This document shows, piece by piece, positions 1 to 64,000 of a stretch of DNA of 64,000 nt. The notes beneath the pieces are model-generated. The model searched no databases. It was not told where the DNA came from and saw only the letters and a program-made list of their open reading frames with translations. The first letter of the stretch is position 1, and each line of letters opens with the position of its first letter. Source of the DNA: Thalassovita litoralis (GTDB lineage: Bacteria; Pseudomonadota; Alphaproteobacteria; Rhodobacterales; Rhodobacteraceae); NCBI RefSeq assembly GCF_900182725.1, contig NZ_FXTO01000012.1:1-64000 (forward strand). Reading direction: 5' to 3'. A program made the position numbers and the translations under genes.

Positions 1-96
1 CTTCAATGCGGGGGGTGTCTTCGTGTGCGTCCATAAGGACACTCGTTAAACCCTCGCGAAATCAGCCCGCCAGACGGCCCTCGGCGTAAGCTTACT

Positions 97-194
97 AAGA
101 TTCTATCTTTAGTCTTAGAGAATATATATTAATATACTAATATATTCTCTCTTCTTAAGATTCATCTTAGGATTCTATCTTAAGATTCTATCTT
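97..194. repeat. Iteron-like repeats AAGATTCTATCTT
   Basis: Four copies of a 12-13 bp unit are visible: 97-109 (AAGATTCTATCTT), 157-168 (AAGATTCATCTT), 169-181 (AGGATTCTATCTT) and 182-194 (AAGATTCTATCTT). Each unit is itself a near palindrome (AAGAT/ATCTT). The last three are contiguous. Such arrays are typical of replication-initiator iterons or of recombinase and regulator binding sites; the sequence alone does not say which. Confidence 0.6.
117..150. repeat. Inverted repeat AGAGAATATA / TATATTCTCT
   Basis: Perfect 10-bp arms at 117-126 and 141-150 flank a 14-bp AT-only spacer, lying between the first iteron-like unit and the other three. It could be a cruciform, a protein binding site or an end of a mobile segment. 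Confidence 0.55.
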
Positions 195-692
195 GTTTTT
201 AATATAATCTACTTATGATATAGAACTTAGATTTGGGCGAAGTAAAGCTGATCTGAGTAAGTTTTTTTCACCAAAATCACTAAACTATTGAAATACAACA
301 AAACAATTATTTTTCGTAAATCTTGACTTTCCGCTAAAAATCTGAGTTTGGTTTTTTGGTCGTACCCTTGCCGCTAGGCTCAATTTCCTACGCTGGTGAT
401 CCGTATTCCGCTGCACCTGTCTTTGGTGTGAGGACGTTTTGGTGTCGTCTGGTAGGGTGGGTGCTGGAAGGCCCTAGATCAGCGCCACACCAGCCTTATA
501 TCAAGTGTACTACGATCCTATTGGGCTGTTGTCGGTCCCTATGCTGGTTGTCCTTACTGATCTGGAAGCTTGATCAGATTTCCTACTCTATACCCTACTC
601 CTCTTCCTCTCATTCCTTCTCAATAGACCCTGCCTTAATGAGATACATCAAAACCTTCTCAAAACTCTTGATATAAGACCCTATTGGTTATA

Positions 693-723
693 TTCTCATA
701 ATACACTAAGAATCATATGAGAA
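693..723. promoter_or_regulatory. Inverted repeat in front of the recombinase gene
   Basis: Arms TTCTCATA (693-700) and TATGAGAA (716-723) are perfectly complementary over 8 bp with a 15-bp spacer, ending 9 bp before the recombinase start codon. Resolvases often bind sites overlapping their own promoter, so this may be an autoregulatory or crossover site. That role is inferred from position only. Confidence 0.4.
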
Positions 724-732
724 AGATGCGTT

Positions 733-1308
733 ATGCTGGTTGGAATGGCTCGTACTTCAACACTGGAACAGAAAGCTGGGCTTGAGGCCCAGATCAGGGA
801 TTTACAGGTTTATGGCTGTGAAGAAGTGTTCTCTGAACAGGTGTCTTCTGTAGGTGAACGCCCCCAACTTGATGCTGCGATTAAATCGCTAAGGAAGGGC
901 GATAAGCTTGTTGTCACAAAGCTTGATCGTCTCGCCCGATCTGTAAGGCACCTAGGGGAACTACTAGAAACTCTTGAAGCCAAAGGTGCTGGACTTGTCA
1001 TCCTGTCTATGGGCGGGCAACAGATTGATACCACGACCGCTACAGGCAAGCTGATGCTAAATGTTATGTCGTCTGTCGCTCAGTTTGAGCGGGAAATGAT
1101 GTTAGAAAGACAGAAGGAAGGCATTGCCAAGGCCAAAGCAGAAGGTAAGTACACAGGACGTAAGCCTACCGCTATGGCCAAATCTGATGCTGTCTTGTCA
1201 TTGCTTCAATCTGGGATGACCAAGAAGAAGGTATGCGACCAAGTGGGTATCAGTATGGCGAGCCTGTACCGGATCATTGAGAAGCATAACACGACACAAG
1301 TAGGTTAA
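733..1308 (+). CDS. Small serine recombinase (resolvase/invertase family)
   Basis: A 191-residue site-specific recombinase that would cut and rejoin DNA through a phosphoserine link. The catalytic serine is Ser9 in the N-terminal motif GMARTST, with Arg7 beside it. The second active-site segment KLDRLARS (63-70) supplies Asp65, Arg66 and Arg69. The QFEREMMLERQKEG segment (117-130) starts the long E helix, the GRKP hinge is at 142-145, and a helix-turn-helix fills about 162-183. Length and order are those of complete resolvases and invertases such as Gin or Tn3 resolvase. The ATG start has GAGAAAG upstream. It sits in AT-rich DNA beside tRNA-Ser, which fits a role in an island or plasmid-derived segment. 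Resolvase versus invertase cannot be decided here. Confidence 0.9.
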   Translation: MLVGMARTSTLEQKAGLEAQIRDLQVYGCEEVFSEQVSSVGERPQLDAAIKSLRKGDKLVVTKLDRLARSVRHLGELLETLEAKGAGLVILSMGGQQIDTTTATGKLMLNVMSSVAQFEREMMLERQKEGIAKAKAEGKYTGRKPTAMAKSDAVLSLLQSGMTKKKVCDQVGISMASLYRIIEKHNTTQVG

Positions 1309-1538
1309 CCTGTCGTCAGCCCCTTCTGGCTCCGTCTGTCGTAGATGGGACCTTGGGACCCTCCCGATTATAGGGGCTGAATCCAGATTCCGAGTGCAAC
1401 CACTCATATTTCCGGGAACAAAAAAAAGATTTTGGATTGGCCCAGCGCCTAGCGTCTTCGGGTGGGTGGTAAAGGTAGGTGGTTTAGGTAGGTGGTAGGT
1501 CTACCCTAAGTGATTGATTTTATTCAAAATGCCAGTAA
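1309..1538. other. Non-coding junction with GGTAGGTGG low-complexity repeats
   Basis: No gene is seen between the recombinase and the tRNA. Around 1460-1505 the sequence repeats GGTGG and TAGGTGG units several times. Because the tRNA 3' end lies at 1539, this is where an attachment-site boundary of an island would be expected, but no second copy of the tRNA end is visible in the window. Confidence 0.4.
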
Positions 1539-1628
1539 TGGCGGAGACGAAGGGATTCGAACCCTCGATACCGTTCCCGGTATACTCCCTTAGCAGGGGA
1601 GCGCCTTCGACCACTCGGCCACGTCTCC
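1539..1628 (-). tRNA. tRNA-Ser(GCU)
   Basis: Read on the minus strand, the acceptor GGAGACG pairs with CGTCTCC, followed by discriminator G and an encoded CCA. The GCCGAGTGG D-arm, an anticodon stem CTCCC/GGGAG with loop CTGCTAA (anticodon GCT), a long variable arm and GGTTCGAATCC in the T-arm are all present. The long variable arm and 90-nt length fit a class II serine tRNA. Confidence 0.96.
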
Positions 1629-1630
1629 GC

Positions 1631-1934
1631 TGACCCGTATATGCAAGCAAATCCGAAGAAACAAGGCGGTTTTTGAACTTTTGTCTGATCTTATGCGACT
1701 AAAGCTACTTCATTGATTTTGGGGGAATATCCGCAGGGGTGCTGGGGCCAAATGCGACCCTCAGGCTGCGCCTATGCCTGTTTATTTTTTCTGGGCGGCA
1801 GGGATCGGGGGTGGGCCATTGATTCCCGCAAAGGGGAAACAAAAGGCGGGTGGGGGCATTCAGAACAGGAAAAGCGTGACCCGGTGGGAGGATCGCCCAT
1901 CGGGTCATTCAATCAAGGAGCCGAGGCCCGAGGC
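1631..1934. other. Intergenic, no gene seen
   Basis: Several overlapping short frames on both strands have no recognisable domain and no ribosome binding site. The only structure noted is the hairpin at 1877-1907 that follows the PagL-like gene. Confidence 0.5.
1877..1907 (-). terminator. Hairpin after the PagL-like gene
   Basis: TGACCCG pairs with CGGGTCA and the inner GTGGG pairs with CCCAT, giving a stem of about 12 bp with one G-U pair and a 7-nt loop. On the minus strand a short TTTT run follows. It lies 28 bp downstream of the minus-strand stop codon, a normal terminator position. Confidence 0.5.
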
Positions 1935-2450
1935 TTATTTCTTCAACGGGATGCTGACGCGCAGTTGCACGGTTTCCAGACCGGGGTTCAGGCTGGCGGT
2001 ATCGGCATTTGATCGGTGGTCATAGGACAGCCCGACACGAATGCCATTTTTCGCCTGATACCCGATTTCAGCACCAGAGCGGAATTCCAGCACAGACCCC
2101 AGATCAGGGCCATCGCCCTGCGCGTAAAGGCCGGGCATCAGGTGCAGTTGGACATAGCCACGGTTCTGCGCGAAATAGCCTGTCCAGCTTGCGCCGAAGC
2201 CGACCCAGGCATCGCCCTCATCGGTCAGGGAGACGCCCATTGCGGGTTGGAAGGGGCCGTAGGCTTTGCCGAAATCGTAGCGAACATAGGCTTCGCTACC
2301 GATCGAGGATTTCTGAAACTGAACGTCGCCAGCAGAAAGAGCAACGCGGGCAGGCATTTGTGTTTCTGCCAGACATCCTGTCTCGCAATGGTTCATTTTC
2401 ATGTCGGCCAGACCTGCCAACAGGAACAATACAGCGAAAGTGCCGTCCAT
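1935..2450 (-). CDS. PagL-like lipid A 3-O-deacylase (acyloxyacyl hydrolase)
   Basis: A 171-residue outer-membrane beta-barrel type protein. The family removes the 3-position acyl chain from lipid A. The C-terminal block reads DHRSNADTASLNPGLE: His145, Ser147 and Glu159 have the same spacing (+2 and +14) as the known PagL triad His126/Ser128/Glu140, and the NPG between them is also a family signature. The last residues form a terminal strand ending IPLKK. Alternating hydrophobic strands fill 55-143. The N-terminus is hydrophobic but a poor signal peptide, with no basic residues before the hydrophobic run, so the true start might differ. GGAGGATTTC just before the ATG supports this one. It stands alone, with no lipid A synthesis genes nearby. 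Confidence 0.75.
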   Translation of the reverse strand: MDGTFAVLFLLAGLADMKMNHCETGCLAETQMPARVALSAGDVQFQKSSIGSEAYVRYDFGKAYGPFQPAMGVSLTDEGDAWVGFGASWTGYFAQNRGYVQLHLMPGLYAQGDGPDLGSVLEFRSGAEIGYQAKNGIRVGLSYDHRSNADTASLNPGLETVQLRVSIPLKK

Positions 2451-2737
2451 GAAATCCTCCGATATTGTTCGTGATGGCTACACCACTAATAGGGGTGTGT
2501 CACCTCTATCGAAAGAAGGGGCGCGAATTCCTGTGATGCAGACGCAGCAGCGCAACACGCGGGGAAACTTGGGGTCGCTTTGGGGGCGGGTCTGCCCAAG
2601 GCGGGAATGCGGCAGCCCCGTGAATTCAGTCTGCCAGCAAGGGCATGACCAAGGAAAACAGTTCGGCCTGCGATGAAATCCGGCATTTGAGGTAAAGCTG
2701 TTTGCGGTTCACTCAACTGACTTCCAAAAGACCTGAC

Positions 2738-3050
2738 ATGTCCCTTGATCTTGACGCCGCTACAGATGGCGCTCGGACGTCGGATGTTCATCTGGTGCAG
2801 TCTTCGCGGATTTGAATGCACTGAAACAGGATGGTGCGCGTACCACGATCTTTGAACCCAAAAGCGTCTGTGTCACCGATAGCGAGGGCAACCGGACGAT
2901 TGGCGGGACTGGAGAGCTGTGGTGCGTCAACGCCGGACCGTAATCATTGGCGCGATCAAGGAACAGTTGGAACCGATGGATTTTTATTCCACCTTCTACA
3001 GCTTTTCCGCCCAGCGGTGGTAGCGTCGAGGTTGGCGAATATCGCGCTGT
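2738..3050 (+). pseudogene. Remnant of a class III (omega) aminotransferase
   Basis: Fragments of a pyridoxal-phosphate aminotransferase N-terminus are scattered over different frames. An ATG at 2738 opens a 25-codon piece. Another frame gives SEGNRTIGGTGELWCVNAG, matching the family segment around DxxGNxxLDGxAGLWCVN. A third frame gives AIKEQLEPMDFYSTFYSFS, matching the next family segment. Stops and frameshifts separate the pieces, and nothing recognisable remains of the cofactor-lysine domain. It is best read as the decayed start of a beta-alanine/taurine--pyruvate type aminotransferase. It lies between the PagL-like gene and tRNA-Glu. Confidence 0.6.
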
Positions 3051-3236
3051 GATGCCGCCTATGGCCCCGCCACATTCAAGGCGGGAATAACACAGGCCAA
3101 CAAAGGGCGTTTCGAGACGATATGATCCCGAAGCGCTTTTGCATTGGGCATGACGCAAGGTCTGATGGGGCATTGGTGCGACATGCTGAGCAAAACGCCA
3201 AGCAGACAACACTTTAGGGCAGAATTTGGGGAAAAG

Positions 3237-3311
3237 TGGCAGCCCGTAGGGGAATCGAACCCCTCTTTCCAGGTTGAAAACCTGGCGTCCTAACCGATAG
3301 ACGAACGGGCC
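3237..3311 (-). tRNA. tRNA-Glu(UUC)
   Basis: On the minus strand the acceptor GGCCCGT pairs with ACGGGCT, followed by discriminator G and an encoded CCA. The anticodon stem CCAGG/CCTGG holds loop TTTTCAA with anticodon TTC. GGTTCGATTCC forms the T-arm. Confidence 0.96.
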
Positions 3312-3509
3312 ACAGCGTAACGTGAGGCGGTGTTTAGAAAAACCTTTGATCCGTTGCAAGCGACAAAATGCAGGTCGTGGCGTTTTTCTTTGATCCTGCG
3401 CCGTAAAACCGAATGATTGCGGTCTTGGGGCTGTGACGTGGCGTCTGACGTTGACCGAAAGGCGGGAATCCCCAACCCTGTCCGCCGGGAGACAAGAGGG
3501 AGACCCATC

Positions 3510-4184
3510 ATGGAATTGGAACAGGCCATGCAGGGGCGGCGTAGCATTCGGGGCTATAAGGCCGATCCGGTGCCACAGGCGCTGCTGGAAGAAATCATTA
3601 CCTTGGCATCGCGTGCGCCGTCGTCGATGAACACGCAGCCGTGGCATTTCCATGTGCTGACCGGCGAACCGCTGGAACAGGTCCGTAGGGGGAATTCCGA
3701 ACGGATGCTGGCAGGTGTGCCGCCGCAGCGGGAAATCCCGGATCATGGTCAGTACGAGGGCGTGCATCGGGATCGTCAGGTGGAAATCGCCAAGCAGCTT
3801 TTCGCGGCGATGGGCATTGAACGGCACGACGCTGACGCGCGTCAGGATTGGGTGATGCGCGGGTTCCGTCAGTTCGATGCGCCGGTGTCTGTGGTCGTGA
3901 CCTTTGACAAATCCGCCGGAATGCACGGCACGATCGCGCATTTCGATCTGGGGGCAGTGACCTATGGGTTGGTGCTGGCAGCTTGGGACCGGGGATTGGG
4001 CGCGGTGATCAACGGGCAGGGGATCATGCAATCCCCCGTGGTGCGCGAAGTGGCACAGATACCGGAAGATCAAACCATTATGACCTGCGTGGCATTGGGG
4101 TGGCCGGATGATGGCTTTGCGGCCAACGATGTGCGATCCACCCGCCGGACGGTCGGGGAAACCGCACGCTTCATCGGGTTTTGA
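3510..4184 (+). CDS. Nitroreductase family protein
   Basis: A 224-residue FMN-dependent NAD(P)H oxidoreductase of the nitroreductase fold. The N-terminal GRRSIRGY motif (about residues 9-16) is the usual FMN-phosphate contact. APSSMNTQPWHF (about 36-47) is the second family signature, and the C-terminal half holds the LGxxxxGLVLAA and ALGWPDDG segments of this family. The ATG at 3510 was chosen because it is preceded by an AGGGAG ribosome binding site and places the RRSIR motif at the normal distance; a longer upstream reading is not conserved in style. The physiological substrate cannot be told from sequence. It converges with lpd across a shared terminator. Confidence 0.9.
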   Translation: MELEQAMQGRRSIRGYKADPVPQALLEEIITLASRAPSSMNTQPWHFHVLTGEPLEQVRRGNSERMLAGVPPQREIPDHGQYEGVHRDRQVEIAKQLFAAMGIERHDADARQDWVMRGFRQFDAPVSVVVTFDKSAGMHGTIAHFDLGAVTYGLVLAAWDRGLGAVINGQGIMQSPVVREVAQIPEDQTIMTCVALGWPDDGFAANDVRSTRRTVGETARFIGF

Positions 4185-4191
4185 ACATGGA

Positions 4192-4217
4192 AAAGGCCAC
4201 CCGCTGGGGTGGCCTTT
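4192..4217. terminator. Bidirectional terminator between nitroreductase and lpd
   Basis: AAAGGCCACCC (4192-4202) and GGGTGGCCTTT (4207-4217) form a perfect 11-bp stem with a 4-nt loop. A-rich and T-rich ends on both sides let it serve the converging genes. Confidence 0.85.
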
Positions 4218-4239
4218 GTCTCTTGGGGTCCATGTCGGA

Positions 4240-5628
4240 TCAGGCGTGGATTGCGCCGTCACCACAGGCAAGTGCGGCTTCGCGCACGGCTTCGCTGAAC
4301 GTGGGGTGGGCGTGGCAGGTCAGGGCCACATCCTGCGCCGAGGCACCGAATTCCATCGCCACACAGATTTCGTGGATCAGATCCCCGGCACCCGGCCCGA
4401 TGATGTGGCAGCCCAGAACGCGGTCGGTTTCCTTGTCCGCCAGCAGTTTCACGAAACCTTCACCTTGGAACACGGCCTTGGCGCGGGCGTTGCCCATGAA
4501 GGGGAATTTCCCAACCTTGTAGGCGCGGCCTTCTTCTTTCAGTTGCTCTTCGGTTTTACCAACCGATGCGACCTCGGGGGCGGTGTAGATCACGCCGGGG
4601 ATCACATCGTAATTGACGTGACCGTGTTTGCCCGCGATGACTTCGGCGGCGGCCATGCCTTCGTCTTCGGCCTTGTGGGCCAGCATCGGGCCGTCGATGG
4701 CGTCACCGATGGCGTAGATGCCCGGCACGTTGGTTTGCCAATGTGCGTTGGTTTTGATCTGACCGCGCGGCGACAGTTCCACACCCAAGGCCTCCAGCCC
4801 CAGACCGGCGGTATAGGGGCGGCGGCCCGTGGCGACCAGAACGGTATCGGCGTCCAGCGTGTGTTCGCTGTCATCCTTGCGCAGCTTATAGGTGACGGTG
4901 GCCTTGGTTTTGGTGGCGTCAACCTTTTGCACGGCGGCCCCCATCACAAAATCCAGCCCTTGTTTTTTCAGCATCCGCTGGAAATTCTTCTGGATTTCGC
5001 CATCCATGCCGGGGGTGATTTTATCAAGGAATTCGACAACGGTCACGTCCGCGCCAAGCCGTTTGTAGACCGATCCCAATTCCAGACCGATCACACCAGC
5101 GCCGATCACGACCAGCTTTTTCGGGATCTTCGGCAGTTCCAACGCGCCGGTCGAGCTGACCACGACTTTATCGTCGATCTCCACGCCCGGCAGGGTCGAG
5201 GGTTCCGAGCCGGTTGCGATGATGATGTTCTTGGCGTCATAGGTGGTGTCGCCCACTTGCACCTTACCTGCCGCCGGGATCGAACCGTAGCCTTTGATCC
5301 AGTCGACCTTGTTCTTTTTGAACAGGAATTCGATGCCGGTGGTGTTGCCTTTGATCACGTCGTCCTTGTAGGCCAGCATCTGTTTCCAGTCGACCTTGGG
5401 CGCGGCGCCCTTCAGGCCCATCGTGGCAAAGTTATGCTCGGCTTCGTGCAATTGATGGCTGGCATGTAGCAGCGCCTTCGAGGGGATGCAGCCCACGTTC
5501 AGGCAGGTGCCGCCCAGCGTTTCACGGCCTTCGACGCAGGCCGTTTTCAGGCCAAGCTGGGCGCAGCGGATGGCTGCGACATAGCCGCCGGGGCCTGCGC
5601 CGATTACGATCACGTCATATTGTGCCAT
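4240..5628 (-). CDS. lpd: Dihydrolipoyl dehydrogenase (E3)
   Basis: A 462-residue flavoprotein that reoxidises dihydrolipoyl groups with NAD+, the E3 component of the 2-oxoglutarate dehydrogenase complex encoded upstream. The FAD-binding [10 protein letters not shown] is at 10-19. The redox-active disulfide is [13 protein letters not shown] with Cys42 and Cys47. The NAD-binding motif [13 protein letters not shown] lies near 174-186. The C-terminal HAHPTFSE carries the catalytic His-Glu pair. The length is that of the family. It is the last gene of a minus-strand series after sucC, sucD, sucA, sucB and a glycosyltransferase, so it probably serves mainly the 2-oxoglutarate complex. Confidence 0.96.
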
Positions 5629-5664
5629 TGGGTGTCTCCGTCAGGTCTTGGGGTTGTAGGGGCG

Positions 5665-5735
5665 GGGGCAGGGGGCTGTTTGCCCCCTCTTGGCCTGCGG
5701 CCAATTCACCCCCAAGGATATTTGCGCCAAGAAAG
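5665..5735. repeat. Dispersed intergenic repeat, copy A
   Basis: The reverse complement contains TGAATTGGCCGCAGGCCAAGA (at 5688-5708), identical over 21 bp to copy B at 45938-45958. In both copies the core, itself a palindrome TTGGCC-GCA-GGCCAA, is followed by a GGGGCAAA...GCCCC hairpin and preceded by an AT-rich arm with GGGG. Here it separates lpd from the glycosyltransferase gene. Confidence 0.75.
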
Positions 5736-5739
5736 AGCC

Positions 5740-6732
5740 TCATGAGTGGGTCTTTCCATAGGTTAGTGCGGCGCGGTGGTCTGGTGTCAGCAGGGTGGCG
5801 CGGGTGGTCGTCAGCCAGTCCTGACAGGCGCGTTCTGCGGCGGTGATGGCGGGGGCGCTGCGCAGGGCGGTCAGGCGGGATTGGGTGGCGGGCCAATGGC
5901 GTAGGATGGCGGTGTCTTCGACATCGTTGCGATTGGCCATTCGGTGCCATTTCGATCCAAGATGGTATTTGCTATCCCCGGTCTTACCCTGCCCGTCGCC
6001 GCGATCGTTTTTCATCAGGAACAAATCCTGCGATTTGACGGCATAGTGGTTCAACCGGGCGCGTTTGGCGCGACAGGCCACGTCATGCGGGCGGAAGCGC
6101 GAGGATTTGCGTTGGTAAAGGCTGCTGTTGGAGAGCGCTTCGCCATCGGGGGACAGCACGCGCGGATCATCCACCAGCGGGTCCAGTGGGTTATGATCGG
6201 TGGCGCGGCCAAAGCTGGCGATCTGAAACAGGCATTTGAATTTGGTCACGCCTTCGGTGGGGGCGGACTCGGCGTGGGTGAAGTGGGGCAGGATACTGTC
6301 GCCCGGCGTCCAGTCCGTCAGGCCGCTGTCGCCGAACAGCCGCCACGGGATCGGGATAACATCTGCGGGGGGCAAATCTGCCAGAAGGTCCGTGATCTGG
6401 CCATTGCCATGATCGACCAGCAGGAATTCATCGCTGTCGATATGCAGCGCCCATGTGATCTGGTTTGCGCGCATCCATGTCAGTGCCAAATCCATGCCCG
6501 CATCCTGCGGCGCGGTGCCGGGTGGGACAGAGTGGCGGATATGGGTGATGTGACCGTCGGCCTCTAACGCATCCAGCAGGGTATCGGACCCGTCGGTGCA
6601 ATCATTGGATACGATTATGATGGCATCGAAGCCAAGGCCCTGATGATAAGCCACCCATTCCAGCAGAAACACACCTTCGTTCCTCATGCAGGAGACGAGG
6701 GCGGTTTTGGTGAAGGGGGCGGGTTCAGTCAT
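5740..6732 (-). CDS. Glycosyltransferase, family 2-like
   Basis: A 330-residue cytosolic glycosyltransferase. It opens with ALVSCMRNEGVFLLEWVAYHQGLG, typical of the GT2-like group (PF13704 type) in which RNE precedes LxEWxxYHxxLG. The metal-binding DxD-like motif is HIDSDEFLL, and NDCTDGS binds the nucleotide-sugar diphosphate region. No membrane segment is seen. The start chosen is the internal Met (MTEPAP) at 6732; a 13-residue longer reading lacks support. It sits between sucB and lpd on the same strand, an unexpected place for a surface-polysaccharide gene. Donor and acceptor sugars are unknown. Confidence 0.8.
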   Translation of the reverse strand: MTEPAPFTKTALVSCMRNEGVFLLEWVAYHQGLGFDAIIIVSNDCTDGSDTLLDALEADGHITHIRHSVPPGTAPQDAGMDLALTWMRANQITWALHIDSDEFLLVDHGNGQITDLLADLPPADVIPIPWRLFGDSGLTDWTPGDSILPHFTHAESAPTEGVTKFKCLFQIASFGRATDHNPLDPLVDDPRVLSPDGEALSNSSLYQRKSSRFRPHDVACRAKRARLNHYAVKSQDLFLMKNDRGDGQGKTGDSKYHLGSKWHRMANRNDVEDTAILRHWPATQSRLTALRSAPAITAAERACQDWLTTTRATLLTPDHRAALTYGKTHS

Positions 6733-6789
6733 CGTGGGGCGGGGTGTTGGCACGCACCCCACGCGGGGCAAGGTGCGTGCCGGTTTTCA

Positions 6790-8283
6790 TTACAGGTCCA
6801 TCAGCAGGCGGCGGGGATCTTCCAGTGCTTCTTTGACGCGCACAAGGAAGGTCACGGCACCTTTGCCGTCGACGATGCGGTGATCGTAGGATAGGGCCAG
6901 ATACATCATCGGGCGGATTTTGATCTCGCCGTTGATGACCATCGGACGGTCCTGAATCTTGTGCATACCCAGAATACCGGATTGCGGGGGGTTCAGGATC
7001 GGCGAGGACATCAGCGAGCCATAGACACCACCGTTGGAGATGGTGAAGGAACCGCCCTGCATTTCGGCCATCGACAGTTTGCCATCACGGGCGCGGCGAC
7101 CTTTTTCGGCGATTTCCTTTTCGATCTCGGCAAAGGATTTCTGATCGGCGTCACGGATGACCGGCACAACCAGACCCTGCGGGGTGCCAGCCGCGATGCC
7201 CATGTGGACATAGTTTTTGTACACGACATCGGTGCCGTCGATTTCGGCGTTCACCTCGGGGACTTCTTTCAGGGCGTGGCAGCACGCCTTGGTGAAGAAG
7301 GACATGAAGCCCAGACGCGCGCCATGTTTCTTTTCAAACAGGTCTTTGTATTCCTTGCGCAGGTCCATACAGGCCGTCATGTCCACCTCGTTATAGGTGG
7401 TCAGCATGGCGGCTGTGTTCTGGGCCTCTTTCAGGCGGCGGGCGATGGTCTGACGCAGGCGGGTCATTTTCACGCGCTCTTCGCGGGCGGCATCATCTGC
7501 GGCAACCGGCGCGCGCGGGGCGGCGGCGGGGGCGGCAGGGGCCGATGCGGCTGCGGCGACAGCGCGGGCGACGTCGTCTTTCATAACACGGCCATCGCGG
7601 CCAGTGCCGGTGACGGCATCGCGGCTGATCCCGGCTTCGGCCATTGCTTTTTTGGCCGACGGGGCGTCCTCGACATCCTTGCCACCTGCGGCGGCTGCCG
7701 GGGCAGGGGCCGCAGCAGTCGGGGCGGCGGCCACAACGGCACCAGAGGCTGCGATTACGGCCAGTTTGGCCGAAGCGTCGACGGTGGTGCCTTCGGGGGC
7801 GGTGATTTCAGCCAGAACGCCAGCGGCGGGGGCCGGAACCTCGACCGATACTTTGTCGGTTTCCAGTTCGCACAGCATTTCGTCCTGCGCGACGGCATCG
7901 CCAACCTTTTTGAACCATGTCGAAACGGTGGCTTCGGTCACGGATTCACCAAGGGCGGGAACCATCACATCGACGCTGTCATTGCCCGAGGCCGCCGGGG
8001 CGGCGGCTTCGGTTTTGGCGGCGGGAGCCGCAGCCACGGCTGCGCCGCTTTCAGCGATCATCGCCAGCAGGGCATCGACGCCCACGGTTTCACCTTCGGC
8101 GGCGACGATTTCGGCCAGAACGCCAGCCGCAGGGGCGGGAACTTCGACGGTGACCTTATCGGTTTCCAGTTCGCACAGCATTTCATCGGCTGCGACGGCA
8201 TCACCGGGTTTTTTGAACCAGGTGGCGACGGTGGCTTCGGTCACGGATTCGCCAAGGGTGGGGACGCGTACTTCGGTCGTCAT
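6790..8283 (-). CDS. sucB: 2-oxoglutarate dehydrogenase E2 (dihydrolipoyl succinyltransferase), two lipoyl domains
   Basis: A 497-residue core enzyme that transfers the succinyl group to CoA. Two lipoyl domains are present in tandem, each with the ELETDK motif (lipoyl Lys43 and Lys144), joined by Ala/Pro-rich linkers. A peripheral-subunit binding domain follows (about 205-240), then the acyltransferase domain with the catalytic DHRIVDG motif near the C-terminus. Many bacterial SucB proteins have one lipoyl domain; two are, as I recall, common in Rhodobacterales. The start is 3 bp after the sucA stop codon, so the pair is translationally linked. Confidence 0.96.
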
Positions 8284-8286
8284 GGG

Positions 8287-11253
8287 TTATTTCCCTTCGA
8301 TGGTCAGCGCTTCGTCCACGAGCGCCTGTTGTTGTGCTTTGTGCTGGCTGGCCAGACCCGTCGCGGGCGAGGCCGATGCGGCGCGACCGGCATAGACCGG
8401 GCGCGTGTGTTTGGCTTCGATACGGGTCAGAACCCATTCGATATTCGGTTCGATAAAGGACCACGCGCCCTGATTTTTCGGCTCTTCCTGACACCAGTAC
8501 ATTTCAGCGTTTTTGAAACGCTCCAGTTCCTTGGTCAGCGTCATGGCTGGGAACGGGTAGAACTGTTCGATCCGCATCAGGTAAATGTCGTCGATCCCGC
8601 GGGCATCGCGTTCTTCCAGCAGGTCATAATAGACCTTGCCGGAACACATGACGACGCGCTTGATCTTGTCATCGGCCACCAGTTTCGTATCCGAATGGCC
8701 CTTTTCGGCATCATCCCACAGCACGCGGTGGAACGACGAACCGGGCAGGAAATCCTCGGCGTCGGAAATGGCCATCTTGTGACGCAGCAACGATTTCGGC
8801 GTCATCAGGATCAGCGGCTTGCGGTAGGTGCGGTGCAACTGACGGCGCAGGATGTGGAAATAGTTGGCGGGCGTAGTGCAGTTCGCCACGATCCAGTTAT
8901 CCCCACCGCACATCGTCAGGAAACGTTCCAGACGCGCGGACGAGTGTTCCGGCCCCTGACCTTCGTAGCCATGCGGCAGCAGGACCGTCAGGCCCGACAT
9001 CCGCAACCATTTGGATTCACCCGACGAAATGAACTGATCGAACATGATCTGGGCGCCGTTGGCGAAATCGCCAAACTGGGCTTCCCACAGGACCAGCGCG
9101 TTCGGTTCGGCCAGCGAATAGCCGTATTCAAAGCCCAGAACCGCATATTCGGACAGCATCGAGTCGATGACCTCGTAGCGGGCCTGACCTTCGCGGATGT
9201 TGTTCAGCGGGTAATAGCGTTCTTCGGTGTTCTGGTTGACCAGCCCCGAATGCCGCTGAGAGAAGGTGCCGCGTGTCGAGTCCTGACCGGCCAGACGGAC
9301 CGGGTATCCTTCGCTCAGAAGCGAGCCGAACGCCAGCGCTTCGCCGGTGGCCCAGTCAAAGCCGGTGCCAGTTTCAAACATTTGCTGTTTGGATTCCAGC
9401 AGACGCGAAACGGTTTTATGCAGCGGGAACCCTTCGGGAACGCGGGTCAGCGCCGTGCCGACCTGCTGCATAGTTTCTTCGGAAATGGCGGTTTGGCCGC
9501 GCTGGTAATTCCCGTCTTTCTGTTTATCCAGATGCGACCAGCGCCCATCCAGCCAGTCGGCCTTGTTGGGTTTATAGTCTTTCCCGGCCTCGAACTCTTC
9601 GTTCAGGTGGGCCTGGAAGGCGGCTTTCATGTCTTCGATTTCGCCTTCGGGGATCAGGCCGTCCTGAACCAGACGATCCGTGTACAGCGACAGGGTGGTT
9701 TTGTGACCCTTGATATTTTTGTACATGATCGGGTTGGTGAACATCGGCTCATCGCCTTCGTTGTGACCGAAGCGGCGATAGCAGAAGATGTCGATAACCA
9801 CGTCCTTGTGGAACTTCATGCGGAATTCGGTGGCAACCTTGGCGGCGTGAACCACGGCTTCGGGATCGTCGCCGTTGACGTGGAAAATCGGGGCTTCCAC
9901 CATCAGCGCGATATCCGTCGGATAGGGCGAGCTGCGCGAGAAATGCGGCGCAGTGGTAAAGCCGATCTGGTTGTTCACAACGATATGGATGGTGCCGCCG
10001 GTGCGGTGGCCGCGAATGCCCGAAAGCTGGAAACATTCAGCCACAACGCCCTGACCGGCAAAAGCCGCATCGCCGTGCAACAGAACCGGGATCACGGTAT
10101 GGCGATCCGGATCGTGCATCTGATCGGTTTTGGCGCGGCATTTACCCAGAACAACAGGGTTCACCGCTTCAAGGTGCGAGGGGTTGGCGGTCAGCGACAG
10201 GTGAACCTTGTTGCCGTCAAATTCGCGGTCTGACGACGCGCCAAGGTGGTATTTCACGTCACCCGAGCCATCCACGTCTTCGGGTTTGAAGCTGCCGCCC
10301 TGAAATTCGTTGAAAATCGCGCGATAGGGTTTGGACAGCACATTGGCCAGCACGCTGAGGCGGCCCCGGTGCGGCATCCCGATCACGACTTCTTTGGCGC
10401 CCAGATTGCCGCCGCGTTTGATGATCTGTTCCATTGCGGGGATCAGTGCTTCGCCACCGTCCAGACCAAAGCGTTTGGTTCCCATGTATTTCACATGCAG
10501 GAACTTCTCAAAACCTTCGGCTTCGACCAGCTTGTTCAGGATGGCCTTGCGGCCTTCGCGGGTAAAGGCGATTTCTTTGCCGAAGCCTTCGATCCGCTCT
10601 TTCAGCCAGCCTGCTTCTTCGGGGTCGGAAATGTGCATGTATTGCAGCGCGAACGTGCCGCAATAGGTGCGTTTCACGATGTCCATGATCTGACGCATCG
10701 AGGCAACCTGAAGCCCCAGCACGTTGTCGATGAAGATCGGGCGATCCATGTCGGAATCCGCGAACCCATAGGATTTCGGATCCAGTTCGGGGTGCGGGGT
10801 GTGGTCCCGCATGTTCAGCGGGTCGATGTCCGCGATCAGGTGGCCCCGGATACGGTAGGCGCGGATGATCATCAGGGCGCGGACGGAATCCAGAACGGCG
10901 CGTTTCACCTGTTCGTCGCTGATAGATACACCTTTTTCGGCGGCTTTTTCCTTGATCTTCTGACCGGCGCTTTTGGCTTCGGCAGGGGCGGCGGGCCATT
11001 GCCCGTCCAGCGCGGCAGTCAGGTCATCGGATGGCACGGGCGGCCAGTCGGTCCGCGCCCAAGAGGGGCCTTCGGCCTCTTTTTTCACGTCCAGTTCTGC
11101 ATCGCCAAGCTGGCTGAAGAATTCGGCCCATGCGGCATCTACCGCGTTGGGGTCGTTGGCCCAGCGGGCGTAAAGCTGTTCCAGATATTCGGCGTTATGC
11201 CCCTGCATGAAGCTGGAGGCATGGAACATGTCGTTTGGGCTCTGGTCGTTCAT
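8287..11253 (-). CDS. sucA: 2-oxoglutarate dehydrogenase E1
   Basis: A 988-residue thiamine-diphosphate enzyme that decarboxylates 2-oxoglutarate and succinylates the lipoyl group of SucB in the TCA cycle. The N-terminal SSFMQGHNAEYLEQLYARW segment is the E2-binding region of the family. The GMPHRGRLSVLANVL motif near 290, the GDAAFAGQG motif near 395 with the following NNQIGFTT, and the GYEGQGPEHSSARLERFL motif near 765 are classic. The length is normal. The start ATG is preceded by a 320-bp gap to sucD, so sucA may also have its own promoter. Confidence 0.97.
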   Translation of the reverse strand: MNDQSPNDMFHASSFMQGHNAEYLEQLYARWANDPNAVDAAWAEFFSQLGDAELDVKKEAEGPSWARTDWPPVPSDDLTAALDGQWPAAPAEAKSAGQKIKEKAAEKGVSISDEQVKRAVLDSVRALMIIRAYRIRGHLIADIDPLNMRDHTPHPELDPKSYGFADSDMDRPIFIDNVLGLQVASMRQIMDIVKRTYCGTFALQYMHISDPEEAGWLKERIEGFGKEIAFTREGRKAILNKLVEAEGFEKFLHVKYMGTKRFGLDGGEALIPAMEQIIKRGGNLGAKEVVIGMPHRGRLSVLANVLSKPYRAIFNEFQGGSFKPEDVDGSGDVKYHLGASSDREFDGNKVHLSLTANPSHLEAVNPVVLGKCRAKTDQMHDPDRHTVIPVLLHGDAAFAGQGVVAECFQLSGIRGHRTGGTIHIVVNNQIGFTTAPHFSRSSPYPTDIALMVEAPIFHVNGDDPEAVVHAAKVATEFRMKFHKDVVIDIFCYRRFGHNEGDEPMFTNPIMYKNIKGHKTTLSLYTDRLVQDGLIPEGEIEDMKAAFQAHLNEEFEAGKDYKPNKADWLDGRWSHLDKQKDGNYQRGQTAISEETMQQVGTALTRVPEGFPLHKTVSRLLESKQQMFETGTGFDWATGEALAFGSLLSEGYPVRLAGQDSTRGTFSQRHSGLVNQNTEERYYPLNNIREGQARYEVIDSMLSEYAVLGFEYGYSLAEPNALVLWEAQFGDFANGAQIMFDQFISSGESKWLRMSGLTVLLPHGYEGQGPEHSSARLERFLTMCGGDNWIVANCTTPANYFHILRRQLHRTYRKPLILMTPKSLLRHKMAISDAEDFLPGSSFHRVLWDDAEKGHSDTKLVADDKIKRVVMCSGKVYYDLLEERDARGIDDIYLMRIEQFYPFPAMTLTKELERFKNAEMYWCQEEPKNQGAWSFIEPNIEWVLTRIEAKHTRPVYAGRAASASPATGLASQHKAQQQALVDEALTIEGK

Positions 11254-11573
11254 GACGAGACCTCGTTAAAGTTGGGGCGAGGGGTAGTGAAAGCCGCAGC
11301 GGCAGGCATCGTGCCGATGCCTTTGGTCACGGTCGGGGCTTCCCGGCGGGAAGCGGCAATTTCACAGGGGATACGCGGCAGGCCGATTCGTGCCGTTACG
11401 TCATTTTGGGAATGACGGGACTGGTGGCCTGTAGGATGTGCAGGTGTACAGAGCATTTTTTCAACGCTCCGTACTGTGTTTTCGGGCGCAGAATACGGCA
11501 CGACCACACCCCGGAAGGGTGTGGTGCAGGGCGTTCAGCCCGGCATATGTACCGAAAACGCGCATTTGGAACC
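11254..11573. other. sucD-sucA intergenic region
   Basis: No convincing gene is seen. A perfect 9-bp hairpin, ACCACACCC/GGGTGTGGT, occupies 11503-11525 downstream of sucD on the minus strand; it lacks a U-run, so it may be an attenuator or an mRNA-stability hairpin rather than a terminator. At 11427-11446 the sequence CCTGTAGGATGTGCAGG resembles a LuxR box but with a spacer one base short. Confidence 0.45.
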
Positions 11574-12461
11574 TTAGCCTTTGGCGATGGCGGCCTGAAC
11601 GGCCTCGCCCAGAGTTGCGGGGCTGTCGGCAACCACGATACCAGCCGATTTCATGGCTTCGATTTTGGATTCCGCGTCACCCTTACCACCGGCGACGATG
11701 GCGCCAGCGTGACCCATGCGGCGGCCCGGAGGGGCGGTGCGGCCTGCGATGAAACCGGCAACCGGCTTCCAACGGCCTTTTTTCTTCTGTTCGGCCAGGA
11801 ATTCAGCGGCTTCTTCTTCTGCGGAGCCACCGATTTCACCGATCATGATGATCGACTGAGTTTCCGGGTCATTCAGGAACATGTCCAGCACGTCGATATG
11901 TTCGGTGCCTTTGATCGGGTCGCCGCCGATGCCAACAGCCGAGGACTGGCCCAGACCGATGTCCGAGGTTTGTTTCACAGCTTCGTAGGTCAGCGTACCG
12001 GAACGCGACACAACACCGACCGAGCCACGCTTGTGGATGTGGCCGGGCATGATGCCGATTTTGCAGGCGTCCGGGGTGATCACGCCGGGGCAGTTCGGGC
12101 CGATCAGGCGCGATTTGCTGTCGATCAGCGCGCGCTTGACCTTCATCATGTCCAGAACCGGGATGCCTTCGGTGATGCAGACAATCAGTTCCATTTCCGC
12201 GTCGATCGCTTCAAGGATCGAGTCAGCCGCGAAGGGCGGGGGAACGTAGATCACGGTGGCGTTGGCTTCGGTCACGTGTTTTGCTTCGTGGACCGAGTTG
12301 AACACTGGCAGATTCAGGTGGCTGGTGCCGCCTTTGCCGGGGGTCACGCCGCCAACCATTTTGGTGCCGTAGGCAATCGCCTGTTCCGAGTGGAAAGTAC
12401 CCTGAGAGCCGGTGAAGCCCTGACAGATGACTTTGGTGTTTTCGTCGATGAGGACTGCCAT
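11574..12461 (-). CDS. sucD: Succinyl-CoA synthetase, alpha subunit
   Basis: A 295-residue ADP-forming succinate--CoA ligase alpha subunit. The N-terminal CoA-binding segment [17 protein letters not shown] and the C-terminal [13 protein letters not shown], whose histidine carries the phosphate, are both present. [10 protein letters not shown] is the family signature. The length is normal. The start lies 4 bp after the sucC stop, as expected for subunits made in equal amounts. Confidence 0.97.
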
Positions 12462-12465
12462 TTTC

Positions 12466-13659
12466 TTATCCTTTCACCGCTTTCACGATCTTTTCAGCGC
12501 CATCCGACAGGTTGTCAGCAGCGATGACGTTCAGGCCCGAGGTGTTGATGATCTCTTTGCCTGCGTCGACATTGGTGCCTTCAAGGCGAACAACCAGCGG
12601 AACTTGCAGGCCGACCTCTTTCACGGCGGCGACAACGCCTTCAGCGATGACGTCACAGCGCATGATGCCGCCAAAGATGTTCACCAGAATGCCTTTGACG
12701 TTCGGGTCCGAGGTGATGATCTTGAACGCTTCGGTCACTTTTTCCTTGGTGGCGCCACCGCCAACGTCCAGGAAGTTGGCCGGTTCCGCGCCGTACAGTT
12801 TGATGATGTCCATGGTGGCCATCGCCAGACCTGCACCGTTCACCATGCAGCCGATTTCACCGTCCAGAGCGATGTAGTTCAGGTCGTATTTCGACGCTGC
12901 CAGCTCTTTGGGGTCTTCTTCGGTTTCGTCGCGCAGGTTTGCAACATCGGGGTGGCGATAGATGGCGTTGCCGTCAAAACCCAGCTTGGCGTCCAGCAGT
13001 TTCAGGTTGCCATCGGGCATGACGATCAGCGGGTTGATTTCCAGCATTTCCATGTCCTTCTCGACGAAGGCACGGTACAGGTTGGCCAGCAGGGCAACGC
13101 ACTGTTTTACCTGACCGCCGGTCAGACCCAGCGCGAATGCAACACGACGGCCGTGATAGGGCATGTAGCCCGTGGCCGGATCAATGGTAAAGGACAGGAT
13201 TTTTTCCGGGGTCGACGCTGCGACTTCTTCGATGTCCATGCCGCCTTCGGTCGAGGCCACGATGGAAATGCGCGAGGTCTGACGATCCACCAGGAAGGCC
13301 AGATACAGTTCGCGTTCAATGTCCGAACCGGCTTCGATGTAGATGCGGTTCACCTGTTTGCCAGCCGGGCCGGTCTGGTGGGTGACAAGGGTCTTGCCCA
13401 GCATCTTTTTGGCTTCTTCGGCAGCTTCTTCGACCGATTTGGCCAGACGCACGCCGCCTTTTTCACCGGCTTCGGCTTCTTTGAATTTGCCTTTGCCGCG
13501 ACCGCCTGCGTGAATTTGGGCTTTTACGACCCACAGCGGGCCGTCCAGCTCGCCTGCGGCGGTTTTGGCGTCTTCGGCCTTCAGGACGGCGCGTCCTTCA
13601 GAAACCGGGGCGCCGTATTCGCGAAGGAGTGCTTTCGCCTGATACTCATGAATGTTCAT
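12466..13659 (-). CDS. sucC: Succinyl-CoA synthetase, beta subunit
   Basis: A 397-residue ATP-grasp subunit that binds nucleotide and succinate. The N-terminal [19 protein letters not shown], the [10 protein letters not shown] phosphate-binding segment (about 47-56) and the [14 protein letters not shown] block are diagnostic. First gene of a minus-strand series sucC-sucD-sucA-sucB-GT-lpd. Its upstream region carries the paired TGTGATCACA palindromes about 110-140 bp before the start codon, the likely control point of the series. Confidence 0.97.
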
Positions 13660-13767
13660 GAAAACTGTCCCGTCTTGCTACGATTGTTGGACGGAATGCC
13701 ACAGGCGCGGCAATTGTTTAAACGTTTTTTTGTTGGCAGGCGGGTTTTTGCGAATATTTCTGCGATT

Positions 13768-13798
13768 TGTGATCACACGTCGAAAAGCTGTGATCACA
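13768..13798. promoter_or_regulatory. Paired palindromes TGTGATCACA upstream of sucC
   Basis: Two perfect 10-bp palindromes TGTGATCACA lie at 13768-13777 and 13789-13798. Their centres are 21 bp apart, two helical turns, so a dimeric regulator could bind both on the same DNA face. Flanking bases extend the outer sides to TTTGTGATCACA and TGTGATCACAAA. An almost identical pair with the same spacing precedes sdhC. The regulator is not encoded nearby; a GntR/FadR-type or LacI-type protein is a guess. Confidence 0.75.
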
Positions 13799-13837
13799 AA
13801 TGATATTTTCATAAAATTGAATGCGTTGAAAAAGAAT

Positions 13838-13860
13838 CAGGGCCGGAAAAACCGGCCCTG
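13838..13860 (-). terminator. Terminator after mdh
   Basis: CAGGGCCGG and CCGGCCCTG form a perfect 9-bp stem with a 5-nt loop. On the minus strand it is followed by ATTCTTTTT. It lies 26 bp beyond the mdh stop codon and separates mdh from the sucC control region. Confidence 0.85.
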
Positions 13861-13885
13861 AGAACTGTTAGCATGTTAGTAATCT

Positions 13886-15762
<1,877 letters not shown>

Positions 15763-15857
15763 TTTATGGCGGATTCTGCATCGCGGCGACATTCCTCTTG
15801 AAATTTTAGCGGGAATTGGGGCATGTCTCGCGCAAGATTATTACGAGGAAAAGACAG

Positions 15858-16715
15858 ATGGACATGACTGCACGCCCCTATCGTTCGGTACTTTACATTC
15901 CCGGATCAAAGGATCGGGCGCTGGACAAGGCGCGCGGCCTGCCGGTGGATGCGATCATTTTTGATCTGGAAGACGCCGTAACCCCCGATGCCAAGGTCGA
16001 AGCCCGCGCAACGCTGAAAGCGGCGCTGGAGCAAGGCGGCTATGGCAATAAGGCAAAGATCATCCGCATTAACGGGTTAGATACCGAATGGGGCGCGGGC
16101 GATGTCGCGGCGTTGAAAGATGCCGATTGCGATGCGTTCCTGTTGCCCAAGGTGAATTCGGCGGCGGATGTGCAGGCGTTGGCCGATTTGTTGGGCAATG
16201 GCAAACCGATTTGGGCCATGATGGAAACGCCGCTGGGGATTCTGAACGCGCTGGACATCGCGGCGCACCCGCAATTGACCGGCTTTGTCGCGGGAACCAA
16301 TGATCTGGCGAAGGAGCTGAACTGCCGCTTCCGGGCCGATCGTCTGCCGATGCAGGCGGCGCTGCAAACGATCCTGCTGGCGGCCCGCGCGTATGGTGTG
16401 ATTGCGATTGACGGTGTTTACAACCAGTTCAAGGATGACGAAGGCCTGAAATTCGAATGCGAACAGGGCCGTGATCTGGGTTATGATGGCAAAACCCTGA
16501 TCCACCCGGCGCAGGTGGATGTGACCAATGCGGCCTTTGCCCCGTCCGAGGCGGAAATTGATTTGGCGAAACGCCAGATCGCCGCGCTGGAAGAAGTCGA
16601 GGCATCAGGGCAGGGCGTGGCCGTGGTGGATGGCAAGATCGTGGAAAACCTGCATGTGGAAACCGCGAAAAAGATGCTGGCGAAAGCCGCAGCCATTGCC
16701 GAATTGTCGAAATAA
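15858..16715 (+). CDS. mcl2: (3S)-malyl-CoA thioesterase (CitE-like CoA ester lyase)
   Basis: A 285-residue HpcH/HpaI-like TIM-barrel protein. It closely fits the Rhodobacter Mcl2 pattern: RSVLYIPGSKDRALDKA at the N-terminus, AIIFDLEDAV with the metal-binding acid, AMMETPLGILNA with the second metal ligand, GTNDLAKEL, and near the end CEQGRDLGYDGKTLIHPAQ. In the ethylmalonyl-CoA pathway Mcl2 hydrolyses (S)-malyl-CoA made from glyoxylate and acetyl-CoA. The start at 15858 follows a GAGGAAAAG ribosome binding site; a 14-codon longer reading lacks one. A citrate lyase beta-like role is the alternative. mch lies three genes downstream. Confidence 0.85.
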   Translation: MDMTARPYRSVLYIPGSKDRALDKARGLPVDAIIFDLEDAVTPDAKVEARATLKAALEQGGYGNKAKIIRINGLDTEWGAGDVAALKDADCDAFLLPKVNSAADVQALADLLGNGKPIWAMMETPLGILNALDIAAHPQLTGFVAGTNDLAKELNCRFRADRLPMQAALQTILLAARAYGVIAIDGVYNQFKDDEGLKFECEQGRDLGYDGKTLIHPAQVDVTNAAFAPSEAEIDLAKRQIAALEEVEASGQGVAVVDGKIVENLHVETAKKMLAKAAAIAELSK

Positions 16716-16760
16716 CCCATCATTGACGCCCGGACATCAAATCAAAGTAAGAGGTATTCA

Positions 16761-17306
16761 ATGATCTGGCTGGTTCTGGGCGTCTTGTTGTGGTCGGGCG
16801 CACATCTGTTCAAACGGGTTGCGCCTGATGCGCGGGCCAAACTGGGTGACAAAGGAAAAGGGCCAGTTGCATTGCTGTTACTGGTCAGCGTCGTTTTGAT
16901 GGTGATCGGGTATCGGTCCGCCGACGGCGCGTTTTTCTGGGGCCGCAATCCTGCGCTGACCGGGATCAACAACCTGCTGATGTTGTTCTCGATCTACCTG
17001 TTTGCGGCTGACGGCATGAAAACCCGGATCACCCGCGTGATCCGCAACCCGCAATTGACCGCGTTCAAGGTGTGGGCGGTGGCGCATCTGTTGGTGAATG
17101 GCGATGTGCCGTCTTTCGTGTTGTTTGGCGGGCTGTTGATCTGGGCCGTGGCCGAGGTCATCGTGTTGAAACGTGTCGGCCCGGCTTGGGTAAAACCCGA
17201 AGTTGCTCCCGCTAAAAAAGAAATCATGGCCGTTGTCGGGGCGCTGGTGGTGTTTGGATTGATTGCCGGGATTCACATCTGGCTTGGCTATAACCCGTTC
17301 GGATAA
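16761..17306 (+). CDS. NnrU family membrane protein
   Basis: A 181-residue inner-membrane protein with five or so hydrophobic helices. GAHLFKRVAP near the N-terminus and the HLLVNGDVPSFVLFGG segment (about 112-127) are typical of the NnrU family, first named from denitrification loci but widespread in non-denitrifying alphaproteobacteria. Its biochemical role is unknown. It lies between mcl2 and a DUF1737 gene on the same strand, with short gaps, so it is probably co-transcribed. Confidence 0.85.
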   Translation: MIWLVLGVLLWSGAHLFKRVAPDARAKLGDKGKGPVALLLLVSVVLMVIGYRSADGAFFWGRNPALTGINNLLMLFSIYLFAADGMKTRITRVIRNPQLTAFKVWAVAHLLVNGDVPSFVLFGGLLIWAVAEVIVLKRVGPAWVKPEVAPAKKEIMAVVGALVVFGLIAGIHIWLGYNPFG

Positions 17307-17311
17307 GAGCA

Positions 17312-17515
17312 ATGAAACTATACAGATTCCTGACCGAGGACGATACATCGGCCTTTTGCCACAAAGTCACCGCTGCCCTGAATAAGGGCTGGGAATTGCA
17401 CGGCGACCCGACCTATGCCTTCGACGCGGCCAATGGCGTCATGCGTTGCGGGCAGGCCGTGGTGAAAGAGGTGGATGGCACCTACACACCCGATACGAAG
17501 CTGGGAGAACACTGA
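17312..17515 (+). CDS. DUF1737 small protein
   Basis: A 67-residue protein. The pattern YRFLTEDDTSAFCHKVTAAL followed by GWELHGDPTYAFD is that of DUF1737, a short cytosolic family of unknown function. It begins 5 bp after the nnrU-like gene and its stop codon overlaps the mch start (TGATG), so it is translationally coupled to mch. Confidence 0.85.
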   Translation: MKLYRFLTEDDTSAFCHKVTAALNKGWELHGDPTYAFDAANGVMRCGQAVVKEVDGTYTPDTKLGEH

Positions 17516-18546
17516 TGGCGAAGACCAATTCGGGCCGCTTTTTTGAAGATTATAAAATCGGCGACGTGATCAGCCACGCCGTTCCCCGCACCGTGGGAGA
17601 GGGCGAGCGCGCGCTGTATCATGCGCTGTATCCGGCGCGTCATGCGCTGTATTCGTCGGATGAATTTGCCCGCGATTGCGGCCTGCCCGAAAGCCCGCTG
17701 GACGATCTGGCCGCGTTCCATGTGGTGTTCGGCAAGACCGTGCCGGATGTATCGCTGAACGCGGTGGCCAATCTGGGCTATGCCGAGGGTAAATGGCTGA
17801 AGCCGGTTTTCGCGGGCGATACGCTGCGGTCCGTGTCCGAGGTGATCGGACTGAAGCAGAATTCGAACGGAAAATCCGGTGTGGTCTATGTCCGTACCCG
17901 TGGGCTGAACCAGTTGGACGAGGTGGTGCTGGATTATGTGCGCTGGGTCATGGTGCGCAAAAACAATCTGGACGCCCCGGCCCCGGAAACCGTAATCCCC
18001 GATCTGAACACCGTGATCCCGGTGGAGGAACTGGTGATCCCCGAAGGGCTGGATTTCAGAAATTACGATTTCGTACAGGCGGGCGAACCGCATCGCTGGG
18101 GTGATTATGAAATCGGCGAGGTGATCGACCATGTGGATGGTGTGACCATCGAAGAGGCCGAGCATATGATCGCCACGCGGCTGTGGCAGAACACCGCGAA
18201 GGTGCATTTCGACGCCACGTTCCGCCCCGATGGGCAGCGGCTGATCTATGGCGGGCATATCATTTCGATGGCGCGGGCGCTGTCGTTTAATGGTCTGGCG
18301 AATGCGCAGATGATCGTGGGTCTGAACGGTGGGGCCCATGCGAACCCGTGTTTCAGCGGCCTGACGGTCAAGGCATGGTCCGAAGTGCTGGACAAGGCCG
18401 AAACCAGTGCGCCGGGTGTTGGAGCAATCCGGTTGCGGCTGGTGGCGACCTCGGGCGGGGAACCGTTTGCGCTGAAGGGCGAGGATGGCAAATACAAGCC
18501 CGAAGTCCTGTTGGATCTGGATTACTGGGCGCTGATGCCGATGTAA
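17515..18546 (+). CDS. mch: Mesaconyl-CoA hydratase (beta-methylmalyl-CoA dehydratase)
   Basis: A 343-residue double hot-dog (MaoC-like) enzyme that hydrates mesaconyl-(C1)-CoA to beta-methylmalyl-CoA in the ethylmalonyl-CoA pathway. The first MaoC domain starts GRFFEDYKIGDVISHAVPRTVGEGE and the second RWGDYEIGEVIDHVDG; length and both domain openings match Rhodobacter Mch. The motif LIYGGHIISMARALSFNGL in the second domain is characteristic. Its neighbour mcl2 belongs to the same pathway, which strengthens the call. The start overlaps the DUF1737 stop codon. Confidence 0.92.
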   Translation: MAKTNSGRFFEDYKIGDVISHAVPRTVGEGERALYHALYPARHALYSSDEFARDCGLPESPLDDLAAFHVVFGKTVPDVSLNAVANLGYAEGKWLKPVFAGDTLRSVSEVIGLKQNSNGKSGVVYVRTRGLNQLDEVVLDYVRWVMVRKNNLDAPAPETVIPDLNTVIPVEELVIPEGLDFRNYDFVQAGEPHRWGDYEIGEVIDHVDGVTIEEAEHMIATRLWQNTAKVHFDATFRPDGQRLIYGGHIISMARALSFNGLANAQMIVGLNGGAHANPCFSGLTVKAWSEVLDKAETSAPGVGAIRLRLVATSGGEPFALKGEDGKYKPEVLLDLDYWALMPM

Positions 18547-18550
18547 ATTC

Positions 18551-18583
18551 ATGCCTTGCCCCGTTTTGTTCGGGGCAAGGCAT
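18551..18583. terminator. Strong hairpin after mch
   Basis: ATGCCTTGCCCCG (18551-18563) pairs perfectly with CGGGGCAAGGCAT (18571-18583) around a TTTTGTT loop. It starts 4 bp after the mch stop. No U-run follows, so it could act with Rho or protect the 3' end. Confidence 0.6.
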
Positions 18584-18695
18584 ACTGTAAACGCCTGCGA
18601 TTTCGTCATATTCGTCCGGCATAATGTTAGCGGATCACATGGTTCGCACGCGAAGGAATCGGGGATAATTCCGACAAAATCGCTTATGTTATTTT

Positions 18696-18726
18696 TGTGA
18701 TCACGCTGGTAAATTGTGTGATCACA
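18696..18726. promoter_or_regulatory. Paired palindromes TGTGATCACR upstream of sdhC
   Basis: TGTGATCACG (18696-18705) and TGTGATCACA (18717-18726) have centres 21 bp apart, exactly the spacing of the pair upstream of sucC. They lie about 120-150 bp before the sdhC start. The rest of 18584-18847 shows no gene; it is the presumed sdh promoter region. Confidence 0.75.
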
Positions 18727-18847
18727 ACATTGCGGTTTCCTGACGTTTCCGTGAAAATTGATGCTGCAACAGCATCCGTTCCGCGTGACAAAAGCGAAAA
18801 AAAGTTTCATAACGCGGGCAAGCAAGGGAACCTTGAAAGGATCAGAT

Positions 18848-19231
18848 ATGGCCGATGTGAAACGGGTCGAGCGCCCTCTTTCGCCGCATCTTCAAATCTA
18901 CCGCCCCCAGCTCACCTCGTTCACTTCCATTATGACGCGGATCACCGGGAACGCCCTGATCGTTTCCGCGTTGCTGGTGGTGTGGTGGCTTCTGGCGGCT
19001 GCAACCAGCGCGGAATATTACGCCATTGCAAACGGGGTTCTGACCTCGTGGTTTGGTGACATCGTGTTCACCCTGTCGGCGTTGGGCGTGTGGTATCACT
19101 ATCTGGCTGGTCTGCGTCACCTGTATTTTGATGCGGGCAAAGGTCTGGATGTTCCCACCGCTGAGAAACTGGGCTGGGCCTGTGTTATCGGTTCGGTCGT
19201 GCTGACCGTTCTGACCATCGTGATCGTGTAA
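18848..19231 (+). CDS. sdhC: Succinate dehydrogenase cytochrome b556 subunit
   Basis: A 127-residue membrane anchor of complex II with three hydrophobic helices. The family opening RPLSPHLQIYRPQLTSFTSI is followed by TRITG where many homologues have HRITG. The second helix ends WYHYLAGLRHL, which supplies the heme-ligand histidine region. The ATG at 18848 was chosen because it matches the family N-terminus and follows GAAAGGATC. It heads sdhC-sdhD-sdhA, two sulfotransferase genes and sdhB. Confidence 0.94.
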   Translation: MADVKRVERPLSPHLQIYRPQLTSFTSIMTRITGNALIVSALLVVWWLLAAATSAEYYAIANGVLTSWFGDIVFTLSALGVWYHYLAGLRHLYFDAGKGLDVPTAEKLGWACVIGSVVLTVLTIVIV

Positions 19232-19242
19232 GGAGGCCGACA

Positions 19243-19614
19243 ATGCGTTACCTGACCGCACGCAAACGCGCCGAAGGCAAAGGTGCAGCCCATACCGGGA
19301 CTGAACACCACTGGTACATGACCGTCAGCGCTGTTGGGCTGGCGTTCCTGATCCCGGCGTTCGTTTATATTTTCGGTTCTGCCCTTGGCGGCAGCTATGA
19401 GGAAGTGATCGCCACCTTCTCGCGCCCGGTGCCTGCCATCCTGACCGCGATGACGCTGGTTCTGGGGATGCGCCATTTCGCCAAAGGCGCGCAAATGATG
19501 ATCGAAGACTACGCGCAGGGAACGGCCCGCAAGCTGGCCATTATGGTCGTGATCGGCCTGTCCTATGTTTTGATTGCCGTGGGCCTGTTCGCCCTGGCCA
19601 AGATCGCGCTGTAA
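19243..19614 (+). CDS. sdhD: Succinate dehydrogenase hydrophobic anchor subunit
   Basis: A 123-residue three-helix membrane subunit of complex [13 protein letters not shown] precedes the first helix, and [19 protein letters not shown] holds the heme-side histidine and the Asp-Tyr pair near the quinone site seen in SdhD proteins. It starts 11 bp after sdhC with an AGGAGG ribosome binding site. Confidence 0.93.
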
Positions 19615-19627
19615 GGAAGTAAGAAAA

Positions 19628-21433
19628 ATGGCAGCTTACGAATACGAAGTTCACGAATACGACGTGGTCGTGGTGGGGGCTGGCGGCGCTGGTCTGCGGG
19701 CAACGCTGGGCATGGCCGAGCAAGGTTTGCGTACCGCGTGCGTGACCAAGGTTTTCCCGACCCGTTCCCACACCGTTGCAGCGCAGGGCGGTATCGCCGC
19801 GTCGCTGTCCAACATGGGGCCGGACAACTGGCAATGGCACATGTTCGACACCGTAAAAGGGTCGGACTGGCTGGGCGACACTGACGCGATGGAATATCTG
19901 GCGCGTGAAGCCCCCAAGGCCGTGTACGAGCTGGAACACTACGGTGTGCCGTTCAGCCGTACCGAAGAAGGCAAGATTTACCAGCGTCCGTTCGGGGGCC
20001 ACACCACCGAATTCGGTGACGGCCCGCCCGTGCAGCGCACCTGCGCCGCGGCTGACCGGACCGGCCACGCCATCCTGCACACGCTGTATGGTCAATCGCT
20101 GAAAAACAACGCCGAATTCTATATCGAATATTTCGCCATTGATCTGGTCATGTCGGATGATGGTCAGTGTCAGGGCGTTGTTTGCTGGAAGTTGGACGAC
20201 GGTACGTTCCATGTCTTCAATGCAAAAATGGTTGTGCTGGCGACCGGCGGGTATGGCCGCGCCTATTTCAGCGCAACGTCGGCACACACCTGCACCGGCG
20301 ACGGTGGCGGCATGGTTGCCCGCGCTGGTCTGGCGTTGCAGGACATGGAATTCGTGCAGTTCCACCCGACCGGGATTTACGGTTCGGGCTGTCTGATCAC
20401 CGAAGGCGCGCGCGGCGAAGGTGGCTACCTGACCAACAGCGAAGGCGAGCGTTTCATGGAGCGCTATGCGCCCCAGTACAAAGACCTTGCCCCGCGTGAC
20501 TATGTGTCCCGTTCGATGACCATGGAAATCCGCGAGGGTCGTGGCGTTGGCGAACATGGCGATCACATTCACCTGAACCTGTCGCACCTGCCGCCCGAAG
20601 CACTGGCCGAACGCCTGCCCGGTATTTCGGAAAGCGCGAAGATTTTTGCCGGTGTCGACGTGACCAAGGAACCGATCCCGGTTCTGCCGACCGTTCACTA
20701 TAACATGGGCGGTATCCCGACAAACTATTGGGGCGAGGTGCTGAACCCGACCGCCGAGAACCCGACCGGCGTCGTTCCGGGCCTGATGGCCGTGGGCGAA
20801 GCTGGCTGTGCCTCGGTTCATGGGGCGAACCGCTTGGGGTCGAACTCTTTGATCGACCTTGTGGTGTTCGGCCGTGCCGCTGCCATTCGCGCCGGTAAGG
20901 TTGTAAACCCCGATGCGCCGAACCCGGTTCTGAACCAGGCGTCGGTGGACAAGGCATTCGATCGTTTCGACAGCCTGCGCAATGCCAAGGGCGGTATCGC
21001 CACCGCAGACCTGCGGCTGGAAATGCAGCGCACGATGCAGGCCGATGCGGCGGTGTTCCGTACCGACAAATCGCTGGCCGAAGGCGTTGAAAAGATGACC
21101 GCCATTGCTGCGAAGCTGGGTGATCTGCATGTGACAGACCGTTCGCTGGTCTGGAACAGCGATCTGATGGAAACGTTGGAACTGACCAACCTGATGCCGA
21201 ACGCGCTGGCCACCATCGTTGGGGCCGAAGCACGCAAGGAAAGCCGTGGCGCACACGCGATGGAGGATCACACCTCGCGCGATGACGAAAACTGGCGGGT
21301 GCATACCGTCAGCCGCGTCGAAGGCAACAAGGTGGACCTGTCCTATCGTCCGGTCATCGTTGACCCGCTGACCACAGAAGCCGAAGGCGGCATCAGCCTG
21401 AAGAAGATCGCGCCGAAAGCGCGGACGTTCTAA
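19628..21433 (+). CDS. sdhA: Succinate dehydrogenase flavoprotein subunit
   Basis: A 601-residue FAD subunit that oxidises succinate to fumarate. The dinucleotide-binding GAGGAGLRA is at 17-25. [15 protein letters not shown] carries His48, the expected site of covalent FAD. The [21 protein letters not shown] segment, the [10 protein letters not shown] motif and the [19 protein letters not shown] motif are all present. It starts 13 bp after sdhD behind AAGGAAGTAAG. It is unusual only in what follows: two sulfotransferase-type genes before sdhB. Confidence 0.97.
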
Positions 21434-21439
21434 GGCATC

Positions 21440-22264
21440 ATGGCGATGGCGTCGGCCATAAGCCCGGCATCTGGCGCAGCTTTTGCGCCGCGGATCATCT
21501 GGCATTTCGGTTTTCAGAAAACCGGAACCACCGCGGTGCAATGGTTGTTGCGCAAGAACCGGGTGCTGCTGGGCGAAAAAATCGCCCTGTTTCCGCGTGG
21601 CCGCTGGACGGCGGCCCTGCGGGAGGCCGCCGCCGTTTTCCTGCGCACCCGGTCCGAGGCGGATAAAACCGCCTTTCAGGACGAGGTGCGCAAGATTGTA
21701 AATACAGTGCGGGACAGTGGCCATAGCTGCGCCATTGTCTCGGACGAAAATGTGCTGGGGTTGAAGCTGCGGGATGAGACGGGGGATATTTTCACCCATG
21801 CCCGCACCATGCTGCCCGTGGTCGAAGACGCCGCTGCCCCGGCCATTTGCGAATTCCATTTTAACACCCGCGATCCCGAAGCGTGGCTGAAAAGCGCCCA
21901 TAACCAAGAGGTCAAGCAGTTGCGCTGCCGTCAGGACTTTGACGAATGGTGCAATGGTGTTGCTTTGCCCGTGGACTGGTCTGCGCTGCACGATACGCTG
22001 TCTGGCCTGACCCAAGGGGCGGTGGTGTTCCGCGACATGAATGCTGACCGCGCGGCGGGGCGGCCCAGTGGGGCTGCACTGCTGGAAACGGCAGGGGTGG
22101 GGCCGGAACTGCTGGCGCAGTTGAAAACGCCGGGTGCGCAGAACGAAAGCCTGTCTGACGCGGCTTTGGCCTTTATGTTGGACATCAACCGCAGCCCGCT
22201 GAAACGCCGCCAGATCGGGGCCGTGCGGGATGTGGTGGTAAAGAATATGGGGCTGTTCAAATGA
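21440..22264 (+). CDS. Sulfotransferase-like P-loop protein
   Basis: A 274-residue cytosolic protein. IIWHFGFQKTGTTAVQWLL (about residues 19-37) is a PAPS-type 5'-phosphosulfate loop (HxGxxKTGTTxxQ), followed further on by SDENVLG, where bacterial sulfotransferase-like proteins bind the 3'-phosphate. The rest is not similar to a family I can name. It starts 6 bp after sdhA and its stop overlaps the next start (ATGA), so it is translated as part of the sdh mRNA. Real sulfotransferase activity is not proven by the loop alone; the acceptor is unknown. Confidence 0.7.
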   Translation: MAMASAISPASGAAFAPRIIWHFGFQKTGTTAVQWLLRKNRVLLGEKIALFPRGRWTAALREAAAVFLRTRSEADKTAFQDEVRKIVNTVRDSGHSCAIVSDENVLGLKLRDETGDIFTHARTMLPVVEDAAAPAICEFHFNTRDPEAWLKSAHNQEVKQLRCRQDFDEWCNGVALPVDWSALHDTLSGLTQGAVVFRDMNADRAAGRPSGAALLETAGVGPELLAQLKTPGAQNESLSDAALAFMLDINRSPLKRRQIGAVRDVVVKNMGLFK

Positions 22265-23064
22265 CCGCCCTTGCCCAGAATATCACCCCCGTGGCACCGC
22301 GTATCCTGTGCGTGGGAACGCATCACAAAACCGGCACGATCTGGATGCAGCAGGTGTTCAAGGCGCTGTCAGCCGCGTTGGACGTGCCGAAGCTGTCGAT
22401 GTGGAAACGCGCAGTCAAACGCCTGCCTGCCGAAGGGCGCGTGCTGGGGACGAACTGGGATTCAGCCTTCCCCACGGAATTGATGGCGCGTGAGGACGTG
22501 CTGTTCCTGCATATCATCCGCGATCCGCGGGATGTGTTACTGTCCGGTGCGCGGTATCACGAAACGGCCCCCGCCTCGAAAGAGGATTGGCTGCACGAAG
22601 CGCGGGATGATTTCGGCGGGCTGACGTATCAGCAAAAACTGCTGTCCATTTCCGACCCGCAGGACCGCCTGCTGTTCGAGATGGACCATAAACACGCCGA
22701 TACCCTGCGCCAGATGCTAAGCTGGAATTACACCCGCCCGGACTGCATCGAATGGCGTTACGAGGATTTGATTGCCGATACGGAATGTCAGATGTTCCGG
22801 GCCGCACTGGTCCGGTTCGGTCTGACCCCGGATCAGGTGGACAAAGGCGTTCGCGCCTTTTGGGACAATTCGCTGTTCGGTGGCATGGCCGATCCGAACA
22901 GCCGAAAAACCGTGGTGGCGGGGCATGTCGCCTCGGGCGCGGCGCGGCAGTGGCCGGGTAAGTTGCCAGTGGCTGTGGCGCGCGCCTATCTGGATCGCTT
23001 CGGCGATGACCTTATCACCCTTGGATACGAAAAAGACAGGAACTGGCTGGACAGGCTGCACTAA
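22261..23064 (+). CDS. Sulfotransferase domain protein
   Basis: A 267-residue protein. CVGTHHKTGTIWMQQVFKA is the 5'-phosphosulfate loop and VLFLHIIRDPRDVLLSGARYH the 3'-phosphate motif with RDPRD and the downstream serine, both standard for PAPS-dependent sulfotransferases. WRYEDLIAD and the C-terminal WPGKLP are also typical. It overlaps the preceding gene by 4 bp and is followed 33 bp later by sdhB. The acceptor may be a surface glycan or small metabolite; the sequence does not say. Confidence 0.85.
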   Translation: MTALAQNITPVAPRILCVGTHHKTGTIWMQQVFKALSAALDVPKLSMWKRAVKRLPAEGRVLGTNWDSAFPTELMAREDVLFLHIIRDPRDVLLSGARYHETAPASKEDWLHEARDDFGGLTYQQKLLSISDPQDRLLFEMDHKHADTLRQMLSWNYTRPDCIEWRYEDLIADTECQMFRAALVRFGLTPDQVDKGVRAFWDNSLFGGMADPNSRKTVVAGHVASGAARQWPGKLPVAVARAYLDRFGDDLITLGYEKDRNWLDRLH

Positions 23065-23097
23065 GCTCCGGCACCATACCGATCGAAAGGTAAGACA

Positions 23098-23877
23098 ATG
23101 GTACAATTCACCCTACCGAAAAATTCCAAGATCAAGACCGGCAAGACGTGGCCCAAGCCGGAAGGCGCGACCAACGTGCGCAAATTCCAGATCTATCGCT
23201 GGAGCCCGGACGAAAACGAAAACCCGCGTGTCGATACCTATTTCGTGGATATGGACAAATGCGGGCCGATGGTTCTGGACGCGCTGATCAAGATCAAGAA
23301 CGAGATCGACCCCACCCTGACCTTCCGCCGGTCCTGCCGCGAAGGGATTTGTGGGTCTTGCGCGATGAACATCGACGGGATCAACACGCTGGCCTGTATC
23401 TATGGCATGGATGAAATCAAGGGCGATGTGAAAATCTATCCGCTGCCCCACATGCCGGTGGTCAAAGACCTGATCCCCGACCTGACCCATTTCTATGCGC
23501 AGCACGCCAGCATCATGCCGTGGCTGGAAACCAAAACCAACCGCCCCGCGAAAGAGTGGAAGCAGTCGATCGAGGATCGTAAGAAACTGGACGGTCTGTA
23601 TGAATGCGTGATGTGCGCGTCTTGCTCGACCTCGTGCCCCAGCTATTGGTGGAACGGTGATCGGTATCTTGGCCCGGCCGCGCTGCTGCATGCCTATCGC
23701 TGGATCATCGACAGCCGTGATGAAGCCACGGGCGAACGTTTGGACAATCTGGAAGACCCGTTCAAACTGTATCGTTGCCACACAATCATGAACTGCGCCA
23801 AAACCTGCCCCAAAGGGTTGAACCCGGCCAAGGCGATTGCAGAAATCAAGCGGATGATGATCAACCGCGCGGTTTGA
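23098..23877 (+). CDS. sdhB: Succinate dehydrogenase iron-sulfur subunit
   Basis: A 259-residue subunit carrying three clusters. [15 protein letters not shown] binds the 2Fe-2S cluster. [16 protein letters not shown] and [21 protein letters not shown] bind the 4Fe-4S and 3Fe-4S clusters. Electrons pass from SdhA FAD to quinone. GAAAGGTAAG precedes the ATG. It is the last gene of the operon, ended by the terminator at 23898-23924. Confidence 0.97.
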
Positions 23878-23897
23878 TCTGCCGATACAGATGGTTC

Positions 23898-23924
23898 AAA
23901 GGCCCGCCTGATTGGCGGGCCTTT
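23898..23924 (+). terminator. Terminator of the sdh operon
   Basis: AAAGGCCCGCC (23898-23908) and GGCGGGCCTTT (23914-23924) form a perfect 11-bp stem with a 5-nt loop, followed by TCC. It lies 20 bp after the sdhB stop. Confidence 0.88.
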
Positions 23925-24052
23925 TCCATGTTGACCTTGGGAAAATCTGCATATGCTGCATGGCAGCATTTCCGGTTTAGCAGATGTTATTCCAGTGAAA
24001 TCGCCTATGTTGGCGTCACGGGAGGACGATCAGATAACCGCAAAGGCGCATC

Positions 24053-24199
24053 ATGTCCCAACCGCATAAAACCCCCGTTCAGACCGCTGCTTTGGCCGCT
24101 TTGGAACAGGCATATGCCTATTACACACCCGCGCCGTATGTTGCCGCTGTCACAGAAGATGTAGCACCGGACTATTACGAATACGCCAAAGCCGCCTGA
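24053..24199 (+). CDS. Small 48-residue protein, function unknown
   Basis: The frame starts MSQPHKTPVQTAALAALEQ, continues AYAYYTPAPYVAAVTED and ends YYEYAKAA. It is rich in Ala, Tyr and Pro, has no membrane segment, and its codon use (strong C/G at third positions) matches the neighbouring genes. A weak AAAGG lies upstream. No known domain is recognised. It stands between the sdh terminator and another small gene. Confidence 0.6.
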   Translation: MSQPHKTPVQTAALAALEQAYAYYTPAPYVAAVTEDVAPDYYEYAKAA

Positions 24200-24278
24200 T
24201 TGGGCGCACGAAGGATATTGGTTGCTGGCATCTGGCGCAGGGGTTTGACAATGGTGTTCCCTGCGCCCAGAAAAGGGA

Positions 24279-24491
24279 ATGTTGTTCCCCGTAGGTCTGC
24301 TTATCGCTTTTATCTTGGTGATGTTGCTTAGCAACCGGAAGACGCGGCATTGTCGCTGGCGGGCCAATCGTCGTGCTGATTTGGATGGGCGTGCGGCTTT
24401 TTATTGTGTGACCTGTGGGGTTGAAGCTTTTACCACGGATGGCAAGCCCCCGCGGCAATGCCATGTTGAAACGCCACCGCCAACGCTTTGA
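24279..24491 (+). CDS. Small membrane protein with CxxC pair
   Basis: A 70-residue protein with an N-terminal membrane helix (MLFPVGLLIAFILVMLL) followed by a basic stretch (CRWRANRRADLDG) and a soluble tail containing YCVTCGVEAF and a further Cys-His (QCHVE). The Cys pattern could bind a metal. The basic residues after the helix suggest the tail is cytoplasmic. It lies 7 bp before the DUF1989 gene and may be co-transcribed with it. No family is recognised. Confidence 0.6.
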   Translation: MLFPVGLLIAFILVMLLSNRKTRHCRWRANRRADLDGRAAFYCVTCGVEAFTTDGKPPRQCHVETPPPTL

Positions 24492-24498
24492 GGTCACC

Positions 24499-25341
24499 AT
24501 GACACAACCCGCCGATGCCGATGCCCGCCGCGCTGTTCCGCCGGTGATCTGCTATCCCAATGAAACGCTGCCAGTGCCACCGCTGGACCTGTATCGCGCC
24601 GCCCGTGAAACGGCTGTGAAGGTGGACGAGGTTTTCGCCGCCCCGCGCGAAGCGGCGACGTTCCGGGTGCCTGCCGGGCATTTTTTCCGCATTTCGTCGA
24701 TCGAGGGGCCACAGGTGGGGGATCTGAACCTGTGGAATGCCGATGATCTGTCCGAACGGTTTTATTCCGGGAAATCGCGGGCGCTGCATGGAACGCATCT
24801 GACAACAGGGCAAAGGATGTGGTCCAGTTTCCCCTATTTGCGCCCGATGGCAACGATTGTTGACGATACACTGGGCTGGTACGGGATCGACGCGTTTGGT
24901 GGATCAGTGCATGACGTGATCGGAACGCGCTGCGATCCCTATACCCATAATCTGTTGGCGGGCGGGCAATATCACCATTGCTGTCATTCAAACCTGACGC
25001 GGGCGCTGGCAGATGCAACGGGCATGACATTGGCCGAGGCAGAACCCCATGTGCATGACGTGCTGAACGTGTTCATGTGTACCGGCTTTACCCGTGACAC
25101 CGGGCAGTATTTCATGAAGGCCAGCCCGGTACGCCCCGGCGACTATCTGGAGTTTTTTGCGGAAATCAACCTGCTGGGGGCGTTGTCGGCCTGTCCGGGT
25201 GGGGATTGCTCGTCCGAGCATTCATCGGACACCGCAGCATGTTATCCGCTGCTGATCGAAGTGTTCGCGCCCGGCCAAGATGTCCTGAACGGGTGGAGCA
25301 GCCCGCCAATCAACGGCTATGACCGCAGCCACGGACGGTAA
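24499..25341 (+). CDS. DUF1989 (urea carboxylase-associated family) protein
   Basis: A 280-residue cytosolic protein. The family pattern is clear: FRVPAGHFFRISSIEGPQVGDLNLWNADD, then ERFYSGKSRALHGTHLTTG, HHCCHSNLTRAL and FMKASPVRPGDYLEFFAE. DUF1989 proteins accompany urea carboxylase and guanidine-degradation genes, but none is nearby here. The ATG at 24499 follows GAGGTCACC; a longer upstream reading overlaps the small membrane gene and is rejected. The substrate is unknown. Confidence 0.85.
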   Translation: MTQPADADARRAVPPVICYPNETLPVPPLDLYRAARETAVKVDEVFAAPREAATFRVPAGHFFRISSIEGPQVGDLNLWNADDLSERFYSGKSRALHGTHLTTGQRMWSSFPYLRPMATIVDDTLGWYGIDAFGGSVHDVIGTRCDPYTHNLLAGGQYHHCCHSNLTRALADATGMTLAEAEPHVHDVLNVFMCTGFTRDTGQYFMKASPVRPGDYLEFFAEINLLGALSACPGGDCSSEHSSDTAACYPLLIEVFAPGQDVLNGWSSPPINGYDRSHGR

Positions 25342-25347
25342 AGGCAG

Positions 25348-25371
25348 GAGCGCCCGATTGGGCGCTCTTTT
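25348..25371. terminator. Bidirectional terminator between the DUF1989 gene and deoD
   Basis: GAGCGCCC (25348-25355) and GGGCGCTC (25360-25367) form an 8-bp stem with a GATT loop, followed by TTTTTTATT on the plus strand. Confidence 0.85.
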
Positions 25372-26079
25372 TTATTCGGCAAAGGCGGCTTCCAGCGCGA
25401 TTTCCACCATATCGCCAAAGGATCGTTCGCGGTCCGCGCTGGGTAGGGCCGCGCCAGTCAGAAGATGGTCGGACACCGTCAGAACCGCCAAGGCCCGGAC
25501 ACCATAACGCGCGGCCAGATTGTACAGTTCGGCGGCCTCCATCTCGACCCCCAGAATGCCGTGGCGCGTCATTTGTTCGTTCAGATCGGGGCGTTCGTCA
25601 TAGAACACATCGGCGGAATAAATGCCGCCGACATGGGTTGGAACGCCTTTGGCCTCTGCCGCGTTCACGGCGGCCCGCAGCAGGGACCAGTCTGCACAAG
25701 GGGCAAAGTTCAGTTCCTTGAAAATCCCGCTGGACGGTGTCGACAGGGCCGAGGCGGTCATTGCGATAATGACATCGCGGACCTGAACCTTTTCCTGCAT
25801 TCCGCCACAGGAACCGATACGGATCAGCGTTTTGGCCCCATAATCACGGATCAGTTCATTCGCATAGATAGACAGCGATGGCATCCCCATGCCTGATCCG
25901 TGAATGGTAACTGGGTGGCCGTTCCATATGCCAGTATATCCCAGCATCCCCCTGACGTCGTTGACCAATTTGGCGTTTTCCAGAAAGGTTTCAGCCGCCC
26001 ATCTGGCGCGATAGGGATCACCGGGCATCAGGACGGTTTCGGCAATTTCACCGGGCTTTGCACCGATATGGATGGTCAT
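25372..26079 (-). CDS. deoD: DeoD-type purine nucleoside phosphorylase
   Basis: A 235-residue enzyme that cleaves purine nucleosides with phosphate in salvage. The opening [22 protein letters not shown] carries the phosphate-binding GDP motif. [26 protein letters not shown] and [13 protein letters not shown] (nucleoside-binding Met-Glu) follow in order. VSDHLLTG near 204 holds the catalytic Asp. The length fits the hexameric DeoD type. It appears monocistronic. Confidence 0.95.
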
Positions 26080-26161
26080 TTCTGAAACTCCTGCGGAAAA
26101 ACAAAACGCGAACGATTTGTTAAGGGGGGGGGGCCTATGGTCAGGGACGAAGCAGCGGCGC

Positions 26162-26602
26162 TTAGCGTTGATATTTGATGAAAGGGGTCACATGGGCAAT
26201 CCGGTCATACAACTGGCGCGCTGTGGTGTTGAAATCCTGCGTCAGCCAATACACGGTTGGCGTGCCATTGGCATCTGCTGTTTCATATACTTTTTCAATC
26301 AGGGCACGGCCAATGCCCTGCCCGCGCACAGTGGGGTCCGCGAACAGATCTTGCAGGTACACTACGTCTTCGACCCGCCAGTTATGCGGATGGATGATGT
26401 AATGCACCAAGCCCACGGCCCGCCCGTCCAGTACGGCCAGAAACGCATTCTGGTTCGGGTGATCGGCAGAAAGCAGGCGGGCGAAGGTGGTTTGATACAC
26501 GTCTTCGGGGACTGTGGTTTCGTAAAATTCCAGATAACCCGTCCAAAGGCGGCGCCATTCGGCTTCGTCGGCTTGGGTCAGGGGGCGGATGTCCAATGTC
26601 AT
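26162..26602 (-). CDS. GNAT family N-acetyltransferase
   Basis: A 146-residue acetyl-CoA-dependent acetyltransferase. [21 protein letters not shown] holds the acetyl-CoA pyrophosphate loop ([10 protein letters not shown]). The start [20 protein letters not shown] at 26602 is the usual GNAT opening; a longer reading adds 21 residues without support. The pattern resembles diamine or small-molecule acetyltransferases, but the substrate is not predictable. Confidence 0.88.
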
Positions 26603-26712
26603 GGCGGCGTCCTTTGGTGTGACAATGGCACCAGAATGTAGAACCGCCCGCAGTTTCGCAACCACGGGCGGCCTGTTTGGATCGGGAAATTTGCGACGAT
26701 GCGCAGGCTGGA

Positions 26713-28680
26713 TTATTCTGCCGCCACCTGTTGCGGATCGACCAGGGTCACGATGTCCATCATGATCGTGTTCAGTTCAAAGTCCTTGGGCGTGTAGACC
26801 TTGGCCACCCCCATCGCCAACAGGCGCTTGGCATCCTCATCAGGGATAATGCCGCCGACGATCACCGGGATATGCCCCAGATCGGCAGCCCGCATCCGGT
26901 TCATCATGTCTTCGACCAGCGGAATATGGGAACCGGACAGGATCGACAGACCGACGACATGCGCATCATCCGCTTGCGCTGCTTTCACCAATTCCTCGGG
27001 GGTCAGGCGGATACCTTCATAGGAAATGTCCATGCCGCAATCGCGGGCGCGGAAGGCAATTTGTTCGGCCCCGTTGGAGTGCCCGTCCAGACCGGGTTTC
27101 CCAACCAGAAACTTCATGCGGCGGCCCAGACGGTCGCTGACGGCATCCACGGCGGTGCGGATGTCTTCCAGACCTTCGGTTTTGTTGGAAACGGATTTGG
27201 ATACGCCGGTGGGGCCACGGTATTCGCCGTGAACGGTGCGCATCTGCGCGGCCCATTCGCCGGTGGTCACGCCAGCCTTGGCGCATTGGATGGACGCGGG
27301 CATGACGTTTTCACCCTTTTGAGAGGCGTCGCGCAGCGCCGCCAGCGCCGCATCCACGGCAGCCTGATCCCGTTCGGCCCGCCATGCGGACAGGCGGGCG
27401 ATCTGATCCGCCTCGACCGCCGGATCGACCACCATGATGCCACCATCGCCCGCTGTCAGCGGCGAGGCCTCGCCTTCGACCCATTTGTTCACGCCAACCA
27501 CGATGGTTTCGTTCTTTTCGATCTTGTTCAGGCGTTCGGCGTTGGAATCCACCAGCCGCGATTTCATATATTCGATGGACGCCACAGCGCCCCCCATCGA
27601 ATCCAGATTGGCCAATTCGTGCCGCGCCCCGTCTTTCAGGGCTTCGACCTTGCGATCCACGGCGGGGTTGCCATCGAACAGGTCTTCGTATTCCAGAAGA
27701 TCGGTTTCATAGGCCATGATTTGCTGCATCCGCAAAGACCACTGTTGGTCCCACGGGCGGGGTAGGCCCAGGGCTTCGTTCCATGCGGGCAACTGCACGG
27801 CACGGGCGCGCGCCTTTTTGGACAGGGTAACCGCCAGCATTTCAATCAGGATACGGTAAACGTTGTTTTCCGGCTGTTGTTCGGTCAGCCCCAACGAATT
27901 CACCTGCACCCCATACCGGAAACGGCGGAATTTGGCGTCTTCGATCCCGTACCGATCCCGCAGGATTTCATCCCACAGGTCCACAAATGCACGCATTTTG
28001 CACATTTCGGTGACGAAACGGATACCCGCATTCACAAAGAACGAAATGCGGCCACATAGGGCGGGGAAATCTTCGGCGGGGACGCGGGGTTTCAGTTCGT
28101 CCAGAACGGCGATGCCGGTGGCCAATGCAAAGGCAAGTTCCTGTTCCGGTGTCGCGCCTGCCTCTTGCAGGTGATAGGAACACACGTTCATCGGGTTCCA
28201 TTTCGGGACGTTGGTATAGCAATATTCAGCCACGTCCGCGATCATCTTCAGCGATGGTTTCGGCGGGCAGATATAGGTGCCGCGCGACAGGTATTCCTTG
28301 ATCAGGTCATTTTGCACCGTGCCTTGCAGTTTGGACACGTCGGCGCCCTGTTCTTCGGCCACGGCGATATATAGCGACAGCAACCAAGGTGCGGTCGCGT
28401 TGATCGTCATCGAGGTGTTCATCTGTTCCAGCGGAATCTGATCAAACAGGGCGCGCATGTCGCCCAGATGGCTGACCGGCACGCCGACCTTGCCCACCTC
28501 GCCCCGCGCCAGAACGTGATCCGAGTCATAGCCGGTCTGGGTGGGTAGATCGAAGGCCACGGACAGGCCGGTTTGGCCTTTGGACAGGTTGCTTCGGTAC
28601 AGCGCGTTCGAGGCTTGGGCGGTCGAATGGCCCGCATAGGTGCGGAACAGCCAGGGGCGATCTTTTTGCATTTCGGTCAT
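26713..28680 (-). CDS. ecm: (2R)-ethylmalonyl-CoA mutase
   Basis: A 655-residue B12-dependent mutase that converts ethylmalonyl-CoA to methylsuccinyl-CoA in the ethylmalonyl-CoA pathway. The substrate-barrel domain includes RTYAGHSTAQASNALYRSNL and VAFDLPTQTGYDSD. The C-terminal cobalamin domain has GKPGLDGHSNGAEQIA (the DxHxxG lower ligand), LSILSGSH and the following GG. The shorter single-chain form and the N-terminal DRPWLFRTYAGH pattern separate it from methylmalonyl-CoA mutase. The ATG at 28680 starts MTEMQKDRPW. ccr, the preceding pathway enzyme, lies 1.6 kb away. Confidence 0.92.
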   Translation of the reverse strand: MTEMQKDRPWLFRTYAGHSTAQASNALYRSNLSKGQTGLSVAFDLPTQTGYDSDHVLARGEVGKVGVPVSHLGDMRALFDQIPLEQMNTSMTINATAPWLLSLYIAVAEEQGADVSKLQGTVQNDLIKEYLSRGTYICPPKPSLKMIADVAEYCYTNVPKWNPMNVCSYHLQEAGATPEQELAFALATGIAVLDELKPRVPAEDFPALCGRISFFVNAGIRFVTEMCKMRAFVDLWDEILRDRYGIEDAKFRRFRYGVQVNSLGLTEQQPENNVYRILIEMLAVTLSKKARARAVQLPAWNEALGLPRPWDQQWSLRMQQIMAYETDLLEYEDLFDGNPAVDRKVEALKDGARHELANLDSMGGAVASIEYMKSRLVDSNAERLNKIEKNETIVVGVNKWVEGEASPLTAGDGGIMVVDPAVEADQIARLSAWRAERDQAAVDAALAALRDASQKGENVMPASIQCAKAGVTTGEWAAQMRTVHGEYRGPTGVSKSVSNKTEGLEDIRTAVDAVSDRLGRRMKFLVGKPGLDGHSNGAEQIAFRARDCGMDISYEGIRLTPEELVKAAQADDAHVVGLSILSGSHIPLVEDMMNRMRAADLGHIPVIVGGIIPDEDAKRLLAMGVAKVYTPKDFELNTIMMDIVTLVDPQQVAAE

Positions 28681-28705
28681 GGCGGCCTCGTGAATCATGG
28701 TGGGG

Positions 28706-28718
28706 CAATAATATTGCG
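28706..28718. promoter_or_regulatory. Inverted repeat upstream of ecm
   Basis: GCAATAATATTGC is an inverted repeat (GCAAT/ATTGC with a 3-bp centre) about 26-38 bp before the ecm start codon, in the divergent ecm/plsB-like intergenic region. Its position fits an operator or a promoter element. Confidence 0.35.
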
Positions 28719-28832
28719 TTCGGGGTTTGATACTTGGAATTTTATGCCTCTGTCAATTCGCCGCGTTGCGGCATTGTAGAAACGCTGCGGCGCAGATTTA
28801 CAGAAGTGGCGAAACCGGGGCAGGATGCCCGA

Positions 28833-30182
28833 ATGAGAACCACAGTTGAAATGCCGCTCTGGGCGCTGTTGCTGTTGATCGCCTTCGCGGCGGTCACGTT
28901 CGCGTCGCATTTCCTGTTCCCGTCTGTACGCTGGTTTTTCCGCAAGCGGATGGAACGTCTGGTGGCGCGGCTGAATACCCGGTTGGCCCGTCCGATCGAG
29001 CCGTTCAAGCTGGCGCGGCGCTATGACATGATTCAAAGGCTGATTTACGATCCTGACGTTGGTCGTGCCATCGCGATACATGCACAGGCGATGGGGATTC
29101 CCGAAAACGTGGCGTTTGAAACTGCGCGGCGCTATGCGCGTGAAATTGTGCCGTCCTTTAGCGCGTGGACATATTTTCGCTTTGGGTCGCGGATTGCCCG
29201 GTGGCTCAGCCAAACCCTGTATGATGTGCGTGTGATGGGCGAAGACAGCCTTCGTGGGCTGGATCGCAACGCAACGGTGGTTTTCGTCATCAATCACCGC
29301 AGCAATATGGATTATGTGCTGGTCACTTATTTGGCCGCGCGACAAGGGGCAATCAGCTATGCCGTGGGGGAATGGGCGCATGTTTGGCCGCTTAGCCGAC
29401 TGGTGCGGGCGATGGGGGCTTATTTTATTCGGCGCAAATCGGCGGATGATTTGTACCGTATGATTTTGGCGCGATATATCCGGATGGCGACCGATGCAGG
29501 GGTGACGCAGGCGGTTTTCCCCGAAGGCGGGCTAAGCCTGACCGGGCAACTAGGCGCGCCTAAGCTGGGGATACTCAAGTACATCCTGGATCGCGGCCCT
29601 GTGCCGAAGCGGGACGTGATATTTGTGCCGGTCGCGTTGAATTATGACCGTGTGCTGGAAGATCGGGTGTTAATTCGTGCCACCCAAAATGGCACACGGC
29701 GGTTTCCGGCCCGGATCAGTGTGATCCTGCGATTTGTTTTGCGGAAGCTTTGGCTGTGGATGTCAGGGCGGCATAAGCGGTTTGGATATGCCGGAGTTAG
29801 TTTTGGGAAACCCTTGGTGCTGTCCGATTTCCACGGTGAGCTGGCACAACTGGCCGCAGAAGTGATGGAACGTATCGCCCACGAGGTTCCGGTGTTGCCG
29901 GTGCCATTGGTTGCGACTGTATTGTTGACTGCGGACGGGCCTGTTCCGCGTGACACGCTGAAGGCACGGGCGAAGGCCTTGATCGCCGGGCTGGGCGATT
30001 TGCGCACAGAGTTCCCGGATGACACATATGATGCCGCGCTAGAGGACGGTTTGCAGGTGTTGACGTTGCGCGGGCTTGTGCAGGACGGGAGTGATGGCAT
30101 TCAGGTGACGAAGGGGCAAGAAAGCGTGCTGAGCTTTTATGCTGCTTCTATAAAACACCTTTTTCGCGATTGCAGCAAATAG
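28833..30182 (+). CDS. PlsB-like glycerol-3-phosphate acyltransferase
   Basis: A 449-residue membrane-bound acyltransferase. One N-terminal helix (LWALLLLIAFAAVTFASHFLF) anchors it. The catalytic block INHRSNMDYVLVTY has the H-x4-D motif and is followed by AVFPEGGLSLTG, the FPEG substrate motif. Segment order and the C-terminal extension fit the PlsB/GPAT type, which acylates glycerol 3-phosphate as the first step of phospholipid synthesis, although the protein is shorter than E. coli PlsB. The start at 28833 (MRTTVEMP) has GGCAGGATG upstream. Divergent from ecm. Confidence 0.8.
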   Translation: MRTTVEMPLWALLLLIAFAAVTFASHFLFPSVRWFFRKRMERLVARLNTRLARPIEPFKLARRYDMIQRLIYDPDVGRAIAIHAQAMGIPENVAFETARRYAREIVPSFSAWTYFRFGSRIARWLSQTLYDVRVMGEDSLRGLDRNATVVFVINHRSNMDYVLVTYLAARQGAISYAVGEWAHVWPLSRLVRAMGAYFIRRKSADDLYRMILARYIRMATDAGVTQAVFPEGGLSLTGQLGAPKLGILKYILDRGPVPKRDVIFVPVALNYDRVLEDRVLIRATQNGTRRFPARISVILRFVLRKLWLWMSGRHKRFGYAGVSFGKPLVLSDFHGELAQLAAEVMERIAHEVPVLPVPLVATVLLTADGPVPRDTLKARAKALIAGLGDLRTEFPDDTYDAALEDGLQVLTLRGLVQDGSDGIQVTKGQESVLSFYAASIKHLFRDCSK

Positions 30183-30323
30183 GCTCGGATTTTTCTGCAT
30201 CCGCTCGGTTATAAAATTTCAAAAATCTGCGAATTGAGATTGCATTGTTGCGTGGCCGTCTTTATCTCAAACGCATGACACCGCGATTCTGCGTTGCGGC
30301 ATTACAGACAGATGGAGGCTCTG

Positions 30324-31613
30324 ATGGCTTTGGACACGAACACCGGCATCGCCCCCTACGAGGCGCCCGAAAAAGACCTTTATGAAATCGGCGAAATGCC
30401 CCCGCTGGGTTATGTGCCGAAGAAAATGTACGCATGGGCGATCCGCCGCGAACGTCATGGCGAACCGGACAAGTCATTCCAGGTTGAAGTCGTGGATACC
30501 TGGCAGATCGACAGCCACGAAGTGCTGGTTTTGGTCATGGCTGCGGGCGTGAACTATAACGGTGTCTGGGCTGGTCTGGGCGTTCCGATTTCGCCGTTCG
30601 ATGGCCACAAGCAGCCTTATCACATCGCGGGTTCGGATGCGGCGGGCATCGTGTGGCAAGTTGGCGATAAGGTGAAAAACTGGAAAGTCGGCGACGAGGT
30701 TGTGATCCACTGCAATCAGGATGACGGCGACGACGAGGAATGTAACGGCGGCGATCCGATGTTCTCGCCCTCGCAGCGGATTTGGGGCTATGAAACGAAT
30801 GACGGTTCGTTTTCTCAGTTCACCCGCGTGCAGGCGCAACAGTTGATGCCGCGCCCCAAGCACCTGACTTGGGAAGAATCGGCCTGCTATACGCTGACGC
30901 TGGCCACCGCCTACCGGATGCTGTTCGGCCATCACCCGCACGAGCTGAAGCCCGGCCAGAACGTTCTGGTGTGGGGCGCGTCGGGCGGTCTGGGGTCCTA
31001 TGCGATTCAGTTGGCAAATACCGCAGGGGCCAACGCGATTGGCGTGATTTCCGACGAAAGCAAACGTCAGTTCGTGATGGATCAGGGCGCCAAGGGCGTG
31101 ATCAACCGCAAGGACTTCAACTGCTGGGGCCAACTGCCCACGGTCAACACGCCCGAGTATAACGAATGGGCCAAAGAGGCCCGCAAATTCGGCAAGGCGA
31201 TCTGGGACATCACCGGCAAAGGCGTCAGCGTTGATATGGTGTTCGAACATCCCGGCGAAGCCACTTTCCCGGTGTCGACGCTGGTGGTGAAAAAAGGCGG
31301 GATCGTGGTGATCTGCGCCGGAACCAGCGGGTTCAACTGTACCTTTGACGTGCGCTACATGTGGATGCACCAGAAGCGTCTGCAAGGCTCGCACTTTGCC
31401 AACCTGAAACAGGCTGCTTCGGCCAACCGTCTGATGTGCGAACGCCGTCTGGACCCCTGCATGTCCGAAGTGTTCACTTGGGATGAAATCCCCGCCGCAC
31501 ACCTGAAGATGCTGCGGAACGAACATAAGCCGGGCAACATGGCCGTGCTGGTTCAGGCCCCGAAAACCGGCCTGCGCACTGTCGAGGACGTGCTGGAAGC
31601 GGGCAAAAAGTAA
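30324..31613 (+). CDS. ccr: Crotonyl-CoA carboxylase/reductase
   Basis: A 429-residue medium-chain dehydrogenase-type enzyme that reductively carboxylates crotonyl-CoA to ethylmalonyl-CoA with NADPH, the key step of the ethylmalonyl-CoA pathway. The family features GVNYNGVWAGLGVPISPFDGH, HCNQDDGDDEECNGGDPMFSPSQRIWGYE and VWGASGGLGSYAIQLAN (NADPH loop) are all present. The length equals Rhodobacter Ccr. The ATG at 30324 follows GGAGG. It is followed by a terminator and is monocistronic. Confidence 0.96.
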   Translation: MALDTNTGIAPYEAPEKDLYEIGEMPPLGYVPKKMYAWAIRRERHGEPDKSFQVEVVDTWQIDSHEVLVLVMAAGVNYNGVWAGLGVPISPFDGHKQPYHIAGSDAAGIVWQVGDKVKNWKVGDEVVIHCNQDDGDDEECNGGDPMFSPSQRIWGYETNDGSFSQFTRVQAQQLMPRPKHLTWEESACYTLTLATAYRMLFGHHPHELKPGQNVLVWGASGGLGSYAIQLANTAGANAIGVISDESKRQFVMDQGAKGVINRKDFNCWGQLPTVNTPEYNEWAKEARKFGKAIWDITGKGVSVDMVFEHPGEATFPVSTLVVKKGGIVVICAGTSGFNCTFDVRYMWMHQKRLQGSHFANLKQAASANRLMCERRLDPCMSEVFTWDEIPAAHLKMLRNEHKPGNMAVLVQAPKTGLRTVEDVLEAGKK

Positions 31614-31638
31614 GCCGCGCGACAAATTGAAAATTTTG

Positions 31639-31666
31639 AACCGCCGGGGGGAAACCACCGGCGGTT
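31639..31666 (+). terminator. Terminator after ccr
   Basis: AACCGCCGG (31639-31647) and CCGGCGGTT (31658-31666) form a perfect 9-bp stem with a 10-nt loop, followed by TCGCGTTTTT. Confidence 0.8.
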
Positions 31667-31748
31667 TCGCGTTTTTCCGCTTCTCGCTATTTATGGGGAG
31701 TTGAAATACGTGAATTTTTTCGCGGAAGGCGCTCGTGCTATGATTGTG

Positions 31749-31763
31749 TTAACCAATCGTTAA
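31749..31763. promoter_or_regulatory. CtrA-type box upstream of luxR region
   Basis: TTAACCAATCGTTAA is a perfect TTAA-N7-TTAA, the full recognition site of the cell-cycle regulator CtrA in alphaproteobacteria. It ends 22 bp before the small gene that precedes luxR, a position compatible with direct control. Confidence 0.6.
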
Positions 31764-31785
31764 CCTAACCCCATGAGTGTGAAAC

Positions 31786-32001
31786 ATGAAGAACGACTGG
31801 ATTTTGGACGTACTCTCGGACCTGAAATGTTTTGCGCAGCGAAACGGGCATGATCTGTTAGCCCAACAACTGTCGCAGGCAAGGCAGATTGCCGTGGTCG
31901 AGATTGCATCCGCTGAAATAGGGGGTTCCCCTGCGTCACACGGCGATGAAGCCACGGTTGGAGCAAATCCTGGAGGATTTGGAGCAAGCTACCAGTCTTG
32001 A
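31786..32001 (+). CDS. Small protein upstream of and overlapping luxR
   Basis: A 71-residue frame starting MKNDWILDVLSDLKCFAQRNG and continuing LLAQQLSQARQIAVVEIAS. The N-terminal 45 residues look like a real helical domain with chromosome-like codon use; the last 20 (rich in Gly and Ser) lie over the luxR start and may be less constrained. It overlaps luxR by 56 bp in a different frame. I believe similar short MKNxWILDVLxDL proteins occur in this order but cannot name a function; its position suggests a tie to quorum sensing. Confidence 0.6.
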   Translation: MKNDWILDVLSDLKCFAQRNGHDLLAQQLSQARQIAVVEIASAEIGGSPASHGDEATVGANPGGFGASYQS

Positions 32002-32659
32002 TCACCTGCAATCTGCGCTGGAGGCGATACGGGATCATTTCCGCGTTGATCATACAGTCTACCATTGGGTGAACTCGGCAGGCGAACAATATGGCTGCGG
32101 AACTTATGCCCCGGAATGGGCCGCGCACTATCAGGAAAAGGATTATCTGCGTATTGATCCGGTCGTTCAGGGCTGCTTTCAGCGGTTCCATCCGGTAGAT
32201 TGGAAGGATCTGGACTGGACCAGCCGCGCGGCGCGCGCCTTCCAAGAGGAGGCGCGGGCGTTTGGGGTAGGGAAGCAGGGGTTTTCCGTGCCTTTGCGTG
32301 GTCCGAATGGGCAGTTTGCCCTGTTTACGGTAAATCACAACTGCGACGATGATACGTGGGAACGCTTTACCGAAGTCCATCGCCGGGGGATGATTCTGGT
32401 GGCATATTATTGCAACCAAAAGGCGCTGGAGTTTGAACCCGGTCGTAGCCCGGAGCCATCACAAGGCCTGTCCCCGCGTGAAGTCGATGCCCTGACGTTG
32501 TTGGCGTTGGGACAAAGCCGGGCACAAGTGGCTGATGCGTTGTCGATTTCAGAACATACATTGCGGGTTTATATAGAAAGCGCCCGGTTCAAGCTGGGGG
32601 CGCTGAACACCACCCATGCGGTTGCCCGTGCAATCAGCCGGGGATTGATTGTCGTCTGA
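31946..32659 (+). CDS. LuxR family quorum-sensing transcription regulator
   Basis: A 237-residue regulator. The N-terminal autoinducer domain includes the WVNS...YAPEWAAHYQEKDYLRIDPVV pattern, where Trp, Tyr and Asp line the acyl-homoserine lactone pocket. The C-terminal DNA-binding domain opens LSPREVDALTLLALGQSRAQVA and contains ISEHTLRVYIESARFKL, a typical LuxR helix-turn-helix. luxI follows 100 bp downstream on the same strand. The pair would sense its own acyl-homoserine lactone. The start overlaps the preceding small gene. Confidence 0.92.
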   Translation: MKPRLEQILEDLEQATSLDHLQSALEAIRDHFRVDHTVYHWVNSAGEQYGCGTYAPEWAAHYQEKDYLRIDPVVQGCFQRFHPVDWKDLDWTSRAARAFQEEARAFGVGKQGFSVPLRGPNGQFALFTVNHNCDDDTWERFTEVHRRGMILVAYYCNQKALEFEPGRSPEPSQGLSPREVDALTLLALGQSRAQVADALSISEHTLRVYIESARFKLGALNTTHAVARAISRGLIVV

Positions 32660-32721
32660 CTTGGTAAGGATTCGTTAACCCCTATGTGCGCCGCGTTGGG
32701 GAATTCTTAAACTTTGTTCGC

Positions 32722-32741
32722 GTAACGTTCTCATCGTTAAC
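32722..32741. promoter_or_regulatory. Possible LuxR-type dyad before luxI
   Basis: GTAACGTTCTCATCGTTAAC is a 20-bp imperfect dyad (TAACG/CGTTA arms) 19 bp before the luxI start. Length and position fit a lux box, but the sequence is not close to the Vibrio consensus, so the call rests on location and symmetry. Confidence 0.35.
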
Positions 32742-32759
32742 AAGCTCGGAGGGCTGACG

Positions 32760-33398
32760 ATGCTGCGTTATATTTATGCAGAGGATTTGAAGAACGAACC
32801 GTTACTACGTGATACGATGTTCCGTGACCGTGCGGACCAGTTCAAGACGCGTCTTGGCTGGGAAGTGGCGGTGAACGACGCGGGCGAAGAACGCGATGAA
32901 TACGACGATTTGAACCCGCTTTACGTGATCTGGCAGCGGGCGGACGGAACACATGGCGGGTCTATGCGGTTTTTGCCGACGGTCGGGCGGTGCATGGTGA
33001 ACGAACATTTCCTGAATCTGACGGATGGTGTCAGGATCGAAAGCCCCCTGATTTGGGAATGCACCCGGTTTTGTCTGACGCGTGGGGCGGAACCCACTGT
33101 AGCAGCGGCGCTGATGTTGGCAGGGGGCGAAATTCTGGATCGGTTCGCGTTGCGCCATTTCGTTGGGGTGTTCGATGCGCGGATGGTGCGAATTTACCGG
33201 CGGATCGGGTCTTCTCCGACTGTTTTGGGGGCATCTGGAACCGGACGGGACGCGATTAGCGTGGGCCTGTGGGAATTTTCGCAGGATGCGAAGGAACGGG
33301 TGGCGCGACAGGCGGGGCTATCGCCTGCTTTGTCTGAAATGTGGTTCAAACAGGCGTTTGGCCGCGGTCAGCCGCAGCGGTTCGCGATGACCGGGTAA
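32760..33398 (+). CDS. LuxI-type acyl-homoserine lactone synthase
   Basis: A 212-residue synthase that makes acyl-homoserine lactones from S-adenosylmethionine and acyl-ACP. The conserved residues of the family are in place: Arg24, Phe28 and Trp34 in MFRDRADQFKTRLGW, Asp46 and Asp49 in RDEYDD, Arg70 in GSMRFLPT, Phe84, and Glu100 and Arg103 in WECTRFC. GGAGGGCTGACG precedes the ATG. The acyl chain cannot be predicted; residue 140 onward differs from the well-studied LuxI. Confidence 0.93.
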   Translation: MLRYIYAEDLKNEPLLRDTMFRDRADQFKTRLGWEVAVNDAGEERDEYDDLNPLYVIWQRADGTHGGSMRFLPTVGRCMVNEHFLNLTDGVRIESPLIWECTRFCLTRGAEPTVAAALMLAGGEILDRFALRHFVGVFDARMVRIYRRIGSSPTVLGASGTGRDAISVGLWEFSQDAKERVARQAGLSPALSEMWFKQAFGRGQPQRFAMTG

Positions 33399-33462
33399 GG
33401 GTATCGTCCTCGGGTGCGTTTGGGCGCTGGCGCAGGGCGCGGCTTGGTTGTAGGGTCGCGCC

Positions 33463-34995
33463 ATGACCCTGCCCGCAGTGACGTTTTCCCATGATCAGGC
33501 CGAAGCCTTTGACCGTATCGCCGAAGCGCTGCGCGGCTTTGGTGTGGATATAGAAGAGGGTATCCTGACCCCGCCGACAGAGGGTAAAACCCGTGTTATG
33601 GCAGTGCTTGGAAAGGCTGGGTCGGGGAAAACGCTGCTATTGTCGGAACTGACCAAGGCGCTGGAAAGTGCCGGTGTTGATATCGTGTCCGGCGATTACG
33701 AGGGTAAAAGCAAAAAAGACCGGCGCACACTGGCCATTTTGGCACCAACGAACAAGGCCGCCAGCGTTTTGCGCAACCGGGGTGTTCCGGCGACGACGAT
33801 CCACCGCATCCTATATACGCCCGTCTATGACCCGGAATATGAACGCATTGCAGAATGGTTGGCCGGGGATGACACGCGCCCGGAAATCGAAGGTCTGACC
33901 GACGAAGCCCTGGACCGTGCCTTTGCGTTTTATCAGATACATAAATCCATTCCCGGCGCTTTGGCGGCAGCCGGATTGCGGGGCAGTGATTTTATCACGG
34001 GCTGGAAACGGCGGGACGATCCGCTGGATATTGGTTTTATCGACGAAGCGTCGATGCTGGACGATAAGCAATTCACTGACCTGAAAGAGATTTTTCCCAC
34101 GCTGGTTCTGTTTGGCGATCCGGCACAGTTGGCCCCGGTGGGACAGTCGGGCCAGATGGTATTTGATACGCTGGCCAAGGAAACCAAGCTGGAATTGCAC
34201 CGGGTTCACCGACAGGATCAGGATAACCCAATTTTGGATTTGGCACATGCGTTGGCGGACCCTGCATTGGCGTTCGAGGATTTCGAGCGCATGATCGAAG
34301 AGGCCGCCCGCCGCGATGATCGTGTGGTTTGGGCGCAGCGGGTCGAGGTGGACCTGATGGCGCGTTCACCCGTGCTGGTTTGGCGCAATGCAACCCGTAT
34401 TCGCCTGATAAACGCGTTCCGTTCGGTTTACGGCGCCCCCGAAGATGCGCTTCTGGAAGGGGAGCCGCTGATTTGTGACGGCATAGAACTGCCGTTAAAA
34501 CACCGCAAAAAACGCGTCGATCTGGAAGCGCGGGGGCTGATCAAAGGCGCGCAGGTTGTGTTTTTGGGGCAGGGGCGCAAGCCCGGATTTTCGCGGATGC
34601 ATGTGATCGGGGCCGAAGACCCACAGGTGAATGTGGCCTCGATTATCAAAATTGAAAAACCGGACGAAGAAGAACCGTTTATCCCATCGGCGGCGCGGAT
34701 GGGGGCGGCGTTTTTGCATGGGGCGGCTGTGACGATTCACAAGGCGCAGGGCAGCCAATGGGAAAATGTGCAGGTTTTCGCGCCCGATCTCTATGCCGCA
34801 GCCCGCATGGGCCGGGTCGAGGCGGGGCAGCCGTTATGGAAACGGCTGGCCTATGTTGCAATCACGCGGGCGGAACAGCGGTTATTCTGGGTGGTGCGGA
34901 ACCGGCTGTCAAAACCTTCGGGGCCGCTGCGGGTGGATGATCTGCGGGCGGTGCCCGCTGCCGCGCTTGTTCTGGAAACGCAGGAGGAACTATGA
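33463..34995 (+). CDS. RecD-like ATP-dependent DNA helicase (SF1)
   Basis: A 510-residue helicase without nuclease domain. Walker A is VLGKAGSGKTLLL (about 49-61). Motif Ia is ILAPTNKAASVLRNRG, Walker B GFIDEASMLDD, motif III LFGDPAQLAPVGQ, and the C-terminal motifs include VTIHKAQGSQWENV and YVAITRAEQRLFWVV. This set fits the Dda/RecD2 branch of superfamily 1B, which unwinds DNA 5' to 3' in repair or replication restart. Its stop overlaps the start of the next gene (ATGA). Confidence 0.88.
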   Translation: MTLPAVTFSHDQAEAFDRIAEALRGFGVDIEEGILTPPTEGKTRVMAVLGKAGSGKTLLLSELTKALESAGVDIVSGDYEGKSKKDRRTLAILAPTNKAASVLRNRGVPATTIHRILYTPVYDPEYERIAEWLAGDDTRPEIEGLTDEALDRAFAFYQIHKSIPGALAAAGLRGSDFITGWKRRDDPLDIGFIDEASMLDDKQFTDLKEIFPTLVLFGDPAQLAPVGQSGQMVFDTLAKETKLELHRVHRQDQDNPILDLAHALADPALAFEDFERMIEEAARRDDRVVWAQRVEVDLMARSPVLVWRNATRIRLINAFRSVYGAPEDALLEGEPLICDGIELPLKHRKKRVDLEARGLIKGAQVVFLGQGRKPGFSRMHVIGAEDPQVNVASIIKIEKPDEEEPFIPSAARMGAAFLHGAAVTIHKAQGSQWENVQVFAPDLYAAARMGRVEAGQPLWKRLAYVAITRAEQRLFWVVRNRLSKPSGPLRVDDLRAVPAAALVLETQEEL

Positions 34996-35711
34996 AAACG
35001 ATCATTGTGACCGGGGCCAGCGCAGGTATTGGCGCGGCTTGTGCGCAGCGGTTTCTGGCGGCGGGATGATGCGTGGGTTTGCTGGCGCGGCGTCCCGAAA
35101 CATTGGCAAAGGTCGCGGCAGGGCACGAAAACGCATTGGTGCTGCCCTGCGATGTCACCGATCCGGCGCAGGTGGAAACCGCGTTTGGCGCATTCGTGGC
35201 GCAGGCCGGGCGGTTGGACGTATTGTTCAACAACGCGGGCATGTTTGGCCGGGCCGTTCCGATCGACGAGCTGAGCATCGAAGAATGGCGTCAGGTTCGT
35301 GATGTGAATCTTGACGGTATGTTTTATTGCGCCCGTGCGGCGTTCGGGCAGATGCGGCGTCAGGCTCCGATGGGGGGGCGGATCATCAATAACGGGTCAA
35401 TCAGTGCCCATGTTCCGCGCGAAGGGTCCGTGACCTATACGACCACCAAACACGCGATTACCGGATTAACGCGCAGTTTGTCGCTGGACGGGCGGGCCTT
35501 TGATATTGCCTGCGGGCAGATTGACATTGGCAATGCCAGAACCGAGCTTCTGGAGGGGTTGATTGCCCAGAACCCCGAAGCGGCCCCGCCCACGATGAAG
35601 GTTGATGACGTAGCCAAGGCCGTGCTGCAAATGGCCGAGCTGGGACCGGAAGCCAATGTTCAGTTCATGACGATTATGGCAACGAAAATGCCGTATATCG
35701 GGCGGGGCTAG
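34992..35711 (+). pseudogene. Short-chain dehydrogenase interrupted by an in-frame TGA
   Basis: The reading frame starts MKTIIVTGASAGIGAACAQ with the Rossmann TGASAGIG motif, reaches AAG at codon 25, then meets TGA (35067-35069), and continues in the same frame CVGLLARRPE and on to a complete SDR: LFNNAGMF, the catalytic serine in INNGSISAHV and YTTTK with Tyr and Lys. At the TGA most SDRs have an aromatic residue, commonly Trp, so one G-to-A change from TGG explains it. A GTG at 35073 could restart a protein lacking the cofactor-binding strand. Recent inactivation, readthrough or a sequencing error are all possible. The ATG overlaps the helicase stop. Confidence 0.75.
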
Positions 35712-36016
35712 GCTGCGCGGCGATCTGTCCGCAAACCAGTGGACGCGCGAGGAGGGGGGCTGCTCCTCTTTAACAGGCGTTCAAAGGCGCTTCAAAAGCG
35801 CCGAACGTTATGGCTTTTCAGCGTGACAGATTGTGAGGGGACGGAGACGGGCGACGACACAGTCTGCCCGCCTGTCCCTAATGATAGTTGACACTTATTC
35901 TTACAGTGAAGGCGGAAGAGGGTAGAAGACGGCGGAAGATGGCGGATGGCTTTGAAAACAAAGGCGTTTGTGGCTCTGTCAGAGGTTTTGACACCGCCTG
36001 AGAGTTGACAGAAAAA

Positions 36017-36047
36017 AATGGCCGTTAATTGCCATTCAACGGCCATT
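36017..36047 (-). terminator. Hairpin with U-run on the minus strand
   Basis: AATGGCCGTT (36017-36026) pairs perfectly with AACGGCCATT (36038-36047). The adjacent A-run at 36012-36018 gives a U-run on the minus strand, the pattern of a factor-independent terminator. No minus-strand gene feeds into it now, so it may be a leftover of a deleted gene. Confidence 0.5.
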
Positions 36048-36171
36048 TAACGCCTGACCCGCTGAGGACGGTGCGTTCGCGCTGTGCGGCGTCTAAGTCC
36101 CATTCAATAAACGATATTTTGCGTTGAATGGCGCTGTTTGCGGGCCGTTTTGGGGCTGACAGACCGGCGCG

Positions 36172-36289
36172 GAACTGGGAACTGGAGTTCCCAGTTTGGA
36201 TTTCAGTTCCCAGAAAGGGATTAGTTATTGAAAAACAATATCTTGCGTCTGGTCGTGGGTGATAGATGCCAGTCGCGAACTGGGAACTG
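36172..36289. repeat. Cluster of GAACTGGGAACTG repeats
   Basis: GAACTGGGAACTG occurs at 36172-36184 and again at 36277-36289. The complementary form occurs at 36188-36196 (TTCCCAGTT) and 36204-36213 (CAGTTCCCAG). The last copy ends 28 bp before the first phage gene. This looks like a multi-site operator or an end-binding array rather than chance. Confidence 0.55.
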
Positions 36290-36317
36290 ATTTCGCCTTA
36301 TTAGGCTCTGGGTGCAG

Positions 36318-37217
36318 ATGGCGCGTTTCATCGACGGCAGTCTGGTGGTGTCCGGGACGATCTATGCGGATAGCCTGGTTCTGGATGGTCAGACAGTGGG
36401 GGAGGATGGCGAAGGCAGGCTGATCCTGCTGGATGGCGGGGTAAGCTCGGACAAGATCGCGCTGAAAGCGCATGGCGATGTGCTGTCCGTCCATGGGGCA
36501 ACGGCCCTGAGCAGCGGGCGGTTTGCGCTGGATGACATTGTGCAAGGTCAAAAATACATCATCGACGGTGTTGGCGGCTTTGATTTTGTCACGCAGATGA
36601 ATGCCGCCGCCAACACGGTGGGCACCGAGTTTTATGCGTCACGAGACGGCACGGCCGCAGATGAGGCGGCATTTCCGGGGGCCTATGTCAAACCGGGATG
36701 GGCGGCGGCCTGCGTGCTCAATGTCGGCACGCCCATTGATGCCTCCGCGATCCTCGTTTGGTCCTTTGCGCAGGGCTATACCGCCGCGACGGCCCGTTGG
36801 TCTGTCAGGGTGCGTCGGATCAATGGCACATTGTGGGAGGGCGGCGTTGCCGATCCAGAAACCACCGGGCGGGCGCAGGAGGTCTATGACGCGTATCTCG
36901 AGGTGGTTTACCGCCCACCTGATGCGGCAGGCTATGATTTTTATGTCAGCGGCGGTGGCGCAGGCGTTCCGCTTCATACGCTGAAACAGGCGCTTCTCAC
37001 CTCAGCCGAATACAGCGCCTCGGTGCAATATATGCGCGATGAGATGGGGGCGCAGGCGGACTTTCCGACGGCGCAGCTGGAAATCGGCATCGTCGGGGAT
37101 GCCGATCATGACAGCCAGATCGTGCTGGAATGGTACGGCAATGAGGACAACAACACCGGGTCTGGCGATATCAGTGCCCTCGGTTCGATGTCGCTGATCA
37201 TGCTCAAGAGGGTGTAG
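36318..37217 (+). CDS. Phage tail tip/fibre-type protein
   Basis: A 299-residue protein opening MARFIDGSLVVSGTIYADSLVLDG, a beta-rich pattern typical of phage host-specificity and tail-fibre proteins, where short strands alternate with Gly and Asp. The rest is beta-rich with VWSFAQGYTAATARWSVRVRR and a C-terminal LGSMSLIMLKRV. No enzyme motif is seen. The ATG at 36318 is used. It heads a tightly packed series of structural genes that ends with com and dam, which supports a tail role. Confidence 0.6.
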   Translation: MARFIDGSLVVSGTIYADSLVLDGQTVGEDGEGRLILLDGGVSSDKIALKAHGDVLSVHGATALSSGRFALDDIVQGQKYIIDGVGGFDFVTQMNAAANTVGTEFYASRDGTAADEAAFPGAYVKPGWAAACVLNVGTPIDASAILVWSFAQGYTAATARWSVRVRRINGTLWEGGVADPETTGRAQEVYDAYLEVVYRPPDAAGYDFYVSGGGAGVPLHTLKQALLTSAEYSASVQYMRDEMGAQADFPTAQLEIGIVGDADHDSQIVLEWYGNEDNNTGSGDISALGSMSLIMLKRV

Positions 37218-37219
37218 CC

Positions 37220-37630
37220 ATGTTTTATGTTCTGGTCAGCAAGGATGCGATGACCGATCGAACGCGCCAGTTTGAGATATTGGAGGCGGGCAGTTGCGCG
37301 GGTGTTGATCGTATCCGGCGGCGGGGCGTGATTGCCATTGCGACCGATCACATGGTCGATCCTGCGAACTTTGTGGTGCGGGATCTGGCTGTGGTGCCGC
37401 GTGATGCAGAATCACTCAACGCCAGACGACTGGCGGCGGCGCAGCTGCATCTGCGCCAGAAGCGCGACCGGTTGCTGGCGCAGAGTGACTGGACGCAGGT
37501 TCCCGATGCGCCGGTCGATCGGGCCGCCTGGGCCCGCTACCGTCAGGCTCTGCGGGAACTGCCGCAGTCTGCTGATCCGTTCGATCCTGTGTTTCCGCGC
37601 CGCCCAGATCTGAAAGGGGGATCGACATGA
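37220..37630 (+). CDS. Phage tail assembly chaperone-type protein
   Basis: A 136-residue protein. The C-terminal block RDRLLAQSDWTQVPDAPVD followed by WARYRQALRELP is the signature of the phage tail assembly chaperone family (PF16778 type), usually encoded beside tail fibres. The N-terminal half is not recognised. It starts 2 bp after the preceding gene and its stop overlaps the next start (ATGA). Confidence 0.75.
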   Translation: MFYVLVSKDAMTDRTRQFEILEAGSCAGVDRIRRRGVIAIATDHMVDPANFVVRDLAVVPRDAESLNARRLAAAQLHLRQKRDRLLAQSDWTQVPDAPVDRAAWARYRQALRELPQSADPFDPVFPRRPDLKGGST

Positions 37631-38049
37631 CTTGTACTGTTACCGGCAACGTTTCTGACATTCAGCTTCAGCCGATGGCCGGGGTCACGGTGACATTCAC
37701 GCCGACGGCCCCTCACGTTCTGGCGAATGAGACGGGCGTGTCTTTGCCGGAGCCTGTCCGCGTCACCACCGATGCCGGTGGCGCATTCACCGTGGGACTT
37801 TTTGCCGGATCATACGCGGTGGCCTTCAGAACGGCGTCTCATCGCCACGACGCTACAATTGTTGTGCCCGCTGCCGCCACGGCCGGTTTCCGCGATACGC
37901 TCACAGATCCTTTGCCGCCGACACCAGATGCCGCACAGCAAGCCGTTCTGGACGCCCGCGCTGCACGTGATGCTGCAGAGCAATATGCACAAGACGCTCT
38001 CGAAAACGCAGAAAATGCCACCGTCAACTGGACTTCAACCAACTGGTAA
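37627..38049 (+). CDS. Tail-associated Ig-like/carboxypeptidase-regulatory-like protein
   Basis: A 140-residue protein. The first 95 residues (VTGNVSDIQLQPMAGVTVTF ... VRVTTDAGGAFTVGLFAG) have the seven-strand pattern of a carboxypeptidase regulatory-like domain, common on phage tails for binding surfaces. The last 40 residues are an Ala-rich helix (QQAVLDARAARDAAEQYAQ), probably a trimerising coiled coil. It overlaps the preceding gene by 4 bp. Confidence 0.55.
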   Translation: MTCTVTGNVSDIQLQPMAGVTVTFTPTAPHVLANETGVSLPEPVRVTTDAGGAFTVGLFAGSYAVAFRTASHRHDATIVVPAAATAGFRDTLTDPLPPTPDAAQQAVLDARAARDAAEQYAQDALENAENATVNWTSTNW

Positions 38050-38064
38050 GAAAGGAATTCACCA

Positions 38065-38625
38065 ATGGCCATCATGAAGGCATTCAGAGAAACCGCATTG
38101 CCGGGCACTCTGCAACCATACTCGATCTACTACATCGCCAATCCGGCGACCCCAAACTATGTCGAAATCTACGTCACGAATGCTGCCGGAGACGCCACGC
38201 GCCGCATTCATACCGATTCTGATCTCGACACTAAGATCGCTGCCGCACTGGCCGGTGTCGGTCAGGGAACAGCGGTGGTCGCAGATATTACGGCGCGTGA
38301 TGCCCTTACGGCGGAAACCGGGGTCACCGTGCTGGTGCTGGATGCATCGTCGGATGCGACCGTTGCAGCAGGCGCGGCCACTTACGTTTATGACGGCTCC
38401 GCCTGGGTGAAAATCACCGAACATGAAAGCATGGATGTGACGATTTCATGGACGGATATCGCCAGTCGCCCGTCCAGCACCCCGGCGCAGATTGATGCGG
38501 CCGTCACCGCCAGCCACAGCCACGCCAACAAAACCCAACTCGACAAAGTGGGGGAAGACGGCAATGGCGACATGACCTATGATGGCGCTCTGCCGAAGAC
38601 GGCCTGGGGCTCAACCGGGTGGTGA
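38065..38625 (+). CDS. Tail fibre-like protein
   Basis: A 186-residue protein. It opens with a FRETALPGTLQPYSIYYIANP pattern shared with the following gene (SSLPGTLVANTIYLVRTG), so the two N-termini are probably duplicated domains. The SHSHANKTQLDKVGEDGNG segment near residue 152 is frequently seen in tail-fibre proteins. The protein is beta-rich with no enzymatic motif. Confidence 0.6.
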   Translation: MAIMKAFRETALPGTLQPYSIYYIANPATPNYVEIYVTNAAGDATRRIHTDSDLDTKIAAALAGVGQGTAVVADITARDALTAETGVTVLVLDASSDATVAAGAATYVYDGSAWVKITEHESMDVTISWTDIASRPSSTPAQIDAAVTASHSHANKTQLDKVGEDGNGDMTYDGALPKTAWGSTGW

Positions 38626-38629
38626 TCTG

Positions 38630-39106
38630 ATGGCGACATTATTGGCGCATAAAGTGGTGTCTTCGCTGCCAGGCACACTGGTGGCGAACACCATCTATTT
38701 GGTCCGCACTGGGGCTGGTTTTGACCTCTATGTGAGCGACAGTACTGGCTCTGTCGCCCATCGGGTAAACGGCCTGTCAGTAGAAGGCGCCGCGACACTG
38801 ACCGGCGGATTCAACGTCACGCCCTTCGCCAACGGAACCCGATCAAGCGGGACGCTCACGCCCGATCCCCTGAATGGGAATATCCAGACAGCGGTTAATG
38901 GTGGCGCACATACACTGGCACCCCCTGCTACCTCCTGCACAATGGTGATCCAATACACCAACAACGCCAGCGCCGGGACGATCACGGTCAGCGGGTTTAC
39001 CCAAGTGACGGGTGATGATCTGACCACGACGAACGGGCATGACTTTCTGTTCTTCATCACAAAAATCGGCAGCTTCAGCCTCCTCGATGTGAGGGCGCTG
39101 CAATGA
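38630..39106 (+). CDS. Tail fibre-like protein, paralogous N-terminus
   Basis: A 158-residue protein. The first 50 residues (LPGTLVANTIYLVRTGAGFDLYVSDSTG) parallel the upstream gene. The C-terminal part (GGAHTLAPPATSCTMVIQY to DFLFFITKIGSFSLLDV) is a beta-sandwich pattern common at the ends of phage fibres. It starts 4 bp after the preceding stop, and its own stop overlaps the next start. Confidence 0.55.
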   Translation: MATLLAHKVVSSLPGTLVANTIYLVRTGAGFDLYVSDSTGSVAHRVNGLSVEGAATLTGGFNVTPFANGTRSSGTLTPDPLNGNIQTAVNGGAHTLAPPATSCTMVIQYTNNASAGTITVSGFTQVTGDDLTTTNGHDFLFFITKIGSFSLLDVRALQ

Positions 39107-39495
39107 GCTTGATGCCCATAACCCCTCCAAGTCTGGCAGCAGGACTCCTGACCATGACTGCGGGATATTACGACTATGGTGGTGGCAATTATTCCGAAGG
39201 CTGGTGGTCTGCGCTGCTTGAATCCGAACTGGGTGCACCCACGGCACTTGGGAGTGTAACAGGGCCGCAGGCTGCGAATGGTGGAACGATCGAGGGTGCC
39301 TATTGGGATAGTGGTCTTGGATACAACAGCTTTACCGTAAGAGGTGGTAGCGCCGGGTTATCGATCATCTCGGTTTCCGGGACGCCTTATGCCCTAACAT
39401 TTGGGGGGACATATGAAGGCTATGATCTCTACAGCTTCTCCTCTGGCGTCAACATTTTCACCGATGGCGTCGATTACACAATTGAGGTGTCCTGA
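39103..39495 (+). CDS. Small phage structural protein, function unknown
   Basis: A 130-residue protein rich in Gly, Ser and Tyr (GYYDYGGGNYSEGWW, GTYEGYDLYSFSSG). It has no recognised domain. Overlap by 4 bp with the preceding gene and by 1 bp with the next shows it belongs to the tail cluster. The composition suggests an exposed beta structure. Confidence 0.55.
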   Translation: MSLMPITPPSLAAGLLTMTAGYYDYGGGNYSEGWWSALLESELGAPTALGSVTGPQAANGGTIEGAYWDSGLGYNSFTVRGGSAGLSIISVSGTPYALTFGGTYEGYDLYSFSSGVNIFTDGVDYTIEVS

Positions 39496-40058
39496 TGTTC
39501 TATGATCCCCTGACAGTCACGCTCTATCGCACAGGCCGGGACGCCATGATCCTCGGGCTGACGGAACAGACCTGCCGTGATCACGGTTTGGAGCCGGTGA
39601 CGCTTCTACCGCGCCCACAAACATCGGGGGCGCAGATCGCCACTCGCAACCTGACCCCCCATGATGAGGACGGGCAGTGGGTTCTGGGCTGGACCATCGA
39701 CACGATCCCGGCCACAGCCGAGATGGTCGAACAAGAGCGGGATCGCCGTCTGGCACTTGGCTTTGATTTCGATTTTCAAGACACCCGTGGGGTTCATCAC
39801 ATCGGAACCAGCAAGGAAGATATGCTTGGCTGGGATGAGGTGACGACCTGGTCGAACGCCATGATCAATCTGGGCAACGCCACCTCAACCACAGTAGTGA
39901 AAACCGACACTGGGGTGGCTCAGATCACAGCAAGCGAATGGCAACAGGTTCTGGCCGCTGCTGCTGCGTTCCGCCAGCCGATCTGGGGGGCCAGTTTCGC
40001 GATCAAAGCTATGGCCACCATACCCACTGATTTCACTGACGATCAGTACTGGCCGTAA
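39495..40058 (+). CDS. DUF4376-type phage tail protein
   Basis: A 187-residue protein. The C-terminal half, ERDRRLALGFDFDFQDTRG through GTSKEDMLGWDEV to AFRQPIWGASFAIKAM, follows the DUF4376 pattern found in tail proteins and tail-fibre assembly proteins of Mu-like and lambdoid phages of alphaproteobacteria. The start overlaps the preceding stop (TGATG). Confidence 0.7.
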   Translation: MFYDPLTVTLYRTGRDAMILGLTEQTCRDHGLEPVTLLPRPQTSGAQIATRNLTPHDEDGQWVLGWTIDTIPATAEMVEQERDRRLALGFDFDFQDTRGVHHIGTSKEDMLGWDEVTTWSNAMINLGNATSTTVVKTDTGVAQITASEWQQVLAAAAAFRQPIWGASFAIKAMATIPTDFTDDQYWP

Positions 40059-40229
40059 GCGCCCATGATCTTGGCGCGGATTCGCGCCGGAAGAGGAGGC
40101 GGTGGAGTGTTGGAGCACTCCCCCGCACGGGGGTACAGATCAGCAAAATCACCCCCCGCCGACCAGCACAAGCTTATGGCCGCTCCATGCTCGTCGACGA
40201 GCGGCCCCAAGCTACGGTGATTCCATCTT

Positions 40230-40421
40230 ATGGAGAAAGAGCTACGTTGCGGGAACTGCGCCCGCCTGCTATTCAAAATGGACGACGACGCGCTCAGAGG
40301 TACCCTTTCGATCAAGTGCCCGCGTTGCAAAACCATCAACACATTGAGGCCCGCGAGCCCCCAAGCCGAGCGCCCGGAGCGTGATGGAAAGGGCCTTAAA
40401 TATGGCTTTAACCCCCGTTGA
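40230..40421 (+). CDS. com: Com-like zinc-finger regulator
   Basis: A 63-residue protein. ELRCGNCARLLFKMDDDALRG is followed by LSIKCPRCKTINTL: two CxxC knuckles in the arrangement of phage Mu Com, which binds mRNA and allows translation of the adjacent DNA-modification gene mom. Here the adjacent and overlapping gene is a DNA adenine methyltransferase, so the same regulatory logic may hold. The overlap with dam is about 20 bp. Confidence 0.8.
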   Translation: MEKELRCGNCARLLFKMDDDALRGTLSIKCPRCKTINTLRPASPQAERPERDGKGLKYGFNPR

Positions 40422-41217
40422 ACCAACAAACCCTGTCGCGCCGTGGATTGGCGGCAAACGGAACCTCGCAAAGCGGATCACTGCGATCTTGGACGCGACA
40501 CCGCATAACACCTATGCCGAGCCCTTCGTCGGCATGGGTGGCATCTTCCTGCGCCGCTCGATGCGGCCGCGCGCCGAGGTCATCAACGATCTGGGCCGGG
40601 ATATCGCAAACCTGTTCCGCATCCTGCAGCGGCATTACCCGCAGTTCATCGACACGTTGCGGTTCCAGCTGACGACGAGGTCTGAATTCGAGAGGCTGGT
40701 CGCGACCCGCCCCGAAACCCTGACCGATCTGGAACGCGCAGCGCGGTTCTTGTATCTCCAGCGCACGGCCTTTGGAGGTAAGGTGTCAGGGCGTAATTTT
40801 GGGGTGTCAGCGGATCGGCCGGCGCGGTTCAACCTGTCCACCCTGGAGCCGATGCTGGAAGACGCGCATTCGCGCCTATCCGGCGTGGTGATCGAGTGTC
40901 TGGGGTATTCTGAGTTCATCCGCCGCTATGACACGCTAGGCACCCTGTTCTATCTGGACCCGCCCTACTGGGGCAGCGAGGATGACTATGGCAAGGCGAT
41001 GTTCGCGCCGGATGATTTCGACCGGCTGGCCGAGCAACTGGCGGAGATCAAGGGGCGGTTCCTGATGTCAATTAATGATGTGGAGCCGATCCGGGAACGG
41101 TTTGCTGGATTTCACCTGACCGAAGTCGACACGACCTACACAGTTGGTAAACAGGCCAAGAGCCGGGGGGAGCGGAGGGAACTGTTCGTGAGCAACTTTG
41201 TGATCGAAACAGCCTGA
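40402..41217 (+). CDS. dam: DNA adenine methyltransferase
   Basis: A 271-residue N6-adenine methyltransferase of the Dam/D12 class. The S-adenosylmethionine site is PWIGGKRNLAKRI plus YAEPFVGMGGIFLRR (FxGxG), and the catalytic motif is LDPPYWGSEDDYG (DPPY). The target sequence is not predictable. Starts at 40384 or 40402 are both possible; 40402 has AAAGGG upstream and gives the usual family opening. It is the last recognisable phage gene; in Mu the corresponding place is held by mom. Confidence 0.88.
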   Translation: MALTPVEPTNPVAPWIGGKRNLAKRITAILDATPHNTYAEPFVGMGGIFLRRSMRPRAEVINDLGRDIANLFRILQRHYPQFIDTLRFQLTTRSEFERLVATRPETLTDLERAARFLYLQRTAFGGKVSGRNFGVSADRPARFNLSTLEPMLEDAHSRLSGVVIECLGYSEFIRRYDTLGTLFYLDPPYWGSEDDYGKAMFAPDDFDRLAEQLAEIKGRFLMSINDVEPIRERFAGFHLTEVDTTYTVGKQAKSRGERRELFVSNFVIETA

Positions 41218-41287
41218 AAAGAGCAGTCTTCGAGGTGCTCCAATCCACCCGAAAATACCTATGTCGATGTCATCGATCAGAGGAACA

Positions 41288-41650
41288 ATGACGATGACCC
41301 AACAACAACTTACCACTATTGCCCAGCGACACACCGGTTTTGACACTCTGGAGACCCAGAATTCAGACCATCTGGACTTCGGCGACATCGCAGTGTGGCA
41401 ACTCGAAGCGGCATTAAAAGATGCCTACGATCTGGGTCGCCAAAAGGCCGAGACCAATTCAATGGCCGGCCTATACGAACAGGCTGCTGATCTGATGGCC
41501 GCGATGGCCGGTGAAATTGAAGCCGCCGCCGACGCCGCTCGCAACGGTGAGGCGAACCTTGCGATCGGCACCGCAGTACCTTGTGAAGAGGGTATTCAAC
41601 GGGTGTTGAAACTCATCCAAGCGGCGGCTCTATTGAGGCCAAAGGTGTGA
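41288..41650 (+). CDS. DUF6900-like small protein
   Basis: A 120-residue protein. The N-terminal part TTIAQRHTGFDTLETQNSD followed by LDFGDIAVWQLEAALKDAYDLG fits DUF6900, short proteins found on plasmids, phages and conjugative elements, function unknown. The rest is an Ala-rich helical extension. The ATG at 41288 follows AGAGGAAC. It probably marks the right part of the mobile remnant. Confidence 0.6.
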   Translation: MTMTQQQLTTIAQRHTGFDTLETQNSDHLDFGDIAVWQLEAALKDAYDLGRQKAETNSMAGLYEQAADLMAAMAGEIEAAADAARNGEANLAIGTAVPCEEGIQRVLKLIQAAALLRPKV

Positions 41651-42024
41651 TTGATCAACCGGGTCCTGCGAACGACCTCAATTCGTCCGCAGGACCAAAA
41701 CTCGTCTGCTGCAAACATGTCTGTCAATCACTGCAAACTTTGCCGCCCGCTATCACCGCCCGCTATCAGCAAATCTCCCCTCCCGTTCTGGGCTGATTTA
41801 GCGGTGTTTTTGCGATTGCGCGGTTTTCCACAGCATTCTGCGCCAAATTGGCTTTCTTCCACAACTTATTGCGGTTATCCCCAAAATTTAGCTTTACATA
41901 TCTGGCACGAGGCATGCACCATATCTGGTAAGGAGCGGGTAAATATCCCCTTCCTCTAGAGCAGGCACCTAGCAATTGGGGCGGTTTTCGGACCCGAACG
42001 CTACGTAGTAAAAAGAGGTGACGC
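41651..42024. other. Intergenic region right of the phage fragment
   Basis: No gene is supported; a 102-codon frame here has Ser/Pro-rich composition unlike a protein. The region is AT-rich and has a direct repeat CGCCCGCTATCA (near 41741 and 41757). It also has TTTTCCACA (near 41823) and TTATCCCCA (near 41875), each one mismatch from a DnaA box. It may hold the right end of the mobile remnant and the promoter of the ybjN-like gene. Confidence 0.4.
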
Positions 42025-42525
42025 ATGGCCTTGTCCGAGCAGTTCTTGCAAGAAGACCTTCACCCGATTGATCTGGTGGAGCATATCGCCGAACACCACG
42101 ACTGGGAATTTGACCGCATCGCTGACGATCAGATCGCGATGGCCGTCGAAGGACAGTGGCGCACCTATTCCATCACGCTGGCGTGGTCGGATTATGATGA
42201 AACCCTACGCCTGATTTGCAGCTTTGAAATGGAACCGCCAAAGGACCGGCTGCCCGCGCTATATCACACGCTGAACGTTGTAAACGATCAGTGCTGGGCC
42301 GGGTCTTTTACCTTCTGGGAAGAACCGCAACTGATGGTGTTCCGCTATGGCTTGATCCTGGCGGGTGGGCAGGTTGCCAGCCCCGATCAGGTGGATACCA
42401 TGATCAATGCCGCAGTTCTAAGCTGTGAACGCTATTATCCGGCGCTGCAACTGGTGGTCTGGGGTAACCGGACACCCGAAGATGCGCTTCAGGTCGCCAT
42501 TGCAGAGGCTTACGGGCGCGCGTAA
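42025..42525 (+). CDS. YbjN domain-containing protein
   Basis: A 166-residue cytosolic protein. The WEFDRIADDQIAMAVEGQW start, the ICSFEMEPPKDRLPALYHTLNVVNDQCWAGSF core and the YGLILAGG segment are those of the YbjN family, which has a type III secretion chaperone-like fold. The function is not established. It lies 42 bp before proC and is probably co-transcribed. Confidence 0.85.
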   Translation: MALSEQFLQEDLHPIDLVEHIAEHHDWEFDRIADDQIAMAVEGQWRTYSITLAWSDYDETLRLICSFEMEPPKDRLPALYHTLNVVNDQCWAGSFTFWEEPQLMVFRYGLILAGGQVASPDQVDTMINAAVLSCERYYPALQLVVWGNRTPEDALQVAIAEAYGRA

Positions 42526-42567
42526 CACTTCCCCCCGAACCGAAATGAACAGGTAAGGGGGAAATTC

Positions 42568-43383
42568 ATGGATATGGATCATGTGGCCCGCGCCGGGCTG
42601 GTGCTGCTGGGGTGCGGCAAGATGGGCTCGGCCATGCTGGAGGGCTGGCTGAAACAAGGGCTGCCAGCGGCATCGGTTTATGTGATTGACCCGCACCCGT
42701 CCGATTGGGTGAAATCGACGGGTGTACATGTCAACGCGGACCTGCCTGACGCCCCTGCAATCGTTTTGGTGGCGGTCAAGCCGCAGATGATGGGCGCGGC
42801 GCTGCCCACGCTGGCGGCGATGGGGAACGGTGAAACGTTGTTCGTTTCCGTGGCGGCTGGCACACCGATTTCTCAGTTTGAACAGGTGCTTGGTGCACGC
42901 ACCCCGATCATCCGGGCGATGCCTAATACCCCCGCCGCCGTGGGGCGTGGCATTACCGCGATCATCGGCAACGATCACGCCAGCGCCGGGCAAATGGATC
43001 TGGCGCAGCTTTTGCTGTCTGCCGTTGGGCAGGTGGTGCGGCTGGACGATGAAAGCCAGATGGATGCTGTAACAGGCGTGTCCGGGTCCGGTCCGGCCTA
43101 TGTGTTCCACTTGATCGAAACCTTGGCTGCCGCCGGGCAGGCGCAGGGGCTTTCGCCGGAACTGGCGATGCAATTGGCCAAGGCCACGGTGGCGGGCGCG
43201 GGTGCCTTGGCGGAACAGGCGGATGATAGCCCCAGCCAGTTGCGCGTGAATGTGACCTCTCCCAATGGGACCACGCAGGCCGCGCTAGAGGTCTTGATGG
43301 ATGAAACCAACGGGTTTCCGGCCTTGCTGACCCGTGCAGTTGCCGCCGCAACCAACCGATCCAAGGAGTTGGCCAATGGCTGA
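42568..43383 (+). CDS. proC: Pyrroline-5-carboxylate reductase
   Basis: A 271-residue NAD(P)H enzyme, the last step of proline synthesis. The N-terminal Rossmann motif is LLGCGKMGSAMLEGWL. VAVKPQMM, RAMPNTPAAVGRG and the C-terminal signature VTSPNGTTQAALEVL are diagnostic. The length is normal. The stop overlaps the start of the tRNA-binding gene. Confidence 0.95.
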   Translation: MDMDHVARAGLVLLGCGKMGSAMLEGWLKQGLPAASVYVIDPHPSDWVKSTGVHVNADLPDAPAIVLVAVKPQMMGAALPTLAAMGNGETLFVSVAAGTPISQFEQVLGARTPIIRAMPNTPAAVGRGITAIIGNDHASAGQMDLAQLLLSAVGQVVRLDDESQMDAVTGVSGSGPAYVFHLIETLAAAGQAQGLSPELAMQLAKATVAGAGALAEQADDSPSQLRVNVTSPNGTTQAALEVLMDETNGFPALLTRAVAAATNRSKELANG

Positions 43384-43714
43384 GATCAGTTTCGATGATT
43401 TCCTGAAAGTGGATATTCGCGTGGGCAAGGTTGTGCGGGCAGAACCCTATCCCGAAGCACGCAAGCCCGCGATCAAGATGTGGGTTGATTTCGGCCCCGA
43501 GATTGGCGAGCGTAAAACCAGCGCACAGGTGACAAAACACTATACGCCCGAGTCGTTGATTGGAAAAACTGTGATCGGCGTGGTGAATTTCCCGCCCCGA
43601 CAGATCGGCAAGTTCATGTCCGAAGTGTTGGTTTTGGGTGTCCCCGATGCCGAAAACGAGGTGGTCCTGCTGTCCCCCGGTCAGGATGTTCCCTTGGGCG
43701 GGAGGATGTTCTGA
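43376..43714 (+). CDS. tRNA-binding (CsaA/YgjH-like) protein
   Basis: A 112-residue single-domain OB-fold protein. FLKVDIRVGKVVRAEPYPEARKP and the KTSAQVTKHYTPESLIGKTV and VVNFPPRQIGKFMSEVLVLG segments match the EMAP-II-like tRNA-binding domain seen alone in CsaA and YgjH. The proposed role is RNA binding or chaperone-like activity. It is coupled to proC by an 8-bp overlap and to the next gene by TGATG. Confidence 0.9.
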   Translation: MAEISFDDFLKVDIRVGKVVRAEPYPEARKPAIKMWVDFGPEIGERKTSAQVTKHYTPESLIGKTVIGVVNFPPRQIGKFMSEVLVLGVPDAENEVVLLSPGQDVPLGGRMF

Positions 43715-44682
43715 TGGCGCGATCCGGTCCCCCTCGGGTATTGCTCAGCCGCCCGTTGCCGGATGCGGTGGTCGCGCGGGCGCACAGCCTGTTTGATATA
43801 GAGCTGCGCAAAAGCACCCTGCCGATGAGCGAAGCCGAGATGCGTTCGGCCCTTGCCCTGTATGATGGCGTGATGCCGACATTGGGCGATCAGTTCGGTG
43901 CAAAGATATTCGCTGAATTTGGCCGCCCGCGTTGCCGGATACTGGCGAATTTTGGCGTGGGGTATAACCATATCGACGTGCAGGCCGCCACGGATCATGG
44001 GGTGAAGGTCACAAATACCCCCGGCGCGGTCACGGATGCCACGGCAGATATTGCCCTGACCCTGATCCTGATGAGCGCCCGCCGCGCCGCCGAAGGCGAA
44101 CGGCTGGTTCGGTCCGGTCAATGGGCTGGCTGGCACCCGACGCAGATGTTGGGCCTGCATGTGACGGGCCGCAAGCTGGGCATCGTTGGGATGGGCCGGA
44201 TCGGGCAGGCGATTGCCCGGCGCTGTCATTTCGGATTCGGGATGGAGGTGTTTTTTCACAACCGTTCCCCCAAGGCCGTGGATTTTCCGGCAACGCAGGT
44301 CAGCAGCCTGACGGAACTGGCGGCCCAGGTGGATATTTTGGTGGTTGCCGTTCCGGGGGGCGCGGAAACCCATCATCTGATCGGGGCGGATGTGTTTGCG
44401 GCGATGCAACCCCACGCGCATTTCATCAATATCGCGCGCGGTGATATCGTCGAGGAGATGGCCTTGGTCACAGCACTACAGACCGGGCAGATTGGCGGGG
44501 CGGGGTTGGATGTTTACGAACATGAACCGCATGTGCCGCAGGCGCTGCGGGATATGGACAACGTGACCCTACTGCCGCATCTGGGAACGGCTGCGCTGAA
44601 CGTGCGCACGGATATGGGAATGCTGGTGCTGGACAATCTGGCCGCATTTTTTGACGGAAAACCCCTGCCAAACCCGGTATAA
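43714..44682 (+). CDS. 2-hydroxyacid dehydrogenase (glyoxylate/hydroxypyruvate reductase type)
   Basis: A 322-residue D-isomer-specific dehydrogenase. NFGVGYNHIDVQAA, the NAD(P) loop LGIVGMGRIGQAIARR, NIARGDIVEEMALVTAL and PHLGTAA with the catalytic histidine are all present. The LDVYEHEPHVP segment supplies the catalytic Glu. This pattern is closest to glyoxylate/hydroxypyruvate reductases; a role in clearing glyoxylate would suit an ethylmalonyl-CoA pathway organism, but this is inference. The start overlaps the preceding stop. Confidence 0.87.
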   Translation: MARSGPPRVLLSRPLPDAVVARAHSLFDIELRKSTLPMSEAEMRSALALYDGVMPTLGDQFGAKIFAEFGRPRCRILANFGVGYNHIDVQAATDHGVKVTNTPGAVTDATADIALTLILMSARRAAEGERLVRSGQWAGWHPTQMLGLHVTGRKLGIVGMGRIGQAIARRCHFGFGMEVFFHNRSPKAVDFPATQVSSLTELAAQVDILVVAVPGGAETHHLIGADVFAAMQPHAHFINIARGDIVEEMALVTALQTGQIGGAGLDVYEHEPHVPQALRDMDNVTLLPHLGTAALNVRTDMGMLVLDNLAAFFDGKPLPNPV

Positions 44683-44763
44683 GTCAGGTTGACCATACGG
44701 CAACGGGGCTTGACCTGCCCCCTTGCCTTGGTTGATCTGGGGAACAAATTTCTTGGGGGTCCG

Positions 44764-45885
44764 ATGTACAAAGTCGCCATTACCGGGACCGGGGTTTTCA
44801 CCCCTGCCGAAGTCATCACCAATGACGAATTGGTGGAATCCTTCAACGCCTATGCGGATAAGTTCAACGCTGAACACGCGGATGCCATCGCGGCGGGCGA
44901 TGTGACGGCGATGGAACATTCCTCGTCCGAGTTCATCTTCAAGGCTTCGGGGATCGAACAGCGTTATGTGTTGGACAAAACGGGCGTGCTGGACCCAAAC
45001 CGGATGTATCCGCATTTCCGCCAGCGCAGCGATGATGAAAACGGCATCATGACCGAAATCGCACTGGATGCCTGTCAAACAGCGCTGGCGCAGGCCGGGC
45101 GCACGGGCGCAGACGTGGATTTGGTGATCTGTGCCGCGTCCAATATGGAACGCGCCTATCCCGCCGTGGCGATTGAAATCCAGAATGGCTTGGGTGCCGG
45201 TGGCTTTGCCTTTGATATGAATGTGGCCTGTTCGTCTGCCACGTTCGGGATTCAGGCGGCGGCGGATATGATCCGCTCGGGGTCTGTGCGCTGTGCCATC
45301 GTGGTAAACCCGGAAATCACCAGCGGCCATTTGGAATGGCGGGATCGCGATTGCCATTTTATCTTTGGCGATGTGGCCACTGCCACCGTTCTGGAACGGG
45401 CCGAGGACGCCAATGGCGCGCATTTCATCGTGCATTCCACCCGCTGCGCGACCCAGTTTTCAAACAACATCCGCAATAACAACGGGTTCCTGCGCCGCAA
45501 TCGTCCCGACGGGATGATTGATCGCCGGGACATGCAGTTCATGCAAAACGGGCGCAAGGTGTTCAAAGAGGTGGTGCCGATGGTTTCGGCTCATATTCTG
45601 GCGCATCTTGGGGATGCTGGGGTACAGCCGGAACAGTTGCGCCGCATGTGGCTGCATCAGGCGAATAAGGCCATGAATGATTTCGTGGGGCGCAAGGTGC
45701 TGGGGCGCGAACCTGCACCGGGCGAACAGCCGAATATCCTTCAGGATTATGCCAACACTTCCTCGGCGGGGTCGATCATCGCGTTTTCGAAATATTCCGA
45801 CGACATGCAGCCGGGGGATTGGGGGGTTATCTGCTCCTTTGGCGCGGGCTATTCGGTTGGTTCGGTGTTGGTGGAACGCGCCTGA
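44764..45885 (+). CDS. Beta-ketoacyl-ACP synthase III (FabH-like, long form)
   Basis: A 373-residue thiolase-fold condensing enzyme. The catalytic triad is Cys in NVACSSATFG, His in WLHQANKAMN and Asn in DYANTSSAGS. It is about 50 residues longer than E. coli FabH because of insertions around the ADKFNAEHADAIAAG segment and DRDCHF loop. It resembles the longer FabH2-type synthases that accept medium-chain acyl-CoA primers, so it may elongate a specific acyl primer rather than start bulk fatty acid synthesis. The ATG at 44764 follows GGGGG and matches the family start. Confidence 0.85.
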   Translation: MYKVAITGTGVFTPAEVITNDELVESFNAYADKFNAEHADAIAAGDVTAMEHSSSEFIFKASGIEQRYVLDKTGVLDPNRMYPHFRQRSDDENGIMTEIALDACQTALAQAGRTGADVDLVICAASNMERAYPAVAIEIQNGLGAGGFAFDMNVACSSATFGIQAAADMIRSGSVRCAIVVNPEITSGHLEWRDRDCHFIFGDVATATVLERAEDANGAHFIVHSTRCATQFSNNIRNNNGFLRRNRPDGMIDRRDMQFMQNGRKVFKEVVPMVSAHILAHLGDAGVQPEQLRRMWLHQANKAMNDFVGRKVLGREPAPGEQPNILQDYANTSSAGSIIAFSKYSDDMQPGDWGVICSFGAGYSVGSVLVERA

Positions 45886-45917
45886 CGTGCCGGGCATTGG
45901 GCAGGGTGGATTTCATC

Positions 45918-45982
45918 TTGCCCAAAATACTCGGGGTTGAATTGGCCGCAGGCCAAGAAGGGGCAAAGCCCCTTTGCCCTTT
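45918..45982. repeat. Dispersed intergenic repeat, copy B
   Basis: This stretch holds TGAATTGGCCGCAGGCCAAGA at 45938-45958, identical to the reverse complement of copy A at 5688-5708, followed by the hairpin GGGGCAAA-GCCCC. It lies downstream of the FabH-like gene, where it may also act as a 3' hairpin. Confidence 0.75.
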
Positions 45983-46031
45983 CCAAAGATACGGAATGAT
46001 GCCGCCGCTTGGTGGGTTATGAAAGGCTGAT

Positions 46032-46472
46032 ATGCTTATGGGCATGTTTGCTTATATCAGCCTTTTCGCGGCGGCCTTTGCTGCTGCAACCTTGCTGCCC
46101 ATGCAGTCCGAGGCGTTGCTGGCGTATCGTCTGACTGACCCGGCCCTGTCAGCCTGGGCGCTGATTGGCATGGCAACCTTGGGCAACGTACTGGGGTCCG
46201 TTGTAAGCTGGGTATGCGGGCGTTTCTTGCGGCGGTATCAGGATCGCCGGTGGTTTCCGGTTTCTGCTGCACAGTTGCAACGGGCCGAGCAACGCTATCA
46301 TCGCTATGGGCGCTGGAGCTTATTGGCAAGTTGGGTGCCGATTATCGGTGATCCTCTGACCGTGGTGGCCGGATTGATGAGGGAACCAATCTGGAGCTTC
46401 ATGATGATCGTCACTTGTGCGAAATTTCTGCGCTATTTGGCAATTGCCGCTGTGACGCTGGCTTGGCTTTGA
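46032..46472 (+). CDS. YqaA family membrane protein
   Basis: A 146-residue inner-membrane protein with four hydrophobic segments. FAAATLLPMQSEALLAY, ATLGNVLGSVVSWVCGRFL and the RYGRWSLLASWVPIIGDPLTVVAG motif (with the conserved Arg and GDP) are those of the YqaA branch of the DedA/SNARE-associated family. Members are thought to transport lipids or maintain proton motive force; the substrate is unknown here. A weak hairpin with a T6 run at 46475-46494 follows. Confidence 0.85.
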   Translation: MLMGMFAYISLFAAAFAAATLLPMQSEALLAYRLTDPALSAWALIGMATLGNVLGSVVSWVCGRFLRRYQDRRWFPVSAAQLQRAEQRYHRYGRWSLLASWVPIIGDPLTVVAGLMREPIWSFMMIVTCAKFLRYLAIAAVTLAWL

Positions 46473-46810
46473 CGCCGATCTTTGTCGGTTTTTTGACCGG
46501 GCGTCGCATATCGGTCAGAAAACTGCCTTGTTTCAGCTTGGGTATTTTTACTGTGCTGATGTCGGTTTTTCTGCGGGGGGTAGCACGGTTTGGGTGGTGT
46601 TAACCATTTGTTAACTGAGGACTTGTCGCGGTGGTTAACCTTTGTGTTCCTTAAAAGGTGTGTCGTTCTAATTTGCTTCGCCTTTGCCTCAAAATGGTCG
46701 AAGTCGAACCTGAAAAACGACACTCTCGGCGGGCAGTCTGCATGGTGTTGAGAAAGAGTATATGAATCAGGTTCCGGTGGGGCGCGGGTCTGACCGGGAA
46801 AGGGTATAAG
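46473..46810. other. Intergenic control region of the sensor kinase
   Basis: No gene is seen. It contains the weak terminator of the YqaA-like gene, the perfect CtrA-type box at 46600-46614, a further half site GGTTAACC near 46634, and an 8-bp inverted repeat GTGTCGTT (46660-46667) / AACGACAC (46716-46723). Confidence 0.5.
46600..46614. promoter_or_regulatory. CtrA-type box upstream of the sensor kinase
   Basis: TTAACCATTTGTTAA is a perfect TTAA-N7-TTAA site, matching the extended TTAACCAT form. It lies about 200 bp before the kinase start, with another TTAACC half site 20 bp further on. Confidence 0.55.
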
Positions 46811-48145
46811 ATGTCAGGTGTGACGGGTGTCAGTGTGGATGTGGCAGATGGAGCAGTGCAAGCGGCTTCGGTCCTGCCAGTCGGGCTGACGCCGTTTCAC
46901 GGGGTACTGTTGCTGTTTGTCGCGGTTCTGTCGGTTCGCGCCTTTGTTCAGCCGCGCCCCTTTGTTGCCGCCAGCCAACAACAGCCCGCTAAGCGAAAGC
47001 GCAAGGTCCGCGGCGGATTGCGTGGGGCTGTGCAAATGCTGACAGGTCACAGCCAACCGCAATTGCCTGCACCCAAAGCTGAACCGCAATCCCATAAGTT
47101 GCTGGAGGTGGCTTTTACGGCGCTGCTGGACGAGGTCTTTGTGTTCGATCCTGAAACCAGCCGTGTGTCCTTTCTGAACGCGCGGGCCGAGGCGCGGGTT
47201 GCTGGCTTGGGATTGAAAAAAAACCGTGTGCGGTTTCCAGATTTGTTGCCTGCGGCAAACCGGGCGGCGGTGACTGGCGCCATTCGCAACCTGCGCCACA
47301 GTGCGTTGGATTCGGTTGTGTTCGAGTTGACCAGCGCCGGGGCGCCGCTGGAGTTGACGTTGAAGCTAATCCGCGAGGATGGTGCGGATGATTGTTTCAT
47401 GGCGGTGCTGCGTGACATTTCCGGTCGTGTCAGCGAAGCAAGGGCACAATCAGATTATGTTGCAACGCTAAGCCATGAAATGCGGACCCCGCTGACCTCG
47501 ATCAAGGGGGCGATGGATTTGATCGCGTCAGGACAGATGGGGGTATTAAGCGGGAATGCCGCCGCGACGCTGGGTGTGGCACAACGAAATGTGGACCGGC
47601 TATTGCGGTTGACTAACGACATTCTGGATCTGGAAAAGCTGGATGCCGGTAAGATGCGATGCGACTTTGAAGAAGTGCGCATGGGTCTGTTGGTCAAGGG
47701 CGCAATCGAAGAAATTCAGGACTATGCCCGCAAATTTGACGTGTCGATCCGCGCGGAAATGCGGTGTCAGGATTGCCGGACCTATGCCGATCCCATGCGT
47801 TTGTCGCAGGTCATGGCGAATTTGCTGTCCAATGCGATCAAGTTTTCCCAACCTCAGACCGAGGTTTGTGCATCGGTTTGTGAAATGGATGGAAATATTC
47901 GCGTTTCGGTGGTTGACCACGGTCCGGGTATCCCAGAAAACATACAAGCGGATTTGTTTATGCCCTATTCTCAGGGGCCGCAGGTGCAACGCAAGGTTGC
48001 CAGTACTGGGTTGGGGTTAAGCATTGCCAAAAAGATTGTCGAAGCGCATGGCGGTTCGATCGGATTTGAATCCGAGCCAGGGCAGGGGGCGACGTTTTAT
48101 TTTGAGCTGCCCAAAGCTGGCTTTACGGGTGATGTTGCTGCCTGA
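46811..48145 (+). CDS. Membrane-anchored PAS sensor histidine kinase
   Basis: A 444-residue kinase. One N-terminal membrane helix (about 26-45) is followed by a basic linker, a PAS-like domain (about 95-205), a HisKA domain with LSHEMRTPL (phospho-His222) and an ATPase domain with N box LLSNAIKFS, DHGPGIP and GLGLSIAKKIVEAHGG. With no periplasmic domain it should sense an internal or membrane signal through PAS. Next to it are two receivers and an HPt protein, which could form a phosphorelay. A CtrA-type box precedes it. Confidence 0.92.
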   Translation: MSGVTGVSVDVADGAVQAASVLPVGLTPFHGVLLLFVAVLSVRAFVQPRPFVAASQQQPAKRKRKVRGGLRGAVQMLTGHSQPQLPAPKAEPQSHKLLEVAFTALLDEVFVFDPETSRVSFLNARAEARVAGLGLKKNRVRFPDLLPAANRAAVTGAIRNLRHSALDSVVFELTSAGAPLELTLKLIREDGADDCFMAVLRDISGRVSEARAQSDYVATLSHEMRTPLTSIKGAMDLIASGQMGVLSGNAAATLGVAQRNVDRLLRLTNDILDLEKLDAGKMRCDFEEVRMGLLVKGAIEEIQDYARKFDVSIRAEMRCQDCRTYADPMRLSQVMANLLSNAIKFSQPQTEVCASVCEMDGNIRVSVVDHGPGIPENIQADLFMPYSQGPQVQRKVASTGLGLSIAKKIVEAHGGSIGFESEPGQGATFYFELPKAGFTGDVAA

Positions 48146-48249
48146 TCCTTCACAAGGGACGGGCTGCGAAAAATAATTCAGGGCTGCGATTGTGCGGCAG
48201 GTCGGTCCGGTGTCGGGCGGGTTATTGGAGTTTTAGCATGGAGAGGGCG

Positions 48250-48633
48250 ATGACGGTCTTTCCCAAAGTGTTACATGTCGAAGACGACGCAGACATACGC
48301 GAGATCGCACGGCTGGCATTGGAGGTGATCGGTGGGCTGACGGTGAAACAATGCGCAACCGGGGCCGAAGCCGTGCAGCAGGCACCCGAGGTAAAGCCGG
48401 ATTTGTTGCTGCTGGATATGTCCATGCCGGACATGAACGGGGTCGAAACGTTAAACGCCGTGCGGGCCTTGCCGGGCATGAGCGGCGTTCCAGCGATTTT
48501 CATGACGGCGCGCGCCCAGCTTCAGGAACAGACTGACCTGCTGCAAGAGGGGGCTGTGGCTGTCATATCCAAGCCATTTGACGCGATGACGCTGGCGCAA
48601 GAGATACTGGACATTTGGCAGGGGTTGGGCTGA
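48250..48633 (+). CDS. Single-domain response regulator
   Basis: A 127-residue stand-alone receiver. Acidic residues Asp12-Asp13 (HVEDDADI), phospho-acceptor Asp56 (LLLLDMSMP), the threonine in FMTARA and the lysine in ISKPFDAM are all present. The ATG at 48250 has GGAGAGGG upstream; a Met four codons earlier is possible. It would carry phosphate from the neighbouring kinase to an HPt or act on a target protein. Confidence 0.9.
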   Translation: MTVFPKVLHVEDDADIREIARLALEVIGGLTVKQCATGAEAVQQAPEVKPDLLLLDMSMPDMNGVETLNAVRALPGMSGVPAIFMTARAQLQEQTDLLQEGAVAVISKPFDAMTLAQEILDIWQGLG

Positions 48634-48668
48634 CAGGCCACCCCGACGCCCCGACCAGCCATAAAATT

Positions 48669-48690
48669 AAGCCCCGAAATGTCGGGGCTT
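48669..48690. terminator. Bidirectional terminator between receiver and HPt genes
   Basis: AAGCCCCGA (48669-48677) and TCGGGGCTT (48682-48690) form a 9-bp stem with a 4-nt loop followed by TTT. It serves the converging genes. Confidence 0.85.
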
Positions 48691-48726
48691 TTTGCGTCGA
48701 TCAGGCGAGAGGCAGACGGGAAACGG

Positions 48727-49098
48727 TCAGGCCGGGTAGTCGTGAACGATCAGGGCCATTTCCCCCAGCATGTCGTCCACCGCGTCCAGCGCGGCTGCCA
48801 GATGGGCTGGATTTTCCATGTAGCGGGTCACGGCGGCTTCGGCGGCAAAGCTGAGTTCGCCCAGTTCGGGGAAGCCCATAGTGGCGGCCATGCCTGCGGT
48901 TTTGTGGGCGTAATGGCGAAACAGGTCCATCGCTTGTGCCGGGCTGGACAACAAGACGTCGGAATCCCTGACTTGTTCCATCCGTGTCAGGCGGCGTGCC
49001 AGCGTTGCAGCAAAACCGGGACGCATTTCCGCAAGTTTCGCGGCGAAGAGTTCGGCATAGGCGGCATTCCGTGCGGCCTGCATCGCAGTCATTCCCAT
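48727..49098 (-). CDS. HPt (histidine phosphotransfer) protein
   Basis: A 123-residue helical protein. FRHYAHKTAGMAATMGFPELGEL is the HPt motif, with His65 of AHKTAG as the phospho-acceptor. It has no other domain. The start lies 3 bp after the stop of the upstream receiver-GGDEF-like gene, so both are made together. It is the missing link for a kinase-receiver-HPt-receiver relay encoded at this locus. Confidence 0.85.
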   Translation of the reverse strand: MGMTAMQAARNAAYAELFAAKLAEMRPGFAATLARRLTRMEQVRDSDVLLSSPAQAMDLFRHYAHKTAGMAATMGFPELGELSFAAEAAVTRYMENPAHLAAALDAVDDMLGEMALIVHDYPA

Positions 49099-49101
49099 CT
49101 G

Positions 49102-50100
49102 TTAACCCGCCCAAGCAAAGGCTTTGATCAGATCACGCTTCCAGCCAGAAAATTCGCTGGCGTGAACCGCGTCCGAGGCCGCCTTACGGGCCTTGTCCAG
49201 CGCGGTGTCCATTGCCTCTACCGCGACACGCCCGGACCGCAGGCCCATCCGCTGACAGGGGCTGACGGCAACCTGTACATCCATTTCGCGCCAGTCGTCA
49301 TAGGCCAGTTCCAGCTTGTCGATGGCTTGCTGTACCGTCATTTGCAGCTCTTCCGGGTCAATCTGATCGCGTCCGTGGCTGACGCAAACGAACGCACCAT
49401 GTCCGGCATGGGCAACAAAGCTTTCCCCATATGTCAGGCTTTCTGAAATCGCCTCGGACACGTCGGTGATTGCATAGAAATATTCCTCGGGGGTGCAGCT
49501 TTCATACAGATCACGGGCGTTCACGATCTGAAAGGCAAAGACATTGGTGGCAAACATGCCACCCCGGCCCAGTTGCAGCAGAAAGTTTTCCAATGCGATG
49601 CGATCAATCACCCCGGCCACGTCGCGCACGGCAAAGGCTGTGTCGAAGTTGAATTTCGGACCACGAAAACTGTCATTCAGCAGGGCTTGGACCATTTCGC
49701 CCTTGTTGCGGGCATCACGGTTTTTTTCGTTCAGGCGTTCCGCGACACGCATCCGGGTGGTTAATTCCAGCGGATCAAAGGGCTTGGTGACATAGTCGGA
49801 GGCCCCTGCGGCAAAAGCCTGATTGATGAAAATCTTATCCGACATCGCCGTAACCATCAGGATCGGAGATTCCGAATAGTCAGGAATATGACGAATCCAG
49901 TCGCAAAGTTCGATCCCAGAGATTTGGGGCATCTGGATGTCCAACAGGAAGCAATCGAATGGAGTGGTGGCGTGCTGGATGATTTCCATTGCTTCGACTG
50001 CGGAGTGCGACGTGGTGATGTCCGGGTAGCCCGCTTTCGGCAAAGAGCCTTTCAGCAGGTCCAGAACCATCGGATCGTCATCGACTGCGAGTACTTTCAT
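49102..50100 (-). CDS. Response regulator with degenerate GGDEF-like output domain
   Basis: A 332-residue protein. The receiver (1-120) has Asp7-Asp9, phospho-acceptor Asp54 (LLDIQMP) and TKPFDPLEL. A coiled linker (about 120-140) follows. The rest has the strand-helix order of a GGDEF domain (DRIALENFLLQL, VFAFQIVN, ITDVSEAISESL, QAIDKLELAYDD) but the signature loop reads FVAHAGHGAFVCV, so the GGDEF catalytic residues are absent. It cannot be an active diguanylate cyclase in the usual way; it may bind a nucleotide or partner. The ATG at 50100 (MKVLAVDDD) was chosen over a much longer reading. Confidence 0.78.
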   Translation of the reverse strand: MKVLAVDDDPMVLDLLKGSLPKAGYPDITTSHSAVEAMEIIQHATTPFDCFLLDIQMPQISGIELCDWIRHIPDYSESPILMVTAMSDKIFINQAFAAGASDYVTKPFDPLELTTRMRVAERLNEKNRDARNKGEMVQALLNDSFRGPKFNFDTAFAVRDVAGVIDRIALENFLLQLGRGGMFATNVFAFQIVNARDLYESCTPEEYFYAITDVSEAISESLTYGESFVAHAGHGAFVCVSHGRDQIDPEELQMTVQQAIDKLELAYDDWREMDVQVAVSPCQRMGLRSGRVAVEAMDTALDKARKAASDAVHASEFSGWKRDLIKAFAWAG

Positions 50101-50458
50101 CTGTTCGTTTCCAGCGTTTGGCCCGCCGGTTCCGAATGTCCGGGCGGTCGGGTGTATTCCTGTCTGGATCAGGTTTGATTCAAAATGTGGCGAATTTGGG
50201 CTGGGTAAGCGGCAATACAGTGATGGGTTGTACTTACTGCGGTCGATCTGGAAACGGTTGTCTGGTGTCGGGGTTTTTGTTTCGCTTGATGCGGATAACT
50301 GTGTGCTTGGGTGACATCTGCGGCAGGGGCGCGTTCTGCGTTTGGTTGATCCGGTCGGCGAAAAAATGGGCGGGGTGATAAATTGTTCTAGCAATATGGT
50401 GCATGGCGTGCATAGTGATTGGCATTATAATGCCAAAATGGCAAACGGGAGGAACTCC
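50101..50458. other. Divergent control region between the relay genes and the benzoate module
   Basis: No gene is seen. The right half holds TGCA repeats and the palindrome listed at 50421-50434. The left half would hold the promoter of the receiver-GGDEF-like gene; no clear box is recognised there. Confidence 0.45.
50400..50434. promoter_or_regulatory. Probable BoxR operator upstream of the TRAP binding protein gene
   Basis: GGCATTATAATGCC (50421-50434) is a perfect 14-bp palindrome of the form NGCA-N6-TGCN, 25 bp before the start codon. Just upstream TGCA occurs at 50400-50403 and 50409-50412. The palindrome belongs to the same family as sites before the ligase, boxC and boxR. Confidence 0.55.
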
Positions 50459-51505
50459 ATGACTAAACGCAGAACCATTCTGGGTGTGTTGGGCGGCGCC
50501 GCAATTGCGGCCTTGTCCACCGCCTTCACCGTAACCCCCGCATTGGCGCAAGAGGTGACGCTGAAACTGCATCAATTCCTGCCCGCGCAGGCGAACGTGC
50601 CGCGTCTGGTGCTGGATGTTTGGGCCGACAAGGTCGAGGCGGATTCCAAGGGGCGCATCAAGGTTGAACGTTATCCGTCGATGCAATTGGGCGGAAAGCC
50701 CCCGGAATTGATGGATCAGGCGATTGATGGCGTGGCCGATGTGGTTTGGACCGTGGTGGGCTATACGCCGGGCCGCTTCCCTTCGACCGAGGTGTTTGAA
50801 CTGCCCTTCATGATGACAGATGCCCGCGCGACCAGCCGCGCCTATTGGCAGATGTTTGAAAAACACATGAAAGATACCGAGTTCAAGGATGTGCATATCC
50901 TTGGCGCATGGGTGCATGGGCCGGGTGTGTTTCACACCAAGAACCCGGTGCATGTGCCGGGGGATCTGGAGGGTATGAAAATCCGGGGCGGGTCGCGCCC
51001 TGTGAATTCGCTGCTGACGCATCTGGGGGCGACCCCGGTCGGGATGCCGGTGCCTGCGGTGTCCGAAGGTCTGTCCAAGGGCGTGATCGACGGCACCACT
51101 ATTCCGTGGGAAGTGACCGCCGCGCTGAAAGTGCCGGAACTGGTGGGAAATCACACCGAATTTTCCGGGGCGGCGCTGTATACGATCACCTTTGTGTTGG
51201 CGATGAACAAGGACAAGTATGAAAGCCTGCCGGACGATCTGAAGGCCGTGATTGATGCCAATTCGGGCGAGGAGTTTTCTGTCTTTGCAGGTGGCACGCA
51301 GGCAGATGCGGATATTCCCGCCCGTCAGAAAGCGGTGGATCGCGGCAACAATATCATCACGCTGGACGCCGCCCAGACCGAAGAATGGCGCAAAATGGCG
51401 CAACCCGTTTATGATGAATGGATTGCGGACGTGAAGACCACGGGCATCGACGGTCAGGCATTGATCGACGAAGCCAAAGGGCTGATTGCGAAATACACCA
51501 AGTAA
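50459..51505 (+). CDS. TRAP transporter periplasmic binding protein (DctP family)
   Basis: A 348-residue secreted solute-binding protein. The signal peptide is MTKRRTILGVLGGAAIAALS with cleavage expected after ALA (residue 30). The mature part has TLKLHQFLPAQANVP, the LPFMM segment and GMKIRGGSRPVNSLLTHLGATPVGMPV, where the Arg binds the substrate carboxylate in DctP proteins. Position at the head of the benzoate genes and a shared operator suggest that it binds benzoate or a related aromatic acid. No TRAP membrane subunits are in the window. AGGAAC precedes the ATG. Confidence 0.88.
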   Translation: MTKRRTILGVLGGAAIAALSTAFTVTPALAQEVTLKLHQFLPAQANVPRLVLDVWADKVEADSKGRIKVERYPSMQLGGKPPELMDQAIDGVADVVWTVVGYTPGRFPSTEVFELPFMMTDARATSRAYWQMFEKHMKDTEFKDVHILGAWVHGPGVFHTKNPVHVPGDLEGMKIRGGSRPVNSLLTHLGATPVGMPVPAVSEGLSKGVIDGTTIPWEVTAALKVPELVGNHTEFSGAALYTITFVLAMNKDKYESLPDDLKAVIDANSGEEFSVFAGGTQADADIPARQKAVDRGNNIITLDAAQTEEWRKMAQPVYDEWIADVKTTGIDGQALIDEAKGLIAKYTK

Positions 51506-51571
51506 GCCAAAGGCTTTGCTGGATGATTGGGCCGTGGCGGTTTGCGCTGCGGCCCTTTTTGTGCGAAAAAA

Positions 51572-51630
51572 TGCACTATTGTGGCAGGATTTTCTTGCGA
51601 ACTGCGGGATTTATTGCATTATAAAGCACA
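51572..51630. promoter_or_regulatory. Probable BoxR operators upstream of the benzoate-CoA ligase gene
   Basis: TGCACTATTGTGGCA (51572-51586) and TGCATTATAAAGCACA (51615-51630) both follow the TGCA-N6-TGCA pattern with one or two mismatches. They lie 130-190 bp before the start codon, in the gap after the TRAP binding protein gene. Confidence 0.5.
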
Positions 51631-51763
51631 TTATTGCGCGGTTGGGCTGGGTTAGATTCCTGATGCGCGGCAGGAAGAGGAGCCTGCCGCTGGTTCATCC
51701 CCACCGCTGACAGGAGGATGCCTGCGGATGTCTTGCATTGCGGCGGGCTAAGGGAGGAACTGA

Positions 51764-53305
51764 ATGTCGGAGTGTAGGAATGCCGCGAATTATTTCGTGG
51801 ATCGCCATGTCGAGGAAGGGCGTGGTGCAAAGGTCGCGTTCCGCGAGGCGGATGGCAAGCAGCGGGAACTGACCTATGGTCAACTGGCCGCCGAAACGGC
51901 GTGCGCTGCGGCAGCTTTTGGGCGTGCTGGAATCCGGCGCGAAGAACGCGTGGCGCTGCTGGTGTTGGATCAGGCCGAAATGCCGGTGCTGTTTTGGGGT
52001 GCGCTAAAGGCCGGTGTGGTGCCGATCCCGTTGAACACGCTGCTGGCGGCCTCGGTCTACGATGTGATCTTGCGGGACAGCCGCGCTGCGGCCTTGTTTG
52101 TGTCCGAAGCGCTGTATCCCGTGGTCGCCCCCGCGTTAGAAGGCAACCCGTTCCTGCGCGAGGTTGTGATCTTATCTGACGCGGCCCCACAGGGGGCAAT
52201 TACCTATGATGCCTTTATGGACGGCGCGGACCCCATTTCCACGGTCGAAACATCCGAGGATGAAATTGCGTTTTGGCTGTATTCCTCCGGGTCCACCGGG
52301 CAACCCAAGGGGGTGAAGCACGTTCACGGCAGTTTATGCGCGACAGCAGATACCTATGGGGCGCAGGTTTTGCAGACCAGCGAAGATGACGTTGTGTATT
52401 CCGTGGCAAAGCTGTTCTTTGCCTATGGTTTGGGGAATGCGATGACATTCCCGATGGCCGTGGGGGCAACGACGATCCTGTTTTCCGGGCGTCCCACGCC
52501 AGAAGCGGCGGCGCAGATCATGGACGCGCATAAACCCAGCGTGTTCTGCGGGGTTCCCACGCTCTATGCCGCGATGGTGCATTACTGGGAGGACGGCAAG
52601 CCGTTGCCGGACACGACGCTGCGGGCCTGCATTTCGGCGGGCGAGGCATTGCCCGAAGAGGTTGGCAAGAAATGGCAGCAGCGGTGGGGTGTCGACATCA
52701 TGGATGGTGTCGGATCAACCGAAATGCTGCATATCTTTCTGTCGAATAAGCCGGGGGATGTGGTGTATGGCACCTCGGGGACGGCGGTGCCGGGGTACGA
52801 GGTGCGGCTGGTTGATGAAAACGATGCCGAAGTCGCCGATGGCGATGTTGGTGAATTGCTGGTGCGCGGCCCGTCTGCCGCCGAAGGCTATTGGAACCAG
52901 CGCGGTAAATCCCGTTCCACCTTCGAGGGGCACTGGACGCGCACCGGGGATAAATATGAACGGACTGCGAACGGGCGCTACATCTACTGTGGGCGCACGG
53001 ACGATATGTTCAAAGTGTCCGGCATCTGGGTATCCCCGTTCGAGATCGAGCAGGCGCTGGTCTCCTACCCTGCTGTGTTGGAAGCGGCCGTGGTGGCATG
53101 GCATGACGAGGAAGGGCTGGAAAAGCCCAAGGCCTATGTCGTGCTAAAGGATGGGCATGGTGCGGCCGAACTGGACGATCTGAAGAATTACGTGAAGCAA
53201 AAGATCGGCAAGTGGAAATATCCCCGCTGGGTCGAGGTGGTCGAGGATTTGCCAAAGACCGCGACCGGAAAAATTCAACGGTTTAAGCTACGAGAGGGCG
53301 TGTGA
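51764..53305 (+). CDS. bclA: Benzoate-CoA ligase
   Basis: A 513-residue AMP-forming acyl-CoA synthetase that activates benzoate to benzoyl-CoA, the entry step of the box pathway. NAANYFVDRHVEEGRGAKVAF is the usual opening of benzoate-CoA ligases. The ATP motif is YSSGSTGQPKG, followed by VHGSL, GVPTLYAAMVHY, GVGSTEMLHIFLSN (acyl pocket), GRTDDMFKVSG and the C-terminal catalytic lysine in PKTATGKIQRF. A 2-aminobenzoate or hydroxybenzoate preference cannot be excluded, but the box genes next door favour benzoate. The start has GGGAGGAAC upstream; the stop overlaps the next gene. Confidence 0.92.
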   Translation: MSECRNAANYFVDRHVEEGRGAKVAFREADGKQRELTYGQLAAETACAAAAFGRAGIRREERVALLVLDQAEMPVLFWGALKAGVVPIPLNTLLAASVYDVILRDSRAAALFVSEALYPVVAPALEGNPFLREVVILSDAAPQGAITYDAFMDGADPISTVETSEDEIAFWLYSSGSTGQPKGVKHVHGSLCATADTYGAQVLQTSEDDVVYSVAKLFFAYGLGNAMTFPMAVGATTILFSGRPTPEAAAQIMDAHKPSVFCGVPTLYAAMVHYWEDGKPLPDTTLRACISAGEALPEEVGKKWQQRWGVDIMDGVGSTEMLHIFLSNKPGDVVYGTSGTAVPGYEVRLVDENDAEVADGDVGELLVRGPSAAEGYWNQRGKSRSTFEGHWTRTGDKYERTANGRYIYCGRTDDMFKVSGIWVSPFEIEQALVSYPAVLEAAVVAWHDEEGLEKPKAYVVLKDGHGAAELDDLKNYVKQKIGKWKYPRWVEVVEDLPKTATGKIQRFKLREGV

Positions 53306-54120
53306 TGGATTGGGGTGCAGGGCAGGGGTTTCTGACGGTTAGCGGTATCCGGTTGGAATATCGCTGCACTGGCCCTGCGCCGGGGCAGGCCCCAATCATC
53401 GTGTTGTTGCACGAAGGGTTGGGGTGCGCGGCGCTGTGGCGGGATTTTCCCGAAAAGCTGGCGCAGGCGACCGGCCTGGGGGTGTTTGCCTATTCCCGCG
53501 CGGGGTATGGGCAGTCTGATGGCAAGCCCCTGCCGTGGCCTGTGCATTATATGACCGACGAAGCCGTAGATGTGCTGCCGCATGTGCTGGATGGTATCGG
53601 ATTTCAGTCCGGTATCCTGATGGGGCATTCGGACGGGGCGACCATTGCCGCGATTTATGCGGGCAGCGTTGCGGATTTCCGGGTGCGGGGGCTGGTGCTG
53701 ATGGCGCCGCATTTCTTTACCGAATCTGTGGGGTTGGCGGCGATCCAGCAGGCCAAGCTGGCATATGATACGGGCGATTTGCGGGCGAAGATGGCGAAGT
53801 ATCATCGCGACCCGGATAATGCGTTCCGTGGCTGGAACGATAGCTGGCTGAACCCGGAGTTTTATCATTGGAACGTGGCGGATGTGATTGATTATCTGCG
53901 CATCCCGACCTTGGCCATTCAGGGCGAAGGTGACGAATACGGAACGCTGGCGCAAATCACCGAGGTGGAAACGCGGTCTTACGCGCCGGTAGATGTGGAA
54001 ATTCTGCCGGATTGCGGCCATGCGCCCCAGTTCGATCAGCCGGAAAAGGTGCTGACTGCTGTGGCCGATTTTGCAGCCCGATTGCAGCGGATCGAGGCGG
54101 CGCAGCCCGAAACGGCATAG
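53302..54120 (+). CDS. Alpha/beta hydrolase in the benzoate cluster
   Basis: A 272-residue alpha/beta-fold hydrolase. The nucleophile elbow is MGHSDGATIA (Ser of GHSDG), the acid is in QGEGDEYGT and the histidine in DCGHAPQFDQPEKV. The oxyanion region LHEGLGCAALW is typical. Similar hydrolases often sit in box clusters and might release CoA from benzoyl-CoA or other dead-end thioesters; this is inference. It overlaps the ligase gene by 4 bp and abuts the DUF309 gene. Confidence 0.85.
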   Translation: MMDWGAGQGFLTVSGIRLEYRCTGPAPGQAPIIVLLHEGLGCAALWRDFPEKLAQATGLGVFAYSRAGYGQSDGKPLPWPVHYMTDEAVDVLPHVLDGIGFQSGILMGHSDGATIAAIYAGSVADFRVRGLVLMAPHFFTESVGLAAIQQAKLAYDTGDLRAKMAKYHRDPDNAFRGWNDSWLNPEFYHWNVADVIDYLRIPTLAIQGEGDEYGTLAQITEVETRSYAPVDVEILPDCGHAPQFDQPEKVLTAVADFAARLQRIEAAQPETA

Positions 54121-54576
54121 ATGGTGGCCCTGCCATCATATGCCTATGTGCCGGGGCAAATGCCCCGCCATCCAGAGGGGCGGTTTGACGATCTGCGCAT
54201 GACTGTGCGCCCCGATATGACCGCTGAGCAGTTATGTGCCACGCCCGCCTTTCAGGCGGGTCTTGTGTTTCTGGATCACGGTTTTTTCTGGGAGGCGCAT
54301 GAGGTGCTGGAGCCTGTTTGGCTGGCTTTGCCCGATGGGCCGGATCGGATCATGGTGCAGGCGTTAATCCAACTGGCGAATGCCCGATTGAAGCAGCGTA
54401 TGGCCCGCCCGCGTGCGGTGCTGCGCCTGTGTCGGATCGTCGAGGCACATTTGCAGGCGTGTGAGGGGCGGGGAATGGTCATGGGGCAAAGCCCCGCAGC
54501 AGTGCGGGCGGCGGTCGATGCTTTGCAGGCAGAGATTCGCGGTGATGCGGGGGATGTGTCAAATTGTGCGATATAA
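54121..54576 (+). CDS. DUF309 protein
   Basis: A 151-residue helical protein. SYAYVPGQMPRHPEGRFDDL at the N-terminus and DHGFFWEAHEVLEPVWLAL followed by MVQALIQLANARLK are the DUF309 signature (WEAHE). The family has no proven function. Its ATG directly follows the hydrolase stop codon, so it belongs to the benzoate transcript; whether it takes part in the pathway is unknown. Confidence 0.85.
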   Translation: MVALPSYAYVPGQMPRHPEGRFDDLRMTVRPDMTAEQLCATPAFQAGLVFLDHGFFWEAHEVLEPVWLALPDGPDRIMVQALIQLANARLKQRMARPRAVLRLCRIVEAHLQACEGRGMVMGQSPAAVRAAVDALQAEIRGDAGDVSNCAI

Positions 54577-54694
54577 TGCCTAAATTTATGATGAGGGGTA
54601 AAGTTTGGGGGTAAATCTTGCCCTGGCATCAAATAAAAGTGTCACTATAGCGCATAAATACCTTTTCGGACGGGGTAATGGGAACTATAGTGCA
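54567..54694. promoter_or_regulatory. Probable BoxR operators upstream of boxC
   Basis: Three related sites are seen: TGCGATATAATGCC (54567-54580), GTCACTATAGCGCA (54641-54654) and GGAACTATAGTGCA (54681-54694). The last two share the core CTATAG with a 40-bp offset, about four helical turns. Together they define the consensus TGCA-CTATAG-TGCA. Confidence 0.55.
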
Positions 54695-54726
54695 GAAAAG
54701 CGACATGGACTTGAGGAGATGCCGAC

Positions 54727-56382
54727 GTGGCCAAGATCATCGACTTTCAGACGGACCCCTCTGAATACCGCCACTGGCGGGTGGACTATAATGGCGATGT
54801 CGCCAATCTGATCATGGATGTGGATGAAAATGGCGGCCTGTTTGATGGCTACCAGTTGAAGCTGAATTCCTATGATCTGGGTGTCGATATCGAGCTGGCC
54901 GACATTGTGCAGCGGATGCGGTTTGAACACCCCGAGGTGAAAGTCGTGGTCATGCAATCCGGCAAGGACAAGGTGTTCTGTGCCGGGGCGAATATCCGTA
55001 TGCTGGGTGGGGCCGAACATGCGCATAAGGTGAATTTTTGTAAATTCACCAATGAAACCCGCAATACGTTCGAGGCAGCGGAAAAGGATTCAGGCCAGAA
55101 ATATGTGGCTGCGGTCAAAGGGGCCTGCGCCGGGGGCGGATACGAGCTGGCGCTGGCGTGTAATCACATCATCCTGACCGACGACAGCAACAGTGCCGTG
55201 GCCCTGCCCGAGGTGCCGCTGCTGGCCGTTCTGCCCGGTACTGGCGGTCTGACCCGCGTCACGGACAAGCGGAAAGTGCGCCGCGATCTAGCTGATGTGT
55301 TCTGCGCGATGGAAGAAGGCGTGCGCGGTAAGCGGGCGCAGGACTGGAATTTGGTGGACGAAGTCGTGCCGAATTCAAAGTTTGACGCCACGGTGGCCGA
55401 ACGGGCCAAGGAATTCGCTGCCGCCACCCCATCGAAAGCCGCAAAGGGGATCACGCTGAACGCATTGAAGCGCGATATTGCGGAAGACGCCGTTCACTAT
55501 TCGCTGGTCGAGGTCGCGCTGGACCGCGCGGGGCGCAAGGTGACGATTACGCTGAATGGCCCGGATGGGGATGTTCCGGCGTCGGTTGATGATCTGGTGG
55601 CGCAAGGCGATCAATCCTATCTGCTGCGTCTGGCGCGGGAACTGGATGATGCGATCCTGCACCTGCGCAACAATGAAAAGGATCTGGGCCTGTGGGTCAT
55701 TCGCACGCAGGGCGATGCCGAAGCTGTGCTGGCGCACGAGGCGCTGCTGTTGGCGAACAAGGATCACTGGCTGGCCAATGAAATCCTGCAATATTGGAAG
55801 CGGGTGCTGAAGCGGGTGGATGTGACCTCGCGGTCCTTGGTGGCGCTGGTCGAACATGGGTCGTGTTTCGCGGGCGTTCTGGCCGAACTGCTGTGGGCCG
55901 TGGACCGCACCTATATGATGGAAGACGAATTCGAGGGTGATAACCGCCCGATGGCGCAGATCACCCTGTCCGAGGCGAATTTCGGCACCTACCCGATGGG
56001 CAATGATTTGACCCGTCTGGAAACCCGGTTTCTGGGTGCGCCCGAACAGGTGACGGATCTGAAATCCCATATCGGTGAGCAGATCGAGGCCGAGCGGGCT
56101 GAGGACCTGGGGCTTGTGACCTATATTCTGGATGACATCGACTGGGACGATGAAATCCGCATCTTCATGGAAGAACGCGCCAGCTTTAGCCCTGATGCAA
56201 TGACCGGGATGGAGGCAAACCTGCGCTTTGCCGGGCCGGAAACGATGGAAACCCGCATCTTTGGCCGCCTGACGGCATGGCAGAACTGGATTTTCCAGCG
56301 CCCGAATGCGGTGGGGCCGGATGGGGCCTTGCAGCGCTACGGCACCGGGGTGCGCGGCGATTACAACATGCAGCGCGTTTAA
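54727..56382 (+). CDS. boxC: Benzoyl-CoA-dihydrodiol lyase (2,3-epoxybenzoyl-CoA dihydrolase)
   Basis: A 551-residue crotonase-superfamily protein that opens the ring of 2,3-epoxybenzoyl-CoA with two water molecules, giving dehydroadipyl-CoA semialdehyde and formate. It opens FQTDPSEYRHWRVDYNGDVANL. The crotonase oxyanion hole is in FCAGANIRMLGG and VKGACAGGGYELALACN. The C-terminal half (from ARELDDAILHLRNNEKDLGLWV) is the second domain unique to BoxC. The start codon is GTG, chosen because GAGGAG precedes it. Candidate BoxR sites lie upstream. Confidence 0.95.
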   Translation: MAKIIDFQTDPSEYRHWRVDYNGDVANLIMDVDENGGLFDGYQLKLNSYDLGVDIELADIVQRMRFEHPEVKVVVMQSGKDKVFCAGANIRMLGGAEHAHKVNFCKFTNETRNTFEAAEKDSGQKYVAAVKGACAGGGYELALACNHIILTDDSNSAVALPEVPLLAVLPGTGGLTRVTDKRKVRRDLADVFCAMEEGVRGKRAQDWNLVDEVVPNSKFDATVAERAKEFAAATPSKAAKGITLNALKRDIAEDAVHYSLVEVALDRAGRKVTITLNGPDGDVPASVDDLVAQGDQSYLLRLARELDDAILHLRNNEKDLGLWVIRTQGDAEAVLAHEALLLANKDHWLANEILQYWKRVLKRVDVTSRSLVALVEHGSCFAGVLAELLWAVDRTYMMEDEFEGDNRPMAQITLSEANFGTYPMGNDLTRLETRFLGAPEQVTDLKSHIGEQIEAERAEDLGLVTYILDDIDWDDEIRIFMEERASFSPDAMTGMEANLRFAGPETMETRIFGRLTAWQNWIFQRPNAVGPDGALQRYGTGVRGDYNMQRV

Positions 56383-56397
56383 GATTGAAAATCATCG

Positions 56398-56417
56398 GGT
56401 GCGCAATCTTACGCACC
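56398..56417. other. Hairpin between boxC and boxB
   Basis: GGTGCG and CGCACC form a 6-bp stem with an 8-nt loop, ending 17 bp before the boxB start. It may tune relative expression or mRNA stability of the two genes. Confidence 0.35.
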
Positions 56418-56434
56418 ACCCAAGGGAGAGAGAA

Positions 56435-57886
56435 ATGCTTGATCTGATTAATGTCAGCTATGACACCCAAATCCCCAATAATGTGGGCCTGTCGTCGGAT
56501 AAACGCGTGTTGAAGGCGCTGGAAAAATGGCACCCCGGCTATATCAACTGGTGGTCTGACCTGATCCCCGATAATTTCCAGCAATCGTTGGTTTACCTGC
56601 GCACTGCCGTTTCGGTGGACCCAAAGGGCTGGGCGAAATTCGACTATGTGAAAATGCCGGAATACCGCTGGGGCATCCTGTTGGCCCCGCAGGTCGAAGA
56701 CCGTCGTATTCCCTGCGGTGAACATGCCGGTCAACCCGCCTGGCAGGAAGTCCCCGGTGAATACCGCAACCTGCTGAAGCGCCTGATCGTTATTCAGGGC
56801 GATACCGAGCCTGCCTCGGTCGAGCAGCAGCGTTTTCTGGGGCTGACCGCCCCATCGCTGTATGACATGCGCAACCTGTTTCAGGTGAATGTCGAAGAAG
56901 GCCGCCACCTGTGGGCGATGGTCTATCTGCTGCAAAAATATTTCGGCAAGGATGGCCGCGAAGAAGCGGATGATCTGCTGCGCCGGTCCTCGGGGTCCGA
57001 AGAAGCGCCGCGGATGCTGGGTGCCTTTAACGAAGAAACGCCGGATTGGCTGTCCTTCTTCATGTTCACCTATTTCACCGACCGCGATGGCAAGATGCAG
57101 TTGGAATCGCTGGCGCAATCGGGTTTCGATCCGCTGTCGCGCACCTGCCGCTTTATGCTGACCGAAGAAGCGCACCATATGTTCGTTGGGGAAACCGGGG
57201 TGGGCCGTACCATCCAGCGCACCTGCGAAGTGATGAATGCGCATGGGATCACCGACCCTTATGACATCAACAAAATCCGCGATTTGGGTGTCATCGACCT
57301 GCCGACGATTCAGAAAAAGCTGAACCTGCACTATACCCTGTCGCTGGACTTGTTCGGGCAGGAGGTGTCGACCAACGCCGCCAACGCGTTCAACGCAGGG
57401 ATCAAGGGCCGTTACATGGAAAGCCGGATCGACGACGATCACAAGCTGACCAACGACACCTATACGGTTTGGGATTTGGAAGACGGCAAAGTGGTGCAAA
57501 AACAGGTTCCCGCCCTGACCGCCATCAACATGCGCCTGCGTGATGACTATACCCGTGACGCCGCTGGCGGGGTGGGGCGCTGGAACAAGATCATCGAAAA
57601 AGCCGGGATCGAGTTTGAAATGAAGCTGCCGCATGAATCCTTCCACCGTCAGATTGGTGTGTTTGCGGGGCATAATTTCGATCCCGACGGCAACCCGCTG
57701 TCCGGGGCAGACTATGACGCCAAGGTGAATGATTGGCTGCCCACCCATGCCGATGGTGATTTCATCCAATCGCTGATGAAGCCGGTTTACGAACCCGGCC
57801 AATACGCAAGCTGGATCAGCCCGCCCAAGGTTGGCATCGACAATAAGCCGGGCGATTTTGAATACGTCAAACTGCACATGGCGTAA
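56435..57886 (+). CDS. boxB: Benzoyl-CoA 2,3-epoxidase, oxygenase subunit
   Basis: A 483-residue diiron monooxygenase that, with the reductase BoxA, epoxidises benzoyl-CoA at the 2,3 position. The iron ligands of the four-helix core are seen in GDTEPASVEQQRFLG, FQVNVEEGRHLWAMVYLLQ (ExxH) and MLTEEAHHMFVGETG (EExxH). The length equals Azoarcus BoxB. The ATG at 56435 follows GGGAGAGAG. It is separated from boxA by the 54-residue four-cysteine gene. Confidence 0.96.
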   Translation: MLDLINVSYDTQIPNNVGLSSDKRVLKALEKWHPGYINWWSDLIPDNFQQSLVYLRTAVSVDPKGWAKFDYVKMPEYRWGILLAPQVEDRRIPCGEHAGQPAWQEVPGEYRNLLKRLIVIQGDTEPASVEQQRFLGLTAPSLYDMRNLFQVNVEEGRHLWAMVYLLQKYFGKDGREEADDLLRRSSGSEEAPRMLGAFNEETPDWLSFFMFTYFTDRDGKMQLESLAQSGFDPLSRTCRFMLTEEAHHMFVGETGVGRTIQRTCEVMNAHGITDPYDINKIRDLGVIDLPTIQKKLNLHYTLSLDLFGQEVSTNAANAFNAGIKGRYMESRIDDDHKLTNDTYTVWDLEDGKVVQKQVPALTAINMRLRDDYTRDAAGGVGRWNKIIEKAGIEFEMKLPHESFHRQIGVFAGHNFDPDGNPLSGADYDAKVNDWLPTHADGDFIQSLMKPVYEPGQYASWISPPKVGIDNKPGDFEYVKLHMA

Positions 57887-57948
57887 TTGCGATGTGGCCG
57901 GGGCGTGTCCCCGGCCCGTCCCACCCCGATCCGAATACGGAGGATAAG

Positions 57949-58113
57949 ATGGATATCGAACGTCAGATCGCCAATGCCCCGCGTACCGCCGCTGTGGGGG
58001 TCGCTGTGACCGAACTGGGCGGAACTTGTGTGGGGTGCAACAATTGCCGGGGCCTGTGTCAGGCACTGATCGAGGTCATGACCTTTCCCGATGCAATCCT
58101 GAACCGCTCGTAA
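57949..58113 (+). CDS. 54-residue four-cysteine protein between boxB and boxA
   Basis: The frame MDIERQIANAPRTAAVGV, then VTELGGTCVGCNNCRGLCQ, then ALIEVMTFPDAILNRS is preceded by a strong ribosome binding site (GGAGGATAAG). The cysteines form CxxCxxCxxxC, the same spacing as the 4Fe-4S motif in the neighbouring BoxA (CIRCYTCEMTC), though the Pro that usually follows is replaced by Gln. A single cluster or zinc site could be bound. The codon use is chromosome-like. Position in the middle of the epoxidase genes suggests a role in assembling, tuning or feeding electrons to the enzyme. No known family is recognised. Confidence 0.75.
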   Translation: MDIERQIANAPRTAAVGVAVTELGGTCVGCNNCRGLCQALIEVMTFPDAILNRS

Positions 58114-58177
58114 TTTTATCATCCGGGCTACGCAGCCGCGCCACCGGCCAGCCACGCAATTCCGAAGGTAAACCACT

Positions 58178-59365
58178 ATGAATAAGCCGATCAAACAACA
58201 TCTGATCGACCCGGAAATCTGCATCCGGTGCTATACCTGCGAAATGACCTGCCCGATCGAGGCCATCGTGCATGACGATAACAACGTCGTGGTGGATGCC
58301 GATAAGTGCGATTACTGCATGGCCTGCATCCCGGTTTGCCCGACCGGGTCCATTGATGAATGGCGCGTGGTGGCTGACCCCTATTCTGTTGAGGAACAGT
58401 TCGGCTGGGAAGAATTGCCCGAACAGCAGGACATCACCCAAAGCGAAGCCGCAGGCGGGATGGAAGCGCTGGATGATGCAATGGCTGCGCTGCTGGCCGA
58501 GGCCCACGCCGGGGCAGGGGGCAAGGCGGTTGCGCCTGCGTCTGCGTCAAAGCCGACGGTGAATATGTACAACCTGTCCCACCCGGTCGAGGCGACAGTG
58601 CAGGGGAATTATCGTCTGACGGGCGACGGGGCGGATACCGATGTGCGCCATGTCATCCTAAGCTTTCAGGATAAATTCCCGGTACTGGAGGGGCAAAGCA
58701 TCGGTATTTTGCCGCCGGGGCAGGATGACAAAGGCAATCCGTATTTGCCACGCCTGTATTCGGTGTCCAGCCCACGCGATGGGGAACGCCCGAATTTTGG
58801 CAACGTGTCCCTGACTGTGAAGCGTGAACAGCACGGGATTTGCTCCAATTACGTTTGCGATCTGAAGCCGGGGGATAAGGTGCGCGTGACCGGCCCGTTT
58901 GGGGCGACTTTCCTGATGCCCGACGATCCGCAGGCGCGGCTGCTGATGGTGTGTACGGGCACCGGATCGGCGCCGATGCGGGCGTTTACCATGCGCCGCC
59001 AGCGCAGCGTGGGGAATAAATCCGGCGGGATGACCATGTTTTTCGGGGCGCGGTCGCCTGATACGTTGCCGTATTTCGGACCGCTGAAAAAAGTGCCCGA
59101 GGCATTGCTGAAAACGCATATGGTATTCAGCCGCCTGCCGGATCAGCCAAAGGAATATGTGCAGGATCGTATTCTGGCAGAAGAGGACGCCGTGGCCGAA
59201 ATGTTGGGCGATCCCAATACCTATATCTATATCTGTGGCCTTCGCGGGATGGAGGAAGGCGTGGAAAAAGCCTTTACTAATATTGCGGAAAGCATCGGGG
59301 TTCAGTGGGTTGCCCTTCGGGATGCGATGCGCGAAGAAGGGCGATACCACGTCGAAACCTATTGA
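58178..59365 (+). CDS. boxA: Benzoyl-CoA 2,3-epoxidase, reductase subunit
   Basis: A 395-residue NADPH reductase of BoxB. The N-terminal ferredoxin domain has two 4Fe-4S motifs, CIRCYTCEMTCP and CDYCMACIPVCP. After an acidic and Ala-rich linker (about 85-130) comes a ferredoxin-NADP reductase domain with PRLYSVSSPR (FAD), GICSNYVCDLKPGD, VCTGTGSAPMRAF (NADPH) and the C-terminal tail REEGRYHVETY. Domain order equals Azoarcus BoxA. It follows boxB and the small four-cysteine gene. Confidence 0.96.
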   Translation: MNKPIKQHLIDPEICIRCYTCEMTCPIEAIVHDDNNVVVDADKCDYCMACIPVCPTGSIDEWRVVADPYSVEEQFGWEELPEQQDITQSEAAGGMEALDDAMAALLAEAHAGAGGKAVAPASASKPTVNMYNLSHPVEATVQGNYRLTGDGADTDVRHVILSFQDKFPVLEGQSIGILPPGQDDKGNPYLPRLYSVSSPRDGERPNFGNVSLTVKREQHGICSNYVCDLKPGDKVRVTGPFGATFLMPDDPQARLLMVCTGTGSAPMRAFTMRRQRSVGNKSGGMTMFFGARSPDTLPYFGPLKKVPEALLKTHMVFSRLPDQPKEYVQDRILAEEDAVAEMLGDPNTYIYICGLRGMEEGVEKAFTNIAESIGVQWVALRDAMREEGRYHVETY

Positions 59366-59487
59366 GATGACGAACCGATGTCTCGCTGCCCATACCGATA
59401 GGGCTTTGACGGCGGAATGACGAAGCGTCCGAGGGTTTGAAGCGTTGCGTATTTCGTTGTACAGCGCCAGAAAATCACGCTAACATG

Positions 59488-59531
59488 TGAAATATAATGC
59501 ACATGTAAAGGGATTTGTGCGCTATTCCGCA
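59488..59531. promoter_or_regulatory. Probable BoxR operators upstream of boxR
   Basis: TGAAATATAATGCA (59488-59501) and TGCGCTATTCCGCA (59518-59531) follow the TGCA-N6-TGCA pattern with centres 30 bp apart, about three turns. The second is extended to TGTGCG/CGCACA. Their place just before the boxR start suggests autoregulation. Confidence 0.55.
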
Positions 59532-59555
59532 CAGAAAAGGGCGCAGAGAAGGGTA

Positions 59556-60473
59556 ATGGGTGAAATCACGAACTTTCGGGGTGAAACGACACCCAGCGGC
59601 TCTCGCTCTATGGGAGAAGATGAGGTTCGTGCGCTGATTACCCGTGTCGGGGAGCGGGTCCGCAAAGCCAGAGAACGCAAAGGAATTCCGCGCCGGGTGT
59701 TGTCGGAAATTTCGGGTGTGTCGCCGCGCTATCTGGCGCAGCTAGAGGCAGGCGAGGGGAACATTTCCATCGGATTGTTGCAGCGGGTGGCGATTGCGCT
59801 GGATCATCGGATCGAATGGCTGATGACCGAAGAAGACCCGTGGTCGTCCGAGGCGCTGCATGTTGCGGAACTGTACCGTTCGGCCAATACAGCGACGCGC
59901 CAGCAGGTTATGAACCTGCTGCGTCCCGAAAGCAGTCAAGAAATGCGCGCGCAGCGGATTTGTTTGATCGGGCTGCGTGGGGCGGGAAAATCCACCTTGG
60001 GGCAGCGCGCGGGGGATGTGTTGAATATTCCCTTTGTTGAACTGAACCGCGAAATCGAAGAACAGTCCGGTATGCCCGTGAACGAGGTCATGGCGCTATA
60101 TGGGCAAGAAGGGTATCGCAAGCTGGAGGCGCAGGCCGTCAGCCGGGTGATTCAGACCCATGACACGATGATCCTCGCGGTTGCCGGGGGCATCGTCGCC
60201 GCACCGGATACCTATACGACGCTGTTGAACCGCTTTCATACGATCTGGGTAAAGGCGGCCCCGACCGAGCATATGGAACGTGTCCGGGCGCAAGGCGATA
60301 CCCGCCCGATGGCGGGGAACCCCGAGGCGATGCAGGAATTGAAATCCATCCTGACCAGCCGCGAAGCGCTGTATGAAAAGGCTTTGGCCCGTCTGGATAC
60401 CACCGGCAAAACCTTGGATGTGTCGCTTAGGGAATTGCTGGCGCTGATCGCGGACCACAAGTTTCTGGGGTAG
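59556..60473 (+). CDS. boxR: BoxR/BzdR-type regulator (HTH plus shikimate kinase-like domain)
   Basis: A 305-residue repressor. The N-terminal XRE helix-turn-helix (about 30-90) includes VGERVRKARERKGIPRRVL and SGVSPRYLAQLEAGEGNISI. The C-terminal shikimate kinase-like domain has Walker A LIGLRGAGKSTLG (139-149) and the FVELNREIEEQSGM segment. In BzdR and BoxR this domain senses benzoyl-CoA and relieves repression. The ATG at 59556 was chosen because GAGAAGG precedes it and because an upstream in-frame start would put the operators inside the gene. Confidence 0.93.
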   Translation: MGEITNFRGETTPSGSRSMGEDEVRALITRVGERVRKARERKGIPRRVLSEISGVSPRYLAQLEAGEGNISIGLLQRVAIALDHRIEWLMTEEDPWSSEALHVAELYRSANTATRQQVMNLLRPESSQEMRAQRICLIGLRGAGKSTLGQRAGDVLNIPFVELNREIEEQSGMPVNEVMALYGQEGYRKLEAQAVSRVIQTHDTMILAVAGGIVAAPDTYTTLLNRFHTIWVKAAPTEHMERVRAQGDTRPMAGNPEAMQELKSILTSREALYEKALARLDTTGKTLDVSLRELLALIADHKFLG

Positions 60474-60478
60474 GTGGA

Positions 60479-61738
60479 ATGCGGATTCCGCTGCTGTCTG
60501 AATTGACCCCATCGGCGCGGGCGGCGGGATTGGCGCATCAGGAGCACGTACTGACCCCTGAAAATCTGCCCTGTGATGTGGCGCGGGCCACAGTGATCGG
60601 GGGCGCGGCAACGGGGTTGGGTCTGGCCCTGTCGCTTGTTTCCAAGGGGATTTCCGTTCTTTTCCTAGAGGACGATGCCAGCAGTCTGGAACGTGCGCAG
60701 GACTATTTGCGGCGGGGATTGGGGGGCGACCCTACGGGGTTGTTGCGATTTTCCATTGACCCGGCAGAGGCGTCCGAAAGCGATCTGATATTGGACCGGA
60801 GTTCGGAGCCGATCCCTCGTAAGCTGGCCCTGTTGCAACAACTGACACATTATGTTGCGTCGGATACCCCGATTTTGCCCAATCTGGCCGGGGCGGATTT
60901 GTCGGCGGTGGCCTGTGCCTTGCCTGCCCCGGAAAGAGTGCTGGGCGTCCAGATATTTACGCCCGCGCAGCAGACGCGGATTGTTGAACTGGCCCCGCAT
61001 TCCGGGACGGCGCCGGGGATCACGAAGCAGGTGTTCGGGCTGGTTTCGCGGCTGGGGAAAGTGCCTGTCATGGCCCCCGCATCGGGCTTTGTCAGCGAGC
61101 GGCTGAACCTGCGCCTGCTAGAGGCAGCGGATACCCTGCTGATGGATGGCACAACACCGTGGGAGATCGACGAGGCGTTGGAGGATTTCGGCTATGCTAT
61201 GGGGATTTACGAGGCGCAGGATTTGATCGGCACGGACGTGGCCTATGGGGTGCGGCAACGTCGTCCGCGCGATCCGGCGCGGCGCTATATTCCCATCGCG
61301 GACCGCGCGGTCGAGGAAGGGCGGCTGGGCAAGAAAGCCAGTGTCGGGTGGTATCGCTATCCCGGTGGCGGCGGCAAAGTGATTGATCCGCTGGTCGAAG
61401 ATCTGTGCCGCGAAGAAGCATGGTTTGCCGGAATATCGCGGCGGGAATTCCCACCCGAGGAGATCCGCAAAAGGCTGTTGCTTTCCCAGATCAACGAGGC
61501 GGCGTGGGCCTTGTCCCGCGGGGTTTCCGCGGATGATCTGGATCGGATCAGCACACAAGCACTGGGTTTGCCGCCGCAGACGGGGGGGATTGTATTTTGG
61601 GCGGATCAGATGAATGCGCGTGAAATCGCTGCGGCATTGACGGCGCTACAGACCGAAGACCCGCTGGTTTGGGGCGTGGCCCCGCCATTGGTGCAGGCGG
61701 CGCAAACCGGGGAACGGCTGCGCGATCTGGCCGGATGA
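60479..61738 (+). CDS. 3-hydroxyacyl-CoA dehydrogenase
   Basis: A 419-residue stand-alone dehydrogenase. The NAD-binding fold is TVIGGAATGLGLALSL (GxAxxG in place of the usual GxGxMG). APASGFVSERLNLRL is the substrate-domain motif, and the C-terminal LGKKASVGWYRYPGGGG repeats the GWYxY pattern of FadB/FadJ. After BoxC the pathway needs beta-oxidation of dehydroadipyl-CoA, so a 3-hydroxyadipyl-CoA dehydrogenase role is likely. It starts 5 bp after boxR. Confidence 0.85.
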   Translation: MRIPLLSELTPSARAAGLAHQEHVLTPENLPCDVARATVIGGAATGLGLALSLVSKGISVLFLEDDASSLERAQDYLRRGLGGDPTGLLRFSIDPAEASESDLILDRSSEPIPRKLALLQQLTHYVASDTPILPNLAGADLSAVACALPAPERVLGVQIFTPAQQTRIVELAPHSGTAPGITKQVFGLVSRLGKVPVMAPASGFVSERLNLRLLEAADTLLMDGTTPWEIDEALEDFGYAMGIYEAQDLIGTDVAYGVRQRRPRDPARRYIPIADRAVEEGRLGKKASVGWYRYPGGGGKVIDPLVEDLCREEAWFAGISRREFPPEEIRKRLLLSQINEAAWALSRGVSADDLDRISTQALGLPPQTGGIVFWADQMNAREIAAALTALQTEDPLVWGVAPPLVQAAQTGERLRDLAG

Positions 61739-61758
61739 CGGGGGGGCGTGATCTGGGA

Positions 61759-62322
61759 TCAGTTCCCGAAATTGCCCATCGCGGCAAAATCCATTTGTTC
61801 CAGCGCGGCCATCATCGTGTCCTGAGACGATCCGGTGATTTTCACCAGCACCCGGTTGGCGACAAGGCCGGTGATTTCGCTGTCTTGTACCATGAATTTC
61901 TGGCGGCCGATCCGTTCGACCTTGACCCCCATCATGGCGGCGTTGTTGATCATCCCCGCGATAGAGGCGATCATCGGGTTATCGGCCATCAGCGTGATGG
62001 TATAGCTGTCCGATCCATCCTGTTTGTCATAATTGGCTTCCGCGCCGACGCCGCCACCCATCATGGCCAGCCCGGCCCCCATATCCGAATTGATGGTGCG
62101 GGCCCAGCCATCGGGGGCATCGGGCAGATAAGCCCCCAGCGCATCGGTTTTCAGGGCCAGCAGTTTGTTGCGGGCAAATTCCAGTTCTTCGATCGCATAT
62201 TGAATGTCACCTTCGGCATAGGCGGCCTTGGCCGAATCCAGCGCGTCCGTAATTTCATCTGCCAGTGCGGGCAGGGGCAACAGCAGGGACAAGGCGGTTA
62301 GGGCAGAAAGCAGACGGGGCAT
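61759..62322 (-). CDS. Secreted protein of unknown function
   Basis: A 187-residue protein. The signal peptide MPRLLSALTALSLLLPLPALA ends in ALA before DEITDAL. The mature part has a helical start (TDALDSAKAAYAEGDIQYAIEELEFARNKL, tetratricopeptide-like) followed by a mixed region with a Gly/Met-rich stretch (GAGLAMMGGGVGA) and SDSYTITLMADNPM. No known family. The start at 62322 was chosen for the signal peptide. It is divergent from the coiled-coil gene, so the two may share a control region. Confidence 0.65.
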   Translation of the reverse strand: MPRLLSALTALSLLLPLPALADEITDALDSAKAAYAEGDIQYAIEELEFARNKLLALKTDALGAYLPDAPDGWARTINSDMGAGLAMMGGGVGAEANYDKQDGSDSYTITLMADNPMIASIAGMINNAAMMGVKVERIGRQKFMVQDSEITGLVANRVLVKITGSSQDTMMAALEQMDFAAMGNFGN

Positions 62323-62525
62323 TGGAAAATCCTGTTGGGTATAAATCTGACCAGAGGGTGCCAGCGATGACCAGGCCGGGCAAGTCAGGGTTTCATGACC
62401 TGTGTTCGCTCTTTCTTTTGTGGCTGGCATTTGCGAAAGTTTGGGCAATTGCATGAGTTGGGGGGATGTAAACATGTTTTACATTTCCCATATGGATACT
62501 ATGAGTTTCATTCAGGGAGAGTGTG

Positions 62526-63602
62526 ATGGCCAATTTCGAAGCGCAGGTGTTGGAGTCGCAAAAGCAGGTGGCCGAAGCGCAGGCCAAGATCGCGGAATTG
62601 ACCGGGCGGATCGAAACAGCGCGCAGCAAGATGAAAACCGGCGATGACGTGTCCATCGACATTGAAAATGCCACGCTGGACGATGTTCACGCCCATACCG
62701 AGGTGATGAACGCCAATATCGCCGAACTGATCATGGGGCTGGACGATGTGACCGCTGCGTTTTCCAAGGATTTCGACCAGATGCGGACGAAAACCGGCTG
62801 GGAATCCTTTGTCGGGATTTTCAGCAAGGGCAAATCGGATTCGCTGCGGCAGGAACGGATGCGCACGGCGAATATTGACGATAAGTTGCAGGATCTGATT
62901 TCCAAATCCGACGTGATTACCAAGCTGCTGGAAAGCCAGCTTGCCACGCTGAACGATCAAAAGGCCAAGGTGGAAACCAACCTGACCGAAACGCTGGATG
63001 ACCGCGAATTTACGGTGCAGGAATTGGAAGGCGTGCGGGCCGAAATTCTGGCGATGGACCCGAAGATCATTGCGCTGGAAAACAAGATTTCCGTCACGCA
63101 GGACGCGGCAGAGCGTACCAAGCTGGAAACCGAACTGGCCGATCTGAACAAGGCGTATAACGCGCTGGTGCAGGACGAGCAGGTGAAGCTGGCCAAGTCG
63201 CAGACGCTGGAACGCTATATCGAGAAGGGCAAAACCTGGGTCGACAGTTTGCAAAATCAGGCGGCAACGCAAATGGTGCTGATCAACAAATTGCAGACAG
63301 ACACCAAGCAACGGGTGGTCTTGTATGACGCGCTGACCAAATCGCTGAAGACGGCACAGCAGCAGGACATCGCCCACCGGATCAACGAAATCGGGGTGCA
63401 GACCGACAAGGAAGCGCAGGCTGCAATGGCCGCAATCGGAACGGCCACCAATCAGCGCATGGCCGATATGATGGAAAAACACGAGGAACATATGGTGTTC
63501 GCCCGCGAGGTGCTGGAAGCCAAAGCCAAGGCCGACGAACGCTTTGCCCGCCGGTTCCAGGCGATTGTCGAAAAGCACGACAAGAACCTGTATGGTCAGT
63601 AA
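62526..63602 (+). CDS. Long coiled-coil protein
   Basis: A 358-residue cytosolic protein that is almost all alpha helix. Heptad-like stretches run from 4 to 40 (EAQVLESQKQVAEAQAKIAEL), 115-220 (LESQLATLNDQKAKVETNL, LETELADLNKAYNALV) and 290-355. There is no membrane segment, Walker motif or zinc motif. Its overall style recalls the helical proteins that accompany TelA-like toxic-anion resistance genes, but this is only an impression. GGGAGAG precedes the ATG. The next gene starts at the next base after its stop. Confidence 0.7.
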   Translation: MANFEAQVLESQKQVAEAQAKIAELTGRIETARSKMKTGDDVSIDIENATLDDVHAHTEVMNANIAELIMGLDDVTAAFSKDFDQMRTKTGWESFVGIFSKGKSDSLRQERMRTANIDDKLQDLISKSDVITKLLESQLATLNDQKAKVETNLTETLDDREFTVQELEGVRAEILAMDPKIIALENKISVTQDAAERTKLETELADLNKAYNALVQDEQVKLAKSQTLERYIEKGKTWVDSLQNQAATQMVLINKLQTDTKQRVVLYDALTKSLKTAQQQDIAHRINEIGVQTDKEAQAAMAAIGTATNQRMADMMEKHEEHMVFAREVLEAKAKADERFARRFQAIVEKHDKNLYGQ

Positions 63603-64000
63603 ATGACGGGGAAGGTCCAGATCGAGGCCGATCATGCCGCGCTTAGCGATACATTCGCCAGCCGTCGGTATTTCCGCAAGTTTGACGTGATCACCGGCCA
63701 TCTGGGCCGGGTGGCCGGGATGATGCGCGCCAAGGGTGAACTGAACAGCGACGAGGTCGAGGTTCTGGCGCGTTATATGGCGATGGTTGGGTTCACCTTT
63801 CGCGCGTTGAGCATGAAATATCTGCTTGTAGGGCGGGAAACCGGGCAGTTCTTTGGGTCGCTGTCGATTGATACCGTGGACAGCGGATTCCCGGTGTTCA
63901 ACGAATTGCTGGTGATGGCCAATGATGCGATGCAGGCCGCCAGCCATCTGGATGGAATGCCGGGGGCCGAGGCGCTGAAGCGGCAGATGGTGGAAAAGAT
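63603..64000 (+). CDS. Helical protein, cut by window edge
   Basis: The frame runs to the end of the window without a stop: 132 codons visible. It begins MTGKVQIEADHAALSDTFAS, then YFRKFDVITGHLGRVAGMM and FTFRALSMKYLLVGR, a helical pattern with no domain I recognise. Its ATG directly follows the coiled-coil gene stop codon (TAAATG), so the two are translationally coupled and likely act together. Confidence 0.65.
   Translation, partial: MTGKVQIEADHAALSDTFASRRYFRKFDVITGHLGRVAGMMRAKGELNSDEVEVLARYMAMVGFTFRALSMKYLLVGRETGQFFGSLSIDTVDSGFPVFNELLVMANDAMQAASHLDGMPGAEALKRQMVEK

Follow-up and report, generated by a model that had tools for sequence, protein, structure and literature searches.

For Rhodobacter sphaeroides, the portion of PMC4344238 available to us describes the GntR family protein RSP_0981 as the predicted regulator of RSP_0967-6, RSP_0974-6 and RSP_0965-62, and assigns to CceR the predicted motif [A/G/T]GTT-N6-8-AAC. 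In the part of PMC6365646 that we could consult, GTGATCAC is among the binding sites of AkgR, which is termed there a transcriptional activator. The three tag ranges correspond to the suc and sdh genes (sucCD, sucAB-lpd and sdh). RSP_0981 is presumably AkgR itself.

We analyzed a 64-kb stretch of the Thalassovita litoralis genome (hereafter, the window), in which both suc and sdh operons are headed by a pair of short palindromes (Table 1). The original prediction of two perfect palindromes 21 bp apart before sucC is borne out, as both copies match TGTGATCACA exactly and are separated by an 11-bp spacer. The nearly identical twin proposed to precede sdhC with equal spacing is also present, one of its copies having a single mismatch. 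The core motif GTGATCAC is found in all four sites. The order of the minus-strand genes agrees with the suggestion that the suc twin heads a sucCDAB-glycosyltransferase-lpd series, to which we add the mdh ORF (13886-15028) encoded just upstream on the same strand, so that the suc twin has mdh on one side and sucC on the other. The start of mdh is likely nearer to 14848, because the family match begins only at residue 61. In relatives, sdhC homologues precede sdhA according to tblastn searches, for which the sdhC query extended nine bases past the stop codon; this should not affect the matches. Between sdhA and sdhB there is a sulfotransferase-like ORF (22261-23064; weak PF00685 match just below the cut-off), and the sdhA-sdhB gap varies widely among the corresponding regions of 20 relatives. 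A serine recombinase (resolvase) ORF is located near the window start, at 733-1308.

Table 1. Operator copies, genes and putative promoter elements of the suc and sdh operons in the window.
Feature	Position	Strand	Remarks
suc operator, copy nearer sucC	13768..13777		exact TGTGATCACA
suc operator, copy farther from sucC	13789..13798		exact TGTGATCACA
sdh operator, distal copy	18696..18705		TGTGATCACG, 1 mismatch to TGTGATCACA
sdh operator, proximal copy	18717..18726		exact TGTGATCACA
sucC	12466..13659	-	first gene after suc twin
sucD	11574..12461	-	
sucA	8287..11253	-	
sucB	6790..8283	-	
glycosyltransferase-2-like ORF	5740..6771	-	PF13704; between sucB and lpd in suc series
lpd-type ORF (pyridine nucleotide-disulphide oxidoreductase)	4240..5628	-	
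sdhC	18848..19231	+	first gene after sdh twin; predicted start, ~18848
sdhA	19574..21433	+	coordinates of listed ORF; actual start possibly internal
sdhB	23098..23877	+	2Fe-2S and 4Fe-4S domains
putative -35 of sdhC, GTGACA	18785..18790	+	59 bp past proximal site; from conservation
putative -10 of sdhC, CATAAC	18808..18813	+	17-bp spacer; 16 bp commonest in relatives
putative -35-like element of sucC, TTTAAA	13716..13721	-	weak
putative -10-like element of sucC, CATTCC	13692..13697	-	weak

Matches to a single palindrome are only moderately enriched: allowing one mismatch, TGTGATCACA has five matches in the 64-kb window versus 1.62 expected, a number reached by one of 100 shuffles, and one of the one-mismatch matches (TGTAATCACA at 55159) lies inside an ORF. 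The spaced pair is far less likely to arise by chance. When up to three mismatches were allowed in its 20 fixed bases, the twin occurred at two places only, suc and sdh, in the genome of 4,112,158 bases, and the reversed control twin had no matches in the same whole-genome scan, which upholds the earlier view that chance recurrence of both sequence and spacing is very unlikely. Six exact single copies of TGTGATCACA are present in the whole genome: the twins account for three, a fourth precedes a GntR gene on contig C6, and the remaining two are inside ORFs for a low-molecular-weight phosphatase and an HlyD-type protein (both named by eye). The latter two were set aside as chance matches; the one in the apparent phosphatase frame is at L273:1501-1510.

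To see how far the twins extend, we searched 295 genomes representing 294 genera of the Rhodobacter/Roseobacter family. The 21-bp twin (up to two mismatches) is present in 250 of them, and control matches were found in none; 63 of the 250 have exactly one such twin, and most others have two. A twin with 20-bp spacing was detected in 49 of the 295 genomes (control match in one genome, G229), including 15 of the 45 that lack the 21-bp form, so that either spacing is found in 265 of the 295. Two more of the 45 (G058 and G291) have relaxed 21-bp twins. Among these 45 genomes, GTGATCAC-N13-GTGATCAC with up to two mismatches proved too noisy a pattern in the matches listed, except in G058. Exactly one 21-bp twin is also present in 33 of the 49 genomes with a 20-bp twin, which would fit one operon per spacing. 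Conservation in close relatives, on which the original prediction had been made to depend, is thus extensive, with twins recurring before suc and sdh. Its description of the spacing as exactly two helical turns holds for the 21 bp at both operons of the window, but is slightly too strict for the family, as relatives also use 20 bp.

The positions of the twins relative to genes were assessed in two sets of loci. In 20 regions taken from twin carriers, the 21-bp twin precedes both sucC and sdhC, the sdh twin being relaxed in one of them (L075). The other set was blind to the motif and consisted of 80 named loci found via mdh, the best 80 of 592 relatives. Within these best 80 of 592, a pair is found before sucC in all 75 loci that hold this gene (72 at 21 bp and three at 20 bp) and before sdhC, at 20 or 21 bp, in 55 of 61; three of the remaining six sdhC promoters have one site and three have none. 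The same 80 loci have no pair before mdh (0/80). Five loci without sucC and 19 without sdhC were left out of the respective counts. Unusual sdhC spacings of 33, 34, 52, 57 and 57 bp were rejected, since a relaxed 21-bp pair is also present in those loci (L191, L193, L242, L251 and L259). The titles of two records in this set, Nocardioides marinus DP1N28-1 (L188) and Maritalea mobilis DP3N28-3 (L207), look mislabelled; the mdh genes and twin promoters that they carry are those of the Rhodobacter/Roseobacter family.

All five family members in a draw of 385 genomes from across the class have two exact-core twins. Among the 380 genomes from outside the family, two have one core match each, and control matches were seen in another genome (G367). 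Of the two outside matches, one is in coding DNA; the other (L260) is located before a GntR gene whose product is 29% identical to AkgR. At L260 (G440), around 970-1022, a third palindrome-like site at an interval of about 21 bp was noticed by eye, and a similar row of three is seen in L007 (G197), around 1501-1552.

The genome of Thalassovita litoralis has 26 GntR-domain matches. When a locus of about 3 kb around each was inspected, an exact site in front of the gene was seen in one case only (L053); in L049 and L050, sites with one mismatch occur at other places in the locus. The L053 protein consists of 215 residues with GntR (PF00392) and FCD (PF07729) domains and is encoded outside the window, at G000:C6:138950-139594; within the locus the site occupies 1441-1450 and the start codon is at 1459. 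In all 30 best-scoring orthologue loci (L109-L138, that of the same genome included) an exact GTGATCAC core is found near the gene start. In three further orthologue loci, the site precedes the gene in G229 and in the divergent G033, and is absent in Cereibacter sphaeroides.

The regulator and the twins co-occur. With orthologues defined by E<=1e-70 (a cut chosen after viewing the table, with up to ten candidates scored per genome), an orthologue is present in 258 of 265 twin carriers and absent in 23 of 30 non-carriers (Fisher p=3e-22, not corrected for relatedness). Four of the seven carriers lacking an orthologue at this cut (G019, G033, G096, G114, G256, G264 and G273) are less than 80% complete; G033 encodes a divergent relative with its own site, and G019, G114 and G256 are reasonably complete genomes without a clear orthologue. 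As for the seven non-carriers with an orthologue, two are G058 and G291 with their relaxed 21-bp twins, and in the other five (G061, G147, G155, G166 and G201) the true sucC promoter is absent or cut in the sequence examined. A loss of the twin in 22 genomes with AkgR, considered at one point, proved to be wrong, as 15 of them have the 20-bp spacing. Sequences upstream of sucC in seven genomes without the orthologue lack the site in six cases and hold a single decayed one in the seventh. Profile rescoring was applied to 19 of the 30 genomes in which no orthologue had been assigned. Divergent AkgR-like proteins are encoded in G054 (L280) and G281 (L279), with profile E-values of 5.8e-62 and 1.7e-66, respectively; neither genome has a site before the AkgR-like gene or a twin before sucC, and here site and regulator may have diverged together. 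That a single regulator serves suc and sdh, as originally proposed, is strongly supported by the recurrence of the twins at both operons and their association with one GntR gene.

None of the 26 GntR genes was found beside suc or sdh in the regions of 20 relatives, meaning that adjacency is not general, but C. sphaeroides does show it. This species is represented in our sample by G051, in which 3,001 bases of a 105,284-base contig are 100% identical to the 2.4.1 plasmid NZ_CP030275. Its orthologue is 76% identical and is encoded 0.75 kb past sdhB, and its suc and sdh twins both have 21-bp spacing. Taken together, the published tag numbers and the position after sdh indicate that the C. sphaeroides orthologue agrees with RSP_0981. 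The core motif, the suc and sdh targets, the GntR type and an orthologue in the same genome are all found in Thalassovita litoralis. Judging by the sequence together with the published motif and targets, the candidate regulator that uses the twins is very probably AkgR, a GntR/FCD protein.

Of the two regulators named in the original prediction, then, AkgR fits and the LacI-type CceR does not, its predicted motif being different: when compared by eye with the motif in the accessible part of PMC4344238, the 10-bp site has neither a GTT nor an AAC half. A site of CRP/FNR type was likewise rejected, as TGTGA and TCACA abut without a spacer. The half sites of CRP are 6 bases apart and those of FNR 4 bases apart.

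The DNA around the twins has further regularities. The middle part of the spacer is AT-rich, reaching 88% at suc (33 sequences) and 92% at sdh (24 sequences) in a profile from which one coding-region pair of the window and L007's third site were omitted; three pairs without nearby sucC, sdhC or mdh were also dropped. In the best 80 of 592 mdh loci, a -35-like GTGAC follows the proximal site of sdhC promoters at 47-50 bp (5 sequences), 57-60 bp (37), 69-70 bp (5) or 78-79 bp (3). These four classes account for 50 of the 55 promoters in that best-80 sample; of the five left, four show TGAC at the main position, whereas one (L197) has no TGAC in range. All 13 off-main GTGAC positions among the best 80 of 592 loci deviate by no more than 2 bp from whole helical turns (P=1.2e-5 with a uniform null), a value that ignores relatedness and uses a phase of 58.5 and a period of 10.5 set after viewing the data. 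Rayleigh values barely separate periods from 10 to 11.5 bp, and four of the five best-80 sequences in the 47-50 class come from Paracoccus. In a second sample, composed of motif-chosen loci (one duplicate row left out) and scored with the looser word TGAC, 21 of 23 sequences are in phase, L020 and L077 being the misfits.

A -10-like box starting with TA is found 16 bp further on in 27 of the 47 sdhC promoters that have GTGAC at 40-75 in the best 80 of 592 mdh loci. In promoters with a 20-bp twin, GTGAC is shifted away from the proximal site by about 1 bp (8 versus 29 sequences, p=3e-4), so that its distance from the distal site stays nearly the same (p=0.18). For sucC in the best 80 of 592 mdh loci, a TT is conserved at 47-48 bp beyond the proximal site (65 and 61 of 75), and most of the loose TATAC-like boxes are found at 64-72. 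These features suggest that the sucC promoter may follow the sdhC design one turn closer, which is the weaker part of the promoter comparison.

We consider it quite probable that the twins are operators of AkgR, which would bind them as two dimers on the same face of DNA, activate suc and sdh from upstream and limit the expression of its own gene. Each 10-bp palindrome would be occupied by an AkgR homodimer, and the two dimers would lie on one helix face, given the distance of 20 or 21 bp between the centres; their binding is probably cooperative, and the AT-rich spacer may ease bending. The twin centres are upstream of the putative core promoters, near -87/-108 at sucC and near -98/-119 at sdhC, and these predicted positions differ by one turn. 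Such placement, together with the helical phasing at sdhC, points to activation through contact with RNA polymerase rather than to a road block. Through the single site before its start codon, AkgR probably limits its own synthesis. Overall, succinyl-CoA synthetase, 2-oxoglutarate dehydrogenase and succinate dehydrogenase would come under joint control. A more demanding version is put forward tentatively, as we lean slightly against it: AkgR could be a near-dedicated activator of two operons, its dimers held to one fixed face by the 20/21-bp spacing, with the distance at sdhC changing in whole turns (~47, 58, 69 and 79 bp past the proximal site), all of this kept over the divergence of the family. 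If so, these promoters would amount to a series of natural deletions and insertions with which class-I-type activation by a GntR protein could be studied.

Repressors are numerous among GntR/FCD proteins, and AkgR could bind the twins and yet repress, the pair blocking or looping the promoter until a metabolite releases the protein. The single site before akgR adjoins the start codon, which is a repressor position. However, the suc and sdh twins are well upstream of the putative core promoters, the helical phasing towards the -35 element is what contact activation would produce, and the consulted part of PMC6365646 terms AkgR an activator; repression at suc and sdh is therefore unlikely. Nor are the palindromes at all plausible as RNA or terminator structures, or as products of chance. 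Each is an inverted repeat, but a loopless palindrome of 10 bp would give no useful hairpin, the pairs are upstream of the putative promoters, and their presence before sucC in 75 of 75 loci versus 0 of 80 before mdh (best 80 of 592 mdh loci) leaves this reading a negligible probability.

Alternatively, a different regulator with the same motif, either another GntR protein or CceR, might bind the twins while AkgR merely co-varies with them. The genome offers 26 GntR matches to choose from, three reasonably complete twin carriers are without a clear AkgR orthologue, and since AkgR, like the twins, occurs almost throughout the sampled family, part of the correlation reflects shared descent. Against this, the AkgR gene is the only one of the 26 with an exact site in front, and the site is kept in the 30 best-scoring orthologue loci; the GntR protein from outside the family with 29% identity (L260) also has a motif twin upstream. 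The AkgR motif and targets in the accessible parts of PMC6365646 and PMC4344238 agree with our observations, and the CceR motif given in the latter differs. We regard a regulator other than AkgR as very improbable.

AkgR, its targets and the core motif are published for R. sphaeroides. Our literature search, which covered parts of papers other than the primary AkgR report, yielded no mention of sites arranged in pairs, of a 20/21-bp rule or of phasing along the helix. The family-wide spread and the site before akgR were likewise not in the literature searched on AkgR, and the primary paper may contain some of this. Since the biology is mostly known and the paired architecture was not found in print, we view our results as a refinement of the architecture. 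They link the part of the TCA cycle that leads from 2-oxoglutarate to fumarate with one small regulon in a major group of marine and photosynthetic bacteria, and for most of the sampled family they make the regulator and its sites predictable from sequence. In addition, the helical-phase pattern supplies ready and testable natural promoter variants for possible activation by a GntR protein.

The closest described system is the AkgR (RSP_0981) regulon of R. sphaeroides, which, as far as the accessible parts of PMC4344238 and PMC6365646 go, has the same targets and the core GTGATCAC, with an orthologue 76% identical to the protein studied here; it differs in that C. sphaeroides has no site before akgR. 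The part of PMC6365646 at hand also describes PS417_07240 of Pseudomonas simiae, a GntR protein that shares 32% identity with AkgR and whose gene is preceded by GTGATCAC, but this protein regulates a deoxyribonate cluster, a different pathway, and one palindrome is reported there. Several GntR-type dimers on adjacent repeats are known for NanR of E. coli, which, unlike the activator proposed here, is a repressor that binds (GGTATA)3 repeats as three dimers (PMC8012715, consulted in part). The predicted targets of CceR (RSP_1663) in R. sphaeroides also include mdh and sdh, but CceR belongs to the LacI family and has a different motif, according to the portion of PMC4344238 seen. Finally, the nearest solved structure by sequence is that of the GntR-type protein McbR/YncC of E. 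coli (4p9f_A, E-value of 3.9e-19 to the AkgR candidate), which is a distant relative by sequence.
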